64,000 bases of DNA from an uncultured Bryobacteraceae bacterium (lineage in GTDB: Bacteria; Acidobacteriota; Terriglobia; Bryobacterales; Bryobacteraceae). The notes beneath the pieces were generated by a model, which was not told the origin of the DNA, ran no database searches, and saw only the letters and a list, made by a program, of their open reading frames with translations. Shown here one piece after another: positions 1-64,000 of this stretch. Each line of letters opens with the position of its first letter. Position 1 is the stretch's first letter. Where the stretch lies: positions 1-64,000 of the forward strand of contig CALJAM010000024.1 in NCBI GenBank assembly GCA_938027685.1. Reading direction: 5' to 3'. A program made the translations under genes and the position numbers.

Positions 1-106
1 CGTGTCTAAAATAGGTCGTTTTTCCACGAGCGAAGCTTTGAGCAAATGCCGCCGCTTACTGGCTCGGGATGGTTTCTCGGGCGTCGGTTCGTCCCTCGGG
101 AGAAGC

Positions 107-1417
107 TTACCGGGCCATGAGCCTCAGCAGCAGCCCCAAAAGCGTCAAAAAAAGTTCGGCTGCCCGCTCGGCAGCCGCCTTCGGCTTGCCCGCCCCATAG
201 AGCGCCCGCAGCAGCAGCGCCAAGTTGCAGGCCATCGCTTGCAAGAGGACCTTCTTGTGCACGTTCCCGCGCCCGCGCACCGTCAGACGCCTGAGTCCCC
301 CGCTGGCGAACTGATGGGCGAAGTTCCGCTCGATCTTCTCGCCTCGCGCCGCCTGCAGTCGCTTGCCCCGCAGCCCTCGAATCCGCCGCCGGTTGGCGTA
401 GACCGCCCTCTGCGCCACCGCTCGGCCCCGCCAGCGGCGCCGCCCCCGCTCCGGCTCGGCAATGTAGCTGCGCACGCCCATCTCCTCCAGCTCGCGCAAC
501 ACCTCGTTGCTGTGATAGCCCTTGTCGGCTACCACCTCGCTCACCCCTTCCGGATCCACCGGCGCTTGGCCTTCCGCGGTCACTATCGGAATCAGCTCCG
601 CCACCGCCTCGCCGGCCGCCGACACCGTCTGGCCGATCGTCTCCGTGTCCGCCGCCGCTCCCCCGTGGGTAGTCACCGCCAGGATCGCCCCGCTCGTCAT
701 GTCCACCGCTTCTTCCACCTTGTAGGCCAGCCCCGTGCGGCCGTCCTTGAGGCGCGTGATCTCGGCCTCCCGATCGTGGGGGTTCACCCATTCGGCGTTG
801 GAGACCTGCTTGGCCCGGCGGCGATCCATGCGCCGCAGCGCCGCCCGATCCGGCGCCTCCAGCCCCGCCGTGGCGGCCAGCCGCTCCAGATACTCCTGGT
901 AGCTCTCGCCCGTGTCGCGCCGCACGATGGAGCGCATCGCCGCATTGGCCTCCAGCGTGGTCGCATCCACCCCGATCGTCTTGCCCTGGATGAGCCCCGC
1001 CCGCGCCAGCTGCGCCAGCACCCAGGCGAAGATCCGCTGGTGCGTCTCGCCGTCGATGAGCCGCCTGGTGCGCGACACGGTGACGTGGTCCGGCGTGGCC
1101 TCATCGAGCCCGTAGCCGAGAAACTCGCGCACGCTCAACGAGTCGGCCGCCCGCCAGGCGATGGCCCGCTCGCTGTCGAGCCCTTCGAAAAAGCCCACCA
1201 GCATCAGCCGGAAGTAGACGCCCGGCGGCAGCGACGGCCGCCCCCGCCGCTCGGCGTAGAAGCGGCGGCACTCGCGCTCGCAGAACTCGTCAAAGCCGGC
1301 CGCCCGGAGAACCTCGTTCAGCTTCCGGTAGAAGGGATGTCCCGGCGCCTGGACCAGCTCGGTGTGGTAGAACAGCGCCCCCGGCCGCTGCCGGTGGCGG
1401 TGCGTTCCCATCGCCAT
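107..1417 (-). CDS. IS transposase, DDE superfamily
   Basis: A 436-aa transposase. The N-terminal half (about residues 20-125) has the DUF772-type layout found in IS5/IS1182 transposases. It is followed by a DDE_Tnp_1-type catalytic region: the first acidic residue lies in 'TIGVDATTLEANAA', the second in 'VVADKGYHSNE', and the closing segment is 'GEKIERNFAHQFASGGLRR', the usual place of the catalytic glutamate. The length is full and there is no internal stop. Two in-frame ATGs (at 1417 and 1411) are possible starts. A TATAAT box lies so close upstream that the message would be nearly leaderless. Exact IS family assignment is uncertain; that it is a transposase is certain. Confidence 0.93.
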   Translation of the reverse strand: MAMGTHRHRQRPGALFYHTELVQAPGHPFYRKLNEVLRAAGFDEFCERECRRFYAERRGRPSLPPGVYFRLMLVGFFEGLDSERAIAWRAADSLSVREFLGYGLDEATPDHVTVSRTRRLIDGETHQRIFAWVLAQLARAGLIQGKTIGVDATTLEANAAMRSIVRRDTGESYQEYLERLAATAGLEAPDRAALRRMDRRRAKQVSNAEWVNPHDREAEITRLKDGRTGLAYKVEEAVDMTSGAILAVTTHGGAAADTETIGQTVSAAGEAVAELIPIVTAEGQAPVDPEGVSEVVADKGYHSNEVLRELEEMGVRSYIAEPERGRRRWRGRAVAQRAVYANRRRIRGLRGKRLQAARGEKIERNFAHQFASGGLRRLTVRGRGNVHKKVLLQAMACNLALLLRALYGAGKPKAAAERAAELFLTLLGLLLRLMAR

Positions 1418-1422
1418 GCCCT

Positions 1423-1451
1423 ATTATAAATCGAAACATTTTCATGCGCAA
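1423..1451 (-). promoter_or_regulatory. Putative transposase promoter inside the IS end
   Basis: On the minus strand a perfect TATAAT (1423-1428) is preceded after 17 bases by TTGCGC (1446-1451), a 4/6 match to the -35 consensus. The predicted transcription start, about 7 bases downstream, falls on the first ATG of the transposase (1417), which implies a leaderless or very short leader. The stretch is strikingly AT-rich for this genome. Prediction only. Confidence 0.5.
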
Positions 1452-1476
1452 ATGATTTATTGCCATTTTAGACACA

Positions 1477-2008
1477 GCCTGCTAAGAGTCTATTGGGAAA
1501 CTCTTACCGGCAGCCTGATACGGTCGTGTGACGCCGCCTTCGATTGTGCGTAGTGAATCACCTGCCGCACTTAGTAAGTCTTGAAGGTAATGTTTGAACA
1601 GCTACTTCACCCGGCTCCTTACGGGACGTCAATCCGAGGTGCACCCCCGGCAGATGTCTTGAAAAACTTTCGAGCACTTGCCCTACGACCTGCCTACGTT
1701 ATGAGCCCTTGATTTCGGGGGCTCGAAACGGGCGCAATACGGGCGGTGCAACTTATCCACGCCGGTGTGCCGACATATCCTGGAAACAAGAGGCTGCTGC
1801 GCGGCTCGTCCCAGTCCGTGATTCGAAGCCGCGCGGAAGCGCTTCATCACCGTCCTTGCCGCAGGCTCCGGCCCGGGGAGTCTGTTGGGAAAACCGTTCC
1901 GGCCTTACTATCGAGAGTTACTAACCGCCGCCAGTGATCGATGCCGACCGTCAAAGGCGGCGGCACGCGGGCGTGTCGGCGCGCCGGAAAGAATTGATCG
2001 ATCAACTC
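1477..2008. other. Gene-free stretch beside the IS
   Basis: About 530 bases with no open frame that resembles a protein. Short frames exist, but their translations have no recognisable motif. A weak imperfect 25-bp direct repeat (about 20/25 identical) is found at 1486-1510 and 1878-1902. This may be decayed sequence or the downstream region of the metzincin gene that ends at 2009. No terminator hairpin with a T-tract was seen. Confidence 0.5.
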
Positions 2009-4534
2009 CTAAATTTGGATGGGGAGGTAGTAGGGCAGGGAAACGCGCTCGCCGACCGACACCGTGATCGGCACTGTCGGACCACCGGGTACGCCGCTCG
2101 CCAGCATGAACACGACGAGATGGGCCCCCGATTCCGTCGCCGGGAAGACGGCCAAAGCCTGGTGCTCCAGGCCGCCTACGTTAACTCTGACAGCGGCCGG
2201 ATTGACCGTCGCGCCGGGCTCGGCCAGGCCGCGCACCGTAAGCGTAATCAGGTCTCCGGCCCGAGCGGCGCGCGCCGTGTTGCCCGCGCTCCCGTTCACG
2301 TGGGAGACAACCACCGGCGGTGGCGGATCGATGGTGACGATCACCGGATAGCTGCGCTCCTCCCCCACCTGCACGCGGAGGATCGCGGGACCGAGGGGTT
2401 GCGCCGGCGGGACCTGGAAAACGATCCGATTCGGCGCCACTGATTGCACCTGCACCGGCTCGTCATTCAAGGTTACCGTGACCACGCCCTGAGTCTCGGA
2501 AAGGTTGGATCCGCTGATCACTGCCAGCCCGCCAGGGTAAACGCTGGCGCGACCGGTCCTGGGGTCGGTCAACTGGGCATTGATGACGGGAATCCGCGGG
2601 TTGGGCGGCTCGATGACGAGTGCGAAGGGCTGCGTGATCGACCGCAGCCCGGTCGTGAGGGTCAACGAACTAGCAACACCGGGGGCGTTGGCGGCCACCG
2701 CGACGTTGGCCAGCAGGCGCGTCGGGCTCGTGACCCAAACGCGGCGCACGGTTACGTCGCTGCTTCCAAAACCGAGCTGCGTAGTGGCGTCAAACTTCGT
2801 ATTGAAGCCGGTCACCTCGATCATCGCCTCGACGCCCGCCGGCAGCGAGCTCAGCGAGAGCGAGATGAAGGGCAAATCAGCGGGCTCGTATTCGTACACC
2901 GGCAGTGAGCGACCTTGCAGGAACGATGAGGTCTGGCCGTCGGGGTTGATCGCCAGGACACTCGCGCGGTGGCCTCCCGGCGCTTCAGGGGGGACGACCA
3001 CCATGCGCCCCTCCTCCACGCTCAGCACACGCGCTTCTGTGCCGTCGAAAAAGATGCGCGTCTCCGGCGTCAGTCCGGTCCCAGTGAGAACCGCGATTCG
3101 GTTGCCGGAAGCGTCGGTCCCGGGGGATACCGTCAGAACGGCAGGCGGCTGCCGGTTCACGACGTTCAGGCCCGCGGGCACCACGTGCAGATCGCCGTTG
3201 TAAGAGAACAGCAGGTGGCGCGGCCCGGTGCCCGCCATCGGATGAAACGTGAAGCCCACCTGCAGGTAGCGCGGATCCGGCCCGTAAGCACGCAGCTCGC
3301 TTACCGCAGCTCCACCGCCCAGCAGGGAAACGCTCAATCCTGGTATCGGCGCTCCGCCGCTTGTGAGTCCCATGCTCTGGCTGACGGCGAGTAGGAACCA
3401 CCGCGAACTGGGGCCATTCACGTTGATGAATGCCGGCTTCACCGCCACGTTGCCGGGGAAACTGTACGTCGTCACGCCGTACAGCGGCGGAGCGGCGCGT
3501 CGCTGCACGCGGAAATTCACTCCTTCCGTCGTCGCACCGGCAGCTACGCTCAACGCGCCGGCGAAGGCCGGATTCCTGGTCCCCGGGAAGAACAAGGTCT
3601 CGAAGCTGTCTGGGGTGACGAACGGCGCTCCGGACCCGTCCACGGGCATCACGATGCCGTACGGACCCAGTTCGGGAGGCGGCAGCGGATGGACGTATAC
3701 GTAGTATTGACCCGGCGGCAACCCGTCGATCCGATAACTCCCGTCCGGGTGGGTCAGAGCGCTGATGGCATGGCCGCTGGGACTGATCGCCACCACCGAG
3801 GCCAGTGCAGCACCTTCACCCGAGCTCAGCCAGACTCGCCCCGATATGCTGCCCGTCCGCTTACGGAAGTCGGGCGAGGGATACAACAGCGAGATGCCGG
3901 CGACATCATCCGGCGTCAGCGGTTGACCCCGGGTGACGGCCCTGGTCACGTCCGTCGCCATCAGGCCGGAGGTAGCGGTGTGCTGCAGGCCGATAGCGTG
4001 GCCGAGCTCATGCAGCGTGGTCAGGAAAAAGCCGTCGGTGTAACTGGGGCGCTCCGTCAGATCGCGGCGCAGCACGACGACGGAGCGCAGGATCGGCACA
4101 AAGGAGCCGTCGCCGGCAGGGTTGACGTCAGCCCTGGCTACGGGACCGCCCATCGCGAGCACGCCCGGAGGCAGCTCCTCGAAGAGGATCTCGATGGCCG
4201 GCGTGGCGCGCGGCGTCTCAGGCGAGAACAGGCCCCCGTAAACGAGCCGCAGCTCGGATCCGGGAACCTGGCTCAGCACGCTCGCCGCAAGGCGGATCTG
4301 GCTCAGCACACTCGCGAAGCTGTCGTTCGGTCCGAATTGATCCGGGCCCCGTTCCGAGATCAAATAGGTGACAGCTCTGCCGGGCAGGGCGTTCAAGTCG
4401 AACTTCTCAGGAATCGCTACAAAGGGGCCGCTGCGGCTGCTGTAGTGGACGAAGTGGTAGTAGCCCGAGGCCGTCGCTGCAGAGAGGAGCGCCAGCGCCA
4501 GCGCGATCGGAGTTCGCAGCGACGCCTGATGCAT
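2009..4534 (-). CDS. Secreted matrixin-like metzincin with CarboxypepD_reg and TIG-type domains
   Basis: An 841-aa protein with a signal peptide (about 1-22). A metzincin catalytic domain covers about 35-220: the zinc site HELGHAIGLQH spans 175-185, with H175, H179 and H185 as ligands and E176 as catalytic base, and a Met-turn 'SGLMAT' follows at 189-194. About residues 230-300 form a carboxypeptidase-regulatory-like beta domain ('IDGLPPGQYYVYVHPL'). Then come an IPT/TIG-like domain and a C-terminal TIGR03437-type Ig-like region typical of Solibacter-group secreted proteins. It is expected to be an extracellular zinc endopeptidase of the M10 matrixin group. The preceding gene ends only 6 bases upstream, so the two are probably co-transcribed. 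The substrate is unknown. Confidence 0.88.
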   Translation of the reverse strand: MHQASLRTPIALALALLSAATASGYYHFVHYSSRSGPFVAIPEKFDLNALPGRAVTYLISERGPDQFGPNDSFASVLSQIRLAASVLSQVPGSELRLVYGGLFSPETPRATPAIEILFEELPPGVLAMGGPVARADVNPAGDGSFVPILRSVVVLRRDLTERPSYTDGFFLTTLHELGHAIGLQHTATSGLMATDVTRAVTRGQPLTPDDVAGISLLYPSPDFRKRTGSISGRVWLSSGEGAALASVVAISPSGHAISALTHPDGSYRIDGLPPGQYYVYVHPLPPPELGPYGIVMPVDGSGAPFVTPDSFETLFFPGTRNPAFAGALSVAAGATTEGVNFRVQRRAAPPLYGVTTYSFPGNVAVKPAFINVNGPSSRWFLLAVSQSMGLTSGGAPIPGLSVSLLGGGAAVSELRAYGPDPRYLQVGFTFHPMAGTGPRHLLFSYNGDLHVVPAGLNVVNRQPPAVLTVSPGTDASGNRIAVLTGTGLTPETRIFFDGTEARVLSVEEGRMVVVPPEAPGGHRASVLAINPDGQTSSFLQGRSLPVYEYEPADLPFISLSLSSLPAGVEAMIEVTGFNTKFDATTQLGFGSSDVTVRRVWVTSPTRLLANVAVAANAPGVASSLTLTTGLRSITQPFALVIEPPNPRIPVINAQLTDPRTGRASVYPGGLAVISGSNLSETQGVVTVTLNDEPVQVQSVAPNRIVFQVPPAQPLGPAILRVQVGEERSYPVIVTIDPPPPVVVSHVNGSAGNTARAARAGDLITLTVRGLAEPGATVNPAAVRVNVGGLEHQALAVFPATESGAHLVVFMLASGVPGGPTVPITVSVGERVSLPYYLPIQI

Positions 4535-4540
4535 GGAAGC

Positions 4541-5080
4541 CTACCTCGCCGAGGCTGCGAGCGCCGCGCGGATTCGGCGATCGAGATCGTCCAGTCTCAG
4601 CCGCAGCGGCACATCTCCCACAGGGCGTCCGGAGGCCGGATCCAGCATCACCTCAGGCGCGGCCGCCCGGGCGGCCACCAGCTCGCCCGCAGCATCCCGC
4701 TTGAGGTCAAAGACGCCCTGGGTGAACCCCAGAATGTGCGTCAGGCCGCTCGGGCCCCTCCACAGGAACAGAACGTACTCGTTACCCTCGCGCAGTTTGG
4801 GCGTACCGGCGAAGCTCTGACGCAGGCCCCCGAGCGTACCACCGGGCACCACGACCTCCATCTCGGAGGCGACCGGCCCCTTCCAGTGGTCGCTCACCTG
4901 GATGCGGTAATGCGTGTAGATCAGAGGGCCGCGCGCGGCGCACCAGGTCGCCGTGATGCGCCCGCGGACAATCGCCGTGGCTCGCCCCGCCATCTGCTCG
5001 AGCGAAAGTTGCTCGAGCGTGGTAGCCGGACCGAGCCCTGCCATGGCCGCGAGGAGGATACCGAGGCGGATCCGTTGCAT
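4541..5080 (-). CDS. Small secreted protein upstream of the metzincin
   Basis: A 179-aa protein beginning with a signal peptide ('MQRIRLGILLAAMAGLGPATT'). The start at 5080 is chosen over an in-frame ATG at 5107 because it puts the signal peptide at the N-terminus and has a GAGGG-like ribosome site just upstream. After the signal lies a globular, beta-rich domain ('AIVRGRITATW', 'YRIQVSDHWKG', 'EYVLFLWRGP') and a charged C-terminal helix. No catalytic motif is evident. It is followed after 6 bases by the metzincin gene, so it could be a partner, chaperone or inhibitor of the protease; this is inferred from position only. I do not recognise a named family. Confidence 0.75.
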   Translation of the reverse strand: MQRIRLGILLAAMAGLGPATTLEQLSLEQMAGRATAIVRGRITATWCAARGPLIYTHYRIQVSDHWKGPVASEMEVVVPGGTLGGLRQSFAGTPKLREGNEYVLFLWRGPSGLTHILGFTQGVFDLKRDAAGELVAARAAAPEVMLDPASGRPVGDVPLRLRLDDLDRRIRAALAASAR

Positions 5081-5218
5081 GAGTCGCCCTCGCCCAACTG
5101 TCGGCACGCGCGATGCCGGCGCAGCGGTGTTTTGTTTTCAGCCGATTAGCGTTGCCGGGGTGCCTGCCGCCGTGTCAGTCTGCCACAGTGTTGTGCCGCG
5201 CTGCCCCGTCCCTCGTCC

Positions 5219-7129
5219 TCAGCCTCTCGTCACCCCTTCGGGCACGATCAGCACCGGCGCGCCCAAAGCATGACGTACTGCATCAATTGTATCGCCGAAG
5301 ATCAGGTCCTGAAACCACTTATGCCCATGGCCGCCCATGACGACCAGGTCCGGCCGCACCTGCCGGGCAAAGCGCACGATCTCGCGACGAGGATCCCGCG
5401 AATGGCACAGCACAGATTCGACATCGACGCCCTGCTCCCTCAGCGCCGCGGCAATGTCGTCCAGATACTGGCGTCCGGCCTCGACTTCTGCGGTTTGCGA
5501 CAGCTCGCCGTAAATCTGGCTGGTGACGTCTTCCTCGACGTGGAGCAGATATAGCTTCGCCTTGTGCTCACGCGCCAGGCCCGCAGCGAAGCTCACGACG
5601 GCCCGGTCCATTTCGGTGTGATCCACGGGGGCCAGGATGGTCTTGAAAGCCGGCGCCCTCGGCTCAAGCTCCACCGGTAGTGGGGGCGGAGCCGGGCGGC
5701 CGATCTGTTTCAGGCGCAGAGGAAGCCAAGGCTCGAGCGTCACCCATGCCAGCGCCCCGACTAGCACCGCCGCGACCGGATAGAGCACGACCTCGACCAG
5801 CCACCGCCGATCTGCGGCTGCAGCCAGCCACTCGGCCACAGTCTGGACGACCAAGAGCACGTTCAAGCTGACGATGATGGCCGCCGCGATCCACGCCAGC
5901 CCACGCACCCATCCCGGATTAGCGAAGAGACCCATGCGCTGACGATCGCTGGTGAAGTGAATCAGCGGAATCACAGCGAAGGGAAGTTGCATGCTCAGGA
6001 CGACCTGGCTCAGGATCAGCAGCCGCAGGACGGCCTCGTCGCCTGCGATCGAAATGGTGATCGCCGCGGGCGTGATGGCGATGAGGCGCGTGATCAGGCG
6101 GCGCAGCCACGGCCGCATCCGTACGTGCAGGAAGCCCTCCATGACGATCTGTCCCGCCATGGTCCCCGTCATCGTCGAGGACTGCCCTGAAAGCAGCAAC
6201 GCCACGGCGAAAGCGATGCCGGCGAGCGTGGTGCCCAGCAGCGGAGCGAGCAGTTGGTGCGCCTGCTGGATCTCGGTCACCACGACGCCGGCTTTGAAAA
6301 ACACGGTGGCCGACAGGATCAGGATCGCGGCATTGACCAGCAAGGCTCCGTTGAGAGCCACTGCGGAGTCGATCAGGTTATAACGGCAGGCGCGTCGCTT
6401 GTCTTCGCTGGTCCGGCCGATGCGGCGCGTCTGCACCAGGGCCGAATGCAGGTAGAGGTTATGAGGCATTACCGTAGCGCCCAGCATGGCGAGGGCGACG
6501 TACAGGTTTTCCGTCGAAAGCCGGGGGACCAGCCCCGAAGCCACCTCACCAACGGCGGGCCGCGCCAGCCAGATCTCGACGAACATGCAGCCGGCGATCA
6601 CCGTGACCATGCTGAGCACGATGCCTTCGATCAACCGTATGCCGAAGCGCGAGAGACCGAGCAGCAGCAGCGTGTCTGCCGCGGTAATCAACACACCCCA
6701 CAGCAACGGAACCCCGAACAACAGATTCAGCGCGATCGCCGCTCCCAGCAGTTCCGCAAGATCGCAGGCCGCAATGGCGATCTCGCACAGAAACCAGAGC
6801 ACGTAATTGATGAACTGAGGGTACGTGTCCGCGCACGCCTGCGCCAGGTCGCGACCCGCCACGATGCCAAGCCGCGCGCTCAGCGTCTGCAGCAGGACGG
6901 CCATCGCGTTCGACATGACCAGCACCCATAGCAACTGGTAGCCGAAACGCGCACCCGCCTCCAGATCCGCCGCCCAGTTGCCGGGATCCATGTATCCCAC
7001 GCTGACCAGGTAGGCCGGGCCGGCGAAGGCGAACATGCGCCGCCAGATCGAGGGATGAGACGTGCCGACGCTGCCGTGAACCTCAGGCAGGGAAACGGGC
7101 CTGCGTGGAATCGGGCGAGTGCGGATCAT
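5219..7129 (-). CDS. Nramp-type divalent metal transporter fused to a universal stress protein domain
   Basis: A 636-aa protein. Residues about 30-440 form an Nramp/MntH metal-proton symporter with the family motifs 'DPGNWAAD' in the first membrane helix and 'MPHNLYLHS' in the sixth; these contain the metal-binding Asp, Asn and Met positions. Residues about 485-635 form a cytoplasmic UspA domain ('FKTILAPVDHTEMDRAVVSF', then 'DLVVMGGHGHKWFQDLIFG' resembling the nucleotide-binding loop). Likely Mn2+ or Fe2+ uptake across the inner membrane, with the Usp domain sensing nucleotide or stress. Its ATG overlaps the stop of the upstream YfhO-like gene in an ATGA, so the two are translationally coupled. 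The fusion is confidently visible; the ion is not. Confidence 0.92.
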   Translation of the reverse strand: MIRTRPIPRRPVSLPEVHGSVGTSHPSIWRRMFAFAGPAYLVSVGYMDPGNWAADLEAGARFGYQLLWVLVMSNAMAVLLQTLSARLGIVAGRDLAQACADTYPQFINYVLWFLCEIAIAACDLAELLGAAIALNLLFGVPLLWGVLITAADTLLLLGLSRFGIRLIEGIVLSMVTVIAGCMFVEIWLARPAVGEVASGLVPRLSTENLYVALAMLGATVMPHNLYLHSALVQTRRIGRTSEDKRRACRYNLIDSAVALNGALLVNAAILILSATVFFKAGVVVTEIQQAHQLLAPLLGTTLAGIAFAVALLLSGQSSTMTGTMAGQIVMEGFLHVRMRPWLRRLITRLIAITPAAITISIAGDEAVLRLLILSQVVLSMQLPFAVIPLIHFTSDRQRMGLFANPGWVRGLAWIAAAIIVSLNVLLVVQTVAEWLAAAADRRWLVEVVLYPVAAVLVGALAWVTLEPWLPLRLKQIGRPAPPPLPVELEPRAPAFKTILAPVDHTEMDRAVVSFAAGLAREHKAKLYLLHVEEDVTSQIYGELSQTAEVEAGRQYLDDIAAALREQGVDVESVLCHSRDPRREIVRFARQVRPDLVVMGGHGHKWFQDLIFGDTIDAVRHALGAPVLIVPEGVTRG

Positions 7130-9417
7130 GCACGCTCCTCGCTGTGCCGCACAGCCCCGGGCTCAGGGGGCCTGGAGCGGCGCCGCTCCAGCCAGAGCAA
7201 AGCGACGGCTCCCGCCATGGCCAGCAGCGTGGCCGCCCCACCCAGAATGACCGAGCGCGGGCGGTACTCCATCCGGATATGATGCAGGCCTCCCTCGACG
7301 ACGATTCCCCGCAGACACGTGTAGACCTGGTGGATTGGCGCGGGTTTCCCATCCACCCAAGCCCGCCAGCCGGGGAAAAAGTTTTCGCTGACGACGACCA
7401 TGCCCCGGCAGGCCATTCGGGCCTCGATTTCCAGCGCCTGCGTGTCGCGCCTGACCACGCGTATCACGTCCTCCCCCGGGGGGCATTCCTCCAAATCGGG
7501 CGGCTGACCCCGGATCCAGCCGGCCTTACGGAAGTCAAAGCCGGGATCCTCGAGGTAGCGGAAAGCTTCTTCGTCGGTTGCCACCGCCAGCAAACGGTGA
7601 ACGGCCCACGCTCTCGGCATGGCGCGCGGATTGAGGTAGACCTTCAGGCCGCTACCGCCTCGGAAGACCTCGCGGTAATCCGGTTGCGGAGGCTCCCCGG
7701 CGATCACGTAACCGACGCCCATCAGATCGTGGACGCGGCGCGAATGGATGCCCAAGCGAAGGAGGTTGTCCGGCAGGCTGGCCACGTACCCCGCGAAGGT
7801 GTCCAGGCCGTACCAATCGCCGAAATTGTAGGGGATGTGCTCGTCGGGCGCGGCAACGCGGGCGGGCCATGGCTGTGAACGAATAAATTCCGCTATGTCA
7901 GCGTGTTCGCCCATCTTGTTCAGGTATACGCTGCGATTTTTTTCGCGGCGGTGAGGCAAGGCGAACCCAGAGACGTTGCCCAGCTCGAGCAAGGTCACCA
8001 CCACCAAGCCTGCCATGGTAGCGCCCGGCGACAGGCGCCTGGCTGCCCCTGCGTAGATCAGCCCAGCCGTGAGCAGGGCTGCCAGCGCCGTGAGAGCGTA
8101 GCGGTCCTCCGGCACTTTTCCGACAGTCAATGAAACTACACAAGCACCCAGCAAGAGACCGGCGGCGGCCAGCAGCAGGCGGCTGGCGCGGGCGGCCGCA
8201 ACGAGGCTGTCGCTGGAAACTAACCTGTCGAATCCTAAGGCAGATAAGATCGTGAACCCAAAGTGAAATATGAAGATTGCCGACGAGGGTGTCCTAGCCT
8301 TCTCCACCAAAGGCGCCGCCGCGTACAGCATCCCGTGCCAGACGCTGTTCTGCCCCAACGAAATGATGAGGCCGCCGATGCCGACCGCGCCGAGGATTCT
8401 CACCTCGCGTCGGGCGAATCCCAGCAGCAGCCCCATCAGGGCAAGGGTCAGCACAGTGATGCCGGTGAACGGGTTCGCATGGCGGTGCACCCCGGGAATC
8501 ACGATTCCCAGCAGCGAAAGCGGGTTTAGCGAATACTCGGCGTGGACCGTGTAGGGGACCTTCTGCTTCCAGCCGACTGGATCTTCGACTCCCACCCAGC
8601 GCCTTGCGAGCCTTCCATATTCGTAGGCCGGCAGGATCTGGAGGGCGCCCGTCAGTGCCGTGAAGACAAGGAAGAGAACAGCGAGCCTGGCTGCACTCCA
8701 ATCGAACCGTCGGTGACGCAACGCGACGTAGTAGGCGCAAAGGGCGACTGCGGCCAGCGTCGTAAAGATCGGAATCTGGTGATGGCCGCTCAGCCAGGAC
8801 ATGCCGAGAAAGAGCCCGGCCAGTGCGGCGCTGGCGAGGGGTCGGACGCCCTCGAAGGAGCGGCGCAGAAAGCCGAACACCAGCGGTGCCCACACGGCGC
8901 CGTTCAGCATCTGGGGCCAATCCGTGGTTCCCACGTAACCGCCCAGCCCGAACGCCAGGCCGGCGATGGCCGATCCGCCGCGGCTGGCGCCAAGGTCTCT
9001 GGCGAACCAGTATGCGAAGGCGACCGCCATGAAATGGATGAGCACGAAGTACCAATGCAGGTAGGCCAGTCGGATCCAACCGTTGCGGAGCGGCATCAGA
9101 AAAAGGATCCAGTTCAACGGGTAAGCTGCACCCGGCTGAGCTTGGCCGATGAGCGACTGCCCGCTCCAAAGGTAAGGATCCCAGAGCGGCATGCCCCCCT
9201 TGTGCCATTCTCCGGCCTGAAACTGGAACCACGGCAGGACCTGGTTGGCCAGATCCGGGCTTTCGAGCCACGTGAACTGGTCGGTGAAGACCAGCTTCCA
9301 GTAGAAGCCCGCGGTAAGAAGCAGCAGGCCCAGCAGAATCCCCAGGGAAGCGGTGACGCGCCGCAGGCGGCCCGGTGGTGGAATTCGACCGGTCTGGTGG
9401 TTTTCGGCCGCCTGCAT
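7126..9417 (-). CDS. YfhO-like polytopic membrane protein (GT-C type)
   Basis: A 763-aa integral membrane protein. The start at 9417 places a short cytoplasmic tail before the first membrane helix ('LGILLGLLLLTAGFYWKLVF'); a longer frame reaches 9570 but would run into the divergent gene's leader and lacks a sensible N-terminus. The periplasmic loop after helix 1 carries the pattern 'WHKGGMPLWDPYLWSG', typical of YfhO-family proteins, followed by about 11 hydrophobic segments and a large soluble C-terminal domain before the last helix ('VILGGAATLLAMAGAVALLW'). YfhO proteins resemble GT-C glycosyltransferases and are linked to glycosylation of cell-wall polymers or lipids. The last codon overlaps the start of the Nramp-Usp gene. 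Confidence 0.8.
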   Translation of the reverse strand: MQAAENHQTGRIPPPGRLRRVTASLGILLGLLLLTAGFYWKLVFTDQFTWLESPDLANQVLPWFQFQAGEWHKGGMPLWDPYLWSGQSLIGQAQPGAAYPLNWILFLMPLRNGWIRLAYLHWYFVLIHFMAVAFAYWFARDLGASRGGSAIAGLAFGLGGYVGTTDWPQMLNGAVWAPLVFGFLRRSFEGVRPLASAALAGLFLGMSWLSGHHQIPIFTTLAAVALCAYYVALRHRRFDWSAARLAVLFLVFTALTGALQILPAYEYGRLARRWVGVEDPVGWKQKVPYTVHAEYSLNPLSLLGIVIPGVHRHANPFTGITVLTLALMGLLLGFARREVRILGAVGIGGLIISLGQNSVWHGMLYAAAPLVEKARTPSSAIFIFHFGFTILSALGFDRLVSSDSLVAAARASRLLLAAAGLLLGACVVSLTVGKVPEDRYALTALAALLTAGLIYAGAARRLSPGATMAGLVVVTLLELGNVSGFALPHRREKNRSVYLNKMGEHADIAEFIRSQPWPARVAAPDEHIPYNFGDWYGLDTFAGYVASLPDNLLRLGIHSRRVHDLMGVGYVIAGEPPQPDYREVFRGGSGLKVYLNPRAMPRAWAVHRLLAVATDEEAFRYLEDPGFDFRKAGWIRGQPPDLEECPPGEDVIRVVRRDTQALEIEARMACRGMVVVSENFFPGWRAWVDGKPAPIHQVYTCLRGIVVEGGLHHIRMEYRPRSVILGGAATLLAMAGAVALLWLERRRSRPPEPGAVRHSEERA

Positions 9418-9540
9418 AGAGACCCATGATAGCGGAAGCGTCTTAGAATACAGAGCGCCGGCATTTGGCAGTCCGCATGCTTCCCCAAGGATCGGAGTCT
9501 TCGCTGCGGGCCGCCCTGCAAGTCCGGGGCCGGCTCGGAA

Positions 9541-9546
9541 AGGAGG
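9541..9546 (+). promoter_or_regulatory. Strong Shine-Dalgarno deciding a GTG start
   Basis: A perfect AGGAGG lies 5 bases before the GTG at 9552. It outranks upstream in-frame TTG (9465) and ATG (9477) codons and places a clean signal peptide at the N-terminus of the FecR/DUF6600 protein. Confidence 0.85.
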
Positions 9547-9551
9547 CGACC

Positions 9552-12302
9552 GTGCGGGGCAAATGGGCATTGTTGTTGGCAGTGAGCCTTATCGGGATCG
9601 GGCTACCGCAGGCTCGGGGTGAAGAGGAAGACGGACCGGGCCGAGGGGTGGCGCGTCTGAGCGTCGTCCAGGGCGATGTCTCGGTGCGTCGGGGCGATTC
9701 CGGCGATTGGGTCGCGGGCGCTGTGAACGCGCCCCTAGTCGTCCGGGACCGGGTCATGACCGGTGCGGCTTCGCGCGCCGAAATCCAGTTCGACTGGGCC
9801 AACATGGTGCGGCTCGCTTCGGATAGCGAGATTCGGCTGGCCGAACTCGAGTACCGCCGCTACCAGGTGCAGCTCGCACGTGGGACTGCGATGTTACGTG
9901 TGCTGCGGGACACGGATGCCGAAATCGAGCTTAACACGCCCGAGGTCTCGGTCCGACCGCTGCGCAAAGGCGCCTTCCGCGTGACGGTGCGCGGTGATGA
10001 GAGCGAGATCACGGTGCGGTCGGGCGAGGCCGAAATTTACACGCCGACCGGATCGGAGCGGCTGCGCCCCGGTCGCACGATGCTGCTGCGCGCGGGGGGT
10101 GCCAGCCCTGAATTTCAAACCGTCGCCGCCATCCCGCGGGACCGTTTCGATGATTGGAACGAGAGCCGCGATCGTTACCTCGAGCGGACCCGCAGCTATC
10201 GATACGTGAGCCGTGACATCTATGGGGCCGACGATCTGGACTATTACGGCCGGTGGGTTTGGGTTCCGCCCTACGGTTGGGTGTGGACGCCTTGGGGTGT
10301 GGCCGCGTGGTGGGCGCCGTATCGTTACGGCCGCTGGGTGTGGGTTGATTGGTACGGCTGGACATGGCTGAGCTACGATCCTTGGGGCTGGGCGCCCTTC
10401 CATTACGGCCGCTGGTTCTGGCATCCGCCTTACGGCTGGTGCTGGTATCCGGGACCGCGGTATCACCGCCACTACTGGAGGCCCGCGCTGGTCGCCTTCT
10501 TCGGCTTCCATGTGGGTGGGGTGCACGTGGGTTTCGGCTTCGGTCGCATCGGATGGATCCCGCTGGCGCCTTACGAGCCGTATTACCCGTGGTACGGCCA
10601 CCGTTACTACTACGGCTACCGGCACCCGACTTACATCGACAACAGCGTGCGGATCGTCAATAACGTTCACATCGTGAACGTCTACCGCAACGCCCGCGTC
10701 ACGAACGCCATCAGCGGCGTGGATGCCGACGGTTTCGTGCGCGGCGGCCGCGTGGAAACTTTGCGTGTGAGCGATGCGGAGTGGCAGCGCGTGCGCCTTG
10801 TGCAAGGCCCGGTGCCGGTGGTGCCCGCGCCCGAGAGCGTGCGCTTCGCGGATCGGCCCGTGCGTGCAGCGGGCGGCTTGGTCCGGACCGAGCCGGAGCG
10901 GTTTTTCAGCCGGCGTCCCGCTCCCGCGGTGGAGCGCCTCTCCTTCGATGAGCAGCGCCGCGGCATGGAGCGACTGGTACAGCGCGCCTTCGGCGCTCCG
11001 GAGGGAGGCGTGGTCACGTCGATCCGGGCCGAGGAGGGGGTCCGAGGCGGCGATCCCGTACGTACCGTTGCCCCGCAGCCTGGGGCGAGCCTGCCCTCGG
11101 CGGGCACGACGCCCTTGCCGCGGAGGGCTGATGAAGTGCGGGTCTGGCGCGTCGAAACCGGCGCGGCAACTGTTGGGCAGATCGAGGGCCGCGGGTGGCG
11201 CCGCCTGGATGAGCCGACTTCTGCAACAACGCCGGCCATTGGAGGAGGCGCTCGGCCCGGCGGGAACGAAATGCGTGGCGGTTGGCGTACGATTGGTGAG
11301 CCCCTTCGTACCGAGGAGAGCAATATGCCGCGCATCCAGGGCGGCGAACGAGGCGGGTGGCAGCGGTTCGGAGTGGGCGGAGGCGCCGACAGCCGCGACG
11401 CGGTCGATGCCGGCGGGATCAGACGTACGCTCGAGGAGCGCGGCGGTTGGCGTACGATCGGTGAGCCGGTCCGGACCGATCAGGGCAACCTGCCGCGTAT
11501 CGAGGGCGGCGAGCGGGGCCGGTGGCAGCGGTTCGGCGCGGTCGCTCCCGCCGAGAGCCGGGAGCCCGTGGGTGCAGGGGGGATGAGGCGCGCGACGGAG
11601 GAACGCGGCGGCTGGCGTCGCTTCGGGGAGCCGATTCGCACTGACGAGAGCAAGATGCCGCGCATCCAGGGCGGCGAACGGGGCGGATGGCAGCGGTTCG
11701 ATGCGGTCGCCCCCGTCGAGAGCCGGGAGGCCGTGGATGCAGGGGGGATGAGGCGCGCGACGGAGGAACGCGGCGGCTGGCGTCGCTTCGGGGAGCCGCT
11801 CAATCGTGACCGCTCCCCGGTGCGGTCCGATGCCGAGATCGGTCCTGCCGCTGGCCGCTTGGATCGGGAGCTGGGAGGCTTCCGTAGCGAGGGCGAGAAC
11901 GCCCCCATCCGCCGCCAGGCGGATGAAGGTTGGCGACGATTCAGCGCGCCGCGCGTCGAGCGAGCCCCTGAGTTCAGTACGCCTGAGCCTTCGGCGCCTC
12001 GGTGGAGCGGACCCTCTTGGCGTTCCGAGCCCCGGCAGGCGGAGCCGCGCCGCGGAGAGCCGCGGCGCAGCGAGCCGATCTTCATCAACCCGCCGATCGT
12101 GCGCGAGCGCTCGGCTCCGCGCTGGGACGCCGGCCCTCGCTGGGGCGGTGGTGAGATCCGCGGCGCGGATGTTCCGCGCGGGGGCGAGATTCGCGGCGGC
12201 CCGATTGGTGGTGAGTTGCGCGGGGGTGAAATTCGTGGCGGCGGCATGACGCGCTCGGCCGAAGGTCGGGTGGGCGGAGGGCGCTCGGGCCGTCCCAGGT
12301 AG
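9552..12302 (+). CDS. Secreted FecR-domain/DUF6600 protein with tandem 55-aa repeats
   Basis: About 916 aa from the GTG at 9552. A signal peptide ('MRGKWALLLAVSLIGIGLPQARG') is followed by a FecR-like domain (about 30-175; 'LSVVQGDVSVRRGDSGDW' and 'AEIQFDWANMVRLASDSEIR'). Next comes a tryptophan/tyrosine-rich DUF6600 region with repeated 'YGRWVWVPPYGWVWTPWG'-like units (about 220-330), a probable surface or envelope-associated module. The C-terminal third is low-complexity, rich in Arg, Gly and Glu, and contains three 55-aa tandem repeats plus a partial fourth. It ends in Gly/Arg-rich 'GGEIRGG' units. The role is unknown; in other bacteria FecR domains bind or signal in the periplasm. A strong terminator follows at 12400. 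Confidence 0.88.
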   Translation: MRGKWALLLAVSLIGIGLPQARGEEEDGPGRGVARLSVVQGDVSVRRGDSGDWVAGAVNAPLVVRDRVMTGAASRAEIQFDWANMVRLASDSEIRLAELEYRRYQVQLARGTAMLRVLRDTDAEIELNTPEVSVRPLRKGAFRVTVRGDESEITVRSGEAEIYTPTGSERLRPGRTMLLRAGGASPEFQTVAAIPRDRFDDWNESRDRYLERTRSYRYVSRDIYGADDLDYYGRWVWVPPYGWVWTPWGVAAWWAPYRYGRWVWVDWYGWTWLSYDPWGWAPFHYGRWFWHPPYGWCWYPGPRYHRHYWRPALVAFFGFHVGGVHVGFGFGRIGWIPLAPYEPYYPWYGHRYYYGYRHPTYIDNSVRIVNNVHIVNVYRNARVTNAISGVDADGFVRGGRVETLRVSDAEWQRVRLVQGPVPVVPAPESVRFADRPVRAAGGLVRTEPERFFSRRPAPAVERLSFDEQRRGMERLVQRAFGAPEGGVVTSIRAEEGVRGGDPVRTVAPQPGASLPSAGTTPLPRRADEVRVWRVETGAATVGQIEGRGWRRLDEPTSATTPAIGGGARPGGNEMRGGWRTIGEPLRTEESNMPRIQGGERGGWQRFGVGGGADSRDAVDAGGIRRTLEERGGWRTIGEPVRTDQGNLPRIEGGERGRWQRFGAVAPAESREPVGAGGMRRATEERGGWRRFGEPIRTDESKMPRIQGGERGGWQRFDAVAPVESREAVDAGGMRRATEERGGWRRFGEPLNRDRSPVRSDAEIGPAAGRLDRELGGFRSEGENAPIRRQADEGWRRFSAPRVERAPEFSTPEPSAPRWSGPSWRSEPRQAEPRRGEPRRSEPIFINPPIVRERSAPRWDAGPRWGGGEIRGADVPRGGEIRGGPIGGELRGGEIRGGGMTRSAEGRVGGGRSGRPR
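11277..11800 (+). repeat. 165-bp in-frame tandem repeat, about 3.2 copies
   Basis: Units begin at 11277, 11442, 11607 and 11772, exactly 165 bp (55 codons) apart; the last is partial. Each unit encodes 'GGWR(T/R)(I/F)GEP' followed by an acidic patch, 'PRI(Q/E)GGERG(G/R)WQRF' and a linker ending 'RGGW'. The third and fourth starts are almost identical at DNA level, which suggests recent duplication or gene conversion and makes copy number likely to vary between strains. Confidence 0.92.
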
Positions 12303-12399
12303 AGCGTCAAGTCGGCGTCCCCGTCCTTGTGGCCGAAGCGGGTGTCCTGGAGATAGCAGCACAGCCGCACCTGGCAGCCCTTCCCTCGGCCCTATCGGA

Positions 12400-12445
12400 G
12401 GGCCCGCATGCGGTAGGATGGCATGCGGGCCCTGTTTTCTTGTTT
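12400..12445 (+). terminator. Rho-independent terminator after the FecR/DUF6600 gene
   Basis: A perfect 12-bp stem (gggcccgcatgc at 12400-12411, gcatgcgggccc at 12421-12432) with a 9-base loop is followed directly by the T-rich run tgttttcttgttt. It separates the FecR gene from the transhydrogenase operon. This is the clearest intrinsic terminator in the window. Confidence 0.88.
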
Positions 12446-12485
12446 CCTAGCACGGGTTCGAGCATCTCGAATGGTGAGGGTGTGA

Positions 12486-13646
12486 ATGATCGTCGGCGTA
12501 CCCAAAGAAACGTTTCCGGGTGAGAGACGCGTGGCCTTGACGCCCGCGGTGCTGGACACGCTCAAGCGTTCGGGCATCGAGGTCTTGCTAGAACATGGTG
12601 CAGGCGAACAGGCCGGCTTTCCGGACGTAGCTTACGAAGCGAAAGGTGCGCGCCTCGCCAACCGCGACGACGTCTTTGCGCGAGCCGATCTGGTGGTGCA
12701 GGTACGGGCCCTGACGGCTGCCCTGCCGCACAGCCTCGACGACCTGCCGCGTTTGCGCAAGAGCCAGATCATTGTGGGCGTCTTCGATGCCTTGTGGGCG
12801 GCAGACGAGATCGAACGGTTGGCCGCGACCGGGGTGACCGCCTTCGCCCTCGACCTGATGCCGCGCATCAGCCGTGCGCAAGCCATGGACGTGCTTTCTT
12901 CGATGGCGACCGTGGCCGGCTACAAGGCCGTTGTGCTCGCTGCGGAACGGCTGCCCAAGATGTTCCCGATGCTGATGACCGCGGCGGGGACCATCCCGCC
13001 CGTGCGCGTCTTCGTCATCGGCGCGGGTGTGGCCGGCTTGCAGGCGATTGCCACTGCGCGGAGGCTCGGAGCGGTGGTGGAGGCGTACGACGTGCGTCCC
13101 GCGGTCAGGGAGCAGGTTCAAAGCCTGGGCGCCAAGTTTGTCGAGCTGCCCCTGGAGGCGGTGGGCGAGGACGCGAGCGGCTACGCCCGCGAGCAGGATG
13201 AGGAGTTTCAGCGTCGGCAGCGGGAGCTGATGGCGCGCGTTGTGGCGGCGAGCGACGTGGTGATTACCACCGCGGCGGTGCCCGGTCGCAGGGCGCCGCT
13301 GCTCATCACGCGTGAAATGGCGGCCGCCATGCACCCGGGATCGGTGATTGTGGACCTGGCGGCGGAACGCGGAGGCAACTGCGAGCTGACGCGCCCGGGT
13401 GAAGAAGTGGTCTATGGAGGCGTGACGATTCTGGGTCCCACGAATCTGCCGGCCACGGTTCCCTATGATGCCAGTCAGATGTACGCTCGGAACCTGGCCG
13501 CCTTCCTCACGCATTTGATCAAGGATGGACAGCTTCGTCTGAATCCCGACGATCCCATCACGAGCGAGACGATGCTGGTGCGCGAGGGCGTGATCGTCCA
13601 TCCTCGCCTGCGCGAGGCGCTGACAGCGGCCCGCCGACAGGATTGA
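12486..13646 (+). CDS. pntAA: NAD(P) transhydrogenase subunit alpha, part 1
   Basis: A 386-aa protein matching the soluble NAD(H)-binding domain I of proton-translocating transhydrogenase. The N-terminus 'MIVGVPKETFPGERRVALTP' is diagnostic of the alanine dehydrogenase/PntA family, and the Rossmann loop is 'VFVIGAGVAGLQAIATARRL'. In this split organisation domain I, the first membrane part and PntB are separate polypeptides, as in Rhodospirillum rubrum. The enzyme uses the proton gradient to make NADPH from NADH at the inner membrane. First gene of a three-gene operon; the stop is 14 bases before the next start. Confidence 0.96.
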   Translation: MIVGVPKETFPGERRVALTPAVLDTLKRSGIEVLLEHGAGEQAGFPDVAYEAKGARLANRDDVFARADLVVQVRALTAALPHSLDDLPRLRKSQIIVGVFDALWAADEIERLAATGVTAFALDLMPRISRAQAMDVLSSMATVAGYKAVVLAAERLPKMFPMLMTAAGTIPPVRVFVIGAGVAGLQAIATARRLGAVVEAYDVRPAVREQVQSLGAKFVELPLEAVGEDASGYAREQDEEFQRRQRELMARVVAASDVVITTAAVPGRRAPLLITREMAAAMHPGSVIVDLAAERGGNCELTRPGEEVVYGGVTILGPTNLPATVPYDASQMYARNLAAFLTHLIKDGQLRLNPDDPITSETMLVREGVIVHPRLREALTAARRQD

Positions 13647-13660
13647 AGGAGGCTTTTTGC

Positions 13661-13939
13661 ATGGAGAACTTGATCGCTGTGATCACCGTGTTCGTTCTGG
13701 CGATGTTCGTAGGTTTCGAGGTCATCGTCAAGGTGCCGCCTACGTTGCATACGCCGCTGATGTCCGGATCGAACGCAATCTCCGGCATTACCATCGTGGG
13801 GGCGCTGCTTTCGGCCGGCTCGGGCCACACGACGCTAACTACCGTCCTGGGGATGCTGGCGGTCGTCTTCGCCACTATCAACGTGGTGGGCGGTTTTCTG
13901 GTGACGCATCGAATGCTCGAAATGTTCCGGAGAAGGTGA
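13661..13939 (+). CDS. pntAB: NAD(P) transhydrogenase subunit alpha, part 2 (membrane)
   Basis: A 92-aa membrane subunit starting at the ATG at 13661, which has AAGGAGG about 8 bases upstream. It contains three hydrophobic segments and the family motif 'PTLHTPLMSGSNAISGI' (about residues 25-41). It forms part of the proton channel between domain I (PntAA) and PntB. It lies 14 bases after PntAA and 4 bases before the GTG of pntB, so the operon is tight. Confidence 0.95.
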   Translation: MENLIAVITVFVLAMFVGFEVIVKVPPTLHTPLMSGSNAISGITIVGALLSAGSGHTTLTTVLGMLAVVFATINVVGGFLVTHRMLEMFRRR

Positions 13940-13943
13940 AGCC

Positions 13944-15347
13944 GTGCCGCAGTGGATCGTCAGTCTAAGTTACCTACTTAGTTCTGCGCTTTTCATTTTC
14001 GGTTTGAAGCGCCTGTCGCACCCGCGCACCGCGGTGCGCGGCAACCTGCTGGGCGCCGTCGGCATGCTGATCGCGGTGGTGGTGACCCTGCTCGACCGTC
14101 GAATCCTCAGCTACGAAGCGATCCTGGCAGGGCTGGTGGTGGGTTCCGCGGTGGGAGCTCTGCTGGCCGTGAAAATTCACATGACGGCGATGCCGCAGAT
14201 GGTGGCGTTGCTGAACGGCTTCGGCGGAGCTGCTTCCGCGCTGGTGGCGGGCGCCGCGTTGTATGAGGCCCAGGGCGTACCTGGTGCGATGACCGGACAG
14301 TTCACCGTGGCCACGGCAGCCAGCGGCCTCATCGGCGGCGTAACGTTCTGGGGCAGCCTGGTGGCCTTTGCGAAGCTTCAGGAACTGATCACGGGCAACG
14401 CCGTGGTGTTCCGCGGGCAGCACCTGTTGAACGGCGCCGTCTTCGCGATTTCGCTAGCGCTGGGCGCGTGGCTCGTGTTGCGACCCGAGCAGACGGGCAC
14501 TTACTGGCTACTCGCGGGCGTCGCCTCGGTGCTCGGCGTGCTGGCCACGATCCCCATCGGAGGCGCCGACATGCCGGTGGTGATCTCGCTGCTGAACTCC
14601 TACTCCGGCTTGGCGGCGGCGGCTACCGGCTTCGTGCTGAACAACAATATGCTGATCATTGCCGGCTCGCTGGTGGGCGCTTCCGGGATCATCTTGACTC
14701 GCATCATGTGCCAGGCGATGAACCGCTCGCTGGCCAATGTGCTGTTCGGCGGCTTCGGAGCCCAGCCGGTCACAGCCGCCACCGCGGATAGCGTCTACGC
14801 GGGTAAGGTGAAAGCCGCATCCGCCGAAGAGGTGGCCATGCTGCTCGAGACCGCGCGGCGCGTGGTCATCGTGCCGGGCTACGGTATGGCGGTCTCGCAG
14901 GCGCAGCACGCCGTGCAGAGTCTTGCCAACCTGCTGAAAGCGCGCGGAACCGAGGTGCTCTACGGCATCCATCCCGTGGCGGGCCGCATGCCCGGCCACA
15001 TGAACGTTCTGCTGGCCGAGGCCGACGTGCCCTACGAGGATCTCAAGGAGATGGACGAGATCAATCCCCTGCTCAAGCAGACCGACGTGGCCATCGTCAT
15101 CGGCGCCAATGACGTGGTCAATCCGCTGGCGCGGACCGATCCGAAATCGCCCATCGCAGGCATGCCGATCATTGACGTGGATCAGGCACGCACGGTGGTC
15201 GTGATCAAGCGCAGCCTCAGCCCCGGCTTTGCGGGCATTCCCAATCCGCTGTTTGCCGCGCCCAACACGCTGATGCTCTTTGCCGACGGCAAGAAGGCCA
15301 TCAACGAGATCATCCGCTCGCTGCAGGAGGCGGGCGTGGCGGCCTGA
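13944..15347 (+). CDS. pntB: NAD(P) transhydrogenase subunit beta
   Basis: A 467-aa protein with a GTG start. About 1-260 form roughly nine membrane helices of domain II ('KIHMTAMPQMVALLNGFGG'). About 290-465 form the soluble NADP(H)-binding domain III ('VVIVPGYGMAVSQAQHAVQ', 'YGIHPVAGRMPGHMNVLLAE', 'IGANDVVNPLA', 'VIKRSLSPGFAGIPNPLF'). All hallmark motifs are present and the length is normal. It completes the operon pntAA-pntAB-pntB and converges on the DUF465 gene. Confidence 0.97.
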   Translation: MPQWIVSLSYLLSSALFIFGLKRLSHPRTAVRGNLLGAVGMLIAVVVTLLDRRILSYEAILAGLVVGSAVGALLAVKIHMTAMPQMVALLNGFGGAASALVAGAALYEAQGVPGAMTGQFTVATAASGLIGGVTFWGSLVAFAKLQELITGNAVVFRGQHLLNGAVFAISLALGAWLVLRPEQTGTYWLLAGVASVLGVLATIPIGGADMPVVISLLNSYSGLAAAATGFVLNNNMLIIAGSLVGASGIILTRIMCQAMNRSLANVLFGGFGAQPVTAATADSVYAGKVKAASAEEVAMLLETARRVVIVPGYGMAVSQAQHAVQSLANLLKARGTEVLYGIHPVAGRMPGHMNVLLAEADVPYEDLKEMDEINPLLKQTDVAIVIGANDVVNPLARTDPKSPIAGMPIIDVDQARTVVVIKRSLSPGFAGIPNPLFAAPNTLMLFADGKKAINEIIRSLQEAGVAA

Positions 15348-15374
15348 GATGAACGCTCGGCTGGTCGGCGATAC

Positions 15375-15608
15375 TCACGCCGGTTGTTGGGCGCGGTAGC
15401 GCTCCATGATCTGCTGCATCTGATCCTTCAGCTTCAATTTGAGCTTCTTCAGTTGGGCTTCCTCCAACTGTTCCTGCGGCGTCAGGTAAGGCCGCGAGGC
15501 CAGTTCCTGAAGGCGCTGCTTGTACTGCCGATGCTGTTCGGCCAAACGGCGGAACTCCTCGTCGGTCTGGATCAGATGCGCTTTCAGTTGCTCGTCGTTG
15601 AGGTGCAT
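15375..15608 (-). CDS. DUF465 (YdcH-like) small coiled-coil protein
   Basis: A 77-aa, highly charged, all-helical protein ('HLIQTDEEFRRLAEQHRQYK', then 'LKKLKLKLKDQMQQIMERY') of DUF465/YdcH type. ATG at 15608 is preferred over the TTG one codon earlier. The family is widespread in Gram-negative bacteria, with no established biochemical role. It stands alone on the minus strand, converging with pntB. Confidence 0.85.
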   Translation of the reverse strand: MHLNDEQLKAHLIQTDEEFRRLAEQHRQYKQRLQELASRPYLTPQEQLEEAQLKKLKLKLKDQMQQIMERYRAQQPA

Positions 15609-15771
15609 CAAGGTTCACTCCCTGGGGGCGACGCCGCCCGCCCGCCCGGCGAGACGTCTGTCGAACCGGGTTGTGCGTGGGGGAAAGGATAGGTTCGAGG
15701 CCGGCGGGTGCGGGCGACGTTCGTCATCGAACACGTAGCCGGCGGCCTGGCCATCAGCCGCCAATTCGACA

Positions 15772-17871
15772 TTAGCATGAATCCCGGCGCATGACAACCG
15801 CGGCTTCTCCCGTATCCCGGTAGTAAGAGGGCCGCCGGCCGACCTCGCGGAATCCCATCTTTTCGTAAAGGCTACGGGCCGCCCGGTTCGATTCGCGGAC
15901 TTCGAGGAACCACGAATAGCTTGGCGCGCTCAACAACGATTCGAGCAGCCTGGTCGCGACGCCATGCCGGCGGCACTCGGGCCACACCGCCAGATTGAGG
16001 ATCTCGGCCTCGTCCGGAGCCGTGATACGCCAGACGATGAAGCCGACCACCTTGCCTTCGACTTCGGCGACCCGGCAGGGATAGCGCAAGTACTCCCGCG
16101 GATCCCACATCGCTGCTTCCGGGGAGGCAACCTCGATGCGTTCCAAGTCCGGGAGGTCCTCTGGGCGTACGTTGCGGATCCGCACGGCGGGCCGCAGCAG
16201 CTCGCGCCAGAGCTTGCGCTGGCGCATGCCCAACTCACGCCAGTCGAAACACAGGACGGCGCGCCGGCGCGCGGCTGCAGCCAGTCGAGCCCGCAGCTCC
16301 GGCGCTTCGAGCAGGCGGATCACGGCTTCGGCGAAAGCGGCCGGCTCGTCGGCGATCCAAACCGAGACGCCGTGCTCGAGTCCCAGACCGGCGCATCCGC
16401 AAGAGGTGGAGACCACCGCGCGCTGCATGGCCATCGCTTCCAGGACCTTTAGGTTCGTGCCTGCCGAGACCGGGGTGGGTACGACCACAAGGTTGGTTTC
16501 GACATAAAGCGGCCGCACGTCGCGTACGAACCCCAGCACCGCCACACCTTCGGGCACGACGAGCTCGCTCTGCCCCGTATGTTCGCGCCAATACAGCTCA
16601 GGTTCGGGTCCGGCCACCACGGTAAGCCGAGCGGCGGGAAGGGAAGCGCGAACGCGCGGCCAAATCTCTTCGACCAGCAGCCGGTAGGCGGCCGCATTGG
16701 GGAAGTGGCGGAACGAGCCGACGAAGAGCACCTGCAGGCCGGGCTTTTCGGGCTCAGGCGTGAAGCGCTCAAGATCCACGCCGTTGGGGATCACCGCGGT
16801 GCGGGCATCCGGCAAGCGCTCGGCGTCCTGCTCCGACATCACCACGACTCTCGGGAAGCGCCGAGCCGCACGCAGTTCGAATCGTCGCCAGCGCCACAGG
16901 TTCCACCAGCTCGAAAGGCTCCGCCGTTGTTCGTGGATCTGCCGATAAAGGTCGCTGGTCACGTCGTGCGCCACCAGCACGTGACCGCGGTAGGTTGCCA
17001 GGTGCGTGTATTCGATTTGCACCAGCTCGATGCCCCACCGCCGGCACAGCTCGCGCAGCGCACGGCGCATGGCGGGCGAGGCGTATTCGCAGACTTCCGG
17101 GGGCAGGAGGGAAGCCCAGAGCGGCTCACGATAGCGGGGTTTGCCCACGAGCACGATCCGTACAAGGAACTCGGGCAAAGGTCCGTATTCTTCGGCGCCG
17201 CCTTCGCTGAAAGCGAACAGGTACACGTCGAACTCCCGCGCCGCCTCGCGCAACAGGTGGAAGATGCGTACGGCCCCACCGTGGGCCAGCGGCCAGGGGA
17301 AGTAGGGCGATACTACCGCCACGCGCCTGCGGCCGGGCTCCGGCGGCCGCCCCTCGATGACGCGCCACGTTTCCGGATATACCGAGCGATCGCGCTTGAG
17401 GGGAAACAGCCACTTGGGCCGCACAAAAATGCGATCGAGCGGCACGCCGCGCAGGAAAAGCAGCGAGGCAATCGCCGTGCGCAGCCTCAGATGGTGGCGT
17501 TCCAGACGCGCGTTGTAGGCGAGAATCCGTGTGGGCGCCAGCAGAATAGCCGCTAGGCGCAAGGCGCGAAAGCGGGCCTCAGGGGTGAACAGCACGGGCG
17601 CCATGCCGATTCTGTACGGCCGCAAAACGCGGCGCAGCCGCCGGAACAGTTCCCAGGTCCCGGCGGGCGTCAGAGAGATGGTCGTGACCCCGCTTCGCTC
17701 GAACGACTCTGTCAGCGTGACCGCGAAGTGCCTGCGACCGGGCAGCAGAGCGAGCACTTCGTCGAGCATGGCGTTGGCTCGCGCGCTGTCACCGGTCAGG
17801 AAGCTGACGACGACGGCCTCCGGATCCTTGCCGAGCAGGCCGAAAACCAGCCGTTTGACGCGCTGTTTCAC
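15772..17871 (-). CDS. Family 4 glycosyltransferase fused to a RimI-like N-acetyltransferase
   Basis: A 699-aa protein in three parts. Residues 1 to about 178 are an N-terminal alpha/beta region I cannot assign. Residues about 183-556 are a GT-B glycosyltransferase of family 4 type ('VAVVSPYFPWPLAHGGAVRI' at the start, 'IPNGVDLERF' at 361-370, 'AGTNLKVLEAMAM' at 470-482, the usual donor-binding region). Residues about 563-696 are a GNAT acetyltransferase with the acetyl-CoA loop 'RRHGVATRL' (634-642) and strong resemblance to RimI ('LNLAVWPECRRHG', 'LEVRESNRAARSLYEKMGF'). It starts at a GTG overlapping the MFS stop (GTGA). Likely cytoplasmic or membrane-associated sugar transfer; the acetyl acceptor is unknown and could be a sugar or a protein N-terminus. 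Confidence 0.87.
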   Translation of the reverse strand: MKQRVKRLVFGLLGKDPEAVVVSFLTGDSARANAMLDEVLALLPGRRHFAVTLTESFERSGVTTISLTPAGTWELFRRLRRVLRPYRIGMAPVLFTPEARFRALRLAAILLAPTRILAYNARLERHHLRLRTAIASLLFLRGVPLDRIFVRPKWLFPLKRDRSVYPETWRVIEGRPPEPGRRRVAVVSPYFPWPLAHGGAVRIFHLLREAAREFDVYLFAFSEGGAEEYGPLPEFLVRIVLVGKPRYREPLWASLLPPEVCEYASPAMRRALRELCRRWGIELVQIEYTHLATYRGHVLVAHDVTSDLYRQIHEQRRSLSSWWNLWRWRRFELRAARRFPRVVVMSEQDAERLPDARTAVIPNGVDLERFTPEPEKPGLQVLFVGSFRHFPNAAAYRLLVEEIWPRVRASLPAARLTVVAGPEPELYWREHTGQSELVVPEGVAVLGFVRDVRPLYVETNLVVVPTPVSAGTNLKVLEAMAMQRAVVSTSCGCAGLGLEHGVSVWIADEPAAFAEAVIRLLEAPELRARLAAAARRRAVLCFDWRELGMRQRKLWRELLRPAVRIRNVRPEDLPDLERIEVASPEAAMWDPREYLRYPCRVAEVEGKVVGFIVWRITAPDEAEILNLAVWPECRRHGVATRLLESLLSAPSYSWFLEVRESNRAARSLYEKMGFREVGRRPSYYRDTGEAAVVMRRDSC

Positions 17872-19118
17872 TTCTGTTGATCCAGACGGGCCGCGTGCAG
17901 GAGAAGCCAGGCCGTCAGGGGCAGAACGGAGACCACGGCGCAGAGCGGCCCGAAACCGTAGCGATCGGCCAGCGCCCCGTAGAGCGGCGATACGACGGCC
18001 TGCAGCAAGCCGTATGCCGCCGTGAGGAGCGAGGTAGCGAAGGCGGCGCGATGAGCCCCGAACAGATCCAGAGGCAGAGTATAAAGATTGACGCTCCAGG
18101 CCGAGGAAAGGAAGAAGCTCAGCGACACGCCCACAGCCGCAACCGCCGGCGACGGCGCCAGCGGGACCAGCGCAGTGCCGAGCAGCAGTAAGGCGGCGGC
18201 CAGGCAGACGCGCATGCGGGCCGTGACTGCGGGAAGGCCGCGTTTAATCGACCTTAGGGAAGCGAAGCCGCCGGCGAGACCGCCCAGATTGGCGGCCAGG
18301 GGCGGCAAAGCCGCCCAGGCTGCCGTGTCCTCGAAGCGCATCCGCTGAGCGTCTACGAGAAAGAGCGTAGTCCAGTTGCTCCAGAGAGTGTAAACCGTCA
18401 TTCCCAGAAGGTTCGCCGCGACCATCGCCCACAGGGCGCGCTCCCCGAGCAGTTGGCGTGCGCCGAGGCCGCCGGCGCCGCAGCGGGAATGCTCCGGTCC
18501 GCGACGCGCGACCGCGTTCCACAGAGGCAGCCAGAGCAGGCCCACCAGGCCCGTCGCTGCGAACGCGGCGCGCCAGCCGTAACGCAGGGACAGCCCCACA
18601 GCGACGGGTGGCGCAAGAATGGCGCCCAAGCTCAGCCCGGCCTGGCTAAGTGCATGCCCTAGCGCTCGCTCCTCGGTCGGGAGGTAAAGAGCGATGGCTT
18701 TGCCGGTCGCGGGCACGCCGGCGGCCTGCGCCACCCCCAGCACGGCGCGGCAGAGCAGCAATCCCGCGACGCTGTGCATGGCGCCGGTGGCGGCCCCCGC
18801 CAGCGACCACAGCGCTACCGCAAGGCTGATGCCCCACCTCAGGCCGATGCGATCGACAAAAAGGCCTGCCGCCGGCGCGGCCGCCGCGTAGGGAATCGAG
18901 AAGGCCGAAAGCAGGGCGCCGAAACGGCGGTTGGTCAAGCCAAATTCCCTCCGAAGCACCGGGGCGAGAGCGGGCAGAAGCTGACGATCGAGGTAGTTCA
19001 ACACCGATGAGAAAACGAAAACGGCCATCAGACGCCAGCGGCGCGGATCGACCCCGTCGGGGCGGCTCTCAGCGGTACTCAACGGTCGCGACCTCACCGG
19101 CGGTGCCCAGCGTCGCAT
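17868..19118 (-). CDS. MFS transporter (ACS-like)
   Basis: A 12-helix major facilitator protein, 416 aa from the ATG at 19118. The loop 2-3 signature is degenerate ('DRIGLRWGISLAVALWSLAG'), and the N-terminal helix 'FSSVLNYLDRQLLPALAPVL' resembles anion:cation symporters of the hexuronate/glucarate branch. The start is uncertain: ATG 19118 overlaps the upstream TPR gene by 50 bases, a TTG near 19082 overlaps less, and ATG 19028 would begin directly at helix 1. It is the middle gene of the TPR-MFS-glycosyltransferase operon and is coupled to the glycosyltransferase by GTGA. Substrate unknown, perhaps a sugar acid. Confidence 0.88.
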   Translation of the reverse strand: MRRWAPPVRSRPLSTAESRPDGVDPRRWRLMAVFVFSSVLNYLDRQLLPALAPVLRREFGLTNRRFGALLSAFSIPYAAAAPAAGLFVDRIGLRWGISLAVALWSLAGAATGAMHSVAGLLLCRAVLGVAQAAGVPATGKAIALYLPTEERALGHALSQAGLSLGAILAPPVAVGLSLRYGWRAAFAATGLVGLLWLPLWNAVARRGPEHSRCGAGGLGARQLLGERALWAMVAANLLGMTVYTLWSNWTTLFLVDAQRMRFEDTAAWAALPPLAANLGGLAGGFASLRSIKRGLPAVTARMRVCLAAALLLLGTALVPLAPSPAVAAVGVSLSFFLSSAWSVNLYTLPLDLFGAHRAAFATSLLTAAYGLLQAVVSPLYGALADRYGFGPLCAVVSVLPLTAWLLLHAARLDQQK

Positions 19119-20766
19119 CCTGCTTGGGGTGGTATTCGATGAGCACGTTTCGGGGCGATTTCTGCGGGCCGCAGACCAGCTCGAGTTTGCCGCCGCCCAG
19201 GACGACCACTCGTGAGGGATCGCGGATGGCGAGCCGCGTCTGCCTGCCGTCGGGCGTTTCGATCACTAGCCGCGCGGCGTTGCGCAGGCAATCCACCTGC
19301 TTCAGCCTTCCCTGAACACGGCCCGAAGGCCGTTCGGTTTCGAACCACGGGACCACGTGGCTCGGCGGCGGGCCGGCGTCCCGGTTGGCTTTCGCCTCAG
19401 CCTCGCGGATGCGGCGCAGGGCTTCCTCCTTCAGGCGCGCCAGCTCACGCTCCTTTGCTTCGGCTTCGCGCCGCCGCGCCTCAGCCTCGGCTGCCAGGCG
19501 CCGCTGGTCGAGCGTGCGGCGGATTTCGCGGATCCGTGCGCGCTCGGTCTCATCGGTCGTCGCCTGTTCGGCGGCGGCCCATGAGCGCGCGGCGCTGCGA
19601 TAATCTCCTGCCTGCTCCTGCGCTTCGGCCAGAGCGCGCCAGAGGCTTGCGTCCCGTGGCGCCAGCTTCGCGGCCGTCGCCAGCGATTCGAGCCGTTTCA
19701 TCGCATCGGGCAACCGCTCCGCTAGCAAGCGGTGGGGTTCGGCCCAGTTGGGGTTGAGTTCCGCGGCTTTTCTGAGCCAAGCGACGGCTTTTCCGGCATC
19801 AGGCTCGACGCGCGCGGCTTCCAACCAGATGCGGGCGTTGCGACTACCGGCCGCTACGGCAGCCTCCCAATGCGGCCTCGCCCGCTCCGTTTCGCCGGCG
19901 GCGAGCGCAGCGAGGGCAATCCCTTCGCGGGCCTCGATCGAGTCAGCGAATCGGGCGAGCAAGGCCTCGTAGAGCCGGGTCGCCTCGGTCAGCCTGGCCT
20001 GGGCGAGTCTCAAATCGGCCATCGCAAGTTCGCCGGTCGGCGGATCGGCGCCTTCGACGCGGAAATCCGTGCGCGGATTCATCGGACGGCCCGAAACAGT
20101 TTCTTGCGCGAAGCGACCCGCCGCCAGATACGCGGCGGCTTCTGCGCGGACCTGCTCGGGCGTTTTGCCGGTGGCGTTTCTCCAGGCTGGTTCTGGATCC
20201 AGAGTCTGCTGGAGATTGGAGAGCAGGGGGCGCAGCTTCCCGGAATAATCCGGGTGCAGGCTCAGCATGTGGACCAACGCCCAGCTAAGGGAAGGCGAAG
20301 GCGGCGGCGCGCCCACGCTCAGGCGTACTCCCTCGATCCGGATCTGCGCGTAGAACTCCAGGAGGCCTTCTTCGATATCCCGAGGCAGCCGCCGTGTGTT
20401 GGCGTCGAGCAGGATGCGAGCCAGGCTCCACAGCCACTCGGCGGGCGGGTGCATTTCCGCGGGCAGCGACCCCATGTAGGCGTCGCGTCCCATGGCGGGC
20501 GGGAACGGAGCTTCCGCACCGCGTGAGCGGCGCAGCACAATTACGCGCACCGGCCACTCGGTGGTCGGTTCTTCGCGCGAGAGCACGCGTCCCAGAGCGT
20601 GACGGAACTGCTCGAGGGATCCGAGGACCTCCTGTGCCGGCCGTGCGCCGGCCTGTGAGAGGACCTCGAAGGGACCGGAGCGCACGCGCACCCAGCGTTC
20701 CTGGGCAATGAGCGGCGCTGACAGTGCGAGGCCGATGAGAAGCCGGAACACTTCCCCACTCATCAT
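19069..20766 (-). CDS. Secreted TPR-repeat protein
   Basis: About 566 aa from the paired ATGs at 20766/20763. A longer frame reaches 21048 but runs into the divergent methyltransferase and has a non-biological N-terminus. A signal peptide ('MSGEVFRLLIGLALSAPLIAQ') is followed by a domain resembling DUF1570/peptidase-MA-like N-termini ('WVRVRSGPFEVLSQAG', 'LEQFRHALGRVL') without an HExxH. Several TPR-like helical pairs follow ('AKLAPRDASLWRALAEAQEQ'), then a long charged coiled coil ('RRREAEAKERELARLKEEA') and a C-terminal beta domain ('CLRNAARLVIETPDGRQTRL'). Probably periplasmic scaffolding. First gene of an operon with the MFS and glycosyltransferase genes. Confidence 0.82.
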   Translation of the reverse strand: MMSGEVFRLLIGLALSAPLIAQERWVRVRSGPFEVLSQAGARPAQEVLGSLEQFRHALGRVLSREEPTTEWPVRVIVLRRSRGAEAPFPPAMGRDAYMGSLPAEMHPPAEWLWSLARILLDANTRRLPRDIEEGLLEFYAQIRIEGVRLSVGAPPPSPSLSWALVHMLSLHPDYSGKLRPLLSNLQQTLDPEPAWRNATGKTPEQVRAEAAAYLAAGRFAQETVSGRPMNPRTDFRVEGADPPTGELAMADLRLAQARLTEATRLYEALLARFADSIEAREGIALAALAAGETERARPHWEAAVAAGSRNARIWLEAARVEPDAGKAVAWLRKAAELNPNWAEPHRLLAERLPDAMKRLESLATAAKLAPRDASLWRALAEAQEQAGDYRSAARSWAAAEQATTDETERARIREIRRTLDQRRLAAEAEARRREAEAKERELARLKEEALRRIREAEAKANRDAGPPPSHVVPWFETERPSGRVQGRLKQVDCLRNAARLVIETPDGRQTRLAIRDPSRVVVLGGGKLELVCGPQKSPRNVLIEYHPKQDATLGTAGEVATVEYR

Positions 20767-20845
20767 ACCGCCGGTTTTTCGCGCGGGCATGCCGCCGCGC
20801 TCTTCCGAGGCTCCGGCGTTGAAGTTCGAGCCGTATACTGGCGCT

Positions 20846-21820
20846 ATGGAGCCGCTCCCCGAGCACCTGCTGGAAAGGCTGAACGCGTTTCGCGAGAGCC
20901 GTCTGCTGCTGACCGCAATCGAGCTCGACGTCTTCACGGCCGTAGGCGATGGCGCGACCGCAGTTGAGGTCGCTGCGCGGCTGGGGACCGATCGGCGGGC
21001 GACCGAAATGCTGCTCAACGCGCTGGCGGCCGTTGGCCTGCTGGGCAAACGGGAGGAATGCTACGTCAGCTCGTCTGCCTCGCGCTGGCTGAGGCGGGAC
21101 ACTCCCGAAAGCGCGCGCGATGCTTTGCTGCACATCGTGAACCTCTGGGATCGCTGGAGCCTGCTTTCCGAATGCGTGCGCCGAGGAACCTGCGTGCAGG
21201 CGCGCCGCCGCACGAGGGCTGAGACGGAGGCATTCATCGCGATGATGCATTACAATGCGCGCTGGCGCGCGCCGATGGTAGCGGAAGCGATCGGGCTGGA
21301 AGGCGTCAGGCGAATGCTCGATCTGGGCGGCGGCTCCGGGGCCTACGCGATCGCGTTTGCGCAGGCCTGTCCGACGCTCGAGGCCGACGTCATGGATCTG
21401 GCGCCCGTGTTGCGCATCGCGCGCCGACACATCGCGCAGGCGAACCTCGGCGACCGTGTCAGGACGCGCGTCGGCGACCTGCGTCAAACCTCCTATGGTG
21501 CAGGCTACGATCTGGTGTTCATTTCCGCCATCTGCCACATGCTGCCTCCTGATGAGAACCGCGCCATGCTGCGGAAGTCGCACGCGGCATTGACGCCGGG
21601 AGGGCGCGTGGTCATTCAGGATTTCATTCTGGAGCCGGACAGGATCTCGCCCAAGCACGCGGCGCTGTTCGCCCTAAACATGCTGGTGAACACGCCCGGG
21701 GGCGCGACCTACACCGAGGCCGAATATCGCGAGTGGCTCGAGGAAGCGGGCTTTCGTAACGTGCATCGTCTGCACCTGCCCGGAGCCACGGGGCTGATGG
21801 TCGGCCGGCGGCTGGCTTGA
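20846..21820 (+). CDS. SAM-dependent O-methyltransferase (Methyltransf_2 type)
   Basis: A 324-aa protein. A winged-helix dimerisation domain (about 8-85; 'LLLTAIELDVFTAVGDGAT') precedes a Rossmann methyltransferase domain with SAM motif I 'MLDLGGGSGAYAIAFA' (about 157-172), an acidic residue in 'VMDLAPV', and the post-motif 'GGRVVIQDFIL'. This is the layout of the acetylserotonin/caffeate-type O-methyltransferases used in bacterial secondary metabolism. The ATG at 20846 is chosen because upstream in-frame codons would overlap the divergent TPR gene. The substrate cannot be told. No biosynthetic cluster surrounds it. Confidence 0.88.
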   Translation: MEPLPEHLLERLNAFRESRLLLTAIELDVFTAVGDGATAVEVAARLGTDRRATEMLLNALAAVGLLGKREECYVSSSASRWLRRDTPESARDALLHIVNLWDRWSLLSECVRRGTCVQARRRTRAETEAFIAMMHYNARWRAPMVAEAIGLEGVRRMLDLGGGSGAYAIAFAQACPTLEADVMDLAPVLRIARRHIAQANLGDRVRTRVGDLRQTSYGAGYDLVFISAICHMLPPDENRAMLRKSHAALTPGGRVVIQDFILEPDRISPKHAALFALNMLVNTPGGATYTEAEYREWLEEAGFRNVHRLHLPGATGLMVGRRLA

Positions 21821-21966
21821 GCGCCGCCTTTACGAACTGGTAAGCGAAACGGCGTCGGGCCGGTCGGTCCCGCACTGGGGGCCTCAGCGAAAATCAGCCG
21901 GCCGAAGAACCGTCGGCAGATCCGTGCCCGCGCAGCCGTGTTAGCGTAGATAGTGAGGGGACGGTC

Positions 21967-22708
21967 ATGACGGCCTGCCGCTACCCGGCGATCCGGGCGA
22001 TCGGGCTTGAAAAGCGGTATCGCTCTGGGGACGGGGAGCTGGTGGTCTTCTCCGACCTGCAGTTGGAAGTGGCTGAAGGCGAGCGGCTGGCCATCGTGGG
22101 CGAGTCGGGGGCGGGCAAGTCCACGTTGCTGCATTTACTGGGCGGTCTGGACAGGCCGACGAGGGGAACGATATACTTTGGGGAAAAGGAGTTGACGCGG
22201 CTAGGGGATGCTGAACTGGCGGATTTCCGCAATCGCGAGATTGGTTTTGTCTGGCAGAGTCACTATTTGTTGCCCGAGTTTACGGCGCTCGAGAACGTGA
22301 TGATGCCCCTGCTGATCCGCGGATGGGCGCGCCGCCAGGCGGCGGAGGCCGCGCGAGCCCGCCTGGAGGAGATGGGACTGGGCCGAAGGTTGCACCACCG
22401 GGCCGGGGAGCTTTCGGGGGGCGAGCAGCAACGAGTGGCCCTGGCGAGGGCCCTGGCCGGTCAGCCGCGCGTACTGCTGGCCGATGAGCCTACTGGGAAC
22501 CTAGATGCCAGGACCGGTGAAATGATCATCGGCCTGCTGAGCGAGATTCACGAGGCGCATCGGCTGACGTCGGTTTACGTGACTCACAACCTCTCATTCG
22601 CGCGTCGATGCGATCGGGTGTTGAAGTTGGAGGCGGGGACGCTCTCCGAGATGGGAGAACCCTTCGCTTCCCGGAGGCATCCAACTAAGGGAGAGGGCGG
22701 AGCCGGTT

Positions 22709-22716
<8 letters not shown>
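21967..22716 (+). CDS. lolD: LolD-like ABC transporter ATPase
   Basis: A 249-aa ATPase with Walker A 'GESGAGKS' (45-52), Q-loop region 'WQSHYLLPEFTALENVM' very similar to LolD ('H-LLPDFTALENV' pattern), signature 'LSGGEQQR', Walker B 'VLLADEP' and switch His in 'VYVTHN'. In E. coli LolD drives LolCE to release lipoproteins from the inner membrane. No LolC/E-like permease is adjacent, so the partner must be elsewhere. Its last 8 bases overlap the start of clpC, an unusual coupling. It could also be a MacB-type ATPase; LolD is the best call. Confidence 0.85.
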
Positions 22717-25180
<2,464 letters not shown>

Positions 25181-25352
25181 CTCGTCCTGCAACGCTCGCT
25201 GCCCGGTTCGAGCGGACGGATTTCGGCGTTGGAGTCCGCCGTCAACCGCCCCGCAGGGGGAAGATGACTCCTACTCAGTACGAAGCGGCGGCGGTGCGCG
25301 CTCGCCCGCGCGCCGCCACCGCCGAAGGACGCCAGCTGTGTGAGCGCTACTC

Positions 25353-27401
25353 ATGGAGGCACATCCTTCTCGGCCGCTCGGCGAAGGCCAACAACGTCAC
25401 CTGCTGGCAAATCTCCAATACGCTGACAAGCTGCTTGCTGAAATCGAGGCCATCCTCTCCGCTTCGCAATCGCGCAACGCCTTCCCCAAGTATCGGATCG
25501 ACATCACGCCTGCGCAGGCGCGCGTCATAAACGAGTACGTCGCTCGTCTGCGTGCACAGATGCTCCGGGCGCTGCGCGCCCTATCGATCGAGCCGCCGGA
25601 ACCCGGGCTCGGCGCCCTGCACTCGATCCGCGTCACTTTGGGCTTCGTGGACATCGCACTCGAGGAATGCCGCCCGAAGCGAATGAAAGGCTATGGCGCC
25701 CTGCCGCCGGAGCGCTGGGCGGAGCTCGACGGCATGGTGGACGAACTCCAGAGTCTGGTGGAGCAGCTCGACGCCTATCTCGCGCAAGGTTCTGCCGCGG
25801 ACCTGGCCGCCAGACTGGAGGCATTGGAGCAGGCAGGGGTGGACGTAGCCTTGGTGCGCACGTTGGAGCGCATCGTCAACCGCTGGAGCCTCGTCGAGTT
25901 CAGACCCGCGCTCGCCGCGATACTGGACGGTTTGGAGAATCGCAGTTTCGAAATCGCCGTTTTCGGACGCGTGAGTTCGGGCAAATCCTCGTTGCTGAAC
26001 TACGTACTCGACACCCAGGTCCTGCCCGTCGGCGTCACCCCCATCACGGCCGTTCCTACGCGCATTCGTTACGGATCCGAACCGCGAGGGCGCGTCTGGT
26101 TTGCTGACGGTCGTGCGCATGAGTTCGCGCCTGAGAGGCTCGATGAGTTCGTCAGCGAAGAACATAATCCAGGCAACCGCAAGAACGTCGCCCGCCTGAT
26201 CGTGGAGCTTCCGTCGCCGCGGCTCAGCGAAGGCGTGGTTTTCGTCGACACGCCGGGCTTGGGCTCGCTGGCCACGGCGGGCGCGGCAGAGACTCGGGCT
26301 TATCTGCCGCGCTGCGACCTGGCGGTGGTGCTGGTGGACGCGGCTTCCACGCTCACCGAAGACGAATTGGCCCTCCTCCAGGCGCTGCATGAAGCGGCGG
26401 TGCCCATCCAGGTCCTGCTCAGTAAGTCGGATCTGGTGAGTGAGGCGGAGCGCCGACGCCTGCTGACTTACGTCGCGGAGCAAATTCGGAGTGAGCTGGA
26501 ACTCGATGTCGCTGTCCATCCCGTGAGCGTGAGGCCCGGGCACAGCCACTTGCTGGAAGAGTGGTTCGAGCGCGAAATCCTTCCGCTATGCGCGCGCGCG
26601 CACGAACTGCACGAGCGATCGCTGGCACGCAAGACGGCCATGCTGGCGGAGAGCCTGCGAGCGGCGCTCGAAGTCCGGCTGGAGCATGCAGCGCGCACGG
26701 GCGCCGCCGGCGACGCTCTCAAGCAGGTGGAGACCGCGCTGCGTGTGCTGAGCGGCCGCTTTGAGGAGGCGCGCACGGCGTGTTTCCGTCTCACGGACGG
26801 CGTCCGAGGGCTTCGGGCGGAAGTGCTGCGTTCGTCAGCGACCGCGCTGCTAGGCGCCGATCAGCGCGACGGGCGAGAAGTCGTGGTGCGGGTCCTCCAG
26901 GAGGTGACCGCCGGGCGCGCGCGTGCCGTCGCGGCGCTGCTGGAGCAGCTTGCCCGCGATGCCGTCCAAGGACTGCGAGAAGCCGGGCAGGCGCTCGAGG
27001 TTCCGTGCAACATTCCGGGCGAAGCGGATCTGCTCGGGGCGCTGAGGGAGCTCCCGCGGTTGGACGCCGGCGCTATCACGAACGTCGACCGGCCGGGACG
27101 GTGGGTTAAGCTGCTGGGCAGCGGCCTTGCCAGGCGGATCACCGAGCTCCGTCTCGGACGCGAGATCGGACCTCAGATCGCTGCCGCGCTGGCCGGTTAC
27201 GGCCGACTGCTCGAGGCGTGGGTACGGCGCAGCCTGGCGGAGCTTGAATCCCGCTTCGAATCCTGCGCGGGAGTCTTCCGTGCTCACTTCGAGCGGCTGG
27301 AGTCAGGAGGCTCGACGGGGCCCGGAGAGCAGAGCGAACTGATGCGCGACCTCGCCGAGCTGAGCTCGCGGCTGGAGCCTCTCCTCCGCCGCCGGCGGTA
27401 G
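25353..27401 (+). CDS. Bacterial dynamin-like GTPase (copy 1)
   Basis: A 682-aa protein. About 200 residues of mostly helical sequence precede a dynamin-family GTPase domain: G1 'GRVSSGKSS' (205-213), G2 threonine in 'GVTPITAVPT', G3 'DTPG' (299-302) and G4 'LSKSD' (356-360). The rest is a long helical stalk region to the C-terminus, without an obvious membrane helix. The layout fits bacterial dynamin-like proteins, which remodel or bind membranes. The N-terminal extension before the G domain is long for the family. A second, shorter dynamin-like gene lies 2.4 kb downstream on the other strand (29794-31554). The start codon is supported only by position; the ribosome site is weak. Confidence 0.88.
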   Translation: MEAHPSRPLGEGQQRHLLANLQYADKLLAEIEAILSASQSRNAFPKYRIDITPAQARVINEYVARLRAQMLRALRALSIEPPEPGLGALHSIRVTLGFVDIALEECRPKRMKGYGALPPERWAELDGMVDELQSLVEQLDAYLAQGSAADLAARLEALEQAGVDVALVRTLERIVNRWSLVEFRPALAAILDGLENRSFEIAVFGRVSSGKSSLLNYVLDTQVLPVGVTPITAVPTRIRYGSEPRGRVWFADGRAHEFAPERLDEFVSEEHNPGNRKNVARLIVELPSPRLSEGVVFVDTPGLGSLATAGAAETRAYLPRCDLAVVLVDAASTLTEDELALLQALHEAAVPIQVLLSKSDLVSEAERRRLLTYVAEQIRSELELDVAVHPVSVRPGHSHLLEEWFEREILPLCARAHELHERSLARKTAMLAESLRAALEVRLEHAARTGAAGDALKQVETALRVLSGRFEEARTACFRLTDGVRGLRAEVLRSSATALLGADQRDGREVVVRVLQEVTAGRARAVAALLEQLARDAVQGLREAGQALEVPCNIPGEADLLGALRELPRLDAGAITNVDRPGRWVKLLGSGLARRITELRLGREIGPQIAAALAGYGRLLEAWVRRSLAELESRFESCAGVFRAHFERLESGGSTGPGEQSELMRDLAELSSRLEPLLRRRR

Positions 27402-27496
27402 AGGAACGCTTCCGCCCTGTGAGACAATCTCGGTTTACGCCCACTGCTTCGCCGTAGCAAAGGGTCGCAAAACAGAAAAGGAGAAAAAGAGGCATC

Positions 27497-28603
27497 ATGA
27501 TGGTCGGCAGACGAGCGTTCGTCGCGCTCGCCGTTCTTGGCTCTTTCACTTTGTCGCAGGCCGCGCCGCGCAGGGCGCGCAACGTGATCCTGTTTCTAGG
27601 GGACGCGGGCGGAATCCCCACGCTGAACGCGGCCAGCGCCTACGGCCACGGTGCGCCCCTCAAGCTTTTCATTCAGCAAATGCCGCACATCGCTCTGATG
27701 GAGACCTCGACGGCCGATGAGTGGGTGACAGATTCGGCCGCGGGGATGACGGCCATCGTGACCGGCCAGAAGACCCGCTCGGGCGTGCTCTCGCAGTCGG
27801 CCTCGGCTGTACGGGGCACAAGCGACGGCCAAATCCTGAAGACCATCCTCGAGCATGCCGAGGAACGCGGGCTCTCGACGGGCGTGATTACCAACATGGG
27901 CGCGGCCGACGCCACGCCGGCTGCCTGTTACGCGCACGTGAACGACCGGCGCAAGATCGGTGAGATCTTCGCACAGTTTTTGAAGCCGCGCTTCGGTGAC
28001 GGCCCCGAGGTGCTCATCGGAGCCGGGCGTGAAGCCGTCCTGAACGCCGTGCGCGAGTTGGGCATCGACGCGGAGGCCGCGCTGCGGGAGCGAGGGTACG
28101 CCGTGATGGATCGCCCGGGCCCGTTCCCCGAAAATGTCCGCCGCGTCGTGGGTCTCTACGACACGGCGGAGTTCGATCCCTGGCAGGCCGTGGAGGGGGC
28201 CATCCGCCTGCTCGAACGCAACAGGCGCGGCTACTTCCTGATGGTTGAGTGGGACATGCACGCCGACAACCTAAAACGCGGCCTCGAACACGTTCTCCAG
28301 ATGGACGAACTCATCCGGCGCACGGCGTCGCGCGTGGGTCAAGACACATTGATCATCTTCGCGGCGGATCATTCTTTCGATCTGCGTCTGCGCGGCGGAC
28401 GCAAGGGAGAGCCCCTGCTCGAGGGGGATCGGTCGGCAGGGCCTGCGAACCGGCCCTACATCAGAGTGGATGGCGGGCACACGGGCGAAGAGGTGCTGGT
28501 GGCGGCGCAGGGTCCGGGCGCTGAGAGGGTGCGCGGCTTCATTTCCAACACCGACCTTTTCCGCATCATGATGGCAGCTTACGGCTGGATGCCGGTGCGG
28601 TGA
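27497..28603 (+). CDS. Secreted alkaline phosphatase (PhoA superfamily)
   Basis: A 368-aa enzyme with an N-terminal signal (about 1-22). The alkaline phosphatase core is visible: 'NVILFLGDAGG' carries the metal-binding Asp (36), 'WVTDSAAGMTA' the nucleophilic Ser (80), 'MVEWDMHADN' the later Asp/His ligands, 'FAADHSFD' the Asp-His pair, and 'GGHTGEEV' the last zinc-ligand His. Several of these differ from the E. coli form (GDGMG, DHA/DHGH), so this is a divergent branch. Expected to release phosphate from organic esters in the periplasm. A purine-rich AAAAGAGG ribosome site precedes the paired ATGs. Its 3' end overlaps the convergent MFS gene by 25 bases. Confidence 0.9.
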   Translation: MMVGRRAFVALAVLGSFTLSQAAPRRARNVILFLGDAGGIPTLNAASAYGHGAPLKLFIQQMPHIALMETSTADEWVTDSAAGMTAIVTGQKTRSGVLSQSASAVRGTSDGQILKTILEHAEERGLSTGVITNMGAADATPAACYAHVNDRRKIGEIFAQFLKPRFGDGPEVLIGAGREAVLNAVRELGIDAEAALRERGYAVMDRPGPFPENVRRVVGLYDTAEFDPWQAVEGAIRLLERNRRGYFLMVEWDMHADNLKRGLEHVLQMDELIRRTASRVGQDTLIIFAADHSFDLRLRGGRKGEPLLEGDRSAGPANRPYIRVDGGHTGEEVLVAAQGPGAERVRGFISNTDLFRIMMAAYGWMPVR

Positions 28604-29784
28604 GTGTGCCGGCCGGCCGCCAGGAATAGCGTGGCCGCACCCGCAAGCGTCAAGAACGCAAAGCCCGCCAGCGCGGCGCGCGAGATCCCGTAAAGCAGTC
28701 CCATAAGAGCGCTGCCGGCGAACCAGCTCAAGCCGAAGGCCGCATGAAAGATGCCGTAAGCGCCGGCCCGTCGTTCCGCCGGCGCCAACTCCGCGACGGC
28801 CGCGCGCAGCACCGATTCCTGGGCGCCCATACCCGTAGCCCACAAGGCGAGGCCCGCCAGTGCGGCTTCCCTGCCGCTGGAGAGGAAAACCAATGCGCCG
28901 AACGGCGCAGCCAGCAGCGAAACGGCGCTGAGCAGGTTGATCCCGAAACGATCGTAAAGGCGGCCGAGCAAGAGCGCCGCCAGTCCGTCCCAACCCATCG
29001 CCACGGCGTAGACAACCGCAATGGAAGCGCCGCCAAGCATGCTCTGGCGTTCCAGGTGGAAAGCGATGAGGGCAAAGTCCGCGTATCCGGCCGCCAGCAG
29101 CGCCGAAGCTGCGACGTAGACCCAGAATAGGCGCGGGAGCGCACCGGCCGCGAGCTCGACCGTGCCGATTTCAAGATCCCGCGGGCGTGGGAAAAGCATC
29201 CGTGCCGTCAGAAGCGCTGCGATGGCAAGAGCGGCCGGGATTCCGAGCAGGGCAAACGCTCCCGCGTAACCGTGCCGTGCCGCCAACGCCCAGGCGACCA
29301 GCAGCGGTCCCGCCACGGCGCCCAACTGATCCAGCGCCTCGTGCAAGCCGAACGCCCAGCCCCGGCCAAGGTTTGCCGCGGCGTGCGAAAGCATGGCATC
29401 CCGAGCGGGCGTGCGCAGCGCCTTGCCCGCGCGCTCCGCTATGATCAGCAGCCCGCCGATGTGCCAGGTTCCCGCCAGCGCAAGCATGGGCACGGCAGCC
29501 AGGTTCACCAGGTAGCCGGCGATGGTGATCGTCCAGTAGCGGCGGGTGCGGTCAGCGAGCACACCCGAGAGCAGTCGCAGGCCATAGCCCGTCATTTCGC
29601 CCAGGCCGGCCACGAATCCTATCACCGCCGCGCTCGCACCAAGCCTCCCAAGGTAAGGCCCTGTGATGCTCCGCGCACCTTCGTAGGTGGCGTCCGCAAG
29701 TAGGCTCACCAGGCCGAGGAGCAGGACAAAATGCAGGCTTCGGCTTCCCAGGCTGGACGCAGGCCGCACGCTCGATTGTGTCAC
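28579..29784 (-). CDS. MFS transporter
   Basis: A 401-aa, 12-helix major facilitator protein with a GTG start. Helix 1 'LLLGLVSLLADATYEGARSI' and the loop 'GVLADRTRRYWTITIAG' match MFS antiporter-like proteins of unknown substrate. The start lies 9 bases after the stop of the dynamin-like gene, so both are likely one transcript. It converges with and slightly overlaps the phosphatase gene. Confidence 0.88.
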   Translation of the reverse strand: MTQSSVRPASSLGSRSLHFVLLLGLVSLLADATYEGARSITGPYLGRLGASAAVIGFVAGLGEMTGYGLRLLSGVLADRTRRYWTITIAGYLVNLAAVPMLALAGTWHIGGLLIIAERAGKALRTPARDAMLSHAAANLGRGWAFGLHEALDQLGAVAGPLLVAWALAARHGYAGAFALLGIPAALAIAALLTARMLFPRPRDLEIGTVELAAGALPRLFWVYVAASALLAAGYADFALIAFHLERQSMLGGASIAVVYAVAMGWDGLAALLLGRLYDRFGINLLSAVSLLAAPFGALVFLSSGREAALAGLALWATGMGAQESVLRAAVAELAPAERRAGAYGIFHAAFGLSWFAGSALMGLLYGISRAALAGFAFLTLAGAATLFLAAGRHTHRTGIQP

Positions 29785-29793
29785 AAGGCGGCC

Positions 29794-31554
29794 TCAAGCT
29801 GCGGGGGACGGTTCGGGCATGTTCTCGCGGATGGTCGCACTGAGCGTGTCCACCTGTTCGATGGCGCGCGTGAGCGATTCCGCCAACTCACGGGCGCGCA
29901 GGGAGCCCTCCCGGTGACGTTGCAGGGCGGCCTCCATGGCGCGTCGGATCCCGCTCACGGTTTCATCCAGCTTGGATTCCAGCGAGCGCTCGAAGTCCGC
30001 GAGACTCTTTTGCAGCCGGCGCTTGAAATCGTAGGCCACGCGCGTCGCGTTGCGGTCCAACTCTTCGGGAACCGCCTTGAGCACGCGGCGCAGCATGTAG
30101 CGTCGAAACAGCGGACCGGGCAGCAATAAGGGGGCGTTGCCGAGGCCCCAGTCCAGCAGCGAGTCCGTGTAGTAGCCGGTGGACTCCAGCCATGCCAGTT
30201 CGTCCGCCAGCTCGAGGGGCGCGATTTCGATGCCGAACAGCTCGCCCGCCGTGCGGCGCACGCCTTCGGCCAGTTGGTTGATGGACTGCTGGAAGCGGCC
30301 CGCCACGGCGCGGAATTCCTCGAACGCCTGGCGCTCAAACTGGCGCCTCCATTGCTCGAAAAGCTCATGAATCATGCGCGCGATGAAGCGGTCCATCTCC
30401 GCAGCGAGCTTGCGGCGGGGCAGGGAGGAGGAGGCCTCGAAGTGGTGTCGCGCTGCGGCCTGCACGGCGGGGATCTGAGACTCGGCGAACTCTCGAGCCG
30501 CACTTTCAAAGGAGGAGGAAAGCCTCGCCAGCCCGGCCCGCAGCAAAACTCTGTTGTCCTCGCGCTGCTGCTGGGCCCACTGAAGCTGGCGATCGAACTC
30601 CGCGATTTTCTCCCGGAGCTCTTCGACAGGCATGCGCGCAGCCTTGATCTCGAGGTTGAGCAGCATGCGCAGCTCAGCCGCCAACTCCAGCAGACGCCGG
30701 CCGGCGGCGAAGGAGAACACACGATTCTTTTCCTCCCGCAGGAACTGTGCGAGGCGACGTTCCACGTGGGGGAAGCCGCTGCGCTCCAGCAGGAGAGCAT
30801 CGCCGCTCTGCTTGGCCTGAAGGGCCTTGTGTGCGGAAACGGGAAAGATTTGGCTGTCGTCGATCGGCAGACCGGGCGGCAACGATCGCCGTGCGAATTC
30901 CAGAACCTCCGCCAGATGATCGGCAGCCACGGTATCCGCCTTGTTCATCACCAGGAAGATGCGCCCCACCTGTTTGCCCAGATCCCGCAGGAACTCGATT
31001 TCGGCGGAAGTCAGCGGGGGCTCCGGCGACGTAATGAAGATGGCTGCGTCCATACGCGGCAGGAAGTCATACGTCACCTGCGTATTGTGCTCGTAGACGC
31101 TGGCCACGCCGGGAGTATCGATCAGCGTCACGCCTCCTGCCAGACACGGGCTGGGATGGAAGACCTCCACGTAGGCGACTTGTTTGGCGTTGCGCGGGTT
31201 GCCGTTTTCAGTGACGAACTCCGGCAGACGGTCGAGCGGGATTTCGACCGTCCGTCCGTCATGGAAGTGCACCGAGCCGCGCGGGCGAGCGCCGTGGCGC
31301 AGCACAGTGACGACGGAGGTTAGCGGCAATACGGCTACGGGGAGTACGGGCTCGCCCAGCAGCGCGTTCAGGAATGTAGTCTTGCCGCGCTTGAACTGGC
31401 CGACGACGACCAGATGGAAACGGTTTTCTTCCAACCGCTGTGCGAGTTCAGCGGATGCGGATGCGATAGCGTCCTGCTGGTGCTCAGCGCCAAGGGATTC
31501 GAGCTTGCGGGCCGCGCCCGCAAGCTCCGCGGCGGTGTCGGCGCAGGTAACCAT
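29794..31554 (-). CDS. Bacterial dynamin-like GTPase (copy 2)
   Basis: A 586-aa protein. The GTPase domain begins close to the N-terminus: G1 'GQFKRGKTT' (52-60), G2 threonine near 79, G3 'DTPG' (146-149) and G4 'NKAD' (204-207). A long helical region follows, with a hydrophobic loop-like segment near 500 ('LGNAPLLLPGPLFRRYML') that could be the membrane-inserting paddle. A coiled-coil C-terminus ends the protein. It resembles the classical bacterial dynamin-like layout more than copy 1 does. It heads an operon with the MFS gene and is divergent from the efflux operon. AGGAGA precedes the ATG. Confidence 0.9.
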   Translation of the reverse strand: MVTCADTAAELAGAARKLESLGAEHQQDAIASASAELAQRLEENRFHLVVVGQFKRGKTTFLNALLGEPVLPVAVLPLTSVVTVLRHGARPRGSVHFHDGRTVEIPLDRLPEFVTENGNPRNAKQVAYVEVFHPSPCLAGGVTLIDTPGVASVYEHNTQVTYDFLPRMDAAIFITSPEPPLTSAEIEFLRDLGKQVGRIFLVMNKADTVAADHLAEVLEFARRSLPPGLPIDDSQIFPVSAHKALQAKQSGDALLLERSGFPHVERRLAQFLREEKNRVFSFAAGRRLLELAAELRMLLNLEIKAARMPVEELREKIAEFDRQLQWAQQQREDNRVLLRAGLARLSSSFESAAREFAESQIPAVQAAARHHFEASSSLPRRKLAAEMDRFIARMIHELFEQWRRQFERQAFEEFRAVAGRFQQSINQLAEGVRRTAGELFGIEIAPLELADELAWLESTGYYTDSLLDWGLGNAPLLLPGPLFRRYMLRRVLKAVPEELDRNATRVAYDFKRRLQKSLADFERSLESKLDETVSGIRRAMEAALQRHREGSLRARELAESLTRAIEQVDTLSATIRENMPEPSPAA

Positions 31555-31781
31555 ATAGAGACTCTCCTAACACCTCGAGGTCTTTCTTTTCAGGAATCAC
31601 TGGGAGGGCTGCCGTATGAGGTCTCCTACAGCGATTCCCCCACCGTAGGAGTTATCGGCCGCTGGACGCGGCGGTTAATGGCGAACTCCACCGCCAATGC
31701 TATTCTACCTTGTACGCCGCACCCTCGACAACCCGTCGAACTCGGCGTCCACGCTCCTGAGAACCAAACGAGTGTACCTTG
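31555..31781. other. Divergent intergenic region with an inverted repeat
   Basis: About 230 bases between the dynamin-like gene (minus) and the efflux operon (plus). It contains a 7-bp inverted repeat, ctcctac (31623-31629) and gtaggag (31645-31651), separated by 15 bases, which could be an operator. No regulator gene is adjacent. Convincing -35/-10 pairs were not found. No small gene was seen. Confidence 0.35.
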
Positions 31782-33072
31782 ATGCGATTTCGAGTACTAC
31801 TGCACGCACCCGCTTGCCTGGCGGCCACGATGACGGCTGCTTCTCCTGCCGCCGTGTGGGCGGCCGGAACCCTCACACTGGATGATTGCATCCGCCTCGC
31901 GCTAGAGGCGCGCTCATCCGCCACTGTGGCCCGGCGCCAAGTGCAGATCGCGCATTACGGCTTCAAGCAGACCCGCGCCGCCTTCCTGCCGCAGAGCCGG
32001 ATAGGCAGCGGCTTCGTCATATAACAGTCCCCTGAGTTATGACCGCCGCATGTTCAGTTTCATACCGCTGAACGCCATCCGCGAGTGCAGCTCCCTGCTC
32101 ACTGCCGAGCTCGAGGTGGACACTTCGGGCAGGCTGAGGGCGGACCGCGCCATGGCCGCCGCCGAGCTGGCCGCGGCCCGGGCCTCGCTCGAGCTCAGCG
32201 AACGCGATTTGAAACGCGCGGTAACGGCCGCCTACCTGCGCGTTCTGCTGGCGCGGCGCCTGGCGGGCGTGATCGGCGACTCGTTGGCCGAGGCGCAGGA
32301 CTTCTCGCGCCGCGTGCAACTACTAAGCGAGCACGGCGAAGCATCCCGTGCGGACGTGTTCAAGGCCCGGGCCGCCGCCGCGTTCCTGGAGCAGCGCCTG
32401 GCCTTGGCCGAGCTGGACGCCCGGCTGGCTGCACAGGAGCTGGCGTCGTTCTGGACGGTAGAGGTGGACGAGCCGTTCGAACTGGATGATCTGTTGAGCA
32501 AGCCGGTTCCCGCCCCCCAAGGCCTCCGATCCCGGCAAGCCGTTCCTGCGCCGCCCGGAATTCAGGCTTCTGGAAGCTGAGCGGCAGGCGGCCGTGGCGG
32601 AAGCTCACCGGGCACGTTCGGCCCTGCTGCCGCAACTTGGGGTGGTCTGCCAATACGGCCTGGATTCGTACCGGGTGAACTGGGCCGACAGAGGTTACGC
32701 CGCCTTCCTGAGCCTGAACCTGCCCGTATTCGACTGGCTGAAGGCACACAGCGCGGCCCGACAGGCGCGATTGCGAGCCGAGCAGGCCGAAGACGAGCGC
32801 GCCGCCGCCGAGCGCGACTTCTCTCGGGAATACCGGGCCGCCCTTGCGCGGGTCCGTGAACTCTACAGGCAGATCGCCGTGACCGAGAGCCAGGTGCAGG
32901 CCTCGCAAGAGAGCTTTCGGCTGAGTCGTCTGCGCTATGAGGGCGGTGAAGGCTCTGCGCTCGACGTGGTCGTCGCGCAGGCGGAGCTGACGCAGGCGCG
33001 CACGAATTATTACACGGCCTTGTGCGAGTACCTGAACGCCAGGGCCGATTTGGAGGTACCAGCGGGCGATGA
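31782..33072 (+). pseudogene. TolC-like outer membrane efflux protein, frameshifted
   Basis: The pieces together give a TolC-family factor of about 430 aa with a signal peptide ('LTLDDCIRLALEARS' at the start, 'LRYEGGEGSALDVVVAQAEL' near the end), but the frame is broken. An extra base near 32019 creates a TAA at 32022, and the next frame resumes as 'YNSPLSYDRRMFSFIPLNAI'. A second shift occurs at the C6 run 32513-32518, after which the third frame reads 'KASDPGKPFLRRPEFRLLEA'. A third shift near 33050 is suspected, because the expected stop is the TGA at 33070 in an ATGA with the adaptor gene. Without correction it makes no functional channel. Sequencing error at homopolymers cannot be excluded. 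Confidence 0.8.
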
Positions 33073-34313
33073 AGCACCGTTTCGTGATCCTAGTGTTGCT
33101 AGGTGGTTTGGTGACGCTGGCGGGATGCGGCTCGCATTGCCAACCGGAGTCGCCCCCGCCGGTCGTGGATGTCAAGGTAGCGCGAGCCACGCGCGAGACG
33201 CTGCAAGCCGAGGTCAATGCGCCGGCCACGGTTTACGGGCGCCAGCAGGCCGGCGTTGCGGCGCGCATTACGGCGCCCATTCGCCGCCTGCTGGTGCGGA
33301 AAGGAGACTCGGTGGCCGCAGGGCAGGTGCTGGCGGAGCTGGAGGATCGGGATCTGCTTGCCCAGCGCGCGGAAGCGCAGGCAGCCGTCAGCGACGCTGA
33401 AGCCACGCTCGAAAAGCTGGCGGGGGCATCCCTGCCCGCAGACCTCGAACGGGCCCGGGGGCAGCTTGCCGCCGCCGAGGCCGCCTTCAATCAGGCGCAG
33501 AAAATCTACGAACGCCGGCAGGCTTTGTACGAGCAGGGCGCCATCCCCGGGCGGGATCTGCTGGTGAGCGAGACCGAGCTGGCGCAGGCACGCGCCAACT
33601 ACGAGGTGGCGAAAACCTCGCTCGAGCTGTTGACCCGCCAGACCCGTGATCGTGAAATCCGTATTGCCGAAAGCCGCCTCGCGCAGGCCAGGGCGCGTCT
33701 TGCCTACATCGAGACCCAAATAGAATTCACACGGCTGCGCAGTCCTTTCGGCGGCGTCATTATCGAGCAGTACATGTTCCCCGGCGACATGGCGCGGCCC
33801 GACGCGCCCGTGTTCGAGGTGGCTGATTTGTCGGTGGCGGTAGCGCGCGCCCAGGTGCCGGAAGCCGCGGCGGGGCCGCTGCGCGTTGGGCAGCCGTGCA
33901 GTTTCCAGCCGGTGGACGAGCCCGACCGCCGGTACGCAGGTCGGGTCGGCGTCGTGAACCGTGCTGTTCACCCGGAACGACGCACGGTCGAGGTCTGGTG
34001 CGAAGTGCCGAACCACCGAAACGGGATTCGCACCGGCATGTTTGGCGAAGTCACCATCGTGACGCAGACGATCCCGCGGGCTCTTACCCTGCCTCTGAGT
34101 GCGGTGGAGTTTGTCGAAGGGACCGACCGCGGCCTCGTGCGCGTGGTCGCACGCGAGCGGGCCGTGCGGGTACGGGAGGTTGCAACCGGTCTGCGGAGCG
34201 CGGGCAAGGTCCAGGTGATCGGCGGCTTGGACGAAAGCGAGCTGGTCATCATCGAGGGTGGCTACGGCCTGGCCGATGGCACGCCAGTGCGTTTCCGGGA
34301 GGGCGCCCGGTGA
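33069..34313 (+). CDS. RND efflux periplasmic adaptor (membrane fusion lipoprotein)
   Basis: A 414-aa protein with a lipoprotein signal (lipobox 'LAGC', Cys 20). It has the HlyD/AcrA layout: beta-barrel and lipoyl strands ('VRKGDSVAAGQVLAELEDRD'), a long alpha-hairpin (about 95-205), the second lipoyl half ('FTRLRSPFGGVIIEQ'), a beta-barrel and a membrane-proximal domain. It should link an RND pump to a TolC channel. This reading frame is intact although both partners in the operon are broken. It overlaps the TolC stop (ATGA) and the RND start (GTGA), showing the original tight coupling. Confidence 0.93.
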   Translation: MKHRFVILVLLGGLVTLAGCGSHCQPESPPPVVDVKVARATRETLQAEVNAPATVYGRQQAGVAARITAPIRRLLVRKGDSVAAGQVLAELEDRDLLAQRAEAQAAVSDAEATLEKLAGASLPADLERARGQLAAAEAAFNQAQKIYERRQALYEQGAIPGRDLLVSETELAQARANYEVAKTSLELLTRQTRDREIRIAESRLAQARARLAYIETQIEFTRLRSPFGGVIIEQYMFPGDMARPDAPVFEVADLSVAVARAQVPEAAAGPLRVGQPCSFQPVDEPDRRYAGRVGVVNRAVHPERRTVEVWCEVPNHRNGIRTGMFGEVTIVTQTIPRALTLPLSAVEFVEGTDRGLVRVVARERAVRVREVATGLRSAGKVQVIGGLDESELVIIEGGYGLADGTPVRFREGAR

Positions 34314-37300
34314 CCTCGCGATTGGCCGCGTTTGTAGAGGCCCACGGTCGTGCACTGGTGCTCATCGTGGCCAGCTTTGCGACGGCGGGCCTGATCTTCC
34401 TGTTCCGTCTGCCCGTCTCGCTGTTCCCCCAGACCGATTTTCCGCGGATCGTGATCCTGGTGGACAACGGCATCGCGCCCGTCAACGTGCAGATGATCAA
34501 GGTCACGCGCCCCATCGAAGAGGCCATCCGCATCGTGCCCGGCATCACCAACGTGCGCTCGGTCACCAGCCGCGGTTCGAGCGAAATCAGTGTGTTTTTC
34601 CGCTGGGACGTGGACATCCTTCATGCGCTCCACCAGGTACAGGGTCGCATTGCGCAGATCCTGCCCACCTTGCCGCCGGAGTCGCGCTTTTATGTGAACC
34701 GACTCACCTTCTCGGTTTTCCCGATGATCGGCTTCAGCATCGCCTCGCCGAAGCGGAGCCTAAGCGAACTTTGGGAACTTGCCTACTACAACCTTGCCCC
34801 CCCCGTTTGTATCGGCTGCCGGGCGTGGCGGAAACGCGCATCGTGGGTGGGCGGCGGCCGGAATACCACGTGCTGGTGGAGCCGGGCAGGCTCAGTGCCT
34901 ACGGGATCCCTCTCACCCGCGTGGTGGACAGCATCAGCAACAGCAATCTGGTGGCGCCGGCAGGAATGGTTCAGGAGAACTACCGCCTGTACTTGACCAC
35001 GGTCACGGGGCTGATCACGAGCAAGCAGCAGATCGAAGACCTGGTGGTGGACGTGGTCAAAGGGACGCCCGTCAGGGTAAAAGACATCGCCCGGGTGGTG
35101 CCTGGCGAGCGACCGGTCTATAACATCGTCACCGCCAACGGGCGGCCTGCCGTGCTGGTCAACGTTCTCCAACGGCCCGACGGCAATGCCATCGAGATCG
35201 CCGCGGCGGTCAATCGCGAGCTGCGCGAGATCAGGAGGTCTCTGCCGGCGGATATCGAACTGGCCACGTTCTACGACCAGTCGGTGCTGGTGCGCGATTC
35301 GATTTCGGGGGTGCGCGAGGCAATCCTCATAGGTTTGGTGCTCTCGGTCGGCGTGCTGGTAGCGTTCCTGAAGAGCTGGCGGACCACCCTGGTTGCGGCG
35401 CTGGTGATCCCGCTGGCGGTGCTCACGGCCATCGTCTTTATGAAGCTGTTCCACATGAGCTTCAACCTGATGACGCTGGGCGGGCTGGCGGCGTGTATCG
35501 GCGTGGTGATCGACGATGCCATCGTCATGGTGGAGAACATCGTGGTGCATCTGTCGCTCGGTCAGGATCCGCGCGCAGCGGCCAGGAACGCCATTGTCGA
35601 ACTGACGCCCGCCCTGATCGGTTCTACGCTGACGCCGATCGTGGTGTTCGCGCCGCTCGTTTTCCTGGGCGGCCTGACGGCCGTGTTCTTCCGCGCCCTC
35701 GCGCTGACCATGGTTACGGCCCTGCTGGCCTCGCTGTTCCTCGCCATCTTCTTCACGCCGGTGCTGGCGGGCTGGCTGTTCCGCACCCGGCCAGGCCCTC
35801 CCGCCACCGACCTCGAACAAGCCGAGCAGGCGGGCGAGGGTCGCCTGGTGCGCGGGCTTACGTCGCTCTACGAGCGGATCTTGCGCGGCGCGCTCCGGCG
35901 TCCCCGCCCGGTGCTGGCGGGGGCAGCGTTGATCGTCATCGTTTCGATCGCGATCTATTCGCAGTTGGGCAGCAGCTTCCTGCCGGAAATGGATGAAGGC
36001 GCCTTCGTGCTCGATTACAGGATGCCTCCCGGGACCTCGCTGGAGGAAACTGACCGCGTGTTGCGCCACATCGAGCAGTTCTTGCGGGAAACGCCCGAGG
36101 TGGAAAGTTATTCAAGGCGTACGGGAGCACGGCTGGCTCTGGCGATCGCAGAGCCCAACACGGGCGATTTTTTGGTGAAGCTTAAGCGCAAGCGCCGGCG
36201 CAGCCTAGAGCAAGTCACCAGCGAGCTGCGCGAGAAGATCAACCGGTCCGAACCTGTGATCGAAGTGGAGTTTCCCCACATACTCGAGGATCTGATCGGG
36301 GACTTGGCCTGGGCGCCCAAGCCAATTGAAATCAAGGTGTTCCACGATGACGAGATGGTTTACAAAGCGGTGGCCGCTCGCATCGCTCAGTGGTTGCCGA
36401 ACATACGCGGCGTGGTGGACGTGGTGAATCAGACGATCGTCATCGGGCCGGCCGTCAACTTTAGAGTGGACCTGCTCAAGGCCAGCCGGGCTGGATTCAG
36501 CGTACGGGACGTGAGCGACCTGGAGGCTGCCATCTTGGATGGGATCGCAACTTCGGACATGATCCGCGGCGACCGCCTGGCCGGCATTCGCGTCCGTTAT
36601 CCGCCGCAGTTTCGCTCCTCTACGGACAAGCTCAAGTCGCTGCTCATCACGTCTCCCGCCGGCGTCACCGTGCCGCTGGCGAGTGTGGCCGACATCCAGG
36701 TGGAGGAGGGACAGACGGAGATCCGCCGGGACAACCTCCGCAACATGTCGGCAGTTACGGCGCACGTCAGCGGGCGCGACCTCGGCTCGGTCATGGCCGA
36801 AATCCGCCGCCGACTACCGCGGGAAATTCCCGTACCGCCGGGCGCCGATATTGAGTTTGGCGGCCTTTACCAATTGCAGCGCGAATCGCTTTACGGGCTG
36901 CTACAGGTGCTGTTGATGTCCATTCTGCTCATCTTCGTCATCCTGGTAATCGAGTTCCGCACATTCTCGCATCCCATCGCGATACTGATCGCCACCATCC
37001 TGTGCGGTTCGGGCGCGCTGGCGGCGCTTTACCTGACGGACAAGACCCTGAACATTTCTTCTTTCATGGGTCTCATCATGGTGGTGGGGATCGTGCACAA
37101 GAACGGCATTCTGATGCTGGACTCGGAGAAACATTTCTCGGCGCTGGGTTACGGTCTGCGCGAAGCCATCTTCAACGCCGGGCGGCGCCGGCTGCGTCCG
37201 ATCCTGATGACGGCGCTGGCCACCGTCTGCGGCATGCTGCCGCTGGCGCTGGCGGTAGGCTCGGGTGCACAGATGTTGCAACCGTTGGCCATCGCCGTGA

Positions 37301-37386
37301 TCGGCGGCGTCAGCGTTTCCATGGTGCTTTCGCTGATCGTGACGCCTGTGCTTTATTACTTCCTACGGCACGGTAAAGCGAGTTGA
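34310..37386 (+). pseudogene. RND efflux transporter permease with a frameshift at a C8 tract
   Basis: From the GTG at 34310 the N-terminus of an AcrB/CusA-like pump is read ('LIFLFRLPVSLFPQTDFPRI', 'TRPIEEAIRIVPGITNVRSV') up to the C8 run at 34797-34804. There the frame shifts. The remaining protein to 37386 is in the next frame ('LYRLPGVAETRIVGGRRPEY'), with proton-relay Asp pair 'GVVIDDAIVMVENI', twelve-helix topology and 'IVHKNGILML'. Joined, it would be about 1,025 aa, normal for RND pumps. Six or nine Cs would restore the frame; six gives the family-like 'APRLYRLPGV'. It could be decay, phase variation or an assembly error. Confidence 0.85.
34797..34804 (+). repeat. C8 homopolymer at the RND frameshift
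   Basis: Eight consecutive C residues lie exactly where the RND pump frame breaks. Length changes by slippage would switch the pump between in-frame and out-of-frame states. Confidence 0.8.
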
Positions 37387-38102
37387 AAATCCTGATTCTT
37401 TCCGATCTGCACGCGAACCTGGAAGCGCTGACCGCCATCCGCGAGGCATACGACGAACTCTGGGTGTTGGGGGACCTGGTCGATTACGGCCCTGACCCGA
37501 CGGCGGTGATAGACTTTGTGCGGTCACATGCCTCGCTGGTCGTGCGAGGCAACCATGATCAGGCCGTGGGCTGCGGCGTGGATCCGCAGTGCTCGCCCCG
37601 CTTTCGTCGAATGGCGGAAGAGACCCAGCGCTACACCATGGTCGTGCTGGACGAGCAGCGCAAGCGCTACCTGCGGGAGCTGCCGCTGACGACGATTCAC
37701 GAGGTGGCGGGAGTGCGTTTTCACTTGAGCCACTCGCTGCCCTCGGATCCGCTCTATCCTTACTGCGGGCCGGATTCGGACCGATGGCTCCGGGAAGCCT
37801 CCCATCTCGACGCCGAGATCCTTCTCACCGGCCACACGCACGTGCCTTTCATGCGGGAGGCGGCGGGGCGGATGAGCGTGAATCCCGGCAGTGTGGGGCA
37901 GCCCAAGCACGGCTTACCGCGGGCCTCTTACGCCGTCTACGAAGACGGTCGCATCGAGCTGCGTTCGGCAACGTACGAGCCGGAGACGACCGTGAGAAAA
38001 CTGCTCGCACTTCCCTTGAGCCTAGAGGTGCGCGAGCAACTGGCGGAGGTGCTGCGCACCGGGCGCATCCCTTCTGAATCCGGAGCGACGCGTGTGATAT
38101 AA
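37383..38102 (+). CDS. YfcE/MJ0936-like metallophosphoesterase
   Basis: A 239-aa calcineurin-like phosphoesterase with the full metal-binding set: 'SDLHANLEAL' (Asp8, His10), 'GDLVDYGPDP' (about 31-40), 'VRGNHDQAV' (Asn/His), and 'LLTGHTHVPFM' (GHxH). It starts at a TTG overlapping the RND stop (TTGA), so it was part of the efflux transcript. Small enzymes of this type act on phosphodiesters; the natural substrate is usually unknown. It lacks a signal peptide, so it is cytoplasmic. Complete length. Confidence 0.9.
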   Translation: MKILILSDLHANLEALTAIREAYDELWVLGDLVDYGPDPTAVIDFVRSHASLVVRGNHDQAVGCGVDPQCSPRFRRMAEETQRYTMVVLDEQRKRYLRELPLTTIHEVAGVRFHLSHSLPSDPLYPYCGPDSDRWLREASHLDAEILLTGHTHVPFMREAAGRMSVNPGSVGQPKHGLPRASYAVYEDGRIELRSATYEPETTVRKLLALPLSLEVREQLAEVLRTGRIPSESGATRVI

Positions 38103-38231
38103 GGTAGAGTTGGCGTCGCGCTAGAACGAGCCATTCCCCGCGGGAGCCCTTAAACGGGGCGCAACTGCGCCCTTCCCGCAGCAGTTCCACGTGCCCCCTG
38201 GCGCACGGGTATTCGTCAAGGAGAAGCAAGC
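38103..38231 (+). promoter_or_regulatory. Leader of gnd with a GC hairpin and strong ribosome site
   Basis: About 130 bases between the phosphoesterase and gnd. A perfect 7-bp hairpin (gggcgca 38157-38163, tgcgccc 38166-38172) is present but has no T-tract, so it is not a typical terminator. AAGGAG at 38218-38223 lies 8 bases before the gnd ATG. No sure promoter was found. Confidence 0.35.
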
Positions 38232-39689
38232 ATGGAACCCAAAGGCGACATCGCACTGATCGGTCTGGCAGTTATGGGCCAGAACCTCATCCTCAACATG
38301 AACGACCACGGCTATACGGTGGTCGCCTACAACCGCACGGTATCGAAAGTCGACGAGTTCCTTAACGGGGCGGCCAAGGGCCGCGATACGATCCTGGGCG
38401 CGCACTCCATCGAGGAAATGGTCCGCCTGCTCAAGAAGCCCCGCAAGATCATGTTGATGGTCAAGGCGGGCAAGGCGGTGGACGATTTCATCGAGCTTCT
38501 GTTGCCCCACCTGGAGCCGGGTGATTTGATCATTGACGGCGGCAACTCGCACTTCCCCGACACGATCCGCCGCACGAACTACCTGCGCAGTAAGGGCCTG
38601 CTTTTCATCGGCACCGGCATCTCCGGCGGCGAGGAAGGCGCGCGCCACGGTCCCTCGATCATGCCCGGCGGAACGCCGGAAGCCTGGCCCCTGGTGAAAG
38701 ACATCTTTCAGGCCATCGCGGCCAAGGCGCCTGACGGCGCCCCCTGCTGCGAGTGGATCGGCAGCGACGGCGCGGGCCACTACGTCAAGATGGCGCACAA
38801 CGGCATCGAGTACGGCGACATGCAACTGATTTGCGAGGCCTATCAACTAATGAAGGAGGGCCTCGGCATGTCGAACGAGGAGATGCACAAGGCCTTCGCC
38901 GAATGGAACGAGGGCGAGCTTTCCAGCTACCTGATTGAGATTACGCGCGACATTCTCGCTTACAAGGACGAAAACGGCGAGTACGTGGTGGACAAGATCC
39001 TGGACGCCGCCGGACAGAAGGGAACGGGCAAGTGGACGACCATCAGTTCGCTCGATCTCGGCATGCCCGTGACGCTAATCGCGGAGGCGGTCTTTGCGCG
39101 ATGCCTTAGCGCGATGAAGGAGGAACGCGTACAGGCTTCCAAGATCCTGAAGGGCCCCAAGGGTCGGCTGGAGGGCGACCGCGCCACCTGGGTCGAGGAC
39201 ATCCGGCGCGCCCTGCTGGCCTCGAAGATCGTCTCCTACGCACAAGGCTTCATGCTCATGCGCGAAGCCGCCAAGGAGTACAACTGGAATCTGAACTACG
39301 GCAGCATCGCCTCGATCTGGCGCGCCGGCTGCATCATCCGCTCCGTCTTCCTGGGCCGCATCAAGGAGGCATTCGATCGCGATCCGAATCTGAGCAACTT
39401 GCTGTTGGATGATTACTTCCGTGGCGTGATCGATCGCTGCCAGGACTCCTGGCGGCGCGTGGTTTCCTCGGCAGTTCAAATCGGCGTGCCTGTGCCTGCC
39501 TTCTCCACCGCACTGGCTTTCTACGACGGCTACCGCAGCGAGCGGCTGCCGGCCAACCTGCTGCAGGCACAGCGCGACTATTTCGGCGCTCACATGTACG
39601 AGCGTGTGGACCGGCCGCGCGGGGAGTTCTTCCACACGAACTGGACCGGACGCGGCGGCACGGTGGCGTCCACGGCCTATACGGTTTGA
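38232..39689 (+). CDS. gnd: 6-phosphogluconate dehydrogenase, decarboxylating
   Basis: A 485-aa enzyme converting 6-phosphogluconate to ribulose 5-phosphate with CO2 release and NADP reduction, in the oxidative pentose phosphate pathway. Visible motifs are the Rossmann loop '[20 protein letters not shown]', '[13 protein letters not shown]', and the catalytic region '[19 protein letters not shown]' with the conserved Lys, His, Asn and Glu. The length is that of the long dimeric form. It is followed after 21 bases by a PfkB kinase gene, so it heads a sugar-metabolism operon. Confidence 0.96.
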
Positions 39690-39710
39690 AACAGGAGGAC
39701 GGCAACGAGC

Positions 39711-40793
39711 ATGGATATCGGCATCAACATCCCCAAGGAAGGCGCCTTCGACCTGGTTTCTCTGGGGGCGCTGGTGCATCGGCTGGATCCGGGCACGATT
39801 CCCTTCCGGAAAGCCACCCACTGTGACATCCACGTCTCGGGCGGCGAGTACAACGTAGCGGCCAACCTGGCCGACTGCTTCGGCCTGCGCACGGCGATCG
39901 TCACCGCCATGGTGGACTACCCCATCGGCGAGCTGATCGCCGAGCGCGTGCGGGCCATGGGCGTCAAGGGCATTTACAAGCACTTCAAGCACAATGGCGT
40001 CAACGGCCCGAACATGGCCACGGTGTACAGCGACCGCGGTTTCGGGGTACGGGCGCCGGTGGTCTTCTATAATCGGGCCAATGAAGCCGCTGCCTTGCTC
40101 AAGCCCGGCGATTTCGATTGGAAGCAGATCTTCGCCGGCGGCGTACGCTGGTTCCACTCTGGCGGCATCTTCGCTTCGCTTTCGGCCACGACGGGCGAAC
40201 TGATCATCGAAGGGATGCAGGCGGCCAAGGCCGCGGGCGCCGTGGTCTCGTTCGATCTGAACTATCGGGCGAAGCTTTGGAGCGTCTGGGGCGGCCAGCA
40301 GAAGGCGCAGGAAGTGCTCGGACGGATCGTGGCCAACGCCGACGTCCTGGTGGGCAACGAGGAGGATCTGCAATTGGGTCTTGGCATCCCGGGGCCCGAA
40401 GTGACGGCGGCATCCAAGCTCGACCCGAAGGTCTTCCTCGCCATGATCGAAACCGTCGTCAAGCGCTACCCGAACGTGAAGGTGGTGGCGACGACGTTGC
40501 GCGAGGTTCACTCGAGCAACCGCCACAGTTGGAGCGCGGTGGCATGGATCAACGGCAAGTCGTACCAGGCTCCTACCTGCGAACTCGACGTGTACGACCG
40601 CGTGGGCGGCGGGGATGGTTTCGCCTCCGGCTTCTTCTACGGCCTGTTGACGGGTGAGCCGCCGGAGGAAGCCGTCAAGCTGGGCTGGGCGCACGGCGCA
40701 TTGCTGACTACCTTCCCCGGTGACACCACCATGGCGACGCTCGAGCAGGTCCGTGCGTTCGCGCGCGGCGGCTCGGCGCGAATTCAGCGATGA
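39711..40793 (+). CDS. PfkB-family sugar kinase, probably 2-dehydro-3-deoxygluconokinase-like
   Basis: A 360-aa ribokinase-fold protein. The N-terminal substrate region 'HVSGGEYNVAANLADCFGL' matches the PfkB signature ('GG-xNVA'), the middle 'VVSFDLNYRAKLW' is typical of KDG kinases, and the catalytic loop is 'YDRVGGGDGFASGFFYGLL' with the base Asp. Its closest look is to 2-keto-3-deoxygluconate kinases (Entner-Doudoroff variants, uronate breakdown). It overlaps the next gene by ATGA. Location next to gnd and a KdsC-like phosphatase supports sugar-acid metabolism. The exact sugar is inferred. Confidence 0.88.
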   Translation: MDIGINIPKEGAFDLVSLGALVHRLDPGTIPFRKATHCDIHVSGGEYNVAANLADCFGLRTAIVTAMVDYPIGELIAERVRAMGVKGIYKHFKHNGVNGPNMATVYSDRGFGVRAPVVFYNRANEAAALLKPGDFDWKQIFAGGVRWFHSGGIFASLSATTGELIIEGMQAAKAAGAVVSFDLNYRAKLWSVWGGQQKAQEVLGRIVANADVLVGNEEDLQLGLGIPGPEVTAASKLDPKVFLAMIETVVKRYPNVKVVATTLREVHSSNRHSWSAVAWINGKSYQAPTCELDVYDRVGGGDGFASGFFYGLLTGEPPEEAVKLGWAHGALLTTFPGDTTMATLEQVRAFARGGSARIQR

Positions 40794-41350
40794 TCACGGA
40801 CGCCTACCCTGCGGCTGTTGTCGAACGCGCCGCGCGCGTTCGGCTCTTGCTGATGGACGTGGACGGCGTGCTCACGGACGGCAAGCTGTACAACGTCCCG
40901 GACGGCGCCGGCCGCATGGTCGAGACCAAAGGCTTCGACTCGCAGGACGGCATCGCTCTGCAATGGCTTTCCTGGAAAGGCATCCGGACGGGCCTGATCA
41001 GCGGGCGCGTTTCTCCGGCCACCGAAGAGCGCGCCCGCCAGTGCCGCTTCAGCTACATCTATCAGGGCCACATCGAGAAAATCCCCATCCTGGAGGAGAT
41101 CCTGCGCGACGCCGGCGTACGTCCCGATGAGGTTGCCTACATCGGTGACGATTTGACGGACGCCGTCATCATGCGGCGGGTGGGCCTGGCCGTCGCCACC
41201 GCCAACGCACGTCCGGAGGTCAAGCGTCTGGCCCACTGGGTTACGAGGGCTTCGGGCGGCAACGGCGCCGTGCGCGAAGTGGCCGAGCTGCTGCTCAAGG
41301 TGCAGGGACATTGGGAAGAGATCCTGCGCAAATACGAGGCTCTGGACTGA
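40790..41350 (+). CDS. KdsC-like HAD phosphatase
   Basis: A 186-aa HAD phosphatase of the small, capless C0 class. Motif I 'LMDVDGVLTDG' (nucleophile Asp near 23), motif II serine in 'GLISGRVSPATEERA', and motif III/IV 'VAYIGDDLTDAVIMRRVGL'. This pattern is that of KDO-8-phosphate phosphatase (KdsC) and related sugar-acid phosphatases. No kdsA or kdsB is nearby, and the genes upstream are gnd and a PfkB kinase. It may therefore act on another 2-keto-3-deoxy sugar phosphate. Translationally coupled to the kinase by ATGA. Confidence 0.88.
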   Translation: MITDAYPAAVVERAARVRLLLMDVDGVLTDGKLYNVPDGAGRMVETKGFDSQDGIALQWLSWKGIRTGLISGRVSPATEERARQCRFSYIYQGHIEKIPILEEILRDAGVRPDEVAYIGDDLTDAVIMRRVGLAVATANARPEVKRLAHWVTRASGGNGAVREVAELLLKVQGHWEEILRKYEALD

Positions 41351-41360
41351 GGAACGTGCA

Positions 41361-42020
41361 ATGGCAAGCGAACGCGTGGGCCTGCTCGTTGAGGGTACCG
41401 GCGGCCCCGGGGTGCTTCATCAGCTCACAGGCGTGATCGCGCGTCATCATGGCGACATCACGCTGGTCGAGATCCTCGAGAGTACGCCCGAGCGGTCACG
41501 GATCTATTTCGAAATGGACCTGCCCGCCGCGCCGGACGCGCTGGTCGAGGAATTGCAAAGCCTGCCGATCGTCAGCTCCGTTACTCTGACCGAAACCTTC
41601 CAGAAGATTTACGGTAAACGCGTGATCATCATGGGCGGCGGAGCGCAGGTGGGACAGGTGGCTATCGGCGCCATCTCGGAAGCCGACCGGCACAATATCC
41701 GGGGTGAGCACATCTCGGTGGATACGATCCCGTTGGTGGGCGAACAGGCCCTGGCGGCGGCGGTTCGTGCCGTGGCGCGGCTGCCGCGCGCGAAGGCCCT
41801 GGTGCTGGCGGGCTCGCTCATGGGCGGGGAAATCGAGAAAGCGGTGCGCGAGGTGCGCCAACAGGGCCTGCTCGTGATCAGCCTGAACATGGCGGGCAGC
41901 GTGCCGGATGCGGCGGATCTTGTGGTCACGGACCCGGTTCAGGCGGGCGTGATGGCTGTGATGGCCGTGGCGGATACGGCCAAGTTCGATCCTGCGCGCT
42001 TGAAGCGCCGCGTCTTCTGA
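41361..42020 (+). CDS. ACT-domain/DUF5612 protein
   Basis: A 219-aa protein. An ACT-like regulatory domain lies at about 5-75 ('VGLLVEGTGGPGVLHQLTGV', 'GDITLVEIL'). It is followed by a DUF5612-like alpha/beta domain with 'RVIIMGGGAQVGQVAIGAIS' (a nucleotide-binding-like glycine loop), 'VLAGSLMGGEIEKAV' and 'GLLVISLNMAGSVPDAADLV'. ACT domains bind small effectors, often amino acids; the second domain has no known reaction. It lies 10 bases after the KdsC-like gene, so it is probably the fourth gene of the same operon and may sense a product of it. Inference. Confidence 0.82.
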   Translation: MASERVGLLVEGTGGPGVLHQLTGVIARHHGDITLVEILESTPERSRIYFEMDLPAAPDALVEELQSLPIVSSVTLTETFQKIYGKRVIIMGGGAQVGQVAIGAISEADRHNIRGEHISVDTIPLVGEQALAAAVRAVARLPRAKALVLAGSLMGGEIEKAVREVRQQGLLVISLNMAGSVPDAADLVVTDPVQAGVMAVMAVADTAKFDPARLKRRVF

Positions 42021-42090
42021 TTCGGCCGCATGAATCGGGCTGATCGCGAAGGCGGCGAGGGACTGCAAACCACCGGCGTTCGGAATCGGC

Positions 42091-43044
42091 TTAGTTGATC
42101 GCCAGCATGCGCTCGAGCGGCACGAGCGCCCGCTGCCTGATCTCCTCGGGAATCTCTACGCGCGGCTCCAGATTCTTGAGGCAATCGCGCAACTTCTCCA
42201 GCGTGTTGCGCTTCATGTAGGGACACTCGCTACAGTTGCACTCCTCGTTGGGGATGAAGTAGAAGCGCTTGTCCGGCGCCACGCGCGTCAGCGAATGCAG
42301 AATGCCGCTCTCCGTGACTACGATGATCTCGCGAGCGGGAGCCTTCTTGCACCATTCCACGATGGCCGACGTGGAGCCGATGAAATCGGCCTGCTCGAGC
42401 AGCTCCGAGGGACACTCAGGATGGGCCGCAACCAGCGCCTCGGGATGTTCGGCGCGAGCCGCAGCCAGGCGACGCGCGGTGAAGGTCGCGTGCACCACGC
42501 AGAGGCCCTGCCAGATCTTCATGTTCTCGCGGCCGGTCTGCCGCTTGACATAGTTGCCCAAGTTTGCGTCGGGCAGAAACAGGATGGGTTGTTCGCGCGG
42601 GATGGAATTCACCACCGCCACCGCGTTGCGCGAAGTGCACAGGATGTCGCTGAGCGCCTTGACCTCGACCGAGGTGTTGATGTAGGCGACGATGACATGG
42701 TCAGGATGCCGCTGGCGGAACAACTTGACCTGGTCCGCCGGGCAGGCGTCCACCAGCGAGCAGCCCGCCTCACGATCCGGTACGACCACGATGCGGTTCG
42801 GATTGAGCACCTTGGCCGTTTCGGCCATGAACCAAACGCCGCAGAATGCGATCACATCGCCGTCAAACTCACGCGCCTTGCGCGCCAACTCGAGGCTGTC
42901 CCCCACCGCATCGGCCAGCTCCTGAATTTCGGGTACCTGATAGTGGTGTGCGAGCAGAATGGCGCGGCGCTCGCGCTTCAGCTCAAGGATCTCTTCGGCG
43001 ATGGCAGTAACTGCTGGCATGTCCGCAGCGGGTTTTAACTCCAT
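42091..43044 (-). CDS. nadA: Quinolinate synthase
   Basis: A 317-aa [4Fe-4S] enzyme that condenses iminoaspartate and dihydroxyacetone phosphate to quinolinate, the first ring of NAD. Seen are 'AILLAHHYQVPEIQELADAV', 'VIAFCGVWFMAETAKVL', 'SSVEVKA'-like 'NTSVEVKALSD', and 'GSTSAIVEW'. Probable cluster cysteines are C95, C182 and one of the 'CNCSECP' set near 269-274. The length is the short form without extra C-terminal extension. No nadB or nadC is adjacent; it stands alone, divergent from the TSUP gene with only 46 bases between starts. Confidence 0.96.
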   Translation of the reverse strand: MELKPAADMPAVTAIAEEILELKRERRAILLAHHYQVPEIQELADAVGDSLELARKAREFDGDVIAFCGVWFMAETAKVLNPNRIVVVPDREAGCSLVDACPADQVKLFRQRHPDHVIVAYINTSVEVKALSDILCTSRNAVAVVNSIPREQPILFLPDANLGNYVKRQTGRENMKIWQGLCVVHATFTARRLAAARAEHPEALVAAHPECPSELLEQADFIGSTSAIVEWCKKAPAREIIVVTESGILHSLTRVAPDKRFYFIPNEECNCSECPYMKRNTLEKLRDCLKNLEPRVEIPEEIRQRALVPLERMLAIN

Positions 43045-43090
43045 TGTAACAAGAGCGGAAGCGCCGCCCGCCCTGTTAGACTCGGCTCTT

Positions 43091-43453
43091 ATGCCTTATG
43101 TCGCACTGTTGTTGATCGGATTGCTGGCGGGCGTGGCCGCCGGCATGTTCGGCATCGGCGGCGGCCTGATCATCGTGCCTGCGCTGATGCTGGTGCTAAA
43201 GGCGAAGCCGCTGGAAGCGATCGGTACCAGCCTGGCGGCGCTGATTCCCCCGGTGGGCTTGCTGGGAGCCGTCGAGTATTACAGGAATGGTCACATCCGG
43301 CTGGGCTGGGCGGCCTTGGTGGCGGCGGGGATCTTTGCGGGCGCTTTCTTCGGCGCTCGCATCATGATCTCGCTGCCGGAGGCCGCGGTGCGACGGGTCT
43401 ATGCCGTTTTCCTTCTGGTCATGAGCCTGCGAATGCTCATCATGGGCAAGTGA
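43091..43453 (+). CDS. Half-size TSUP (TauE/SafE-like) membrane protein
   Basis: A 120-aa protein with four hydrophobic segments and the TSUP hallmark 'GLLAGVAAGMFGIGGGLIIV' at its N-terminus. Typical TSUP transporters have about 250 aa and two such halves; this has one, ending cleanly in 'LLVMSLRMLIMGK'. Single-half TSUP proteins exist and are thought to pair. Possible substrates are sulfite, sulfonate or other anions. The ATG at 43091 is preferred because upstream codons overlap the nadA start. Confidence 0.85.
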   Translation: MPYVALLLIGLLAGVAAGMFGIGGGLIIVPALMLVLKAKPLEAIGTSLAALIPPVGLLGAVEYYRNGHIRLGWAALVAAGIFAGAFFGARIMISLPEAAVRRVYAVFLLVMSLRMLIMGK

Positions 43454-43574
43454 GTGTGGATGCGCGGAGGCCGCTGTGCGACCGTCAGCCTCGTGAAGCG
43501 GTCGCTTGCGCCTGGTGGGCTGGGACGCCGCGCCCGCGCCGGCCTGGGGCGGGTCGGCATCCGTTGCCCCTGCT

Positions 43575-44036
43575 TCAGGTGGGCCGGGACGGCCGTGCGG
43601 GCAAGAGCCTCCGGCTGGCCGACGCTATGCTTTGTGCGGCTGCGTCGCCGGATTCCTCCAGCCAGTATTCGCGCTCGATCCAATCCGAGAGCGGGAGGTT
43701 GCGGAAGAAGAGCCGTTCCTGCACGACGAGGCATTTTCGATTGACGAACAGGGACTTGCTCTCGCGGATGTACCGTCGCTCCTCGATGCGGATGTCGCTG
43801 AGTAGCTCCTCCAGCGCCTGTCGTCGGGCGGACTCCTCGGCCGCGCGAATGCGGTCCTCGATTTGCTGATTCTCAGCGAGGACGAGGGCGCGCGCCTCAG
43901 CCGTTGCCGCCCGTTCCTTCGCCAGCTCGACGGCCATGCGAGCCTGAACGATGAGGGCGGAGAGCAGCCCGGACCCTACCGCGACGAAGGCGGGCAGCAC
44001 GATCCACAGTAGAGCCTCGAGCGTTTCGCTTTTCAT
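43575..44036 (-). CDS. Membrane-anchored coiled-coil protein, unknown
   Basis: A 153-aa protein. One N-terminal membrane helix (about 9-33; 'LLWIVLPAFVAVGSGLLSAL') is followed by a long charged coiled coil ('ELAKERAATAEARALVLAEN', 'AEESARRQALEELLSDIRIE'). Then comes a small conserved-looking tail ('SKSLFVNRKCLVVQERLFFR', 'LSDWIEREYWLEES'). The ATG at 44036 is chosen because the frame beyond it has no protein-like character. I do not recognise a named family; the tail resembles small acidobacterial hypotheticals. Start codon and ribosome site are weak. Confidence 0.7.
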   Translation of the reverse strand: MKSETLEALLWIVLPAFVAVGSGLLSALIVQARMAVELAKERAATAEARALVLAENQQIEDRIRAAEESARRQALEELLSDIRIEERRYIRESKSLFVNRKCLVVQERLFFRNLPLSDWIEREYWLEESGDAAAQSIASASRRLLPARPSRPT

Positions 44037-44675
44037 GTCAGCGCTGCTGTGCTGCAGGCCTCCCAGTCTTTTGCATCGGACGGGCGTGCGAGCGACATTA
44101 GCCGGCTCGGGCGTTCCGAACTGCCAAGTCAGGCGTTTCCCCGCTGGCTGGCGCCGGAGGGCCGCTGGCCATCGGCGCACCATGCTCCAGCTGGAAGCAA
44201 CCTCCTCGAAGGCGGTGAAGGCTAAGAGTGGCTGGCGACCTTGGCTTGCCTGGTCCTGGGTCCATCGGTACGTCTTCGCCGGGCGTGGCCAAGCCGAGGC
44301 GGGTGGTTGGTAGCTTCGTCGCCAGAGGCGGCCTCGTTTCGGTGGCGGCGCCGGGTGAGCCCGCTCGTATAAGCCTAGCGAATCGACCAAGGACCCGCTT
44401 ATCATCCCGCGGGGCGGCGTGGTGCTCTTTTCACGCCTCTGCAGCGCCGCATAACGGTGGACGACCGCCCGAGCCCCTCCGCTGCCACCCGGGCCCACCT
44501 CAAGGATGACACGGGTCTCCCCGGGGACGAGAGCGCTCCGGTGAGCATCCGTGGAGGCCCGCGTGCTAAACTGACGGGTTAACGTTTCTTCAGCCTCGGC
44601 AGCGGGGCCGCGCCTCTGGGGTCGATAGGCGGCGCGGTCCGCCGAAAGCAGTCCAGCCAAAAGATCGGAGAACCC
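44037..44675. other. Gene-poor stretch
   Basis: About 640 bases. An open frame continues on the minus strand upstream of the coiled-coil gene but is rich in Arg, Pro and Ser with no motif, as expected of non-coding high-GC sequence. No hairpin-T terminator or tRNA was found. Confidence 0.5.
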
Positions 44676-45209
44676 ATGAGGAAGCAGATCGTGGCGACCG
44701 TGTTCGCATGTAGCCTGGCGGCCAGAATGACGGGGCCGGCAGAACTGCCCGAACGGGTCTGCGCCAACTATGAGGGCGACCCGCGCCTCGAGCGCCTCAG
44801 GTCATTCTTCGAGGGGTATCGATGCCCGGCGGCCGAACACGCGGAGGAGTTTCTCTTCGCCTCCGAGCTCCATGGCCTGGATTGGCGGCTGCTGCCCAGC
44901 ATCGCGTTCGTGGAGACCGGAGCAGGCAAGACCGCCCGAGGGAACAACCTTTTCGGCTGGGATTCAGGCCGACAGGAGTTCGAGACGCCCGTTCACGCAA
45001 TCCACTGGGTCGCCTGGCGGCTCGGCAACTCCAAACTTTATGCCGGCAGGAGCGCCCGTGCTCTACTCCGCGTCTACAACCCTCGCGCCGGCTATGCCGA
45101 GCTCGTCCTTGCCGTTATGAGGCGGCTTAGTCCGGAGGACCAAACCGGCCCGCTCAACCCTCCAACAGACGGATGGCGGCATAAAGGCCGCCCAGAATCA
45201 GCGCAGTAA
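44676..45209 (+). CDS. Secreted lysozyme-like/glucosaminidase-like protein
   Basis: A 177-aa protein with an N-terminal signal (about 1-23). The central part 'LPSIAFVETGAGKTARG' followed by 'NNLFGWDSGRQEF' and 'AIHWVAWRLGNSKLYAG' follows the lysozyme-like pattern of bacterial glucosaminidases and lytic transglycosylase relatives. In that pattern the Glu in 'FVETG' is the likely acid catalyst and 'NNLFGW' shapes the cleft. Expected to cut or bind peptidoglycan in the periplasm. Its 3' end overlaps the small minus-strand membrane-protein gene by 56 bases. Confidence 0.78.
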   Translation: MRKQIVATVFACSLAARMTGPAELPERVCANYEGDPRLERLRSFFEGYRCPAAEHAEEFLFASELHGLDWRLLPSIAFVETGAGKTARGNNLFGWDSGRQEFETPVHAIHWVAWRLGNSKLYAGRSARALLRVYNPRAGYAELVLAVMRRLSPEDQTGPLNPPTDGWRHKGRPESAQ

Positions 45210-45303
45210 CAACGACTGCCAGACCCCACTTCAGCAGTCGCTCGGCGGGTGTCGATTCCGCCGCCACGTCCCGCTTGATGTGCTCGTCCAGGCTCTCGAA
45301 CAT
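45154..45303 (-). CDS. 49-aa single-span membrane protein
   Basis: A short gene that is easily missed. From the ATG at 45303, an exceptionally good ribosome site (AGGAGG, ending about 7 bases before the ATG) leads into a 49-aa protein. An acidic/basic head 'MFESLDEHIKRDVAAESTPA' is followed by 'ERLLKWGLAVVVTALILGGL', one clear membrane helix, and a short tail 'YAAIRLLEG'. Codon third positions are GC-rich, as in real genes here. I recall similar small hypotheticals in acidobacterial genomes; the function is unknown. It converges on and overlaps the lysozyme-like gene. Confidence 0.8.
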   Translation of the reverse strand: MFESLDEHIKRDVAAESTPAERLLKWGLAVVVTALILGGLYAAIRLLEG

Positions 45304-46082
45304 GGCCTCACCTCCTGACGCCTGAGCGTCGCATGAGACCGGTATGAGGACGTTTTTATTGTAGTACTGAACGCCGGGAAACGCACGCGGAATTTGCAGG
45401 CGGACCCTCGGCGGCGACTAAAGGCCCGGCGGCCTTGGGGCCCAGCCCGTCCGCGACCAACGCACCTCCCGGCGTCGGGAGCCGGGCTTGTGCGTCTGCG
45501 GCTCACTGTGGCGCCGGAGTGCGGGAGCCCCGCGACCGGGAGGCCAACCCGAGCTCTCACCGTGCGAGACTCGCCGCAAGATCGGGCTCGCGTTCCGGTA
45601 GGCCACCCGCCAGCATGGCGCCGGTGGGCCGTCACCCGGAAGGAGCCGCAGTCGTGCCGGCGGGTTCTCAGTCCGGCATGGACCGCAGCTTGCGCCTCAG
45701 TTGCGCCAGTCGGACGCAACGTCAAGCCTTCACCGCCGCCCGCTCGCACGAAGCCGGCCATCCGACGTGGTACGCTGCTGCCGCGCGAAGGAGACTTCCC
45801 CCGAACGTCTTGCGTCGCCCGAAGCCTCCGCCCCGGGCGAACTGCGCCTCATACGCAGGGGTTCAGGCGCCGTCTCCCTCCTGACGTTTGCAAGTTTCGG
45901 ATGTTTGCCTCAATCGTCGGGGTTTAAGGTTAGCGGCGGCCCGGGAGGAGTCGCGCTCGGTGGGTTAGAGCTAGCGCGTCATCGCTGGCAGGCCGTCGGT
46001 GCAACGGGCAGATCCCACGGCAATCATGAGCCCCCGAAACGGCTACGGGACGAGCTCGCGGGAACCCTGATCAGCGTGCGGA
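45304..46082. other. Gene-poor stretch
   Basis: Nearly 0.8 kb in which open frames on both strands give Arg/Pro/Ser-rich translations with no recognisable domain, signal peptide or ribosome site. It lies upstream of the broken cysteine-rich gene and may contain its decayed upstream region. Confidence 0.5.
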
Positions 46083-46417
46083 TGTGCACAAGCGAGAATG
46101 GCACTAGCAGGCGTGCCGGCGTTAGCCTTTTTATCGCCATGGGTCATGCCCAGCAGTGATGTTACCAGTGCGCCTACGATTGCCCCAACACGGCGTACGC
46201 GCCGCAGTATGATTGGCGGTGGTGTTCATGTCCTAGCAGCGCTTGGTGCGTCACGCTTCCCGATTCCTGCCAGCGATGCTACATGGGCACTGTCATTCGG
46301 TGCGATGACCCGCTAAACGCCTGCCAGACTTACTGCCTGGGAGGCTACAGCCGGTTCTGCGGCTGCCAACACCGTCAGGCTAAAAGAAGCGACGAAGACC
46401 GCGGGGGGGCAACATGA
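46083..46417 (+). pseudogene. Cysteine-rich small protein, apparently interrupted by a stop
   Basis: Translation from 46160 to the TGA at 46415-46417 gives 85 residues with 13 cysteines in the first 70, in pairs and singles ('CYQCAYDCP', 'WRWCSCPSSAWC', 'DSCQRCYMG', 'ACQTYCLGG', 'RFCGC'). Codon third positions are GC-rich and the stop overlaps the ATG of the following secreted propeller gene (ATGA), so it looks like a real coupled gene. But no start codon exists after the TGA at 46157-46159. The same frame continues upstream to an ATG at 46083. A TGG-to-TGA change, or a frameshift from the overlapping frame that starts at 46098, would explain it. I do not recognise the family. Confidence 0.45.
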
Positions 46418-47508
46418 GGCGTTTGATCGTCCTTACGCCGTGCCTGCTTTTGGGGGAGCGCGCTGCTGTTTTCGACGGCGAAGGCCGAAGTCGGGAGCAC
46501 GAAGCGCCTGCGCTTCACGATCGAATCCATTCATTCATTGAGCGCCCCCGGAGATCAACTTCGCGGCGCTCAGGTATTGTGGGTCGGAAGACTTTGTGCT
46601 GCTTTCGACCGACCGTTGGGGAGTACATAGAGTCTTCCTCGGGCGCCGGAAGCCGCTTTCATTCCGTCTCCACTCCCTCCCGGAGGCCGCGCACGCCGCC
46701 ATGCACATTCGGGACGATTTGGCATGCGATGGCGAGGGGAGGATCCGCCTTGCTGCCTACTGGCAAGAATGGTCGGACGTTTCCGCCTTGCGAAGCGGCT
46801 TTCTCGTCTTCGACCATCACGGGCGACACCTGGCGACGGTTCCGCTGGAAGGAATCGCGATGGTGGACCGCATAGCCGTGGGCGACGACGGATCTTTATA
46901 CGCGCTGGCGACACCTTCGGGCCCTTCTCGCAAGGAAAGGATTGCTTTTTCGTTCACAAGTTCAGCGCGCGCGGCGAACGGCTCGCCTCGTTTTCGCCAT
47001 GCTCTGAAAGCACGGCATGGGCGAAGGAGGCAGCGGGAGCGCGGGAGGGGATAACCCGCGGTCGTCTCTGGTGGCAGGACGGCTGGCTGTACCACGTCCT
47101 TCATGCGACTCGCGTGGTCAGGATTTTCAAGGCCGACGGCACGCCGGTGCGCACCGTGTCCTTCGTTGCCCCGGACAGCTCTCAGCTGTTCGCGTCCGCG
47201 GGTCTCAAGGCCGACCCGCGCTTGAACCGAGTTTGGCGCATCGCGCACTTGCCCGACGGCAGGTTCCTGATTGAGTGGCTGCACGTGGAAAGTCCCGGGC
47301 TGGGCACGCAGCGAGCCACCACGTTCGTGGCCTTGCATGATGAGCAGGGGCGACCGCTTTGCGTCGGCAGCCACCCGCCCGTGCGACCCGCCATCCCGGT
47401 TGCCGTCGACGCGGGGGCCGCGTGTTGTTTCTGCACCTGAAACGATCGGGGTCCGGAGGGCCCGAGCTGCAGCAGCTGCTGCTGCTGCCCAGGCCATTCG
47501 TGGAATAA
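46414..47508 (+). pseudogene. Secreted six-bladed beta-propeller-like protein, multiply frameshifted
   Basis: Joined across three frames, this region encodes about 365 aa: a signal peptide ('MRRLIVLTPCLLLG', then 'SALLFSTAKA') followed by repeated blade-like units ('EDFVLLSTDRWGVHRVF', 'LACDGEGRIRLAAYWQEW', 'IAVGDDGSLYALATPSG', 'WLYHVLHATRVVRIFKADG', 'RVWRIAHLPDGRFLIEW'). Shifts are seen at the G5 run near 46452-46456, near 46586, near 46915 and at the G5 run near 47412-47416. After the last, 'GRVLFLHLKRSGSGG' runs to a TAA at 47508. Such propellers usually bind ligands or partners outside the cytoplasm. Coupled to the cysteine-rich gene before it. Not functional as read. Confidence 0.7.
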
Positions 47509-47536
47509 AACGGGGCAACGGCGATTGGGACGAGGA

Positions 47537-48862
47537 TTACAGCAGGCCCATTCGCTCGAGCTTCCGGTACAGCGTCTTGCGCTCGATGCCGAGAATGCGG
47601 GCGGCCCGGCTCTTGTTGCCGCCGGTGGCCTGCAGGACGCGGCGGATCTGTTCCTCCTCGGCCGCTGCGAGCGTTTCGATGGCTTTCTCCCGCGGCGCGC
47701 TGGCCTGGATGGCATCTCGGACGGCCGCCCCGTCGATCCGCCCGCCCGGCGCCAGGATGACCAACCGCTCGATGACGTGCTGAAGCTGTCGCACGTTGCC
47801 AGGCCAGGTGTAGTCCTCCAGCGCCCGGAGACCGTCCGGCAGCAAGCGTGCCTGCATTCCGTACCGCTCGTTGTACTTCTTCAGGAAATAGTTGGCCAGC
47901 AAGGCAACGTCGCCCGCTCGCTGCCGCAAAGGCGGCAGCGTGATGCGCACGACGTTGAGCCGGAACCATAGGTCCTGGCGGAACTTGCCCTCCTCCACCG
48001 CCTTCTGCAGGTCGCGGTTGGTGGCCGCGATCACGCGTACGTCCACCGGCTTGGGACGCGCCGCGCCCACCGGCCGAATTTCCTTTTCCTGCAGGAAGCG
48101 GAGGAGTTTCAATTGGAAGCCGGAGTCGATGTCCCCGATCTCGTCCAGAAAGACGGTGCCCCGGTGCGCGGCCTCGAAGACGCCGGTGCGATCGCGATCC
48201 GCGCCCGTGTAGGCGCCGCGTACTGCCCCGAACAGTTCGCTTTCGAGCAGCGTCGGCGGGATCCCGGCACAATCCACCGCCACGAACGGATGGGCGGCGC
48301 GCGGGCTTTGCGCGTGGATCATGCGCGCCACCAGCTCCTTGCCCGTTCCCGTTTCGCCTTCGATGAGGACCGTCGCATCGGTCGGGGCCACGCGAGAGAT
48401 GATCTTGTAGACCTCGACCATGGCAGGCGAGCTGCCCACGAGCTCGGTCTCGGGCAGATCCTCGGCCTCTTCCTCCTCGGGCGGTTCCTGGGCACGCGCC
48501 TGCTCGGCGCGTCGGACGGCTTCCAGCATGCGGTCGAGCTCGAACGGTTTGGCGATGTAGTCGAAAGCGCCGCCTCGCGTGGCGGCCATCACGGTCTCCA
48601 GCGTCCCGCGCGCCGTCATCAGGATCACGGCGCAGGAAGGGTCGCGGCGGCGCGCTTCCTCGAGCACGTCCAGCCCGGTGCGGTCGTCCAGGTAGATGTC
48701 GGAGATCACGATGGGATAGGACTGGCGGCTCAGCCGCTCCAGAGCTTCGCGCGAGGAGGCCACCGCATCCACCTGATAGCCCTCCAGTTCGAGAAAGGTG
48801 ACCAGCGTCGTGCGGACGGCGTTGTCGTCTTCGACCACCAGCAATCGTTGCGCGTTCGCCAT
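47537..48862 (-). CDS. Sigma-54-dependent response regulator (NtrC family)
   Basis: A 441-aa regulator. Receiver domain 1-120 with phospho-acceptor Asp55 ('YPIVISDIYLDD'). AAA+ domain from about 142 with 'GETGTGKE' (169-176) and the sigma-54 contact loop in the variant form GAYTGA (216-221). Fis-type helix-turn-helix at the C-terminus ('ATGGNKSRAARILGIERKTL'). It activates sigma-54 promoters when phosphorylated. The ATG at 48862 is used because the longer frame adds a basic tail that overlaps the kinase gene. The CHASE2 kinase gene ends 28 bases upstream, so they form a cognate pair. Confidence 0.94.
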   Translation of the reverse strand: MANAQRLLVVEDDNAVRTTLVTFLELEGYQVDAVASSREALERLSRQSYPIVISDIYLDDRTGLDVLEEARRRDPSCAVILMTARGTLETVMAATRGGAFDYIAKPFELDRMLEAVRRAEQARAQEPPEEEEAEDLPETELVGSSPAMVEVYKIISRVAPTDATVLIEGETGTGKELVARMIHAQSPRAAHPFVAVDCAGIPPTLLESELFGAVRGAYTGADRDRTGVFEAAHRGTVFLDEIGDIDSGFQLKLLRFLQEKEIRPVGAARPKPVDVRVIAATNRDLQKAVEEGKFRQDLWFRLNVVRITLPPLRQRAGDVALLANYFLKKYNERYGMQARLLPDGLRALEDYTWPGNVRQLQHVIERLVILAPGGRIDGAAVRDAIQASAPREKAIETLAAAEEEQIRRVLQATGGNKSRAARILGIERKTLYRKLERMGLL

Positions 48863-48890
48863 AGCGACGGAACCGAGTTCCCTTGCGTCT

Positions 48891-50750
48891 TCAGTCCGCT
48901 CCCGCGCGGGCGGCGGCACGGGCGGGCAATACCACTGTAAAACAGGATCCTCTGCCCGGTTCGCTCTCCACTTCGATCGAACCACCGTGATGCGTCACGA
49001 TCTCGCGCACGATGCAAAGACCGAGCCCCGTGCCTTTCTCGCCCGAGACTTCGGCGCTGCGTGTGCGGTAGAACTTCCGGAAAAGATTGCGCAGCTCGTC
49101 GCGATCCATGCCGAAACCCTGATCGCGCACCGCGATGCGGACCCGCGAACCATCGCGACGACCGCTCACGGCGACCTCCGTCTCGGGCGGAGAGTACTTG
49201 ATGGCGTTCGTCAGCAGGTTATAAAGGGCGTACTCCATCAGCTCGCGGTCGCCCAGCAGCGCGCCATCCTCGATCGGCTCGACTCGGATGCGTATGCTCT
49301 TGCGCTCGGCGAGCGGGCGCACGCGTGCGACACAGGCGTGGACAAGCTCGTCGGCCTCGAACGGCTCGCGCCGCAACTCCATCTGGCCTGCCGAAAGTCG
49401 CTCGACGCTCAGGAAGGTTTCGATCATGCGGGCCAGACGTCGGGACTCGGAATGGATGAGCTCCGCGATTTGCCGGCGCTTTTCCTCGCTGAGGTTGTAC
49501 CGGGCCATCAGCTCGCTGGAGCCCTGAATCGCGGTCAGCGGCGTACGCATTTCGTGGGTGACGAAGTGCATGGCCTGCTGGTAGCGTGCCTTCTCCGCCT
49601 CGGCCTGACGCCAGCGGCGGCGAACTACGAAGTACTGGTAGGCCGCCGCGCTCCCCACCGAGAGCCAGGCGGCCAGCGCAGGCCCGAAGTACGGCAGCAC
49701 TACGTTGCGCGTAAACAGCCATGGCGGGACGAAATGGGCCAAGCCGACCACCAGGACGCCCAGTGCGTACGCCTGCCAGCCCGAGCGGAACCAGAAGGCA
49801 AGTCCGGCGAGAACGGTGAGCAGCAATGCGAAGCTCACAACTGCCATTTCGGACGCGTCTCGCAGGAAGACGCCGCCGGCCAGCGTCTCGAACGCGTTGG
49901 CGTGAACCTCGATGCCCTGCATGGTGCGGCCGTAGGAAAAAGGCGTCATCAGGCGATCGCGTGCGGCCGATTGCGCGATGACGCCGACGAAAACGACCTT
50001 GTCCCGCAAGCGGGCGCCCAGTTCCGGCCGGGAGACCAGTTCGGCGATCGCGATGCGCGGCACTCGCGAAATGCCCTCAGGACCCGGCGGCAAGTAGCGC
50101 ACGCGCATCGGGCGAGCGGGATCTCGCCCGGTGGGGATGATGAGGTTGCCGACTTCCAGCTCGTCGGGCGTCTCGGTGACGGCGGCAACGCCGCGCGCCA
50201 GCCGGAAGGCTTCCAGCGAGAGCGCCCAACGCCGATCGCGGCCCGTAGCTTTGGCCAGCGGAATGCGCCGGGTAACGTTGTCCAGCGGATCTGGGTCCGC
50301 GTGCACGTGACCGAGGGCGGCCGCGTGGCGACGGAAGCGCGGGTGAGGATCCTCCCAGCGGCGGCCGTCATCCACCAGCTCGCAGGGCAGCACGAGGTTC
50401 GGCAAGCCAGCCAAGGCGGCCTCCAAACGTGCATCGGCGGAGGGATCGCCTTCGTCCGGCAGCGTGACGTCGAGCGCGACCGCCCGCGGCTGCGCCGCCG
50501 CCAGCTGCTCGAGACCCGCCGCCAGGATCTCGCGCAGCCGCCGCATGCCGCCCATTCGGTTGAGCGTGTTCTCGTCCACGACCAGCAGCGCGGACTGGCA
50601 AGTCCGATGCTCAGGCGCATGGCGGCGGAACATCCAGTCGTAGGCGTAATTGTCCACCTGTACCCCCAGCCAGCCCCCGACCAGTGCGAGCAGCAAGGCC
50701 GTTGCCAGCGCTGCCGCGTATCCCAGCACGCCGGTGCGCGCTCCCGGCAT
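48891..50750 (-). CDS. CHASE2-domain sensor histidine kinase
   Basis: A 619-aa kinase. One membrane helix (about 9-27), an extracytoplasmic CHASE2 sensor (about 35-285; 'SALLVVDENTLNRMGG', 'RAVALDVTLPDEGD', 'DKVVFVGVIAQSAARD'), then three closely spaced helices. A HisKA segment follows with the phospho-accepting His in 'HFVTHEMRTPLTAIQG' (His399), then an ATPase domain with N-box 'NLLTNAIKYS', 'DQGFGM' and 'GTGLGL'. The ATG at 50750 has GAGG 6 bases upstream; a TTG at 50762 overlapping the peptidase stop is the alternative. Ligand unknown. Confidence 0.93.
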   Translation of the reverse strand: MPGARTGVLGYAAALATALLLALVGGWLGVQVDNYAYDWMFRRHAPEHRTCQSALLVVDENTLNRMGGMRRLREILAAGLEQLAAAQPRAVALDVTLPDEGDPSADARLEAALAGLPNLVLPCELVDDGRRWEDPHPRFRRHAAALGHVHADPDPLDNVTRRIPLAKATGRDRRWALSLEAFRLARGVAAVTETPDELEVGNLIIPTGRDPARPMRVRYLPPGPEGISRVPRIAIAELVSRPELGARLRDKVVFVGVIAQSAARDRLMTPFSYGRTMQGIEVHANAFETLAGGVFLRDASEMAVVSFALLLTVLAGLAFWFRSGWQAYALGVLVVGLAHFVPPWLFTRNVVLPYFGPALAAWLSVGSAAAYQYFVVRRRWRQAEAEKARYQQAMHFVTHEMRTPLTAIQGSSELMARYNLSEEKRRQIAELIHSESRRLARMIETFLSVERLSAGQMELRREPFEADELVHACVARVRPLAERKSIRIRVEPIEDGALLGDRELMEYALYNLLTNAIKYSPPETEVAVSGRRDGSRVRIAVRDQGFGMDRDELRNLFRKFYRTRSAEVSGEKGTGLGLCIVREIVTHHGGSIEVESEPGRGSCFTVVLPARAAARAGAD

Positions 50751-50758
50751 GGGAAACC

Positions 50759-52033
50759 TCAACGGATCCGCGCTGCGCCTGCGACCGCTGCCAACTCGCG
50801 CTCGATTTCAGCCGCTTCGCGTGGCAGCGCTTCACTGAGCAGAACCGCACCCTGCTCGGTCACCAGCACCATATCTTCGATCCGGATGCCGATGCCTTCT
50901 TCCTTCAGGTAGACGCCGGGTTCGATGGCTATTACATCGCCCGCTTCCAGCGGCAGGTTCACCGTTTCCTGATGCGCATCGTGCACTTCGAGTCCTACCC
51001 GGTGGCCGATGCCGTGCACGAAGTGCGCCCCTAACGGTCGGCCCCGCGAGTCCTTGCCGTGCGCATCCAGGTAGTCCCGTGCGATTTTCTGCAAGCCCAC
51101 GTTGCTGGCGCGACCGCCCAGCAACACGCCCGGTCGGACGGCTGCCATCACAGCCTTCAGCGCGCCTAGCACGACCTCGTAGAGCTCCCGCTGACGGGGC
51201 GTGAATCGGCCGCTGACGGGCACCGTCCGTGTCAGGTCGGCGGCGTAGCCGTTGCAGCTGGCGCCCGAGTCCACCAGCAACAGCTCGCCTGCTTCCATGC
51301 GGCGGGAGTTTTCTTCGTAGTGAAGGATGAGCGCGTTGCGACCGGAGGCCACGATAGGCGCGTAGGCGGCGTCTTCGCAACCGCGCTCGAGGAAGGTGCC
51401 CATCAGCGTGGCGGCGATCTGGTATTCGTACGTCCCGGGCGCCACGCGCTTCCATGCGGCGCGATGGGCCTCGATCGTGACGTCGATGCTGCGGCGGATC
51501 CGTTCGAGTTCGCCCGCCGATTTTTTGGCCCGCAAGCGGGCCAGGGCGGGCCGGACGTCGCTGATCGGTCTTAGCGGCGCCAGCGTGCGCAGCCGTTCGG
51601 CTTCGGGCCGAGAGACCGCGGTGTAGATCTTGGGCCACTTTTCCAGGGCGGCATGCAGCTCGCGCTCGAAATGCGTCGTGGGAAGCACCTTGTCGAAGCC
51701 GGTGATCGAAGGCGCACCTTCATCCTCCGCCGTGAGCATCGGACCTTCGTACGTCTCGGTGCGCTCGTCGCGAGGCGGCAGGAAAAGGATTTCGCGACCG
51801 GGCGCAAGCAGCAGTGCGGCGCCGGGCCGTCGCCATCCGCTCAGGTAGAGGAAGTTGGGTTCCTGGAAATACCGGCCGCGGCCCTCGCCGCCGGCTCGCG
51901 CGAAGAGCACCACCACGCCGTCCGGCAGAGCCTTGACGAGCTCCGCGCGGCGCGCGCGCTGCTCGTTCAGATCGGCAGGCGTCTGGCAGAGCGCACTCAG
52001 GTAAAGTCCCAGCACCAGCAACGAGGCCCGCAT
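50759..52033 (-). CDS. Secreted Xaa-Pro aminopeptidase (M24B)
   Basis: A 424-aa metallopeptidase. A signal peptide (about 1-16) precedes an AMP_N creatinase-like N-domain ('FQEPNFLYLSGWRRPGAALL'). The M24 catalytic domain has ligands in 'LLLVDSGASCNGYAADLTRT' (two Asp), 'HFVHGIGHRVGLEVHD' (His), 'VIAIEPGVYL' (Glu) and 'GIRIEDMVLV' (Glu). It removes N-terminal residues before proline, here outside the cytoplasm. It is first in the operon, upstream of the CHASE2 kinase, with a 4-base overlap if the TTG start is used. Confidence 0.93.
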   Translation of the reverse strand: MRASLLVLGLYLSALCQTPADLNEQRARRAELVKALPDGVVVLFARAGGEGRGRYFQEPNFLYLSGWRRPGAALLLAPGREILFLPPRDERTETYEGPMLTAEDEGAPSITGFDKVLPTTHFERELHAALEKWPKIYTAVSRPEAERLRTLAPLRPISDVRPALARLRAKKSAGELERIRRSIDVTIEAHRAAWKRVAPGTYEYQIAATLMGTFLERGCEDAAYAPIVASGRNALILHYEENSRRMEAGELLLVDSGASCNGYAADLTRTVPVSGRFTPRQRELYEVVLGALKAVMAAVRPGVLLGGRASNVGLQKIARDYLDAHGKDSRGRPLGAHFVHGIGHRVGLEVHDAHQETVNLPLEAGDVIAIEPGVYLKEEGIGIRIEDMVLVTEQGAVLLSEALPREAAEIERELAAVAGAARIR

Positions 52034-52075
52034 ACTTCACGAGTATATCGCCTCGCGGCGCAGCGATCGTTGTAG

Positions 52076-53488
<1,413 letters not shown>

Positions 53489-53902
53489 CGCCGGCTGTTG
53501 GGTCCCAAACAGCAGAATCATTCCTCGCGAACAAGACGGCTTGCGGGACGCGAGCGAGTGCGGCTCTCGGCGGTGTGTGACCCTGGAGAGCATGGGGACG
53601 GCCGCCGCTCCTTCGACGCGCGCGACGATCCGGAAGGTGAGCCATCGCGGGGCGAATGCCTCGGTGAACCTCACACGTGTGTTGGGGGAGAATACAATAA
53701 GGCCGTCGCGGATAAACGGGACGTTCCGGCTCAGCTCAGGGGTGCAGGTCGTGCCTGGCTGGTCCGGAGCATGTCGGTTGCTGATACCTTGGAGGTTTGC
53801 CGGGGCTCGATTGCGATCGGCAGAGCCCAGAGGCCATTGCTCCGGAGAAAACGCTCCCCCGACGATTCCGGAGTTGGAAAAGTCCCGCGAGGTAACCCTG
53901 CC
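53489..53902. other. Leader region upstream of the TonB receptor
   Basis: About 410 bases. The receptor frame is open through it, but the translation has no protein-like features and contains no signal peptide. A TACAAT box lies at 53693-53698 without a good -35. GAGGT just before 53903 is the ribosome site used. Confidence 0.45.
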
Positions 53903-56900
53903 ATGAAGAGGACATTGCTTGCCGCACTCGGAACGGCCCTGCTTTGCTGGGGCCAGCTCGAGCAAGCCACCCTGACGGGTCGCGTCACCGATCCGACGGG
54001 CGCGGTCGTGCCTAACGTTCGGATCGTGGCGCGCAACACCGAAACCGGTGTCGAGGCCGTCACGCAAACCAACCAGGAAGGCCTTTATCGGATTCCTTAT
54101 CTTCACCCGGGCCGCTACGACGTGACCGCAGAGGCTGACGGCTTCAAGCGCAGCCGTGTGGCGGGCGTCATCTTGAGGGTCGGCCTGACCGCTACCGTTG
54201 ACTTCCAGCTCGAAGTGGGTGCTGTGCTGAGCGAAGTCACGGTTTCGGCCACGCCTGTCATGTTGCAGCAGGAGACCGCGACCGTGGGAGCGGTCATCGG
54301 AAGCGAGCAGATGCTCCAGTTGCCGCTGTTGGGTCGCAACCCGTACGCCCTGCTGTTGATGTCGCCGGGGGTGTTGCCCAAAGGCGGGGCGGGTTCAGGA
54401 CCCATCGTCAGCGGAGGCCGTTCCAACACCAACGAGATCCTGCTGGACGGCGCCGAGACGCGTAACAGCACCACTCAGGACATCACCTTCACGCCGCCGC
54501 TGGAGGCGGTGCAGGAATTCAAGGTCATCACCAACAACTTTTCGAGCGAGTACGGGCGCTCGGGGGGCGGCGTGCTGACCGCAGCCACCCGCTCAGGAAC
54601 CAACGAGCTGCACGGCAGCCTGTATGAGTTTCTGCGCAACGATAAACTGAACGCCAACAGTTGGACGAGTAACCGGCAAGGGCTCCCGAGGAGCCCGCTC
54701 CGCCGCAACGAATTCGGCTTCACGGTGGGGGGACCCGTTCTGCTCCCCCGTTTGTACAGCGGCCGGGACCGCACGTTTTTCTTCTTGAACTGGGAGGCCG
54801 TACCCCAGCGCACCCCCGATAACATCAACGCCACGGTGCCCACCGGCGCCGAGCGCAACGGCGATTTTTCCCGGACCGTGGATGCTTCCGGGAACGTGAT
54901 CCGCGTCTACGATCCCCTCACGACCCGTCCCGACCCGGCTCGCGCGGGCAGATACGTCCGTGACCAGTTCCCCGGCAATCAGATCCCGCGATCGCGATTC
55001 GATCCCATCGCGCTGAAGATCCTCGACTATTATCCGCTGCCCAACCGGGCCACCCGGACCCAGAACTTTGCGATGAACAATACGCGCAAGGACGACCTTT
55101 GGCGGATGTTCCTGCGGTTCGACCATGTTTTGGGCGCCAAGCACCGGCTGTTCTTCACTCACGGGCGGCAAAACCGGGACCGCAACACGCCCGGCGTCAA
55201 CATCGCCTTCCCGGGCGAGGGCACCAACGGCGAGCAGGGCAAGATCAGCGACAACCGCGGCGTAACGGTGCTCAGTGATACCGTCACCTTCCGACCGAAT
55301 TTGTTGGGCGAGTTCCGCTTGAGCGCCGCGCGAAGCTTGATCTGGACCGAGCCGCGCAGCGCGGGCTTCGATTTCACGCAACTTGGGCTGCCCCAGTATT
55401 TGAAGGCCCAAGCCCGGCAGCTCATGTTCCCGCGCATCGAACCCAGTGACGTGGTCGCCCTGGGGCCCAATCGCGCCTCCTACTTCACCGATTCCGAATA
55501 CGCCCTCGAAGGCCAAGGGCATCTGACGTGGATCCGAGGGGCGCATTCACTGAAGACCGGGTTCGTGCGCACTTTCCATGCATTCAACGTGACCCGGGCC
55601 GAGCGGCCCAGCGGACTGTATTCGTTTGGGCGCGCCTTCACCCAGGGACCGGACCCTGCCGCGGCCAGCGCGACCGCGGGCTTCGGAGTAGCCACTTTGT
55701 TGTTGGGCGCACCCACCGGCGGTCAGTTCTCCCTCGATCCCTCCCTGGCTACTTCACAGAAATATTACGCCGGCTACTTGCAGGATGACTGGAAGGTGCG
55801 TCCCTCGCTGACCTTGAATCTCGGGCTCCGCTGGGAGTATCAGAGCCCCTGGACCGACCGCTTCAATCAACTGGCATGGTTCGATCCGGACTTCCCCGAG
55901 CCGCTCACCAAAGCCAAGGGGACTTTGCGTTTCGCAGGGCGCGATGGCAACCCCCGCGAGCAAACCGATCCCGACCGGAACAACTTCGCGCCTCGCGTCG
56001 GGCTGGCCTGGCAGTTCCAGAAGCGGATGGTGGCGCGCGCGGGTTGGGGTCTGTTCTACTCGCCGGGCTCGGGTGGCATCGGAGCAGGCGCCAGCGACCT
56101 CGGCAGCGGCTTTCTCACTCAGACTGCGGTTTATCTGGGTCCCCCGCCCGCTGCGCCCAACACGCCGCCGCCGGGGGCTTCGCTCGCCGATCCTTTCAAG
56201 ACCGGATTGATCCAGCCGCCCACCATGGGCGTCGGCAGCAGCGTCAATACCGCGTTCCGTCAGTTCGTGACGCCGTTCATGCACCAGTGGAATGTGAACG
56301 TTCAGCGTATGCTGAGTTCAGACACCCTCGTCGAAGCAGCCTGGATCGGCAGCCGGGCTCAGCGCCTGTGGGTAAATCGTTCCCGCACCGCGGTTTCCAC
56401 TAGTTATCTTTCGCTGGGGCCGAAGCTCGACGAGCTGGTCGACAATCCGTGGTATGGAATCATACCCACGGGAACTTTAAGCGCACGGCAGGTCCGACTG
56501 TCGCAACTGCTGCAGCCTTACAATCACTACACGGGCGTTTCGCGATTCCGCGACCCGGTCGGCGACTCCCTGTATCATGCCTTCGCATTGCGATTCGAAA
56601 AGCGGGCGCTTCGCAGCCTGACGCTGCATGCCGCTTACACCATCGGCAAACTGATTGACAACGTCCAGGAGCGTTTCTCCGGGCGGACGTCTTTGCTGGA
56701 TCCGAACAATCTGCGGCTCTCCCGTTCCATCGCGGACTACGATCGCTCCCAGTACTTCGTGACGAACTATATCTGGGAGCTTCCCTGGGGGCGGGGCAAG
56801 CGCTGGTTGCAACGTGGTCCGCTGTCTGCCATCGTGGGCAATTGGCAACTGAGCGGCATCACCACCTTTGGCGCCGGCATGCCCGTGGTCATCACGGCCC

Positions 56901-57280
56901 CCAGCAACACCCGCCTGCCCGGTGTAGGGGGCTACGCGGACCGGCTTCGTCCCGGGCGCCTGCCGAAGTCACAGCGCACCATCGAGCGCTGGTTCGATAC
57001 CGGCGCTTTCGCGGTGCCGGCTCTGTACACGCTGCCGAACGGCTCGCGCACCGAGCCCAACATCCGGACGCCGGGTATCAAGACGTTCGATATCTCGTTG
57101 AGCAGGATTCAGAAAATCGGCGAGCGCATCAGTCTCCAGTTCCGTGCCGAGTTTTTCAACGCCTTCAACACGCCGCAGTTCGGCGCCCCCACAGGTTCCG
57201 TCACCAGCGTGGATTTCGGTCGGATACTCTCGGCCAGCGACCAGCGCAACATCCAGTTCGGTCTGCGGCTGGCCTATTGA
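53903..57280 (+). CDS. TonB-dependent receptor with N-terminal carboxypeptidase-regulatory domain (Oar-like)
   Basis: A 1,125-aa outer membrane protein. A signal peptide ('MKRTLLAALGTALLCWGQ') precedes a CarboxypepD_reg-like domain (about 20-105; 'ATLTGRVTDPTGAVVPNVRI', 'YRIPYLHPGRYDVTAEADGF'). Then a plug-like domain (about 110-230; 'GGRSNTNEILLDGAETRNST', 'SEYGRSGGGVLTAATRSGTN') and a long barrel end in '...NIQFGLRLAY' with a terminal aromatic. This type is greatly expanded in Solibacter-group acidobacteria and likely imports or binds large organic substrates. The ATG at 53903 is chosen for its signal peptide and GAGGT. Ligand unknown; a glycosidase-like gene follows after 75 bases. Confidence 0.92.
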   Translation: MKRTLLAALGTALLCWGQLEQATLTGRVTDPTGAVVPNVRIVARNTETGVEAVTQTNQEGLYRIPYLHPGRYDVTAEADGFKRSRVAGVILRVGLTATVDFQLEVGAVLSEVTVSATPVMLQQETATVGAVIGSEQMLQLPLLGRNPYALLLMSPGVLPKGGAGSGPIVSGGRSNTNEILLDGAETRNSTTQDITFTPPLEAVQEFKVITNNFSSEYGRSGGGVLTAATRSGTNELHGSLYEFLRNDKLNANSWTSNRQGLPRSPLRRNEFGFTVGGPVLLPRLYSGRDRTFFFLNWEAVPQRTPDNINATVPTGAERNGDFSRTVDASGNVIRVYDPLTTRPDPARAGRYVRDQFPGNQIPRSRFDPIALKILDYYPLPNRATRTQNFAMNNTRKDDLWRMFLRFDHVLGAKHRLFFTHGRQNRDRNTPGVNIAFPGEGTNGEQGKISDNRGVTVLSDTVTFRPNLLGEFRLSAARSLIWTEPRSAGFDFTQLGLPQYLKAQARQLMFPRIEPSDVVALGPNRASYFTDSEYALEGQGHLTWIRGAHSLKTGFVRTFHAFNVTRAERPSGLYSFGRAFTQGPDPAAASATAGFGVATLLLGAPTGGQFSLDPSLATSQKYYAGYLQDDWKVRPSLTLNLGLRWEYQSPWTDRFNQLAWFDPDFPEPLTKAKGTLRFAGRDGNPREQTDPDRNNFAPRVGLAWQFQKRMVARAGWGLFYSPGSGGIGAGASDLGSGFLTQTAVYLGPPPAAPNTPPPGASLADPFKTGLIQPPTMGVGSSVNTAFRQFVTPFMHQWNVNVQRMLSSDTLVEAAWIGSRAQRLWVNRSRTAVSTSYLSLGPKLDELVDNPWYGIIPTGTLSARQVRLSQLLQPYNHYTGVSRFRDPVGDSLYHAFALRFEKRALRSLTLHAAYTIGKLIDNVQERFSGRTSLLDPNNLRLSRSIADYDRSQYFVTNYIWELPWGRGKRWLQRGPLSAIVGNWQLSGITTFGAGMPVVITAPSNTRLPGVGGYADRLRPGRLPKSQRTIERWFDTGAFAVPALYTLPNGSRTEPNIRTPGIKTFDISLSRIQKIGERISLQFRAEFFNAFNTPQFGAPTGSVTSVDFGRILSASDQRNIQFGLRLAY

Positions 57281-57355
57281 GGGCTCGCCCTCGCAAGCTC
57301 AGTTCGCACAGGGTAAAGGAGTAGTTTTCGGGTATTCAGCAGAAGGAGCCAAACG

Positions 57356-58384
57356 ATGAGAGCGCGGAGCCTCGTTTGTGCAGTTTGGACGACGACAGCA
57401 ATCTGCGCCGCTCCGCCCAACAAGGTACCCAGGCATGTCCTGGCCTTTTACTATGGGTGGTACGGCAACCCGACCGTCAGCGGGAAGTGGAACCACTGGA
57501 AGGATGTGGACGAGACCAACAAGACCATCGCCAATTCCACGAACTGGCCCTGGCTGGGCGCGTACGACAGCCACGATCCGAAGGTGGTGGAGAGGCATTT
57601 CCGCTGGGCGAAAGACGCCGGTCTCACCGGCTTCATCGTCTCCTGGTGGCGGCAGGGTGACTTTCACGACGAAGGCATGCCGCTCATGCTCGAGACGGCG
57701 CGCAAGCACGGGATGAAAATCACGATCTATTACGAGACCGTGCCGCCGCGCGGTGATCCCAAGCCTGAGGGGGCAGTGAACGATCTGCTTTACCTTCTGA
57801 ACAAATACGGTAGACATCAGGCTTGGCTTACCCTCGAAGGCAGGCCGGTTTTCTTTATTTACGGTCGAGCGCTCAACGAAATCAAGCTCGACGGGTGGAA
57901 GCAGGTGATCGCTGAGGTCAACCGAAGGCACCCGGGTGGCGCAATCTTCATCGGCGACCGTATATCTCAGGAGGCGGCGGAAATCTTCGACGGCATCCAT
58001 ACCTACAACGTGACCTCGCGCACCAAAGGGATGACGCCGGATCAACTAAGGGAATGGGCGAAACAATTCTATCCCGCGACCGTCAAGACCGCCGGCCGAA
58101 AAATTGCGGCGGTCACGGTCATTCCCGGCTACGACGACCACAAGCTCGGTCGACCGGAGCCCCGCCCCATCACTTCACGTCACGAGGGCGAGACTTACCG
58201 CATTCTTTGGGAGGAAGCCATCGCCGCCAACCCGGACTGGGTGCTGATCACGAGCTGGAACGAGTGGCACGAAGGCAGCGAGATCGAGCCTTCGCGGGAA
58301 AACGGCGACCGCGAACTCAGGCAGACGAAGCTCTTCACGCGCCGCTTCCTGAAACTACGGCCGCGGGTGGCGTCGGCGCCTTGA
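57356..58384 (+). CDS. Secreted GH99/WbsX-like glycosidase-related protein
   Basis: A 342-aa protein with a signal peptide (about 1-19). Its (beta/alpha)8-type sequence begins 'VLAFYYGWYGNPTVSGKWNH' and includes 'AKDAGLTGFIVSWWRQGDFH' and the C-terminal 'VLITSWNEWHEGSEIEPS'. These are hallmarks of the GH99 endo-alpha-mannosidase/WbsX group, whose catalytic glutamates lie in 'WNEWHEG'-like segments. It may cut or process an alpha-mannan or related glycan outside the inner membrane. AAGGAG precedes the ATG. It follows the TonB receptor closely on the same strand, so joint action is plausible. Confidence 0.85.
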   Translation: MRARSLVCAVWTTTAICAAPPNKVPRHVLAFYYGWYGNPTVSGKWNHWKDVDETNKTIANSTNWPWLGAYDSHDPKVVERHFRWAKDAGLTGFIVSWWRQGDFHDEGMPLMLETARKHGMKITIYYETVPPRGDPKPEGAVNDLLYLLNKYGRHQAWLTLEGRPVFFIYGRALNEIKLDGWKQVIAEVNRRHPGGAIFIGDRISQEAAEIFDGIHTYNVTSRTKGMTPDQLREWAKQFYPATVKTAGRKIAAVTVIPGYDDHKLGRPEPRPITSRHEGETYRILWEEAIAANPDWVLITSWNEWHEGSEIEPSRENGDRELRQTKLFTRRFLKLRPRVASAP

Positions 58385-58400
58385 GCGAGGGCAGCGCGCC

Positions 58401-59918
58401 TCAGCCGGTTGCCAGGCCGGCGAGGACCTCTCCGCTCTTTTGCTCCAGCTCCGCGTGCAGACTGTTGCCGTGGGCGTCCATGGTCACGATGGCCAGAAAG
58501 TCCTTCACCCTGAGGTGCCACATCGCCTCGGGGATCCCGAACTCCATGAGGTGGACGCCCAGCACCTTTTCCACCGCCCGGGCGTAGAACTGCGCCGCGC
58601 CGCCGATCGCGTGGAGGTACACAGCGCCGAACTCTTTCATCGCCGCGGCCGTGGCCGCACCCATGCCGCCTTTGCCGATGACGCCCCGCACGCCGTAGCG
58701 GCGGATGATTTCGCCCTGGTAGGGCTCCTCGCGACTGCTGGTGGTGGGACCCGCAGCCTTGGTGATCCACTCTTCGCCCTGCTTGAGCATCACCGGGCCG
58801 CAGTGGTAGATGACGGCCCCGTTCAAATTCACGGGCGGCGCGTTCTTCATAAGGTAGGCGTGCACGGCATCGCGGCCGGTGTAAATCTCGCCGTTGATCA
58901 GCACCACGTCGCCGACCTTGAGCGCCCGTACGGCCTCTTCGGTAAGCGGCGTACGGAGGATGATCTCACGACCGGTGAGCGGGAAGCCGGTCTCTTTCGC
59001 CATGCGCTCGACGGGTCGTTCGGGATCGCGGTACAGCCAGCCTAGGATGGCGCCGCTCGAGGGATCCAGCCGCACGCCCAGCCGCCGGAACGCCCAGCAC
59101 TCGTAGGCGACCGAAACGAAAAAGCTGGCGGGAAGGCGATTGGCGGCCGTGATCTTGCAGCCGATCAGCGTGCCTCGACCGCCGAAGCCCATCGGCCCGA
59201 TGCCCAGCCTGTTGGCCTCATCCACGATGCGCGTTTCGAGGGCCGCCAACTGCTCGTCGGGATTGACGTCATCCAGCGGCCGGAAAAGCTGGTACTTGGC
59301 CAGCGTATAGCCGTGCGCCCTGTCGCTGCCGATGCAAACGCCCACCACCCCGGGTCCGCAACCGTAACCCTGGGCTTTCCAAATTGCGTGCAGGATGCAT
59401 TTCCGCACCCCCTCCAGATCGCGGTCTGCACGGCCCAGGTGATCCAGCTCGCAGGGCAGCGAGTACTGCGCGTTCATGTTCTCGCAGCCGCCGCCCTTGA
59501 GGATGAGCCGCACTTCGATTTCGTCCTTTTCCCACTGCTCGAAGTGAAAGATGGGCGTCTCCACACCCAGGTTGTTGCCGGTATTCTTGCCGGTGACGGA
59601 GTCCACCGAGTTGGGCCGGAGTTTGCCGCGGCGGGTGGCTTCGGCGACGGCCTCTCGCGCTGCGCGCGCGATCTCGAGCTGGTTGACGCCCACGGGTGTA
59701 TGGATCAGGAACGTGGGCATGCCCGTGTCCTGGCAGATGGGGCCTTCGTCTTCGTAGGCCATGTCGACGTTGCCGGCAATGATCGTGAAGGCCTGGGCCG
59801 CTTTGGTGTCCGGTTCCTCGCGCTCGAGCATTGCCCCCATCGCCGCGCGTACGTCAGGCGGAAGGTTGACGGAAGTTTGCGTTATGAGTTCCAGCAGGCT
59901 GTCGAAGAGGAATTGCAT
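58401..59918 (-). CDS. Fumarate hydratase, class I (fused alpha and beta parts)
   Basis: A 505-aa iron-sulfur fumarase interconverting fumarate and malate in the citric acid cycle. The alpha part (about 1-285) shows 'GPICQDTGMPTFLI' with the first cluster Cys, 'GGGCENMNAQYSLPC' and 'GCGPGVVGVCIGSDRAHGY'. The beta part (about 320-505) shows 'GDVVLINGEIYTGRDAVHAY', 'AGPTTSSREEPYQGE' and 'GVIGKGGMG'. Length equals the single-chain FumA/FumB form rather than the split one. Two adjacent ATGs exist; the second (59918) has GGAGG at the better 6-base distance. Oxygen-sensitive in general. Confidence 0.95.
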   Translation of the reverse strand: MQFLFDSLLELITQTSVNLPPDVRAAMGAMLEREEPDTKAAQAFTIIAGNVDMAYEDEGPICQDTGMPTFLIHTPVGVNQLEIARAAREAVAEATRRGKLRPNSVDSVTGKNTGNNLGVETPIFHFEQWEKDEIEVRLILKGGGCENMNAQYSLPCELDHLGRADRDLEGVRKCILHAIWKAQGYGCGPGVVGVCIGSDRAHGYTLAKYQLFRPLDDVNPDEQLAALETRIVDEANRLGIGPMGFGGRGTLIGCKITAANRLPASFFVSVAYECWAFRRLGVRLDPSSGAILGWLYRDPERPVERMAKETGFPLTGREIILRTPLTEEAVRALKVGDVVLINGEIYTGRDAVHAYLMKNAPPVNLNGAVIYHCGPVMLKQGEEWITKAAGPTTSSREEPYQGEIIRRYGVRGVIGKGGMGAATAAAMKEFGAVYLHAIGGAAQFYARAVEKVLGVHLMEFGIPEAMWHLRVKDFLAIVTMDAHGNSLHAELEQKSGEVLAGLATG

Positions 59919-60049
59919 CATGGACCTCCGGAATCTCTCCCATGGTATCGCGGGTCCGGCGAGGAGGAGGGAAGGGTTGGGGCTCCAAAGCGTGGGCGCT
60001 GTGCGACCATCCTTTAGACGGCTGCCGCCTTTTGAGTTATAAAAGTTTC

Positions 60050-61720
60050 ATGTATACACGCGCACGTCTCACTCTCGCCGTCCTCGCGGCTGCGCTTCTG
60101 TGGCTTGCGCCCAGCGCTACCGCACAACCGTCCATCAACCCGGGCGGCGTGGTGAATGCCGCCAGCTAGGCTCCTCCCGGATTGCCGCACTCGGCGATTG
60201 CGCAGGGTTCGATCTTCGTGATTTTCGGCAAGAACCTCGGCCCGGCGCAGCTCGCTCGGGCATCGTTCCCCCTGCCCACCTCGCTGGCCGGGACCTCGGT
60301 ACGCGTGAGCGTCGGCGGCCAGAACGTAGATTGTTACATGATCTACACATCGGCGGGGCAGGTGGCCGCGATTCTACCTTCGCGAACTCCCGTGGGCGCG
60401 GGCACGATTACCGTCACTTACAACAACCAGACGAGCTCGCCGGCTCCCATCACGGTCACGCAGACGAGTTTCGGAATCTTCACGGTCAGCCAGAGCGGAC
60501 TGGGCCCGGGGGTCATAACCGACGCCAACTACCAGCCTGCCCTGATTACACGACCCGGCAGGCGAGAACAACTCATGATCCTTTGGGGCACGGGTTTGGG
60601 CCCGGTGGATTTCGACGAGCGGAATCCGGGCGCGCCGGTGGGCGACATCCGTCCCCCTGACTTCCAGGTGCTGGTGGGCGGGCGCCCTGCGCGGGTGGAC
60701 TTTGCAGGCCGATCACCGAACTGGCCGGGCCTGGACCAGGTGAACTTCGTGGTGCCAGGCAATGTGGAGGAAGGCTGCTACATCCCCGTCGTAGTGCGGG
60801 CGCGCGGGGTGGTGAGCAACTTCGTCAGCCTGCCAATTTCTTCCCGGCCGGATCGATGCTCGGACCCGATGAGTTTCTCCGAGGACGACTTCCGCTTCAT
60901 CGGAGAGGGCAAGGAGTTTCGCATGGGCAGCATAGCGCTCACGCGCATGGACGTCGCCTTGCCACCCGGCTTGCCCCTGCCTGTGACCAGCTACCGCAGC
61001 GACGATGGGACGGGCGTGTTCGAGAAGTACGATTTCCAGAAGATCATACGCTCTCGGGGCGTATCTGCGGCCGCTCCCTTTGGACAGTGCACGGTTTACT
61101 TTTTCACGGGCCAAAAGTTCGACCCGACGTTCGATCCTGCCATACCGGTGGGCCTGGATGCCGGCCCGTTCCTGACCCTCAAAGGCCCGAAGGGCACCAA
61201 GCAACTACCGCGCGAGGGGCCGGGCTACTACCAGGCGACTCTAGGCGGCGGCATGCCGGGCACGCCGGGTGCAGGCCCTGAGTACCTAGATCCGGGAGAC
61301 TACACCGTCGATAACGGCGCCGGAGGCGCCGATGTGGGGCCCTTCAGTGCGCGCTTGACGATCTCCAGCCCCGTCGTCTGGGACCGCGGGTCGGTTCCGG
61401 ACACCATCTCGCGCGGGCAGGATCTGCCCATCCGCTGGAGCGGCGGTACACCCAACGAGTGGGTGGTGATCACGGGAGTGTCAAGTCGCACAAATCCGGA
61501 CGCGGGAGCGGCGTTCATTTGCACCGAGCGTGCGATAGCGCGCAGCTTCACGGTGCCGTCATGGGTTCTCTCGGCGCTCCCGGCGAGCCAGCAGTACGGC
61601 GGCATGCTCATGGTGGGCAGCTCGCCCTTAATGGAGCGTAACAAGTTCACCGCGCGCGGCCTCGACGTGGGCTATTTCACCTATCAATCGCTCAGCGTCA
61701 AGCCGGTCACGTTCCAGTGA
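60050..61720 (+). pseudogene. Secreted TIG/TIGR03437-type protein interrupted by an in-frame amber codon
   Basis: From the ATG at 60050 a signal peptide ('LTLAVLAAALLWLAPSATAQ') leads into 'PSINPGGVVNAAS', then a TAG at 60167-60169, and the same frame continues 'APPGLPHSAIAQGSIFVIFG' to 61720. The family motif has a tyrosine at this exact place (NAASY/F-APPGL), so TAC or TAT has become TAG. The rest, about 515 aa, is intact: a TIGR03437 Ig-like domain ('LMILWGTGLGPVDFDERNPG', 'VNFVVPGNVEEGCYIPVVVR') and a C-terminal domain of unknown function. Either a fresh nonsense mutation, a sequencing error, or readthrough. Probably extracellular. Confidence 0.8.
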
Positions 61721-61876
61721 GACCGGACGGCCCCGCAGACAGGGATGCCGTCGCCCGGAACGTTTCAGAGGGTTTGCCCCGTAGATCTCCGGACCGTACA
61801 GGAGCGCCTCAACGGATCTCGCGATGACGCTTTCTTTGGAAGGCCGGCGCGCGGAGGTGAACGGCTACGAGGCGGC

Positions 61877-62767
61877 TTAGCGCCCGGCTGTGGCGACCCC
61901 CTCTGCCTCGTACAGCATTTCGCCGGCTGTTATTTCGACCGGGAGACGATTCTGAGGCGGCGGCAAGGGGCACGTAGTGTAAGGCGTGAATGCGCACGGC
62001 GGGTTGATCGCCTGATTGAAATCCAGAATGACCTTACCGTCCTGCGGGGGGTCGGCGTACAGGAAGCGCCCCGCCCGGTACGTTGACTTGCCCGCCGTGG
62101 CGTCTCTAAAGACAAAGAACAGCCTTCGCCCGGAACGCGCCGCCTGAAGACGAAAAGTCCGACCATCCAGCTCGAATTCGGCCTCGCCCGCCATGGGCAT
62201 CTCTTCCTGTGTCCCGATGATGGTTTCCAGCACGAGTTTGCGGTCGGCAGGCGCAGGCAGAAAGCGAGCCGTGATGCGCCATTTCTCGTGGACGGGAAAC
62301 CACTTCAGACCGCGGAAGTTCTTGCGGAGCGGGCTTTCGGGGTCGCGCAGGCGGACGGCATAGCGCTCGCCGCGCTTGATGACGAGCAGCTTGAGCCGTC
62401 CGATCTGCACGATGTCCGGGTTGCCGCCGGCATCCGATCGCAACTCCGCGGTCTCGACCGGCTGTCCGTTGAGGAGCGCGCGGACGCCGGAAGCGGCTGT
62501 GAAGACCGCCCGGTCGCCAGTCAGTCGGATGAGACCCGCGTTTGGTGGCGCAGCGTCCGCCGGCAGCAGCACGCGGCTGCCGGGCGCCGATCCTACAGGG
62601 TTTTCACCCTCCTCGAGCCAGAAAAGGCCGGAGACTGAAAGCCACCCGTCTTCGGCAAGCAGGGAGGCCTCACGTTGCTTGCGCCATTGTTCGATAGAGG
62701 CAGTGTAGTCGGACGCCAGCGCCAGCACCGAGCCCAGCGAAAGCACCGCAATTGGAAAATGCAGCAT
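61877..62767 (-). CDS. DUF1684 secreted protein
   Basis: A 296-aa protein with a signal peptide (about 1-18). The DUF1684 signature is complete: 'SLLAEDGWLSVSGLFWLEEG' near the N-terminus, 'WFPVHEKWRITARF' in the middle, and 'VILDFNQAINPPCAFTPYTT' with 'CPLPPPQNRLPVEITAGE' at the end. The family has a beta-rich fold and no proven biochemical role. It stands alone on the minus strand between the TIG-type gene and the divergent PIN/TRAM gene. Confidence 0.92.
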   Translation of the reverse strand: MLHFPIAVLSLGSVLALASDYTASIEQWRKQREASLLAEDGWLSVSGLFWLEEGENPVGSAPGSRVLLPADAAPPNAGLIRLTGDRAVFTAASGVRALLNGQPVETAELRSDAGGNPDIVQIGRLKLLVIKRGERYAVRLRDPESPLRKNFRGLKWFPVHEKWRITARFLPAPADRKLVLETIIGTQEEMPMAGEAEFELDGRTFRLQAARSGRRLFFVFRDATAGKSTYRAGRFLYADPPQDGKVILDFNQAINPPCAFTPYTTCPLPPPQNRLPVEITAGEMLYEAEGVATAGR

Positions 62768-62934
62768 CTCGATCTAGTGTAGGAGATGCGGCGCCCTCAC
62801 GGCAGGCCGCGGTGCGCTTAGCTGGCTGTGGAGTATTTCGGGCCTGCGTGGTAAGTTGGGATGGAATATGGACCGCCCCATCCGGCCGGCTCAGGAACCG
62901 GGATCCGCGCGGGGGCGGCGGTCGGGTGATTCCT

Positions 62935-64000
62935 ATGGATAACCTTCTGATCATACGAATCTTGTTGGTGGTGCTGCTGGTGACGGCGGCATACTTCCTT
63001 CGGCCGTTCGGCTTGAGCGGACTGCCGGCAGCCGTGGTCGGATTGGCCCTGGGCTTGGTGATCGTCGTCTTTGAAATTCGCGTCAAGGAGATCAGCCTTA
63101 AGCGGCTGATCGGGGCGGCGGTCGGCTCGGTGCTGGGGATCCTGGGGGCCTATCTGATGTCGCTAGTTTTGGGCAGCGCCATGCAAGGGCATCCGAGCCT
63201 GTCCTTCCTGCAGGTGGCGCTGCTGCTCTGGATGACCTACGTGGGACTGGTGGTCGGCGCCAGCAAGGGAGACATGCTGAACCTGGCCGCCTTAGGCGGC
63301 ATCTTCGGCGGCGAGAAAGCGACCAAGCAGTCCTTCAAGATTCTCGACACCAGCGTGATCATCGATGGCCGCATCGCCGACGTGGCCGAGACGGGCTTCC
63401 TGGACGGCACGCTGGTGATCCCCCAGTTCGTCTTGCGCGAGTTGCAACTGGTGGCCGACTCACCCGACGCCCTCAAGCGCAACCGCGGCCGGCGCGGTCT
63501 CGATATCCTTCAGCGCTTACAGAAAATGTCGCACCTCAATGTCCAGATTCTCGAGGATGACTTTCCGCATGTGCGCGATGTGGACATGAAACTGATCGAG
63601 TTGGCCAAGGAGTACGATTGCAAAATCGTGACCAACGATTTCAACCTCAACAAAATGGCTCAAGTACACGGCGTCGAGGTGCTCAACATCAACGAGCTGG
63701 CCAACGCACTCAAACCGGTCGTGCTCCCGGGAGAGTCCATGCGCGTGTTCATCCTGAAGGAGGGCAAGGAACACAACCAGGGTGTGGCTTATCTGGACGA
63801 CGGCACGATGGTGGTGGTGGACAACGCCAGGCGGATGATCTCCAAGACCATCGACATCACCGTCACCAGCGTCTTGCAGACCACCGCGGGCAAGATGATT
63901 TTCGGCAAGTTTGACGAACGGGTCCACGCAGTTTACGACAAGACCGGCCAGCCCGAACGGACTCCCCCACGCGAGAACAGCGCGTCTGCCGCAACGCTGG
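62935..64000 (+). CDS. PIN/TRAM-domain membrane protein (YacL-like), cut by the window end
   Basis: The frame opens with ATG at 62935 and is still open at 64000 (355 codons). Four hydrophobic segments (about 1-105; 'ILLVVLLVTAAYFLRPFGL', 'VALLLWMTYVGLVVGASKGD') precede a PIN nuclease domain ('FKILDTSVIIDGRIADVAE', 'LIELAKEYDCKIVTNDFNLN', with conserved Asp). A TRAM-like RNA-binding domain follows ('GVAYLDDGTMVVVDNARRMI'). This is the YacL/PIN-TRAM family of membrane-anchored presumed ribonucleases. Only a few residues are likely missing at the C-terminus. Confidence 0.92.
   Translation, partial: MDNLLIIRILLVVLLVTAAYFLRPFGLSGLPAAVVGLALGLVIVVFEIRVKEISLKRLIGAAVGSVLGILGAYLMSLVLGSAMQGHPSLSFLQVALLLWMTYVGLVVGASKGDMLNLAALGGIFGGEKATKQSFKILDTSVIIDGRIADVAETGFLDGTLVIPQFVLRELQLVADSPDALKRNRGRRGLDILQRLQKMSHLNVQILEDDFPHVRDVDMKLIELAKEYDCKIVTNDFNLNKMAQVHGVEVLNINELANALKPVVLPGESMRVFILKEGKEHNQGVAYLDDGTMVVVDNARRMISKTIDITVTSVLQTTAGKMIFGKFDERVHAVYDKTGQPERTPPRENSASAATL

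Follow-up and report, generated by a model that had tools for sequence, protein, structure and literature searches.

The closest described counterparts of the protein considered here are exported six-bladed propellers of Bacteroides, represented by a DUF4221 protein (structure 3s9j) and by BF0058 (4raa). Like the present protein they are exported. Some exported propellers of Bacteroides presumably adjoin small NVEALA peptides. The combination of a small secreted peptide with an exported propeller is already known from this genus; the acidobacterial pairs described below carry no family name in Pfam or NCBIfam. The literature searched contained nothing about NVEALA peptides or about pairs of cysteine-rich and propeller genes in Acidobacteriota. 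The same fold class also comprises the NHL-repeat propellers, such as TRIM2/3, Brat and the bacterial sensor PknD.

The DNA analysed here is a stretch of 64,000 nucleotides from an uncultured Bryobacteraceae bacterium (contig CALJAM010000024.1), called the window in the following.

The locus in the window and its lesions

The original prediction described an 85-codon frame with 13 cysteines whose stop codon overlaps the start codon of a propeller gene, and both features are indeed present. The locus is composed of the following elements:

46082..46417 (+): putative secreted cysteine-rich protein gene, interrupted (pseudogene); about 111 codons plus stop, with profile matches in four further genomes
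46157..46159 (+): TGA that breaks the cysteine-rich frame where the signal peptide ends
46160..46414 (+): open cysteine-rich domain, 85 codons, 13 cysteines
46414..46417 (+): ATGA, the stop of the cysteine-rich gene overlapping the start of the propeller gene
46414..47508 (+): gene for a putative secreted six-bladed propeller, with about four frameshifts; TAA stop at 47506-47508
46545..46920 (+): propeller segment in one frame, 33% identity to the homologue of genome G180 over 126 aa
46937..47440 (+): propeller segment read in a different frame, with a profile E of 1.2e-41 and 38% identity to the G180 homologue

Upstream, the cysteine-rich frame runs on through the single in-frame TGA to an ATG, which lies at 46082 and not at 46083 as originally given. 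The N-terminus encoded from there is signal-peptide-like (MCTSENGTSRRAGVSLFIAMGHAQQ), and the frame ends with the TGA at 46415-46417, overlapping the ATG at 46414-46416. A density of 13 cysteines per 85 codons is unique to 46160-46414 among all frames of the window, the runner-up having 11 cysteines. The codon-position GC bias is lower in this frame than in the adjacent genes. Rfam gave no match at the locus of the two genes. Upstream, about 870 bases (45210-46080) separate the cysteine-rich gene from an ORF of 177 aa and hold no convincing gene; the sole long ORF within them (45394-45927) has a flat codon-position GC profile.

Both genes carry lesions, as stated in the original prediction. 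In addition to the in-frame TGA of the cysteine-rich gene, the propeller gene changes frame at approximately 46450-46460, 46543-46552, 46915-46940 and 47410-47428. The large ORFs flanking the locus (1260, 1042 and 945 aa) are unbroken and show a strong codon-position bias. Because they are intact on both sides, the damage is local, as in a pseudogenised pair, and an assembly error is thought unlikely. Short runs of G or C lie at three of the four frame changes in the propeller gene, so that a residual chance of sequence error has to be allowed for. The locus is best explained as a two-gene operon of which this copy has recently decayed.

Elsewhere in the window two fluoride riboswitches (Rfam RF01734) were found at 25216-25280 (+) and 31639-31704 (-). 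Each precedes, at a short distance, a gene encoding a dynamin-family GTPase domain (25353-27401 (+) and 29794-31554 (-), respectively). To our knowledge such genes are an unusual target of fluoride riboswitches.

Distribution of the pair and its changing partners

A profile of the cysteine-rich domain, searched against the 257 genomes of the order, gave four strong matches beyond the window (E 5e-28 to 6e-30), all of them within the window's own family, the Bryobacteraceae (phylum Acidobacteriota). In three of these genomes (G026, G027 and G167) the cysteine-rich gene is followed on the same strand by an open propeller gene. In the fourth, G002, only about 340 bases of contig remain downstream and the propeller is cut, but its N-terminus is present, beginning a few bases past the stop of the cysteine-rich gene. 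G167 (JAIMAR010000056) and G002 (JAPWUP010000335) are both metagenome-assembled genomes of Bryobacteraceae. The search for neighbours in the same order that had been proposed was therefore successful: the genes form a true pair, as claimed, and three relatives with both genes open agree with the view that the window holds a decayed copy of a system intact elsewhere. Across the five cysteine-rich proteins (the window's and the four others) 11 cysteines are invariant and a twelfth is kept in four of the five; a C-x-C-P motif and Tyr motifs are common to all. The junctions are tight, with the ATGA overlap in the window and mostly short gaps elsewhere. An ATGA overlap also occurs in a pair on contig 16 of genome G656 (locus L084), where the stop ends at 1474 and the propeller ATG is at 1471.

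The statement that the cysteine-rich part belongs to no recognised family was borne out, and neither gene matched a Pfam or NCBIfam model over the cut-off. When 396 genomes sampled evenly across the phylum were searched, no further member of the window's cysteine family was found. Within the 257 genomes of the order, seven were matched by a profile made from two propeller proteins. It had been put forward as a case against the pair that propeller homologues might always occur without the cysteine-rich gene. This is not so, but three Bryobacteraceae propellers (G180, G173 and G115) do lack an upstream cysteine-rich ORF. Either the propeller can stand alone or its partner has been lost there, and these three count against the partnership proposed below.

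A second profile (A4), made from the propeller only and without use of the cysteine-rich gene, was run over the phylum sample and reached three other acidobacterial families, represented by G269, G382 and G634. In each of them a secreted-like cysteine-rich ORF lies directly upstream of at least one propeller, and none of these ORFs has a detectable likeness to the cysteine-rich protein of the window. G634 possesses two such pairs in tandem, and extension around G634 and G382 yielded further loci. At locus L094 of G634 (8427-13036) three propeller matches are arrayed, two of which have their own, different cysteine-rich partner directly upstream. Two more secreted-like cysteine-rich ORFs are found on the minus strand of locus L095 of G656 (5899-6264 and 11173-11457), one just downstream of a propeller and the other with no adjoining propeller. 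A search of plasmids with one relative propeller gave no match.

For counting, a secreted-like cysteine-rich ORF was defined by a length of 60-260 aa, at least 7 cysteines and a hydrophobic N-terminus. Fourteen regions with a total of 240,519 bases contained 17 propellers and 17 ORFs passing this rule, and 13 of these 17 ORFs immediately preceded a propeller on their own strand. Under uniform placement this has a P of ~5e-24, a value to be read in the light that the loci are partly non-independent (close relatives) and that the regions were chosen for holding a propeller. The partner in G269 fails the rule solely through its N-terminus. With a similar rule a cysteine-rich neighbour was present at 16 of 31 propeller loci (18 if G027 and G269 are added by eye) as against none of 34 genes of the window (Fisher 4e-8, close relatives being counted). 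The partners fall into about ten sequence groups with differing cysteine spacing, and there was no BLAST match between groups at E 0.01, one borderline pair excepted. Within groups the partners have diverged more than their propellers: identity in groups C and D is 66-68% among propellers but 37-60% among the cysteine-rich proteins. The recurrence of the pairing suggests that the propeller partners a secreted protein that changes quickly.

Fold of the propeller and possible roles of the pair

The AlphaFold model of the propeller (the G180 homologue plus five relatives) has a pLDDT of 78.2 and a pTM of 0.80. Among the matches listed by Foldseek and VIA-align almost all are propellers, and the fold is of the six-bladed NHL type. 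NHL domains occupy the top ranks in Foldseek. In VIA-align the first two places are taken by the exported Bacteroides propellers 3s9j (Z 20.5, 299 residues) and 4raa (Z 18.1), followed by NHL domains, PAL and LRP6 modules with Z of 15-17. The NHL repeat model (PF01436) had no match over the gathering cut-off in the window's family and a sub-threshold one in a single distant relative, and the Pfam model of DUF4221 had none in the Bryobacteraceae proteins (E<=1) or in other relatives (E<=0.1). Gly, Leu and Arg, besides the start Met, occupy the positions that eight or all nine of the propellers compared have in common; these positions include no cluster of His, Asp and Glu as a candidate catalytic site, a pattern that suits a scaffold. 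Two cysteines, one before an 'LIH'-like motif and one in 'FSxCP', are both present or both absent in each of six aligned relatives, as would be the case for a disulfide. Propellers to which this observation refers are:

L009, 379-1476 (-)
L024, 1824-2891 (+)
L036, 1438-2553 (-)

The model of the cysteine-rich protein (pLDDT 40) was unusable, so that no fold is assigned, and the profile of the domain found no relative among solved structures. Its best solved match, a viral prM protein (E 0.045), was weak and driven by cysteines and was rejected. A relationship to methylamine dehydrogenase, in which a cysteine-rich light chain likewise goes with a propeller, was dismissed, as the Trp positions are unconserved and neither Pfam nor PDB sequences gave a match.

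The pair is conserved, its gene order is maintained, it is spread over several families of the phylum and its small member diverges. The N-termini encoded by both genes resemble export signals and the cysteine patterns appear to be of the disulfide type. The product of the first gene would be small and exported and contain about six disulfides; that of the second gene, which is translationally coupled to the first, would be an exported six-bladed propeller resembling NHL and DUF4221 proteins. As a conserved scaffold the propeller may hold, display, stabilise or receive the cysteine-rich protein outside the cytoplasm; the pair may act as a signal and its receptor, in adhesion, or in bacterial competition. 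On the basis of gene linkage and fold we lean, with modest confidence, towards co-exported partners, a conserved non-catalytic propeller binding a fast-diverging disulfide-rich protein.

Propellers of PAL, CylK and Vgb are among the fold matches, and a precursor gene adjoining that of its enzyme is the usual layout of peptide-modifying clusters. The propeller might for these reasons be an enzyme that matures or cleaves a cysteine-rich precursor, in the manner of a PAL-type lyase, CylK or streptogramin lyase, the pair making a peptide product. We consider this unlikely, since the conserved sites are mainly structural glycines and hydrophobic residues with no conserved His/Asp/Glu cluster, the unit has no transporter or protease, and the partner is built of a Sec-like signal plus a large disulfide-rich domain, not of a leader and a core. 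Another proposal sees the cysteine-rich protein as a secreted toxin, antibacterial or other, with the propeller serving as its immunity protein or its carrier. The faster divergence of the partner, the different partner types inside one genome, the tandem pairs in G634 and the decayed copy in the window would all suit it. It is nevertheless improbable, because in toxin/immunity systems it is seldom the immunity gene that is the better conserved of the two; moreover, there was no match to a toxin family and no linked secretion apparatus, and the anti-phage defence models of PADLOC did not match any of the five proteins scanned.

Two further explanations concern the cysteine-rich frame itself. 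If the TGA at 46157 encoded selenocysteine the gene would be intact, and the frame is in fact otherwise open up to the coupled stop; one match to the tRNA-Sec model was also obtained, barely over the cut-off. However, ARAGORN calls this match tRNA-Ser(TGA), the same search was positive in 14 of 14 control genomes, the two nearest relatives (G002 and G167) have Trp at the place of the TGA and the others have sense codons, and the coupled propeller is frameshifted anyway, which makes selenocysteine very unlikely. Scarcely credible is a chance adjacency in which the frame is non-coding GC-rich sequence. While the codon-position GC bias weaker than that of neighbouring genes would agree with it, it is refuted by the five homologues with their 11 invariant cysteines and the same position in each; the enrichment in the larger set (P ~5e-24, read as above) also opposes it.

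More broadly, the Acidobacteriota may possess secreted pairs of a so far unrecognised, ligand-receptor-like class, in which a hypervariable disulfide-rich protein and a conserved extracytoplasmic propeller would serve cell-cell recognition, and related pairs may exist in Bacteroidota; we offer this wider proposal tentatively. The pair recurs in several families of Acidobacteriota, its propeller conserved and its cysteine-rich member of about ten kinds, although neither gene has a family in Pfam or NCBIfam. This provides a simple, testable rule, by which small secreted disulfide-rich proteins can be sought directly upstream of such propellers in a poorly understood phylum. It also makes the question of what these propellers bind directly testable.

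Comparison with known systems

The Bacteroides propellers 3s9j and 4raa are closest in overall fold, which is shared over 281-299 residues (rmsd 3.9) with Z values exceeding those of NHL domains (about 17). They differ in phylum, in a sequence identity of 8-11% and in the lack of a Pfam match on the acidobacterial side. The likeness to peptide and binding-protein pairs of other phyla that the original prediction had drawn has support at the level of structure. In gene arrangement, the acidobacterial loci (the window and its relatives) resemble the NVEALA pairs of Bacteroides in that a gene for a small secreted protein stands beside one for a six-bladed propeller. The cysteine-rich proteins scanned matched no NVEALA-type family in either Pfam or NCBIfam, and a possible link between the two sets is suggested by the fold. 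TIGR04149 was considered as well and is an unrelated precursor family.

NHL-repeat propellers share the fold class but are distinguished by the NHL Pfam match, which is not reached over the cut-off here, and their eukaryotic members are intracellular or RNA-binding. LRP6, the modules of which are among the fold matches, is an animal protein of YWTD/EGF architecture encoded by a gene separate from that of its ligand, and no descent is claimed. By analogy only, its complex with Dickkopf (Dkk1; 3s8v) offers a parallel for the proposed partnership, since Dkk1 is a secreted cysteine-rich protein that binds a six-bladed propeller outside the cell.
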